The notes under the pieces were generated by a model. The model was not told where the DNA came from and ran no database searches. It saw only the letters and a list, made by a program, of their open reading frames with translations. From Candidatus Hydrogenedentes bacterium CG07_land_8_20_14_0_80_42_17 (lineage in GTDB: Bacteria; UBA8481), in assembly GCA_002780065.1 (NCBI GenBank), contig PEWQ01000076.1, positions 4,101-21,745 of the forward strand: 17,645 nt of DNA, written 5' to 3'. A program made the position numbers and the translations under genes. This document shows, one piece after another, positions 1-17,645 of the stretch. How positions within the stretch are numbered: the stretch's first letter is position 1; the number at the start of each line of letters is the position of its first letter.

Positions 1-908
1 CTTTCTAGAATAATTCTCACATGAAAGCCTTTTTCAGCCGATTCGATTCTAACATTTGCATCTAGAGGTAAAGCCGTATTTGGACCTGCATGTCCAAAAG
101 GAAATCCATCGAGAACAGGAATTGAAATTTCTTCGCTGAATCTTGTTTTAACTTCATCGATAGTAAACGAGCGTTCGGGAGTTTCAGCAATGCAATTTGA
201 AAAGTTTCCAAATACTACTGCTTTGGCTTCATCAAAAAAGCCCGATAATAAAAGCTGGCATAATGCTCGTTCAACTCTGTATGGTTCTTCATTCACATCT
301 TCAAGAAAAATCACTTTATCTTTTGTTGATGGAAATATTTTTGTTCCGGCAGTCGAAGCAAAAACAGTTAAATTTCCTGCCAAAATTCTACCATCTATCT
401 TCACGGGTAAATTATTCAATACTCGTCCTTCAAAAAGAAAATCGTCATTTAACTTTTTATCATTCGACAAAATTAATCTTTCGATAGAGTTCCAAGTTCT
501 TTCATCTTCAAATCCTCTTGCAATATCCGCGGCAATCATAGGGCCATGAATCGCGGTTCCGCCGGCTTGAGCAAAAGACGAAAGAAGCAGAGTAGCATCG
601 GAATATCCGACCAGCCGAGCTCGACTTTCAGCAGCAAAATCTGTCCAAGGCATGCATAATGCAATTCTGACCGCTCCAAAGCCGCCTCGCGCAATCCAAA
701 TTATGTCCGCATCTGAAGACTCAAAAGCCCATCTTAAACTATCTATTCGTTCTTGATCAGTACCAGCAAGAAACCCTGATTCGCGGTCTAAATTTGGTGC
801 TTCAATAAATTCACAATTCGGAAAGTGTGAAAGAAGATTTCGTTTGCCTGCTCTCAGCGAATCCTGATTTACCGGTCCGCATGGAGCAACAATCGCAATT
901 CGAATCAA
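1..908 (-). CDS. ldcA: LD-carboxypeptidase (murein tetrapeptide carboxypeptidase, S66 family), 3' end beyond window
   Basis: Cytoplasmic serine peptidase that removes the terminal D-Ala from L,D-linked murein tetrapeptides during peptidoglycan recycling. My translation of the minus strand gives 302 residues before the window edge, close to the usual 300-345, so only a short C-terminal piece is missing. All three catalytic residues are in family context: nucleophile Ser103 in GYSDAT, Glu203 in FLEDVNEEPYRVER and His273 in FPFGHAGPNTALPL. Their spacing (100 and 70 residues) is close to that of the characterised Pseudomonas enzyme. The protein opens MIRIAIVAPCGPVNQDSL with no signal peptide, as expected for a recycling enzyme. 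The start is TTG, whose last two bases form the beginning of the TGA stop of the upstream kinase gene (TTGA), so translational coupling is likely. It is the third gene of an operon with the HAD-like protein and the kinase. The family call is firm; the TTG start is inferred, since no in-frame ATG lies nearby. Confidence 0.93.
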   Translation of the reverse strand, partial: MIRIAIVAPCGPVNQDSLRAGKRNLLSHFPNCEFIEAPNLDRESGFLAGTDQERIDSLRWAFESSDADIIWIARGGFGAVRIALCMPWTDFAAESRARLVGYSDATLLLSSFAQAGGTAIHGPMIAADIARGFEDERTWNSIERLILSNDKKLNDDFLFEGRVLNNLPVKIDGRILAGNLTVFASTAGTKIFPSTKDKVIFLEDVNEEPYRVERALCQLLLSGFFDEAKAVVFGNFSNCIAETPERSFTIDEVKTRFSEEISIPVLDGFPFGHAGPNTALPLDANVRIESAEKGFHVRIILE

Positions 909-2284
909 AGAGCCATTGCTCGCTTCAAATCTTCATACCTCTTTTTAATATTTCGATTTGATGGTTCCAGATCAAGCGCTCTTTCCCACGCCTTCTTCGC
1001 TCCGGGAAGATCGCGCAAAGCAAGCCTCGATTCTCCGAGATGAATCCACGGAGCGGCAATTCCCGACATCAATTTTGTTGCGCGTTCAAATGCCCAAATT
1101 GCTTCAGAATGCCTGTTCTGCTTCTGAAGCGAGATGCCAAGGTTCAAAGCCGTTTCATAAAAACCCGGATCAATTGTAAGAGCTTTTGCAAATGCTTTTG
1201 TTGATTCAGAAAAATTATTGGACTTCAATTCAAGTGCTCCGAGAAGGTTCCATGCTTTCGCGTGATCCTTGTTTCGAAAAAAAACTTCTTCGAGAAGATC
1301 TCTTACTGACCTATATTCTGCAATCTCGAAATGAGCACGCGCTTTCTGATAAAATCTATCCGCCTCCTCTTTAGGATTTTTCGGCATCGTATCTGCTTCT
1401 GCGGCATTTTTCGTTCCGAGAAGCGCATCGATCCTGCGTATTACGTCGCTGGCCGTAGAAGGTCTTTCCTCCGGCCGCTTCGCAAGCAGGTCTTTCACGA
1501 AAAAGTCCCATTCGCGCGGCACATTTGACTTTCTACTCCGAGGCGAAGGCACCGGCGAATGAACATGCATTTCTAAAGTCTTTCGATAATTTTCTCCCTC
1601 AAATGGAACATCTCCAACCAGCATTTCGTAAGCCATAATTCCTAGCGAATAGAGATCCGAGCGCGCATCTACTTTTAAACCCAAAGCTTGCTCAGGCGAC
1701 ATATATCTCGGAGTCCCCATGGCCTTGCCTGTAGCGGTTGCGGCAACACCGGCAAGTCCAAAATCCATGACCTTCACTTTTTCACCCTGCATGATAACGA
1801 CGTTCGCAGGCTTTAAATCGCGGTGAATCATTCCTGTCTCATGCGAAGCTTCAAGTCCTTCGCAAATTTGGCGAAGTATGATTCCGATTTTGTCAGATCT
1901 CATTCTGCCTTCGGCATCAAGCAGTTCGCTCAAAGTCTGCCCCGCGACAAATTCCATTGCAAAATATAACCAGCCTTTTTCTTCGCCAAATGAGTATACC
2001 TGAACAATGTTGGGATGATTAAGCTTCGCTAGAGCACGCGCTTCAGACCGAAATAATTCGACAGCTTCCGTTGAATCTGCAATTGCCGGATTTAAAAATT
2101 TCAATGCAACATTACGATTTAATTTAATATCTTCAGCACGAAATACAACTCCCATAGCGCCGATTCCTAGTTTTCGAATTATCTTGTATGACGACCCAAT
2201 CATGTAGCCTGTAGGAAGTTCCAAGATCCTATCGAGTGAATTTGCTCCGGCTAAATGAATGTCTTCGTGAAGAGTATCTTTCAT
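905..2284 (-). CDS. Soluble Ser/Thr protein kinase (PknB/Hanks type) with C-terminal TPR repeats
   Basis: Phosphorylates Ser/Thr of unknown partners; the TPR tail probably docks substrates. Numbered from the ATG at 2284 (459 aa): glycine loop LGIGAMGVVF at about 39-48, ATP-anchoring Lys62 in VALKFL, alpha-C Glu81, HRDLKPANV with catalytic Asp156, DFG with Asp174, an activation loop rich in Thr ending GTPRYMSPEQ, and the DARSDLYSLG helix. The kinase domain ends near residue 290. Residues of about 308-445 form at least four TPR-like helix pairs (for example AWNLLGALELKSNNFSEST). No transmembrane segment or PASTA domain is visible, so it is not a classical membrane peptidoglycan sensor. A TTG at 2299 could start five codons earlier but would overlap the upstream gene; the ATG begins 1 nt after that gene's TAA. 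No good Shine-Dalgarno is seen for either. The upstream gene encodes an exported HAD-like protein and the downstream gene is ldcA, so a link to the envelope is plausible but unproven. Confidence 0.93.
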   Translation of the reverse strand: MKDTLHEDIHLAGANSLDRILELPTGYMIGSSYKIIRKLGIGAMGVVFRAEDIKLNRNVALKFLNPAIADSTEAVELFRSEARALAKLNHPNIVQVYSFGEEKGWLYFAMEFVAGQTLSELLDAEGRMRSDKIGIILRQICEGLEASHETGMIHRDLKPANVVIMQGEKVKVMDFGLAGVAATATGKAMGTPRYMSPEQALGLKVDARSDLYSLGIMAYEMLVGDVPFEGENYRKTLEMHVHSPVPSPRSRKSNVPREWDFFVKDLLAKRPEERPSTASDVIRRIDALLGTKNAAEADTMPKNPKEEADRFYQKARAHFEIAEYRSVRDLLEEVFFRNKDHAKAWNLLGALELKSNNFSESTKAFAKALTIDPGFYETALNLGISLQKQNRHSEAIWAFERATKLMSGIAAPWIHLGESRLALRDLPGAKKAWERALDLEPSNRNIKKRYEDLKRAMAL

Positions 2285-2285
2285 A

Positions 2286-3056
2286 TTACTCAGTATCAAA
2301 AGATTCGATTTTTGTAATAGAAGTGTCTATAGGCTCCGCAGTAAAATGAGGTTGTTTAACCAAAAATACAAATGCGTCGCCCCAAATGCGTTTCATCTCA
2401 TTCACTTCTTGAGGTTCATTTTCGAATGCTGCAACTACTTTTCCCAATCTCGAAATATTTTCGTAGGTTCGTTTCTTGAAAACAACAATCGTATCGTTAT
2501 CCGGTAGCATTGCGAGCATTGTCCGATCTTCGCCAATCGGAAATCCGCACTTTTTTAAGGAGGCGATTGTTCCCTCAAGCATCTTCTCTTTGCTCCTTCC
2601 TGAGACATAAACAATAAAAGCTCCTTTGTTGTAAAGCCTTCGCACAAATTCCGAAGAGCCCTGTACAGGTCTGTCCATCAAAAGATAATTATTCGAAAAG
2701 AAATTCTCGGCCCAATATCTCAAAGCAGCTTCGAGAAAAAACAAATTGCGAATGCCGCATTTGTTAAATGTCTCCACAACATAGTAATCAATCTCTTCAG
2801 GAGAAATTGTAACTATCGAGTCAGAAATTTCGGAGTCTTTGTAAGTTGAAGCGAAATCTTTTATGATTGCAATAGATCTAGTTCGATTGTCCAAAATCGT
2901 TCCGTCAATATTGAAAACAACAACAGGCATATTGCCTTTTGATAATTCTCTATCAAGAGCTCTCCATACAGAAGTCAAAGGAGATTCACCGGCTAATGCG
3001 CTCACAGTTAAGTAAACTGCTAAGCCAATAGCTATCAATATGTTTCCCGCCCGCAT
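2286..3056 (-). CDS. Exported HAD-superfamily protein with Asn in place of the catalytic nucleophile
   Basis: 256 aa. An N-terminal signal peptide (about 1-22, cleavage likely after SALA) directs it to the periplasm or outside. The rest has a HAD-fold pattern: motif I VVFNIDGTILDN at 46-57, motif II VYVSGRS with Ser152, a Lys pair at 194-195 as candidate motif III, and AFENEPQEVNE at 210-220 where an acidic motif IV is expected. In active HAD phosphatases motif I is DxDGT. Here the first Asp, which forms the phospho-enzyme, is Asn49 (codon AAT, 2912-2910), while the second Asp (Asp51) is kept. This suggests either a catalytically dead, ligand-binding protein or an unusual activity; deamidation or another nucleophile cannot be excluded. 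It is the first gene of the operon with the kinase and ldcA, with a 1-nt gap to the kinase ATG. The ATG start gives a good signal peptide, although no strong Shine-Dalgarno precedes it. The fold assignment is fairly sure; the substrate is unknown. Confidence 0.8.
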   Translation of the reverse strand: MRAGNILIAIGLAVYLTVSALAGESPLTSVWRALDRELSKGNMPVVVFNIDGTILDNRTRSIAIIKDFASTYKDSEISDSIVTISPEEIDYYVVETFNKCGIRNLFFLEAALRYWAENFFSNNYLLMDRPVQGSSEFVRRLYNKGAFIVYVSGRSKEKMLEGTIASLKKCGFPIGEDRTMLAMLPDNDTIVVFKKRTYENISRLGKVVAAFENEPQEVNEMKRIWGDAFVFLVKQPHFTAEPIDTSITKIESFDTE

Positions 3057-3185
3057 ATCTATATTGTAATCAAAGATAATTTATTGTCACGAACAAAATC
3101 GTAATGCGTGTGCTTGATTCCTGACAATTTTCCTGCAACTAATCACTTGAATCACTCTCGAATAAATGTAAAATTATCTTCCATA
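3057..3185. promoter_or_regulatory. Divergent intergenic region between the HAD/kinase/ldcA operon and the Nramp-like gene
   Basis: This 129-bp AT-rich gap must hold the start signals for both divergent units. On the plus strand a weak sigma70-like pair is visible: TTGAAT at 3147-3152 and TAAAAT at 3169-3174 with a 16-bp spacer. It would place transcription start only a few bases before the ATG at 3186, giving an almost leaderless mRNA. No obvious Shine-Dalgarno precedes either gene. I see no clear operator palindrome. The promoter call is a guess from sequence resemblance only. Confidence 0.25.
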
Positions 3186-4559
3186 ATGTCATTCAATTAT
3201 CCAGAACCTGAACCAAGACCCAAAGGATTGCGTTTTCTATCATACTTTGGGCCGGGCGCTATTCTTGCGTCTGCAACAATCGGCGCAGGCGAAACAATAC
3301 TTGCCGTTCGAGCAGGAGCATGGGGCGAATACAATTTGCTCTGGCTTATTTTTCTCGCAGTAATTACCAAATCCTTTTTCCTTCTCTATTTTCTCGGGAG
3401 GTATTCTGCAATTTCCGGAGATAATATAGCTCAAAGGTTGAAGCAATTTCCTGGCCCTTCCGGATGGTTGCTGCTCTTCATTCTGCTTGCCGACCTCATT
3501 CCTGCAGGACCGGTATTCGCGGCAATTGCCGCGCCATGCGGAAGATTAATCTGGAATATCATTGGCATTGGCAATCCGTCAGTTTATGCTCTAATCTTTG
3601 CATTGGTTGCGATTGTAATTGCTGTGATACAAAAATATGATTTCCTCGAAAAACAGCAAGTAGTGGTCTGCTTGATACTGCTCGCTTGTGTCTCCGCATC
3701 AACACTTATAATCGGCATGAACTGGCGCGCTTTGTTTGTCGGTCTTTTCTCGTTCGGAAAGATTCCTGAAATTCCAGTATGGGCTCAATCCGATTTTGCC
3801 AATCGACCGGTTCTCCTCGAACTTGCAACTGTCTTCGGTTACGCCGGAAACATTGCGATGGGATACATAGTTTACGCGGAATTCATTCGTGAGAAGCGAT
3901 GGGGAGTTTTTCGAAGCGATGTGTCTGCTCCTGAGCCTGAAAAACTTCCGACCGACGCAGAGAACCTTGAGCGTGCCAGAAAAGGGCTCTGGCCCGTCTG
4001 GGGCGATCTTGCTGTCACTTCGATTCTGATTTTTTTTGTCACCGGAGCTTTTCTTGTTGCCGGTGCCGTGATTCTCTATCCGGCGGGAACTATGCCGCGC
4101 GGCTTCGACCTCTTGTCAAAACAAGCTTCTATCTTCTCGGCTATCTCTCCCATGCTCGTTCCTATTTACTATATCGCAATTCTTTTTGCACTGTGGGGCA
4201 CGCTCAATTCTCTTCCTGAAATTTACACAAAAGTCACTTACACTTTTTTGAAAGCGCTGTCGCCGAAATTATTCGCAAATCTTTCGGAGAAATTTCTAAT
4301 GAGACTACTTGGAATTTATTTTGCTCTATGTTCAATAGTGCTCATCGTCTTCAACGTCAAGCCGGCCGTCATGATGGATTTCGTAGGACTTTTTTCCACC
4401 AATCTTGGAGTGACTGCGGCAATGGCTGGAGCACTCTGGCTCGATCACAAACTTCCGCCAAAGCTCCGTGCTCCGACGATAATGTTTTCCGCCGGAATAC
4501 TCTCATTTGCAATTCTTATTTTCTTCTCAATTCTGTCAGCAGTTCAATACTTTTCGTAA
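3186..4559 (+). CDS. Nramp-family membrane transporter lacking the canonical metal-site motifs
   Basis: Inner-membrane protein of 457 aa with about eleven hydrophobic helices, matching the Nramp (SLC11/MntH) size and opening pattern FGPGAILASATIGAGE at 21-36. In canonical Mn/Fe transporters TM1 carries DPGN and TM6 carries MPH, which coordinate the metal. Here the TM1 position reads GAGE (33-36) and the TM6 region reads NIAMGYIVYAEFIRE (222-236), so the Asp, Asn and His ligands are absent. It probably belongs to a divergent Nramp-related clade whose substrate may not be a transition metal. A soluble stretch of about 235-270 (EPEKLPTDAENLERARKGLW) is an extended cytoplasmic loop. The reading frame stays open up to a GTG at 3108, but the extra 26 residues are polar and unlike the family, so ATG 3186 is preferred; it gives the typical short PEPEPRPKG N-terminus. 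The gene is monocistronic, divergent from the HAD operon and convergent with mfd. Confidence 0.85.
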   Translation: MSFNYPEPEPRPKGLRFLSYFGPGAILASATIGAGETILAVRAGAWGEYNLLWLIFLAVITKSFFLLYFLGRYSAISGDNIAQRLKQFPGPSGWLLLFILLADLIPAGPVFAAIAAPCGRLIWNIIGIGNPSVYALIFALVAIVIAVIQKYDFLEKQQVVVCLILLACVSASTLIIGMNWRALFVGLFSFGKIPEIPVWAQSDFANRPVLLELATVFGYAGNIAMGYIVYAEFIREKRWGVFRSDVSAPEPEKLPTDAENLERARKGLWPVWGDLAVTSILIFFVTGAFLVAGAVILYPAGTMPRGFDLLSKQASIFSAISPMLVPIYYIAILFALWGTLNSLPEIYTKVTYTFLKALSPKLFANLSEKFLMRLLGIYFALCSIVLIVFNVKPAVMMDFVGLFSTNLGVTAAMAGALWLDHKLPPKLRAPTIMFSAGILSFAILIFFSILSAVQYFS

Positions 4560-4673
4560 TAATATTTGTGTTTATCAATAAAACCGAACACGCCGTTGGC
4601 GCCTCGCGTCAATGGACGCTCCGAGTCAAAGAACGTGTAGAATAATTGAAAAATGAAAATTGGAAAAATAAAA

Positions 4674-4712
4674 TTTTCAATTTGCACTTTCCAATTTGCA
4701 ATTTCAAATATA
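4674..4712 (-). repeat. 39-bp dispersed repeat, inverted copy of 17542-17580
   Basis: The 203-bp gap between the convergent Nramp-like gene and mfd (4560-4762) holds no gene. Positions 4674-4712 are a perfect reverse complement of 17542-17580 (39/39), and the sequence contains the 14-bp unit GCAAATTGGAAAGT on the minus strand. Within the same gap AAATTGGAAA (4657-4666) pairs with TTTCCAATTT (4688-4697), giving a 10-bp stem with a 21-nt loop. There is no strong T-run, so I do not call it a terminator, although it sits where one would serve both convergent genes. Confidence 0.85.
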
Positions 4713-4762
4713 GAATTAGGTATTGTGTCCCTCTAATTTCTATCAGTCTTCGAATTCGCGGC

Positions 4763-7700
4763 TTATCTTCTTACTAATCTCCGTAGAAAATTGAATTTCG
4801 GTTTAGAGGTTTTTGGAAGCCCCTCTATCACCAAAATATCTCCTTCAGAATGATATGTAATTCTATTTGAGTCCTTCATCGACATAAGCCATCTTTCCGC
4901 ACCCTCCGGCTCTTTCCTCCATCTTATTCTGACATCTAACTCGTTCTCGTAAATTGACTCGACATTGTCCAGCGTTGCATACGCACGTAATTCCGCGATT
5001 CGAAGCAAATTCTCGACAGGATCAGGCAGTCCTCCGAAACGATCAATAAGGCTCTCTCTTAAATCATTCACTTCCGCAACAGACTCAGCGTTCGCAATCT
5101 CACGATGCACCACAGCTACGACCTCTTCGCCGCCAACCCATTCGAACGGAATAAACGCGGAAACTTTAAGTTCTATCACAGACTTATTCTTCTTTGATGA
5201 GCTCTTCTCGCCTTTCAATTCGGAAATAGCCTCACGAAGAAGTCTGCAATACATATCGTATCCTACCGATTCCATCTCGCCGTGCTGAAGAACTCCAAGA
5301 ATTTCTCCGGCGCCTCTAATTTCCATATCTCTGCGCGCAATCGCGTATCCAGACCCGAGCTCAGTGTATTCCGCGATTGCAGCAAGTCGAGCCCGCGCAT
5401 CCGCTGTCATATCGCGCGAATGGAAAAAATATGAGTAGGCTTTCGTATTCGATCTGCCGATCCTGCCGCGCAATTGATAAAGCTGAGCCAATCCAAATCG
5501 CTCTGCCTGATCGATAATCATCGTATTCGCTTTAGGAATATCCAAACCGTTTTCTATAATCGAAGTCGAAATGAGAATAGAAACTTTTCCGGAAATAAAA
5601 TCGAGCATCACCTTCGAAAGTTCACGCTCATTCATTGCTCCATGCGCAACGGCCATCGGTATCTTCGGAAAAAGCCTTTTCAGAAATTGTTCAACGCGCT
5701 CTATGGTCTCTATTCTGTTGTGGACATAAAAAACCTGTCCTCCCCTGTCGAGCTCTCTGCGGATTGCGCGCCGGACATGCTCCTCATTGAAAGGTTCGAC
5801 TACAGTCTGAATCGGAGCTCGGCCCGGAGGCGGAGTCTCGATCATGGAAAGTTGTTTCGCGCCCGAAAGCGCAAGATGTAAAGTTCTCGGAATCGGAGTC
5901 GCAGTTAACGTCAAAATATCTACTCGCTTTCTTAACTCTTTCAACTTTTCTTTGTGTCTGACTCCAAAACGCTGTTCTTCATCGACTATTACAAGTCCAA
6001 GATCTTTGAACCTAACGCTTTGCCCGAATAGTTTATGAGTCCCGATTATTACATTCAAACTTCCGTCGCCGAGCTTCTCCAAGTTTTCTGTAATTTCGTG
6101 CACACTCTGAAATCTCGAAAGAGTCCCGACAGAGATTCCAAAAGGCGTCAGCCGTTCTTTGAATGTTTCAGAATGCTGGAGCGCAAGCACTGTAGTGGGG
6201 CAAAGAACCGCAACTTGTTTTCCATTCCTTACGACCCTAAACGTTGCGCGCAACGCGACCTCAGTCTTTCCATATCCGACATCTCCGCAAAGCAATCTGT
6301 CCATTGGCTCGCGGCAGTTTTTATTCGAGAGTTCACCAAGCACTTCCTCGATCGCTCTCATCTGGTCTTCCGTTTCGTCATAGCCAAAAGTTTTCTCGAA
6401 TGATTCTTCGCTTGGCGACACAGGATAAATCACACCTGGCGTAGCTCTTCTCAGCGCGTAAAGATCGAGCAGTTCCCGCGCAATCTCGGCAGTCTCGCGC
6501 TCCGCGCGTTTACGCATTCTAGACCACGTTGCGGCGCCGAGCTTATCTATTCTCGGGGTCTGGCCTTCAAGCACCGAATATTTTTCCAGCATACCTGTCT
6601 CGTGCGGAGGCAAATACAATCTATCATTCTCTGCATACTCGATCAAAATTACGTCTCGCTCTTCTCCGAGCGAAACTATCCGTTCGATACCGCGGAAAAT
6701 TCCAACCCCATGATTGACATGAACCACGTAGTCTCCGGGATTCAGTTCTCTCCAATCAGTTCTGCCACGCCTCGAAATGCCTTTGCGAATGCGGCGCTTT
6801 ATTCTTCCGAAAATGTCCTCATCGCCGATGACCGAGATTCTACATGCGGGAAGGCGCGCGCCCGAACGCAAATTGCCTTCGATTACATTCACGTTTTTTT
6901 TGTCGATGTGCTCCTCCGAAAGAAGTTCTTTGACTCGGCTGCCGAATGAAGTGCAGATGATTATTTCATCGTCTCTATCGATTAATCTCGAAATATCGAT
7001 TCTCAATATTCTTGCGTCGACCTCAGACGCAGGAAGATGTTCAGTTTCGATTTGGGGAAGAACTCCGTCAGGTAAAGTTTTCATCGAGTCATATTGAAGG
7101 TCAGCCTCTAGCGCTTCGCTAAAAAGAAATTCAGGTTTGAATCCGAGATCGCTTTCTTTTGATTCGCTTGAGGCTTCTTCGAAAAGTTCTTCGAGTCTCG
7201 ATTCGATTCTCTCTTTATCGACGCAGATGATATTTAATTTTCCAAGTTTAAATGCAGAAGTCATTCCTCCAAAAAACGTCTGAAAAAGTTCCATGCCTTC
7301 AATTAAATTTCTCGATCTAATTGCGTCCTTGAATCTTTCCAACCTTAATGAAGGTTTGAGTTCTTTTTCTATTTGTTCGATAGCCTCTTGCCTCAAATCA
7401 TCTTCGAGCGGCAGATGCAATTCGCGCGGAGGAAGTATCAAAGCGGAGTCCACAGTGTCTATTGTTCTCTGAGTCATCGGATCGAAAAGCCGCAGGCTCT
7501 CGATAATGTCGCCGTCCCATGCGATTCGAATTGGATATAAATTGCCGGGCGAATAGAAATCAAGAATCCCGCCGCGCGATGCGAATTCTCCCGGCAAACC
7601 TACTTCGGCGGAATGCGAGTAGCCGGACTCGATGAGATATTTTCTCAAATCATGAGGAGGCAATTCGTCGGCAAATGAAATCTTTTTTGAAAGCAAATGC

Positions 7701-8104
7701 CACAATTCAGTCGAGAGAGTAAGCCTAGAGACAGCGCGCGCCGACGCAATGCATACATTTGGTCTTTCGATTCCGAATTTTGGAAGGTCGATGCCTGCGA
7801 GAAAAGATAATGACTCGACGCGTGACGCGGCTATAGAAGGTTCGAGCGAAGAGGGTTCAAACGGAAGAACATCCCATGCGGGAAGAAGCAACGGTGGAGT
7901 AGAAGTGAATGCTCGAAGAGCTTCATATAATTCTTCAGCTTCTTTTTCGTCCGGCAAAACCACGAGAAATCTAACAGAGCGATTAGAAGCAACACGAGCC
8001 GCAATTGCCGCAGACTGAGCTGTCGCATTAGTTGCAGTTACATCTTTCGCAGAAAGAACGGCATATTGTCTCAGCCGTTCCTCTATTTCATGAAGGTCTC
8101 GCAT
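4763..8104 (-). CDS. mfd: Transcription-repair coupling factor Mfd
   Basis: ATP-dependent DNA translocase that pushes RNA polymerase stalled at lesions off the template and recruits UvrA. At 1113 aa it is close to the usual 1150. Domains in order: a UvrB-homology module (about 1-340, including RGGILDFYSPG near 175-185), a linker domain, the RNA-polymerase-interacting CarD-like domain (about 445-510, NPGDYVVHVNHGVGIFRGIE), then the RecG-like helicase core with Walker A GDVGYGKTE (Lys613), DEEQ motif at 708-711, SIIENGLDIPKAN, and QLYQLRGRIGRS near 877-888. The C-terminal D7 domain (FIPFEWVGGEEVVAVVHREIANAES) masks the UvrA-binding surface. No residue loss or frameshift is seen. The ATG has no clear Shine-Dalgarno. 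It is transcribed divergently from the glycosyltransferase unit and converges on the Nramp-like gene. Confidence 0.98.
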   Translation of the reverse strand: MRDLHEIEERLRQYAVLSAKDVTATNATAQSAAIAARVASNRSVRFLVVLPDEKEAEELYEALRAFTSTPPLLLPAWDVLPFEPSSLEPSIAASRVESLSFLAGIDLPKFGIERPNVCIASARAVSRLTLSTELWHLLSKKISFADELPPHDLRKYLIESGYSHSAEVGLPGEFASRGGILDFYSPGNLYPIRIAWDGDIIESLRLFDPMTQRTIDTVDSALILPPRELHLPLEDDLRQEAIEQIEKELKPSLRLERFKDAIRSRNLIEGMELFQTFFGGMTSAFKLGKLNIICVDKERIESRLEELFEEASSESKESDLGFKPEFLFSEALEADLQYDSMKTLPDGVLPQIETEHLPASEVDARILRIDISRLIDRDDEIIICTSFGSRVKELLSEEHIDKKNVNVIEGNLRSGARLPACRISVIGDEDIFGRIKRRIRKGISRRGRTDWRELNPGDYVVHVNHGVGIFRGIERIVSLGEERDVILIEYAENDRLYLPPHETGMLEKYSVLEGQTPRIDKLGAATWSRMRKRAERETAEIARELLDLYALRRATPGVIYPVSPSEESFEKTFGYDETEDQMRAIEEVLGELSNKNCREPMDRLLCGDVGYGKTEVALRATFRVVRNGKQVAVLCPTTVLALQHSETFKERLTPFGISVGTLSRFQSVHEITENLEKLGDGSLNVIIGTHKLFGQSVRFKDLGLVIVDEEQRFGVRHKEKLKELRKRVDILTLTATPIPRTLHLALSGAKQLSMIETPPPGRAPIQTVVEPFNEEHVRRAIRRELDRGGQVFYVHNRIETIERVEQFLKRLFPKIPMAVAHGAMNERELSKVMLDFISGKVSILISTSIIENGLDIPKANTMIIDQAERFGLAQLYQLRGRIGRSNTKAYSYFFHSRDMTADARARLAAIAEYTELGSGYAIARRDMEIRGAGEILGVLQHGEMESVGYDMYCRLLREAISELKGEKSSSKKNKSVIELKVSAFIPFEWVGGEEVVAVVHREIANAESVAEVNDLRESLIDRFGGLPDPVENLLRIAELRAYATLDNVESIYENELDVRIRWRKEPEGAERWLMSMKDSNRITYHSEGDILVIEGLPKTSKPKFNFLRRLVRR

Positions 8105-8119
8105 AATTCAAGAGATGAG

Positions 8120-8149
8120 AGTATAATCAAGCATAGGTTCCAAAAGCAA
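8120..8149 (-). promoter_or_regulatory. Candidate sigma70-type promoter for mfd
   Basis: On the minus strand, TTGCTT (8149-8144) and TATACT (8125-8120) are separated by 18 bp and lie about 16 bp upstream of the mfd ATG. The -10 hexamer matches the consensus at 5 of 6 positions and the -35 at 4 of 6. If used, the leader would be only about 8-10 nt, in keeping with the missing Shine-Dalgarno. Sequence resemblance is the only evidence. Confidence 0.3.
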
Positions 8150-8218
8150 TATTGAATCGTAAAGAGTATTTATTATTTGACATTATACTAATTTCTTATA
8201 TTTTTTTTATGGAGCTAA

Positions 8219-8266
8219 ATGAAAAGTTATCTTTACTATATTAAATTCGAATTAATAGCTCAATGA
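8219..8266 (+). CDS. Possible 15-codon leader ORF coupled to the glycosyltransferase gene
   Basis: A short ORF (ATG to TGA, peptide MKSYLYYIKFELIAQ) lies in the gap upstream of the glycosyltransferase. It has one of the best Shine-Dalgarno sites in the window, GGAG at 8211-8214 with 4 nt before the ATG, whereas the glycosyltransferase ATG has none. Its TGA overlaps that ATG as ATGA (8263-8266), the usual geometry of translational coupling. A perfect TTGACA lies upstream at 8177-8182, but the -10 options (TATATT after 14 bp, TATTTT after 16 bp) are poor. The peptide may have no function of its own and serve only to deliver ribosomes to the next start. It could also be chance, since short ORFs are common in AT-rich DNA. 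Confidence 0.4.
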   Translation: MKSYLYYIKFELIAQ

Positions 8267-8988
8267 CCTCAAATAGTTCTTTGTTGCGATTCAGTCTAAT
8301 TGTGCCTTGTTACAACGAAGCAGAGCATCTGCATAAAAACGTTGAAACAATTTTGACAACGCTCAAAAAATTAAATGAGACTTGGGAATTAATCCTAGCT
8401 GATGATGGTTCTCATGATGACACTTTCGCCGTGGCTAAAGTCATAGCCGACACCAATTCGAATATTTCAGTTTTTCATCATGAACCCAACCAAGGCAAAG
8501 GAGCTGTATTGCGATCCGCAATGCAGACGGCGCATGGTGAATGGATCGGTTTTATTGACGCTGACCTTGAGATTCCGGCGCACTACCTGCATCAGGTCAT
8601 TGACGCTATGCGGTCAGGTTCGGATATAGCTGTAGGCTCAAAATTTCTGTCCGGCTCCTCAACCCAACGCTCACTTGCACGCAATATCGCGCATTACGGT
8701 TATCGTATACTCACATGGTTTCTTCTCGGCGGCGGGCTTGCCGATGATCAGTGCGGACTTAAATGCTATAAGCGATCGGTATTGATGAATATCTTGCCAT
8801 ATTCGCAAGAAAACAGCTGGGGCTGGGATACAGAAATGATCACCTTTGCCTTAAAAAACAATTTACGTATCGTTGAGATTCCGGTAAAGACATTTGCATG
8901 CCGCACCAGCCGCGTAGCACCATTTCAAGCGGCTTGGCAAACCTTCAAAGTGCTCCTTCGATTAAGACGACGAGGACTACATCTTTGA
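8263..8988 (+). CDS. Family 2 glycosyltransferase, dolichyl/polyprenyl-phosphate sugar synthase type
   Basis: 241 aa. Probably transfers a sugar from a nucleotide donor to a polyprenyl phosphate at the cytoplasmic face of the inner membrane, as do DPM1/ALG5-like enzymes. The GT-A core is complete: SLIVPCYNEAEHL (11-23), ADDGS (46-50) for the nucleotide, GKGAVLRSAM (79-88), the metal-binding DAD (99-101) within GFIDADLEIP, VGSKFLSGS (124-132), the acceptor-side QCGLKCYKRSV (163-173) and SWGWDTEM (185-192). There is no C-terminal transmembrane domain of the GtrB type; a basic tail (LLRLRRRGLHL) may bind the membrane surface. The donor sugar cannot be read from the sequence. Its TGA overlaps the TTG start of the next gene, a DUF2079 membrane protein that could use the lipid-linked sugar. 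The ATG lacks its own Shine-Dalgarno. Confidence 0.92.
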   Translation: MTSNSSLLRFSLIVPCYNEAEHLHKNVETILTTLKKLNETWELILADDGSHDDTFAVAKVIADTNSNISVFHHEPNQGKGAVLRSAMQTAHGEWIGFIDADLEIPAHYLHQVIDAMRSGSDIAVGSKFLSGSSTQRSLARNIAHYGYRILTWFLLGGGLADDQCGLKCYKRSVLMNILPYSQENSWGWDTEMITFALKNNLRIVEIPVKTFACRTSRVAPFQAAWQTFKVLLRLRRRGLHL

Positions 8989-10517
8989 TCAACACGTCAC
9001 TATGGCCTTTTATATGGGTCACTGCTTTCGCACTTGTTCTGGGTCTTTTATCATGGCGTTATGATCGCAGACTAAATCGCCCGCGCTGGCGATTGGCCGG
9101 AATGGTTATGGTCATGCTCCTTGCAGTCGGAACCGCATGGCTTCTCACACAGTATCGAGAATTACAATTGAACTCTCATGTCATCGACAGCCAACTGATT
9201 ACCAATGTGCTCTGGAATACAATTCACGGCAGGCCGTGGTATTCCGACATTGCCGCACAGAATATTCTCGGCCTACATGCCTTTATGAATATTATTTTGC
9301 TCCTCCCTTTTTACCTCGTTTTTCCTACACCTGAATCCCTGCTCTTTGGGCAGTGCCTTTACCTAATAGCTACCGTTGTCCTAGTTTATTATCTCGGCTG
9401 TGCAGTCATGTTAGATCGTCTGTCAGCCGCCAATATAGCCATAGCATTTCTTCTCTATCCGCCTCTAGCAGGCTGTGCTCTCTCTGCTGTGCATCCTGGA
9501 AACCTCGCCATTCCATTGCTCTTTGGAGCTTTCCTAGCTGTTGAACGAAAACGCAGTATTTGGTTCGCCACTCTCGCAATTCTTTCAGCCGCTTCATGGG
9601 AAGCTTCTCTTCTCAGTGTTCCGTTTTTAGGTCTTTGGGTAGCAATCTCTAGACCGATGCTGCGCCGTAGCAGCATCGCGGTGATATTTGTCTCCTTATT
9701 TCTGAGTGGACTTTACTTTTTAGTATTACAACCTTCTTTTTCCGCGCAGAGCGAACATGTCTCAATTGTACGCCATTATTCTCAGCTCGGCGCCAACAAG
9801 AATGAGATCATTCACACCCTGCTAACTGATCCTATGCGCGTAGGACAAATCATATTTCATCGGGACAAGATCGGTTTTATTTTGCATATTCTTCTACCGT
9901 GGCTCTTTTTACCGCTCTCCGCCCCTCTTTGCGCTCTGACCGCACTTCCTGAGCTAGCCATCATTCTTCTCAGTGATCCCGGCGGCGACCTCTATCGAGT
10001 CAACGCCTTCTACACGCAAGTCACTACCGCCGCCTTCTGCTGGGCAACAATGATTGGGAGTATTCGTGTAGCAAGACGATTTGGTTCAGATCATGGTCGC
10101 AACATCCGAGCTATAACTACTGCTCTCCTAGTTATGGCACTCGGACTGCAATGGTGTTATCACCACACACCAGCCCGGCAACTCTGTGAACTGCATGCCG
10201 AAAGGTCATATGCATCAATACCTACTGTGCCAGTACCGGCTGGCGCACGCGTAGTCGTAACTCACGGCGGCCTTGCCCGATTATTTATCGAGCATCGAGT
10301 AACTTATCCTGACCCCTTCATGACACCTTACGCATATAGCCGCAATAATAACGGATCACTGAAACCGGAATATGTCGCAACGCTTGCTGAAGAAGACGAA
10401 GCCGGCGAATCCATTCTAGCCGTCATTCGTCGAAATGAAGAGCTTGAGCTCATCTATGAGAAGCCTGGAAAATTTATTATCTACAAGGTCAATGCACGCC
10501 CAAAAGTTGTAGATTAA
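8985..10517 (+). CDS. DUF2079-family polytopic membrane protein (GT-C-like)
   Basis: About 510 aa with roughly ten hydrophobic helices over residues 8-391, followed by a soluble C-terminal domain (about 395-510). The DUF2079 hallmarks can be recognised: an acidic residue in the first external loop (Asp68 in HVIDSQLITNVLW), GLHAF with His98, LYPPLAGCALSAVHPGNLAIPLLFG (157-181) and WEASLL (205-210). DUF2079 proteins have no proven reaction that I know of but resemble GT-C glycosyltransferases, which use polyprenyl-phosphate sugars outside the membrane. The open frame extends 87 bp into the upstream gene, but TTG at 8985, overlapping the glycosyltransferase stop as TTGA and preceded by GAGG (8972-8975), is the likely start because it places a helix at residue 8 as expected. 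Pairing with a polyprenyl-phosphate sugar synthase supports a two-step surface glycosylation role; this is inference. Confidence 0.8.
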   Translation: MINTSLWPFIWVTAFALVLGLLSWRYDRRLNRPRWRLAGMVMVMLLAVGTAWLLTQYRELQLNSHVIDSQLITNVLWNTIHGRPWYSDIAAQNILGLHAFMNIILLLPFYLVFPTPESLLFGQCLYLIATVVLVYYLGCAVMLDRLSAANIAIAFLLYPPLAGCALSAVHPGNLAIPLLFGAFLAVERKRSIWFATLAILSAASWEASLLSVPFLGLWVAISRPMLRRSSIAVIFVSLFLSGLYFLVLQPSFSAQSEHVSIVRHYSQLGANKNEIIHTLLTDPMRVGQIIFHRDKIGFILHILLPWLFLPLSAPLCALTALPELAIILLSDPGGDLYRVNAFYTQVTTAAFCWATMIGSIRVARRFGSDHGRNIRAITTALLVMALGLQWCYHHTPARQLCELHAERSYASIPTVPVPAGARVVVTHGGLARLFIEHRVTYPDPFMTPYAYSRNNNGSLKPEYVATLAEEDEAGESILAVIRRNEELELIYEKPGKFIIYKVNARPKVVD

Positions 10518-10562
10518 TTTCGCCCAGCCAGAGAATGGTTGTTAATGAGAGACGCTTCCAAA

Positions 10563-12839
10563 TTAATCCGAGTCGAAACGATATTCGAACCAGCCTCCAT
10601 CCGGTTTAGCTATTCCGCCTTCAAACTTCCTGGATTCTCTGTTCAAATACGGTTTGCACCAAATCGGCACATCAGGTTTAATATCTGAAGAAAGTAAATT
10701 GCGCCACTCTTCATCCATTAACAAATTCGAGTTAGGAATTGCAAATTCGTAATACTGGTAAACTGCGCCGCGAGTAAGCCGTCCTCCTTTCGGAGTAGGA
10801 ACGATTACGAAAATTTCATGCGCAGGTCCTATTCCAACCTCTAAAGCTTCTCTCGTAGAACGTCCTACATCTGCAATCACTGCCTGGTTCTTCTTCCCTT
10901 CAGGTAATTGTTTCCACTTATCATTTAAATCATACTCCTCGCCATACTGATCGTTCAAAATACAGCCTGTAGTAATTTGCGAAAATTTCCCACCGATAAA
11001 ATGAATGAATTCGTATTCATCTTTTGTGCGCGGCTCATTGCTCAATTCTTTCAAAACAATTTTTCTGCATTTGGCCACAATCTCATTGAAGAGCTCTAAT
11101 TTTTTCTTTGCTCGTTCCGTAAGGCATCCAAAACGCGAAAGTTCGTTGCTGATTTTTCGAGCTAAATATTCCATCCTCCCAAAAAATAAATCATTCGGTT
11201 CCACATAACCTTTAGGTAGAGACACTTCTAAAACTTCGCCTCCTCCCTCTGCAGAAAAGGCTTCTGAATATAGAATCGTATTATGCCTAAGTTCCGCCCA
11301 CGATCCTAAAGCAGTATTTAAACTCTTTGCTTCCCATGCCTCATTCTTCATAAAAAGCGGATACGGCTTTGCATTATCTGTCGCCAGCGAAGAGAGCATC
11401 CAGAGCGTTGCAGGATAAATTCCTTTCGACCACTCTGTGTCTTTGGTCTCTCTCGTCATTCGAGTCAACTCATTATAATTTTCAGAAAACCAATCCCATT
11501 CTTTTGTCAATGGTTCGGTAATGCGTCGAGCCAGCGGAAAATCGAAAACAGCCATTACATCGGTTCCTGACGCCAGTAGCCTATCCTGCCACATTACCAA
11601 TTTTTGCATAATAAGAGTGTCATAAACAAATCGCTTACCGAAAAATGAAAATTGTCGAGGCGGTGCTAATTCATGGACAATTCGAGATTCAGGAAGTCTT
11701 GTCATCAACGAGTGAAAATGTCTATCAGTTTCAATATTTGTCATCGTCGAAAGATTAAAACTCTCGCCATAAAATTCCTTCATCAATTTTTGAAATTGAA
11801 TTGGAGTTATGTAATTGGAAGTCCCGGTAAAAATATTTATCAGCTCGTCTATACGGTCCCATATCTCCTTTGCAGGTATTCCGCGATATTTTGCAGACTG
11901 CAACGCAGTAGTCATAAGCTGAGCATTCAATGAAGAATCGGAGGTTAAATCACCTTTTGGATTGAGAGGAAAACGTTTAAGAGCGTACCAGCTCATAGCT
12001 CTGAAATAATTTTTCCAATCTTCAGATTGAGTGTAATATCCTCGCGGTTTGAACTCTGCAAAATCCACTCCGTATTCTTCGCCTTCTTGACTTTTAATTT
12101 TGTCAAAGAGATATTTCACTCTGGTTTTTGCCTCGGCCGGGCACTTATTCAGAGTTCTTCTCAATAAAGCATCAGGCACAGAAAAGAAGACAACATTTTC
12201 CAGCGCCGCAGATTTTATTTTTGGATCAGTCGCAGATTTGTACTGTCGATACGACTCTTCGCACATTACAGATGAGATTATCTTGACCCAGCCGTAAATA
12301 ATTCTGCGCTCAATGCGCCGCATTAGATACGAAAATAAATCCGAATAAGTGTGAAGCACAATATCCGTCGTTACAAAATTCGGAATATTATTGTAAACAT
12401 TCTCCTCATAAAAATAATACATCTGAGGGCGAGTCGAAAACGTCGCAACAAAATTATTTTTTGAAAGCAATGCCTTCTGTTCATTGCTCAAAGAGCGAAA
12501 ATCTTTCAAGTTCTCAACATTGGAAAGATTTTCGAGAATAGAATAATTTGGAAGAGCAGGTTCGATGCGAGCCGGCAATTTTAGTATAAGAGTGTCAAAT
12601 TCAGGAGTAAGAAAAGGTTCAGCGTCCTTTACTTGCATTATTTTCGTATTCTCTCTGTTATTTTCCCAATCAAATGAGTTATAGGTTATGCTCTCACGAA
12701 TAGTAGGAAAGTCCGAGGACGACTGAATATCGGCAAATGCGTCGTCGAGGTTGCGTTCTTGCGCCAAAGCAATTTGGTTCAATCCAATTTGAATAAATAT
12801 AGTTACGGTCAAAAGAATAAACCCAATTTTAATTTTCAT
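10563..12839 (-). CDS. Secreted DUF3160-family protein
   Basis: 758 aa with a Sec signal peptide (about 1-26, cleavage after ALA before QERN), so periplasmic or exported. It matches the DUF3160 pattern as I know it: NIPNFVTTDIVLHTYSDLFSYLMRRIE at 151-177, a long helical middle rich in Trp and aromatic residues, EPNDLFFGRMEYLARKI in the C-terminal half, and near the end a segment IADVGRSTREALEVGIGPAHEIFVIVPTPKGGRLTRGAVYQYYEF. The function of DUF3160 proteins is not known to me. The ATG is preceded by GGGGTGA, which fits a Shine-Dalgarno, and it overlaps the TGA of a 3' remnant of the FG-GAP gene as ATGA. This implies it once followed that gene directly as the third gene of an operon with the AsmA-like protein. 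It converges on the DUF2079 gene with a 45-bp gap in which I see no terminator. Confidence 0.82.
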   Translation of the reverse strand: MKIKIGFILLTVTIFIQIGLNQIALAQERNLDDAFADIQSSSDFPTIRESITYNSFDWENNRENTKIMQVKDAEPFLTPEFDTLILKLPARIEPALPNYSILENLSNVENLKDFRSLSNEQKALLSKNNFVATFSTRPQMYYFYEENVYNNIPNFVTTDIVLHTYSDLFSYLMRRIERRIIYGWVKIISSVMCEESYRQYKSATDPKIKSAALENVVFFSVPDALLRRTLNKCPAEAKTRVKYLFDKIKSQEGEEYGVDFAEFKPRGYYTQSEDWKNYFRAMSWYALKRFPLNPKGDLTSDSSLNAQLMTTALQSAKYRGIPAKEIWDRIDELINIFTGTSNYITPIQFQKLMKEFYGESFNLSTMTNIETDRHFHSLMTRLPESRIVHELAPPRQFSFFGKRFVYDTLIMQKLVMWQDRLLASGTDVMAVFDFPLARRITEPLTKEWDWFSENYNELTRMTRETKDTEWSKGIYPATLWMLSSLATDNAKPYPLFMKNEAWEAKSLNTALGSWAELRHNTILYSEAFSAEGGGEVLEVSLPKGYVEPNDLFFGRMEYLARKISNELSRFGCLTERAKKKLELFNEIVAKCRKIVLKELSNEPRTKDEYEFIHFIGGKFSQITTGCILNDQYGEEYDLNDKWKQLPEGKKNQAVIADVGRSTREALEVGIGPAHEIFVIVPTPKGGRLTRGAVYQYYEFAIPNSNLLMDEEWRNLLSSDIKPDVPIWCKPYLNRESRKFEGGIAKPDGGWFEYRFDSD

Positions 12840-12891
12840 TTATTCACCCCATAAATCCTAACAGAAATTTTTCCATCTAATTCAAAAAACT
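12833..12891 (-). repeat. Direct repeat copy A (distal side of Fic cassette)
   Basis: 59 bp matching 14091-14149 at 57 positions, with mismatches at 12841 (t versus c) and 12872 (t versus c). It covers the first 7 bases of the DUF3160 gene and the last 17 codons plus stop of the FG-GAP gene. Identity breaks at 12892. Confidence 0.95.
12836..12891 (-). pseudogene. 3' remnant of the FG-GAP-like gene
   Basis: In the frame of the FG-GAP gene this stretch reads FFELDGKISVRIYGVNK then TGA, against FFELDGKISVRIYGVNE at the end of the intact gene (14094-14148). The two base differences are one synonymous Gly change and one Lys/Glu change. The TGA overlaps the ATG of the DUF3160 gene (12837-12839) as ATGA. 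The remnant has no start and is separated from the FG-GAP body by the Fic gene, so it is the left-behind end of the ancestral gene, or the copied end, depending on the insertion mechanism. Confidence 0.85.
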
Positions 12892-12915
12892 TTATTAACT
12901 TGTAAGTTTTTGTAA

Positions 12916-12994
12916 TGTCACAGTAAATGTCACAGTAAATGTCACAGTAATGTCACAGTAAATGTCACAGTAAATGTCACAGTAATGTCACAGT
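12916..12994. repeat. Seven-copy TGTCACAGT tandem array at the 3' end of the Fic gene
   Basis: Seven perfect copies of TGTCACAGT begin at 12916, 12928, 12940, 12951, 12963, 12975 and 12986. Spacing is 12, 12, 11, 12, 12, 11, a higher-order 35-bp period repeated twice. The core TGTCACA is an odd near-palindrome (reverse complement TGTGACA). The last copy overlaps the Fic stop codon (TGA at 12990-12988), so the array supplies the end of the reading frame. It lies between the Fic gene and repeat copy A, inside the putative cassette. It could be an iteron-like protein-binding array, part of a recombination site, or simple slippage-expanded DNA. Confidence 0.95.
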
Positions 12995-14037
12995 AAAATA
13001 TAATACTTAGTCGGATCAGTTTGACTTTTTAATATTTCTTTAATAATCTTTTTTTCAATTAAATCATTCAAATCTCTCTGTGCTGTCCTGCGGATACAGT
13101 GAGTAATACTCTGATATTCATTTACGTGTATTTTAACATTTTTTATAATATATTTAATGGCTTTCTCTTGACGCATATTCAATCCGATTTGTTTTATCTT
13201 ATACAGTGTAGCATCCTGTTTGATTAGTTGTTCACCTTTTTGACGGATTTCTTCCATCTGTACCCTTAACCCATCAACAAAATATTCAAGCCATCCTGTT
13301 AAATCCATTTTGTTTTTTCTCACTTGTTGAATGGCAGAATAATAGCACTGTCTATCTTTGTCATAATATTCTGACAACGTAAACAATCTCTTAAAGTCAT
13401 AGCCGGTTTTATATAAAATCAAAGCTGAAAGAATACGAGCTGTTCTGCCATTACCATCAATAAAAGGATGAATATGAACTAATTGAAACTGAGAAATACC
13501 TGCTACCAAGACAGGCGAAGTATCGCCGGTCATATTTAACCAGTCTACAAACTCCCGCATTAATTGTGGTATCTTGTACGCGTTTGGCGGCGTATAAATA
13601 ATTTCCCCTGTTCGTGAATTAACTACATAATTCTGCAATTTACGGTAATGCCCTGCATCTGCCCGTCCGCCTCTCACACCTTTGACCAAAATTTTATGAA
13701 GTTCACGAACAATGCCCTCGCGAATAGGCGCATTCTTTCCGAGATGCTTTGAGATAAAATCCATTGCCTTTTTATAATTCAACAGTTCTCTTTCATCATC
13801 ACGATTTACGCCTTTTACTTTTTCCCCTTCCAGAATGCTTCTTGCCTGTTCAAGAGTTAAAGCCGTACCTTCAATATGAGTTGAATAATGCGATTCAAAA
13901 ATAAGCGCCTGCTTCTGCATATCTGAAAACCAGTCATCTTTAAGTTTGACTGCATCTAGAAATCCCCGCACCCGCTCAATTTCTACGAGAGCCTTATTAA
14001 TTTTAGTTGTTATTATAAATTTTGGTTTTAAAACCAT
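12988..14037 (-). CDS. Class II Fic-domain AMPylase with N-terminal inhibitory motif and C-terminal winged helix
   Basis: 349 aa, cytoplasmic. Fic enzymes usually transfer AMP from ATP to a target protein hydroxyl. The active-site motif HPFIDGNGR is intact at 190-198 (catalytic His190, Mg-binding Asp194, phosphate-binding Asn196 and Arg198). A beta-hairpin flap for target binding lies at about 137-153 (YVVNSRTGEIIYTPPNA). The N-terminal Fic_N region carries STHIEG at 52-57, matching the inhibitory (S/T)xxxE(G/N) motif, so this is a self-inhibited class II protein that needs no separate antitoxin. Residues of about 283-349 form a winged-helix fold, suggesting DNA binding or autoregulation. The ATG has a good Shine-Dalgarno (GAGG with 8 nt spacing, minus strand), unlike several neighbours. 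The stop lies within a tandem array. Position between 59-bp direct repeats that split an operon indicates acquisition. Family call is certain; target and biological role are unknown. Confidence 0.95.
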   Translation of the reverse strand: MVLKPKFIITTKINKALVEIERVRGFLDAVKLKDDWFSDMQKQALIFESHYSTHIEGTALTLEQARSILEGEKVKGVNRDDERELLNYKKAMDFISKHLGKNAPIREGIVRELHKILVKGVRGGRADAGHYRKLQNYVVNSRTGEIIYTPPNAYKIPQLMREFVDWLNMTGDTSPVLVAGISQFQLVHIHPFIDGNGRTARILSALILYKTGYDFKRLFTLSEYYDKDRQCYYSAIQQVRKNKMDLTGWLEYFVDGLRVQMEEIRQKGEQLIKQDATLYKIKQIGLNMRQEKAIKYIIKNVKIHVNEYQSITHCIRRTAQRDLNDLIEKKIIKEILKSQTDPTKYYILL

Positions 14038-14090
14038 CTTATATCCTCAAATCTTTCCAATCACTCTATGAGAGCAATTTTCTCGGTTTT

Positions 14091-14149
14091 TTTTCATTCA
14101 TTCACCCCATAAATCCTAACAGAAATTTTCCCATCTAATTCAAAAAACT
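14091..14149 (-). repeat. Direct repeat copy B (proximal side of Fic cassette)
   Basis: Partner of 12833-12891 (57 of 59 identical). It contains the real 3' end of the FG-GAP gene with its TGA, then a leftover ATGAAAA corresponding to the start of the DUF3160 gene, which here leads into unrelated sequence and stops after 16 codons. Identity breaks at 14150 on one side and before 14091 on the other. Confidence 0.95.
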
Positions 14150-14738
14150 CAAGATATTTTCCGTTCTCTCCCTTCAATAATATCTCATCATGAATTCGCT
14201 CGATCGATAATGGCACTGATGAAATGAACGAATGCGACTGCCACAATCCAAAAGAATCCCACAAAAAAATGCTGACGCTGGTATTGCCGTCAACCTTTTT
14301 TAATTCGAGAAGATAATTTTTTTCTCCTATCCGAACACATTCGAAATCATCATATTCCCGTTCTGAAAACCAAAACGGTTTCAATGAATTTTCTTCTATT
14401 TTGAATATATGTATTTTTTTAGTAAAACCGTTTCTGCCCCCAATAGCCCTATCAAAGGCTCCTACAAGCAATTCTATTTTTCGGTCGTTATCAATATCGC
14501 CTGTTCTAACAAAAAAAGGAGTGTAATTTTTTTCGGAATATTTCGAAACTTCTTTAAAGAAAACTCCTTCTCGTTTTAATAATGTGACTCCTCCGGTTCC
14601 TGAATCATTCTTCCATGAAACTGCCAATTCCAATAAAGAATCGTTGTCCGTGTTTACAAGTCTTGATGAATAAAGATGCAGATTATTTTCAGCATAAGCA
14701 TTCGATGATATAAAGAGCAAAAAAAGAAGAGCCTTCAC
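14094..14738 (-). CDS. Secreted FG-GAP/VCBS-like repeat protein
   Basis: 214 aa with a short signal peptide (MKALLFLLFISSNAYA, cleavage likely after residue 16). Two acidic loops of FG-GAP/VCBS type are visible: NTDNDSLLELAVSW at 29-42 and GDIDNDRKIELLVGAFD at 80-96, each with the DxDxD...E pattern that can bind calcium and mark beta-propeller blades. With only two clear loops in about 200 residues it would be a partial or degenerate propeller. The start is GTG, overlapping the TGA of the AsmA-like gene as GTGA, with AGGGG just upstream; it is accepted because the signal peptide begins exactly there. The last 18 codons lie in direct repeat copy B and are duplicated downstream of the Fic gene. 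I do not recognise a specific function; a periplasmic or surface partner of the AsmA-like and DUF3160 proteins is the contextual guess. Confidence 0.75.
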   Translation of the reverse strand: MKALLFLLFISSNAYAENNLHLYSSRLVNTDNDSLLELAVSWKNDSGTGGVTLLKREGVFFKEVSKYSEKNYTPFFVRTGDIDNDRKIELLVGAFDRAIGGRNGFTKKIHIFKIEENSLKPFWFSEREYDDFECVRIGEKNYLLELKKVDGNTSVSIFLWDSFGLWQSHSFISSVPLSIERIHDEILLKGENGKYLEFFELDGKISVRIYGVNE

Positions 14739-17377
14739 TCCCCTTTTTCAGCCCTGTCGGAATCAGTTCCAATAACGCCTTCAATTATCTCTTTGCCGAG
14801 CCGAAGAGGCGACGAAATAATCGAACCCAAAGCGCGTATCTGCCCTCCGATAGAATTGGCTATAACTCTCGATGCAAGCCTTTCCATGATCAAAGAGAAT
14901 TTCGGTTCTTCGAGCGTACCGCTCAGTCTGCCGGTTATCGCCGCGCGGTGTTCTTTGTCGGAGATCAATTCAAGCGCCTGCGCCGCGTTTCTTCCTTCAA
15001 TTTTAATCCGTTCGAGTCCTGGGGCTCTCTCCTTGAATTGTCTTACATCTAAATTCGCTCGAACATCCACAGTTATCGGAGCATTGCGGCCTGCTCCGAT
15101 CGAGCCCTGACAAATAAGAGTAGAGTTTCCCTGATTTAATTCAAACCTTTCGACATGAATCCCATCCGCTTCTGACGTCAACTGAGTTCTCAATTTAAAT
15201 GATTCACCGATCGGCTTGTACCAAGTGTCGCCATAACTCAGAATTGCGCGACCTGCATCAAGCTCAGCATTCACTTTCATCTCTTCATTTCGAGATTCGA
15301 TATCTATCTCGATTCCGCCCTGACCTTCGGCGTCAATAGCGTTTAATAGACTCCAGAGTCGCGAAGCTAAAATAGTTTTTAATCCGTCAAGCCCAGTCGA
15401 CGGATTCGAAAGACTTATTCGATATGCGGCATTGCCGAACTCTCCGTTCAAAGACAGCTTCGTATTCAGAATCCCGAGTTCTCCGTCCTGAATCGTGAAG
15501 GCACTCGAACCAGTCTTCCCGTGAATTCTCAATGATGAGTTCTGTCCTATTCGCTTTGTTCCAACCCCAGCGAAGTCCAGCGAAGTTCCGTCAAGATCGA
15601 GATTAGCAATGATCTCCGCGCCTTCATTGCCACCGGAAGAAACAACCTTGAATGTGCCGCTCGCTTCACCGTCAAAATGAAATCTGCTCGATGGATCCTC
15701 TTTCAAAATAGGAATAAATTTCTTTGCATCTTTCCATTTTATCTTTGGAATAGCTAATGAAATATCGCAACTTTTTTCAGACCATCTTCCGCTTCCTGAA
15801 ATCAAACTTGATGCAAGTCTCAAATTCAAATTTTCGAATTCGAGCGCGCTATCAATAATTTTAATTCTAAAATCGAGATTCGCGCGATCGTTTTTCGGCT
15901 TATTAAAATAATCAGGATAAATTAATTCAGCATTGAGAAGATCAAGTGAACCGTCAACTTCATTCTTTGAAATCTCAGCCTTGCCGGTCAGAGAGCCTTT
16001 CAAAGAGAAAATAGACCTATTGCGAATGAAAGTAAATATGCGCTCTGCATCCTCTCCGCGCAATTCCGTTAGAAGAAGAGCCCATCCGTGATTGAAAGGC
16101 TGGAGAATTCCCTTCGAATTTTCTATCTCGATGTCTATTGAAGAGGGCTTTTGCCCAACAGTTCCGTCTATCTTCAACAGCGATTTTAAATACGGATCCT
16201 TCTCGAGAAAATTTCCGTACAAGGTCTTCGTTTTTGTAAGGTCTATTTCTACTCTGTACTTTTCAAGATTTCTATCAGAGAAGATAGAACACGAGCCTGT
16301 AACCGGGCCTGAAGCAGAAAACGATGGGTCGCACAATAGAAACGAAATATCTTCTGCTTTGCCGTCTTTGGTCATAAAATTCATATTTGTAAAGCGGGCT
16401 TTAGATGTCCTATTTGAAAAACTCCCGTTGCCGGAAATGATCGTATTCTTCCAGAATATTTTTAGGTTTCGAACCTCAGTGACTGTATCTCTAGCTATAG
16501 ATTCTAAAGTGAATCGCGGACTTACTCCGGAAAATTTTGTCTTAGTTATCGTATGTTCTATTTCAGCATCGAGAACTCTCAGATCCGCAGTATGCAAAAT
16601 TGTATCCTGATCGAAATTGAGCCGATACCTTCCATCAATCTTACCCGAATTAATGTTTAGAAAGCCGATGAATTCATAAAATGGTTTTAGAGGGCGAGGG
16701 TCTGCTTCATGAAACTGAATTGTGATTTCAGACTGTCTTGCATTCGGATGAGACTTCATTAAAAAATCAAACGAGCCGAAGCCGACTGCCGGAACTCCGT
16801 TCGCAACAAGAACGTTTCGTATTTCAGAGCCGTCGGAAGTCACAGTCAGCGAAATGTTCGCTTTTTTTAGCGTCAATGATATTCCGCTTTTACCAACTCG
16901 AGAGTCGGAATAATGAATTGTAGCGTTTCGTATTTCAATCGGCATAATAAAAGTCGGATGGTCGTGCCGAGCTGTTTTAGCTTTCCAAAAATCTTCCGTA
17001 TTCCACGGTCTGGTATCAGGCCGTTCATAAAAAACTTCAGGTTTTTCAACTATGATATTGCGCGGCCTGAATCCCGAGGTCTCCCCTCCAGTCATTCCCA
17101 TTGTCAAATAAACCTTATCCGCGTGAAGAAAAATATTTGAAGAGTAGCCAGGCGGATTGTAAACCTTTACATCCTTTAAAGTGACGCGTCCTAAAAGATT
17201 TACTGTTGCTCTTCCTATTTCTACCTTGCGGTCGATCACGGTTTCAAAATAGTCTTTAGCAAGGATTGCAAACTGGTCTGATTCAATTTCATAAAGTGAG
17301 CCGGTCACAACAGCCAGCAAAAGTATCAATCCGCCATAAATTACAATTCTTCGTTTGTTCATGAATTTCATAATCAT
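14735..17377 (-). CDS. AsmA-like envelope protein (bridge-like lipid transfer superfamily)
   Basis: About 880 aa. A single N-terminal membrane helix (RRIVIYGGLILLLAVVTGSLY, about 9-29) anchors a long, almost purely beta periplasmic region, the architecture of AsmA, YhdP and TamB proteins that form lipid-carrying grooves between the membranes. The opening is typical: VNLLGRVTLKDVKVYNPPGYSSNIFLHADKVYLTM followed by GFRPRNIIVEKPEVFYERP. The C-terminal third shows AsmA-type repeats such as AGRAILSYGDTW and GRLSGTLEEPKFSLI. The frame is open back to a GTG at 17404, but that codon lies in a repeat-derived GGAGGCAC, so the ATG cluster at 17377, 17371 and 17362 is preferred; the exact choice is uncertain and none has a clear Shine-Dalgarno. 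It is the first gene of the ancestral operon with the FG-GAP and DUF3160 genes. Which AsmA subfamily it belongs to is not clear. Confidence 0.85.
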   Translation of the reverse strand: MIMKFMNKRRIVIYGGLILLLAVVTGSLYEIESDQFAILAKDYFETVIDRKVEIGRATVNLLGRVTLKDVKVYNPPGYSSNIFLHADKVYLTMGMTGGETSGFRPRNIIVEKPEVFYERPDTRPWNTEDFWKAKTARHDHPTFIMPIEIRNATIHYSDSRVGKSGISLTLKKANISLTVTSDGSEIRNVLVANGVPAVGFGSFDFLMKSHPNARQSEITIQFHEADPRPLKPFYEFIGFLNINSGKIDGRYRLNFDQDTILHTADLRVLDAEIEHTITKTKFSGVSPRFTLESIARDTVTEVRNLKIFWKNTIISGNGSFSNRTSKARFTNMNFMTKDGKAEDISFLLCDPSFSASGPVTGSCSIFSDRNLEKYRVEIDLTKTKTLYGNFLEKDPYLKSLLKIDGTVGQKPSSIDIEIENSKGILQPFNHGWALLLTELRGEDAERIFTFIRNRSIFSLKGSLTGKAEISKNEVDGSLDLLNAELIYPDYFNKPKNDRANLDFRIKIIDSALEFENLNLRLASSLISGSGRWSEKSCDISLAIPKIKWKDAKKFIPILKEDPSSRFHFDGEASGTFKVVSSGGNEGAEIIANLDLDGTSLDFAGVGTKRIGQNSSLRIHGKTGSSAFTIQDGELGILNTKLSLNGEFGNAAYRISLSNPSTGLDGLKTILASRLWSLLNAIDAEGQGGIEIDIESRNEEMKVNAELDAGRAILSYGDTWYKPIGESFKLRTQLTSEADGIHVERFELNQGNSTLICQGSIGAGRNAPITVDVRANLDVRQFKERAPGLERIKIEGRNAAQALELISDKEHRAAITGRLSGTLEEPKFSLIMERLASRVIANSIGGQIRALGSIISSPLRLGKEIIEGVIGTDSDRAEKGE

Positions 17378-17464
17378 AAGCGATAAATGGCTATCTGGAG
17401 GCACATGCGCAACGCATCAATGGGCGCCTTCGCGCGTGCTGGTAAGCATGCAGTGTTTGCACAG

Positions 17465-17528
17465 GCGAGGCGCCTGTGCCTCCAAAGCGAGGCGCCTGTG
17501 CCTCCAGAGCGAGGCGCCTGTGCCTCCA
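17465..17528. repeat. Three GC-rich 20-bp repeats with 22-bp period
   Basis: Three exact copies of GCGAGGCGCCTGTGCCTCCA start at 17465, 17487 and 17509, separated by two variable bases (aa, ga). Each contains the palindrome AGGCGCCT. An inverted partial copy, CTGGAGGCACA at 17395-17405, pairs with TGTGCCTCCAG at 17497-17507. The high GC content contrasts with the AT-rich surroundings and with the adjoining AT-rich repeat, which suggests a dispersed intergenic repeat family. It lies upstream of the AsmA-like operon, where its promoter should be. Confidence 0.9.
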
Positions 17529-17541
17529 TGACGACTCCCGT

Positions 17542-17580
17542 TATATTTGAAATTGCAAATTGGAAAGTGCAAATTGAAAA
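17542..17580 (+). repeat. 39-bp dispersed repeat, inverted copy of 4674-4712
   Basis: Perfect reverse-complement match (39 of 39) to the gap between the Nramp-like gene and mfd, about 12.8 kb away. The match ends at a mismatch on one side (17541) and continues here into the tandem array. Confidence 0.9.
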
Positions 17581-17645
17581 GTGCAAATTGGAAAGTGCAA
17601 ATTGGAAAGTGCAAATTGGAAATTGGAAAGTGCAAATTGAAAATT
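17555..17645 (+). repeat. AT-rich 14-bp tandem array (GCAAATTGGAAAGT), running off the window
   Basis: Units start at 17555, 17569, 17583, 17597, 17611 and 17632. Three are exact GCAAATTGGAAAGT, one has a single A change, the fifth carries a 7-bp internal duplication (AATTGGA), and the last begins to diverge at the window edge. The array continues beyond the sequence supplied. Open frames through it give a repetitive peptide of NLHFPICTFQFA type, which I regard as spurious. Apart from the two arrays, 17405-17645 holds no gene I can support. Confidence 0.92.

What the first reader, a model, noticed from the sequence alone, without database searches (positions are those of the whole stretch)
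12833..14149. A Fic gene has split an envelope operon, leaving 59-bp direct repeats
The repeats 12833-12891 and 14091-14149 (57/59) cover exactly the junction of the FG-GAP and DUF3160 genes: 17 codons, stop and the overlapping ATG. Copy A still reads as the FG-GAP C-terminus, with one synonymous and one Lys/Glu change. Deleting 1258 bp restores two genes overlapping as ATGA, matching the GTGA overlap one gene upstream. A 59-bp duplication without integrase, transposase or terminal inverted repeats is not a standard transposon footprint, so this may be a small non-autonomous, toxin-carrying cassette that rebuilds the 3' end of its target gene.
Basis: partly seen in the sequence, partly recalled or inferred. 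Interest (0 to 1): 0.8.

Follow-up and report, generated by a model that had tools for sequence, protein, structure and literature searches.

The report
Inserted Fic gene with duplicated gene end
A single anti-phage-type enzyme gene, carrying its own row of short DNA repeats, appears to have been slotted between two co-transcribed genes so that the end of the upstream gene now exists twice; the same scar recurs around related genes in other bacteria and looks more like ordinary recombination anchored on the neighbouring gene than like a transposon.

Summary
12833-12891 and 14091-14149 match at 57/59, occur only twice in the genome, and cover 17 codons, stop and overlapping ATG at the FG-GAP/DUF3160 junction. 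No empty allele exists for this site: no held relative has the gene pair. The 1199-bp insert is one gene, a class II autoinhibited Fic of the SoFic (single-gene anti-phage) kind with a C-terminal winged helix, plus a TACTGTGACA array starting at its stop codon. Searching relatives changed the picture. (1) Stop-codon arrays are a family trait; winged helix and array swap together between Fic bodies. (2) Other Fic and AlbA_2 genes are flanked by their own long repeats, usually the upstream gene's 3' end, ending within 0-4 nt of its stop; a perfect 59/59 AlbA_2 case lacks insert and second copy in two congeners. (3) Diverged pairs differ as codons do (16:8:33, p=0.0002), so those second copies came from other functional alleles and are not plain target-site duplications. 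Best reading: recombination anchored in the upstream gene (single crossover of an end-joined fragment, or homology-facilitated illegitimate recombination). Staggered-cut 'long target duplication' remains a rival at this site.

The parts
14094..14738 (-). FG-GAP-like gene (gene X, upstream); its last 17 codons and stop lie in copy B
   Evidence: ORF 214 aa, GTG start overlapping the previous stop as GTGA; Pfam FG-GAP_3 E=0.00085, below the gathering score
14091..14149 (-). repeat copy B: the 3' end in use by the FG-GAP gene, possibly donor-borne
   Evidence: two copies in the genome
12892..14090 (-). inserted unit, 1199 bp: short leader, Fic gene, array, 22-bp tail
   Evidence: interval between the repeat copies
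12988..14037 (-). Fic gene, 349 aa: inhibitory motif STHIEG, Fic motif HPFIDGNGRTAR, C-terminal winged helix about residues 288-348
   Evidence: Pfam Fic 1.4e-18; PADLOC SoFic 2.3e-64; AF2 model pLDDT 81 with helix-strand-helix-helix-strand-strand C-terminus; Foldseek to Fic structures 4rgl, 8cil, 3eqx
12912..12997 (-). tandem array of seven TACTGTGACA units (spacing 11-12 bp) starting in the Fic stop codon; putative operator of the winged helix
   Evidence: same position in homologues; RNA fold z=0.15
12833..12891 (-). repeat copy A: second FG-GAP 3' end, carrying the ATG (and likely the ribosome site) of DUF3160
10563..12839 (-). DUF3160 gene (gene Y, downstream), intact
   Evidence: Pfam DUF3160 1.5e-137
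14735..17404 (-). DUF748/YhdP-like gene, first of the operon
   Evidence: DUF748 E=6.4e-10, below the gathering score; GTGA overlap

Best explanation
A one-gene anti-phage-type module (SoFic-like class II Fic, winged helix, stop-codon array) entered the FG-GAP/DUF3160 operon by recombination anchored in the 3' end of the upstream gene. A DNA fragment carrying [FG-GAP 3' end - Fic - array] either was end-joined into a circle and integrated by one crossover, or recombined homologously at one end and joined illegitimately at the other. Either way the upstream gene keeps a full 3' end (copy B), Fic and array follow, and a left-truncated second 3' end with the start signals of DUF3160 (copy A) follows the array, so both old genes stay intact. 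The array is most likely DNA bound by the protein's own winged helix; it marks the downstream edge of the unit but need not take part in movement. Shown: repeats, anatomy, recurrence at other loci, coding-like divergence of repeat copies at other loci, co-inheritance of array and winged helix. Inferred: the recombination route here, direction of transfer, array binding, and phage defence.
For: Repeat real and unique. Strict unique flanking repeats in 4/35 Fic loci against 2/219 other genes, p=0.004. Repeat = upstream gene's 3' end in the window, L066 (radC), L052, L252 (excisionase-like gene, viral contig) and L217 (AlbA_2 gene after a thi4-like gene, 59/59). Homology stops 0-4 nt past the stop codon in the window, L217, L066 and L052. 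Copies at four diverged loci differ by codon position 16:8:33, p=1.9e-4, so both were functional gene ends. G114: the insert and the second 3' end are absent in congeners G251 and G479, where other genes follow the same gene. dapF-dapA is adjacent in relatives of G392, whereas G392 has Fic in between. E. coli tests with anchored linear DNA gave mostly duplications of part of the anchor, 56 of 60 clones (PMC3240628); the HFIR model of displaced 3' ends was proposed for T6SS arrays (PMC5361080).
Against: No empty allele or donor for this site. The 97% identity here carries no coding signal, so a plain target duplication fits the window equally well. Most Fic loci show no flanking repeat. The model needs a donor with Fic already downstream of the same gene and does not explain the first capture. 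L086 and L061 repeats do not end at an upstream stop codon. Inserts repeatedly end within about 0-35 bp of the array or gene, tighter than random fragment ends should be.
Confidence: 0.5

Rival explanations
1. Insertion with long target duplication of the kind described for restriction-modification genes: a wide staggered break at the FG-GAP/DUF3160 junction was filled in around the Fic unit, so both copies derive from the recipient and were identical at birth.
For: 57/59 identity and a 59-bp length in the reported range; no integrase or inverted repeats; L217 has 59/59 with no second copy in congeners. Long, variable target duplications of the order of 100 bp are described for RM genes (PMC3874152).
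Against: At four other loci the copies diverge as codons do, p=1.9e-4, which a decayed duplication does not predict. Repeat edges at the stop codon in four loci are not expected from random staggered cuts.
Confidence: 0.3
2. Integrase-type event: a non-autonomous element carries an attP copy of the target gene's 3' end and is moved in trans by a tyrosine recombinase that integrates at gene 3' ends.
For: Repeat runs from inside the gene to its stop, as in islands at gene 3' ends; in genus g362 many radC 3' fragments share one left border just after HNHPSG, as site-specific crossover would give.
Against: No integrase in the unit; targets differ at every Fic locus (FG-GAP, radC, excisionase-like, and thi4-like for an AlbA_2 gene); no shared att core was found.
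Confidence: 0.12
3. Remnant of a larger island or composite element, or an assembly artefact.
For: The genome is a 207-contig draft.
Against: The second copy differs at two positions and sits in complete, sensible gene context; flanks are ordinary operon genes; the same pattern occurs in independent assemblies.
Confidence: 0.08

Closest known systems
Insertion with long target duplication of restriction-modification genes (Nobusato 2000; Furuta 2010; summarised in PMC3874152)
   Same: Gene-sized insert, no transposase, long variable direct repeats, mobile defence-type gene
   Different: Carries a Fic gene with an operator-like array; at several loci the repeat copies come from different functional alleles and the repeat ends at the upstream stop codon
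Homology-facilitated illegitimate recombination and single-crossover anchor duplication (PMC3240628); displaced 3' ends in T6SS immunity arrays (PMC5361080)
   Same: Anchor gene 5' of the insert, old 3' end displaced downstream, partial anchor duplication
   Different: Natural case in an uncultured lineage; donor not seen; inserts are repeatedly one gene plus array
SoFic single-gene anti-phage Fic (PADLOC SoFic; PDB 3eqx; PMC12249575)
   Same: Fic domain, N-terminal inhibitory motif, C-terminal winged helix, single gene
   Different: About 25% identity to sampled plasmid SoFics, which lack the stop-codon array; no downstream 47-aa antitoxin gene as in E. coli SoFic (PMC12249575), the array lies there instead
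Genomic islands at gene 3' ends with attL/attR
   Same: Element-side copy completes the gene, displaced copy remains
   Different: No integrase, insert of one gene, many different target genes

Membership tests
SoFic (class II Fic AMP-transferase) | Fic motif HPFx(D/E)GNGRxxR | tested here: met
   HPFIDGNGRTAR in the translation; Pfam Fic 1.4e-18
SoFic (class II Fic AMP-transferase) | N-terminal inhibitory motif (S/T)xxxE(G/N) before the Fic core | tested here: met
   STHIEG at residues 52-57, conserved in homologues
SoFic (class II Fic AMP-transferase) | Score over curated models | tested here: inconclusive
   PADLOC SoFic E=2.3e-64; NCBIfam NF046030 88.5 bits against cut-off 550
SoFic (class II Fic AMP-transferase) | AMPylation and phage protection | not testable with these tools
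   needs experiment
Insertion with long target duplication (RM type) | Long direct repeats flanking an insert without transposase or inverted repeats | tested here: met
Insertion with long target duplication (RM type) | Empty allele with one copy in a relative | not testable with these tools
   no relative carries the gene pair; met in outline for the AlbA_2 case L217, where congeners lack insert and second copy but carry other genes there
Insertion with long target duplication (RM type) | Both copies derive from the recipient target | tested here: inconclusive
   window identity too high to tell; coding-like divergence speaks against it at four other loci
Insertion sequence or transposon | Transposase and terminal inverted repeats, short target duplication | tested here: not met
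   no such gene or repeats at the borders
Homology-anchored illegitimate recombination or single crossover | Repeat is the anchor gene's 3' part and ends where donor and recipient downstream genes differ | tested here: met
   repeat edge 4 nt past the FG-GAP stop; 0-4 nt in L217, L066 and L052
Homology-anchored illegitimate recombination or single crossover | Donor allele with Fic after the same gene | not tested
   no close relatives held

The most novel reading that the evidence does not exclude
Winged helix plus its stop-codon or in-gene DNA array is a swappable, mobile control-and-end module shared by Fic and AlbA_2 defence genes: the array defines the downstream edge of a one-gene cassette that inserts at gene 3' ends by a dedicated, still unknown process.
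Probability: 0.12. Interest if true: 0.8.

Novelty: new variant of a known kind. Interest (0 to 1): 0.52.

Why it matters
It offers a concrete, recurring scar by which single defence genes enter operons without a transposase and without breaking either neighbour, and it provides a test (codon-position pattern of the two copies) that separates recombination with a foreign allele from target duplication. It also exposes an association for which no report was found here: SoFic-like and AlbA_2 genes with related winged helices carry short tandem DNA arrays at or near their 3' ends whose sequence follows the winged helix, which makes a specific protein-DNA pairing directly testable.

Tried and rejected
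Empty site at this locus: no held relative. Array as RNA antitoxin or terminator: fold no better than shuffles, z=0.15. Array motif upstream of Fic as autoregulatory site: mostly absent. L064 repeat: dispersed repeat in its genome, discarded; L081 repeat: a third weak copy, ambiguous. L199/L235: the repeat is a recurring intergenic unit, not a simple flanking pair. L089: dispersed repeats. Genus g362 Fic loci: syntenic, vertical inheritance, no empty site. Fic on plasmids or phages: only distant SoFics of 35% identity or less among the listed records. Single-sequence structure model unusable; replaced by an alignment model. Paper searches found no report of the stop-codon arrays; the open-access library is incomplete.

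Full report
Check of the observation. The two 59-nt copies (12833-12891, 14091-14149) match at 57/59 with spacing 1258, stand far above mismatched flank pairs (98.7 against at most 36.5 bits) and occur nowhere else in the genome. In coding direction each holds one base, 17 FG-GAP codons, TGA and AAAA; the ATG of DUF3160 overlaps the stop. Deleting 1258 bp would leave FG-GAP and DUF3160 overlapping as ATGA, and the upstream DUF748-like/FG-GAP pair overlaps as GTGA. There is no transposase, integrase or inverted repeat at the borders.

The insert. It is 1199 bp and holds one gene and one array. The protein has the Fic motif HPFIDGNGRTAR and, ahead of it, the class II inhibitory motif STHIEG; it matches PADLOC SoFic at 2.3e-64 and Fic structures including S. 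oneidensis Fic 3eqx, although it is far below NCBIfam's SoFic cut-off. An AlphaFold model from a small alignment (mean pLDDT 81) shows a C-terminal helix-strand-helix-helix-hairpin unit, a winged helix. The array (seven TACTGTGACA units, 11-12 bp apart) starts in the stop codon itself.

The array is a family trait. Of 39 Fic loci checked by a strict rule (three or more units), 22 have an array at the stop codon; by a neutral self-similarity score 14 of 37 exceed the 95th percentile of 219 other genes (11 of 219 by definition; p=2e-7). Eight more distant plasmid SoFics have none. The unit differs by subfamily (TACTGTGACA, GGTTGACGCA, GGTTGGCGATTA, CTCGCGACA, ATAGGACATT). L065 and L068 share 91% of the winged helix and the same unit but only 54% of the Fic body, so winged helix and array travel as one module. 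AlbA_2 (PF04326) genes with related winged helices carry 11-12-bp arrays too, at the stop or in frame before the winged helix. An RNA role is not supported (z=0.15). I infer a DNA site for the protein's own winged helix; binding is untested.

The scar recurs. With 300 bp upstream and 160 bp downstream, unique flanking repeats score above 20 in 4 of 35 Fic loci (window, L061, L066, L086) after removing L064 (dispersed) and L081 (ambiguous), against 2 of 219 other genes (p=0.004). One of the two controls is an ATPase gene next to a decayed Fic gene, the other lies between radC 3' fragments, so they are not clean negatives. When 1450 bp was searched on each side, the convincing downstream copies still began within 100 bp of the Fic stop. 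In L066 the repeat is the end of radC; in viral contig L252 the end of an excisionase-like gene, with GTGA and ATGA overlaps on either side of the insert; in L052 the end of a short frame YLNLSPEDACREF(L/M)SK(Y/H). An AlbA_2 gene in G114 (L217) has a perfect 59/59 repeat, the end of a thi4-like gene up to its stop codon; in congeners G251 and G479 other genes follow that gene and there is no second copy. In G392 Fic lies between dapF and dapA, which are adjacent or closely spaced in most relatives examined.

Mechanism. Two facts go beyond a target-site duplication. Homology ends 0-4 nt past the upstream stop codon in the window, L217, L066 and L052; for the two near-identical cases this cannot be due to decay of non-coding sequence. 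And in diverged pairs (radC, L052, mutS in G114, excisionase-like) the differences fall 16:8:33 on codon positions (p=1.9e-4; 18:10:36 with another radC pair in place of the excisionase-like pair), so both copies had lived as gene ends. Both facts follow if a fragment [gene X end - Fic - array] from another allele recombined at X: homology ends where X ends, and the resident X end is pushed downstream together with the start signals of Y. Such products are known. In E. coli, 56 of 60 lac-negative clones from anchored linear DNA had a duplicated part of the anchor, ascribed to single crossover of a re-circularised molecule (PMC3240628), and homology-facilitated illegitimate recombination was proposed for displaced 3' ends in T6SS clusters (PMC5361080). 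For the window itself the 97% identity cannot separate this from long target duplication as described for RM genes (PMC3874152). I give 0.5 to anchored recombination, 0.3 to target duplication, 0.12 to an integrase acting in trans.

Limits. No donor, no empty allele, no reads and few relatives; the first capture of Fic by a given upstream gene is unexplained; L086 and L061 repeats do not end at an upstream stop; DNA binding, defence and AMPylation are inferred from families.

Verdict. The stop-codon array tied to the winged helix is the more surprising part and deserves its own study.

Noticed in passing
L190-L219 (for example L193, L197, L204, L217, L219): AlbA_2/Schlafen-type genes carry 12-bp in-frame tandem arrays just before the winged helix (TTQKTTQK, ASVNASVN) or 11-bp arrays at the stop; same logic as the Fic arrays.
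   Followed up: partly
L235 (G081:C35) 6877-10968: Four copies of a 98-nt intergenic repeat in one stretch of same-strand genes, with two AlbA_2 genes each directly following a copy, like a cassette row; the repeat ends hold TCACATCCC-type direct motifs.
   Followed up: partly
L162-L167 (genus g362): Dispersed radC 3'-end fragments of about 52 codons that all start at the same codon after HNHPSG, as if left by site-specific insertions at radC.
   Followed up: partly
L240 3390-3539 (G114): The thi4-like 3' end abuts a 91-bp foreign-looking mutS 3' end (88% identical to the real mutS, changes mostly synonymous), with a 1985-codon gene before mutS.
   Followed up: yes
L070 (G168:C16) and L071 (G002:C37): Decayed Fic 3' ends with intact TACTGTGACA arrays: 50 codons after a type I hsdR gene in G168, and a Fic remnant split by a DUF234-type ATPase gene in G002.
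   Followed up: partly
L247 2281-2437 and 3520-3676 (Bartonella kosoyi plasmid pTLV-1): A SoFic-type gene lies between two 157-nt copies (83%) of the 3' end of a serine recombinase gene on the opposite strand.
   Followed up: partly
L176 (G447:C30) 4325-6587: Two Fic genes in tandem: one with a long GTTACTGTGACAC array, the next lacking its winged helix and array.
   Followed up: no
window 4639-4709, 17465-17530, 17545-17645: AT-rich 14-bp tandem repeats (CAAATTGGAAAGTG type) at two intergenic places and three 22-bp GCGAGGCGCCTGTGCCTCCA repeats.
   Followed up: no
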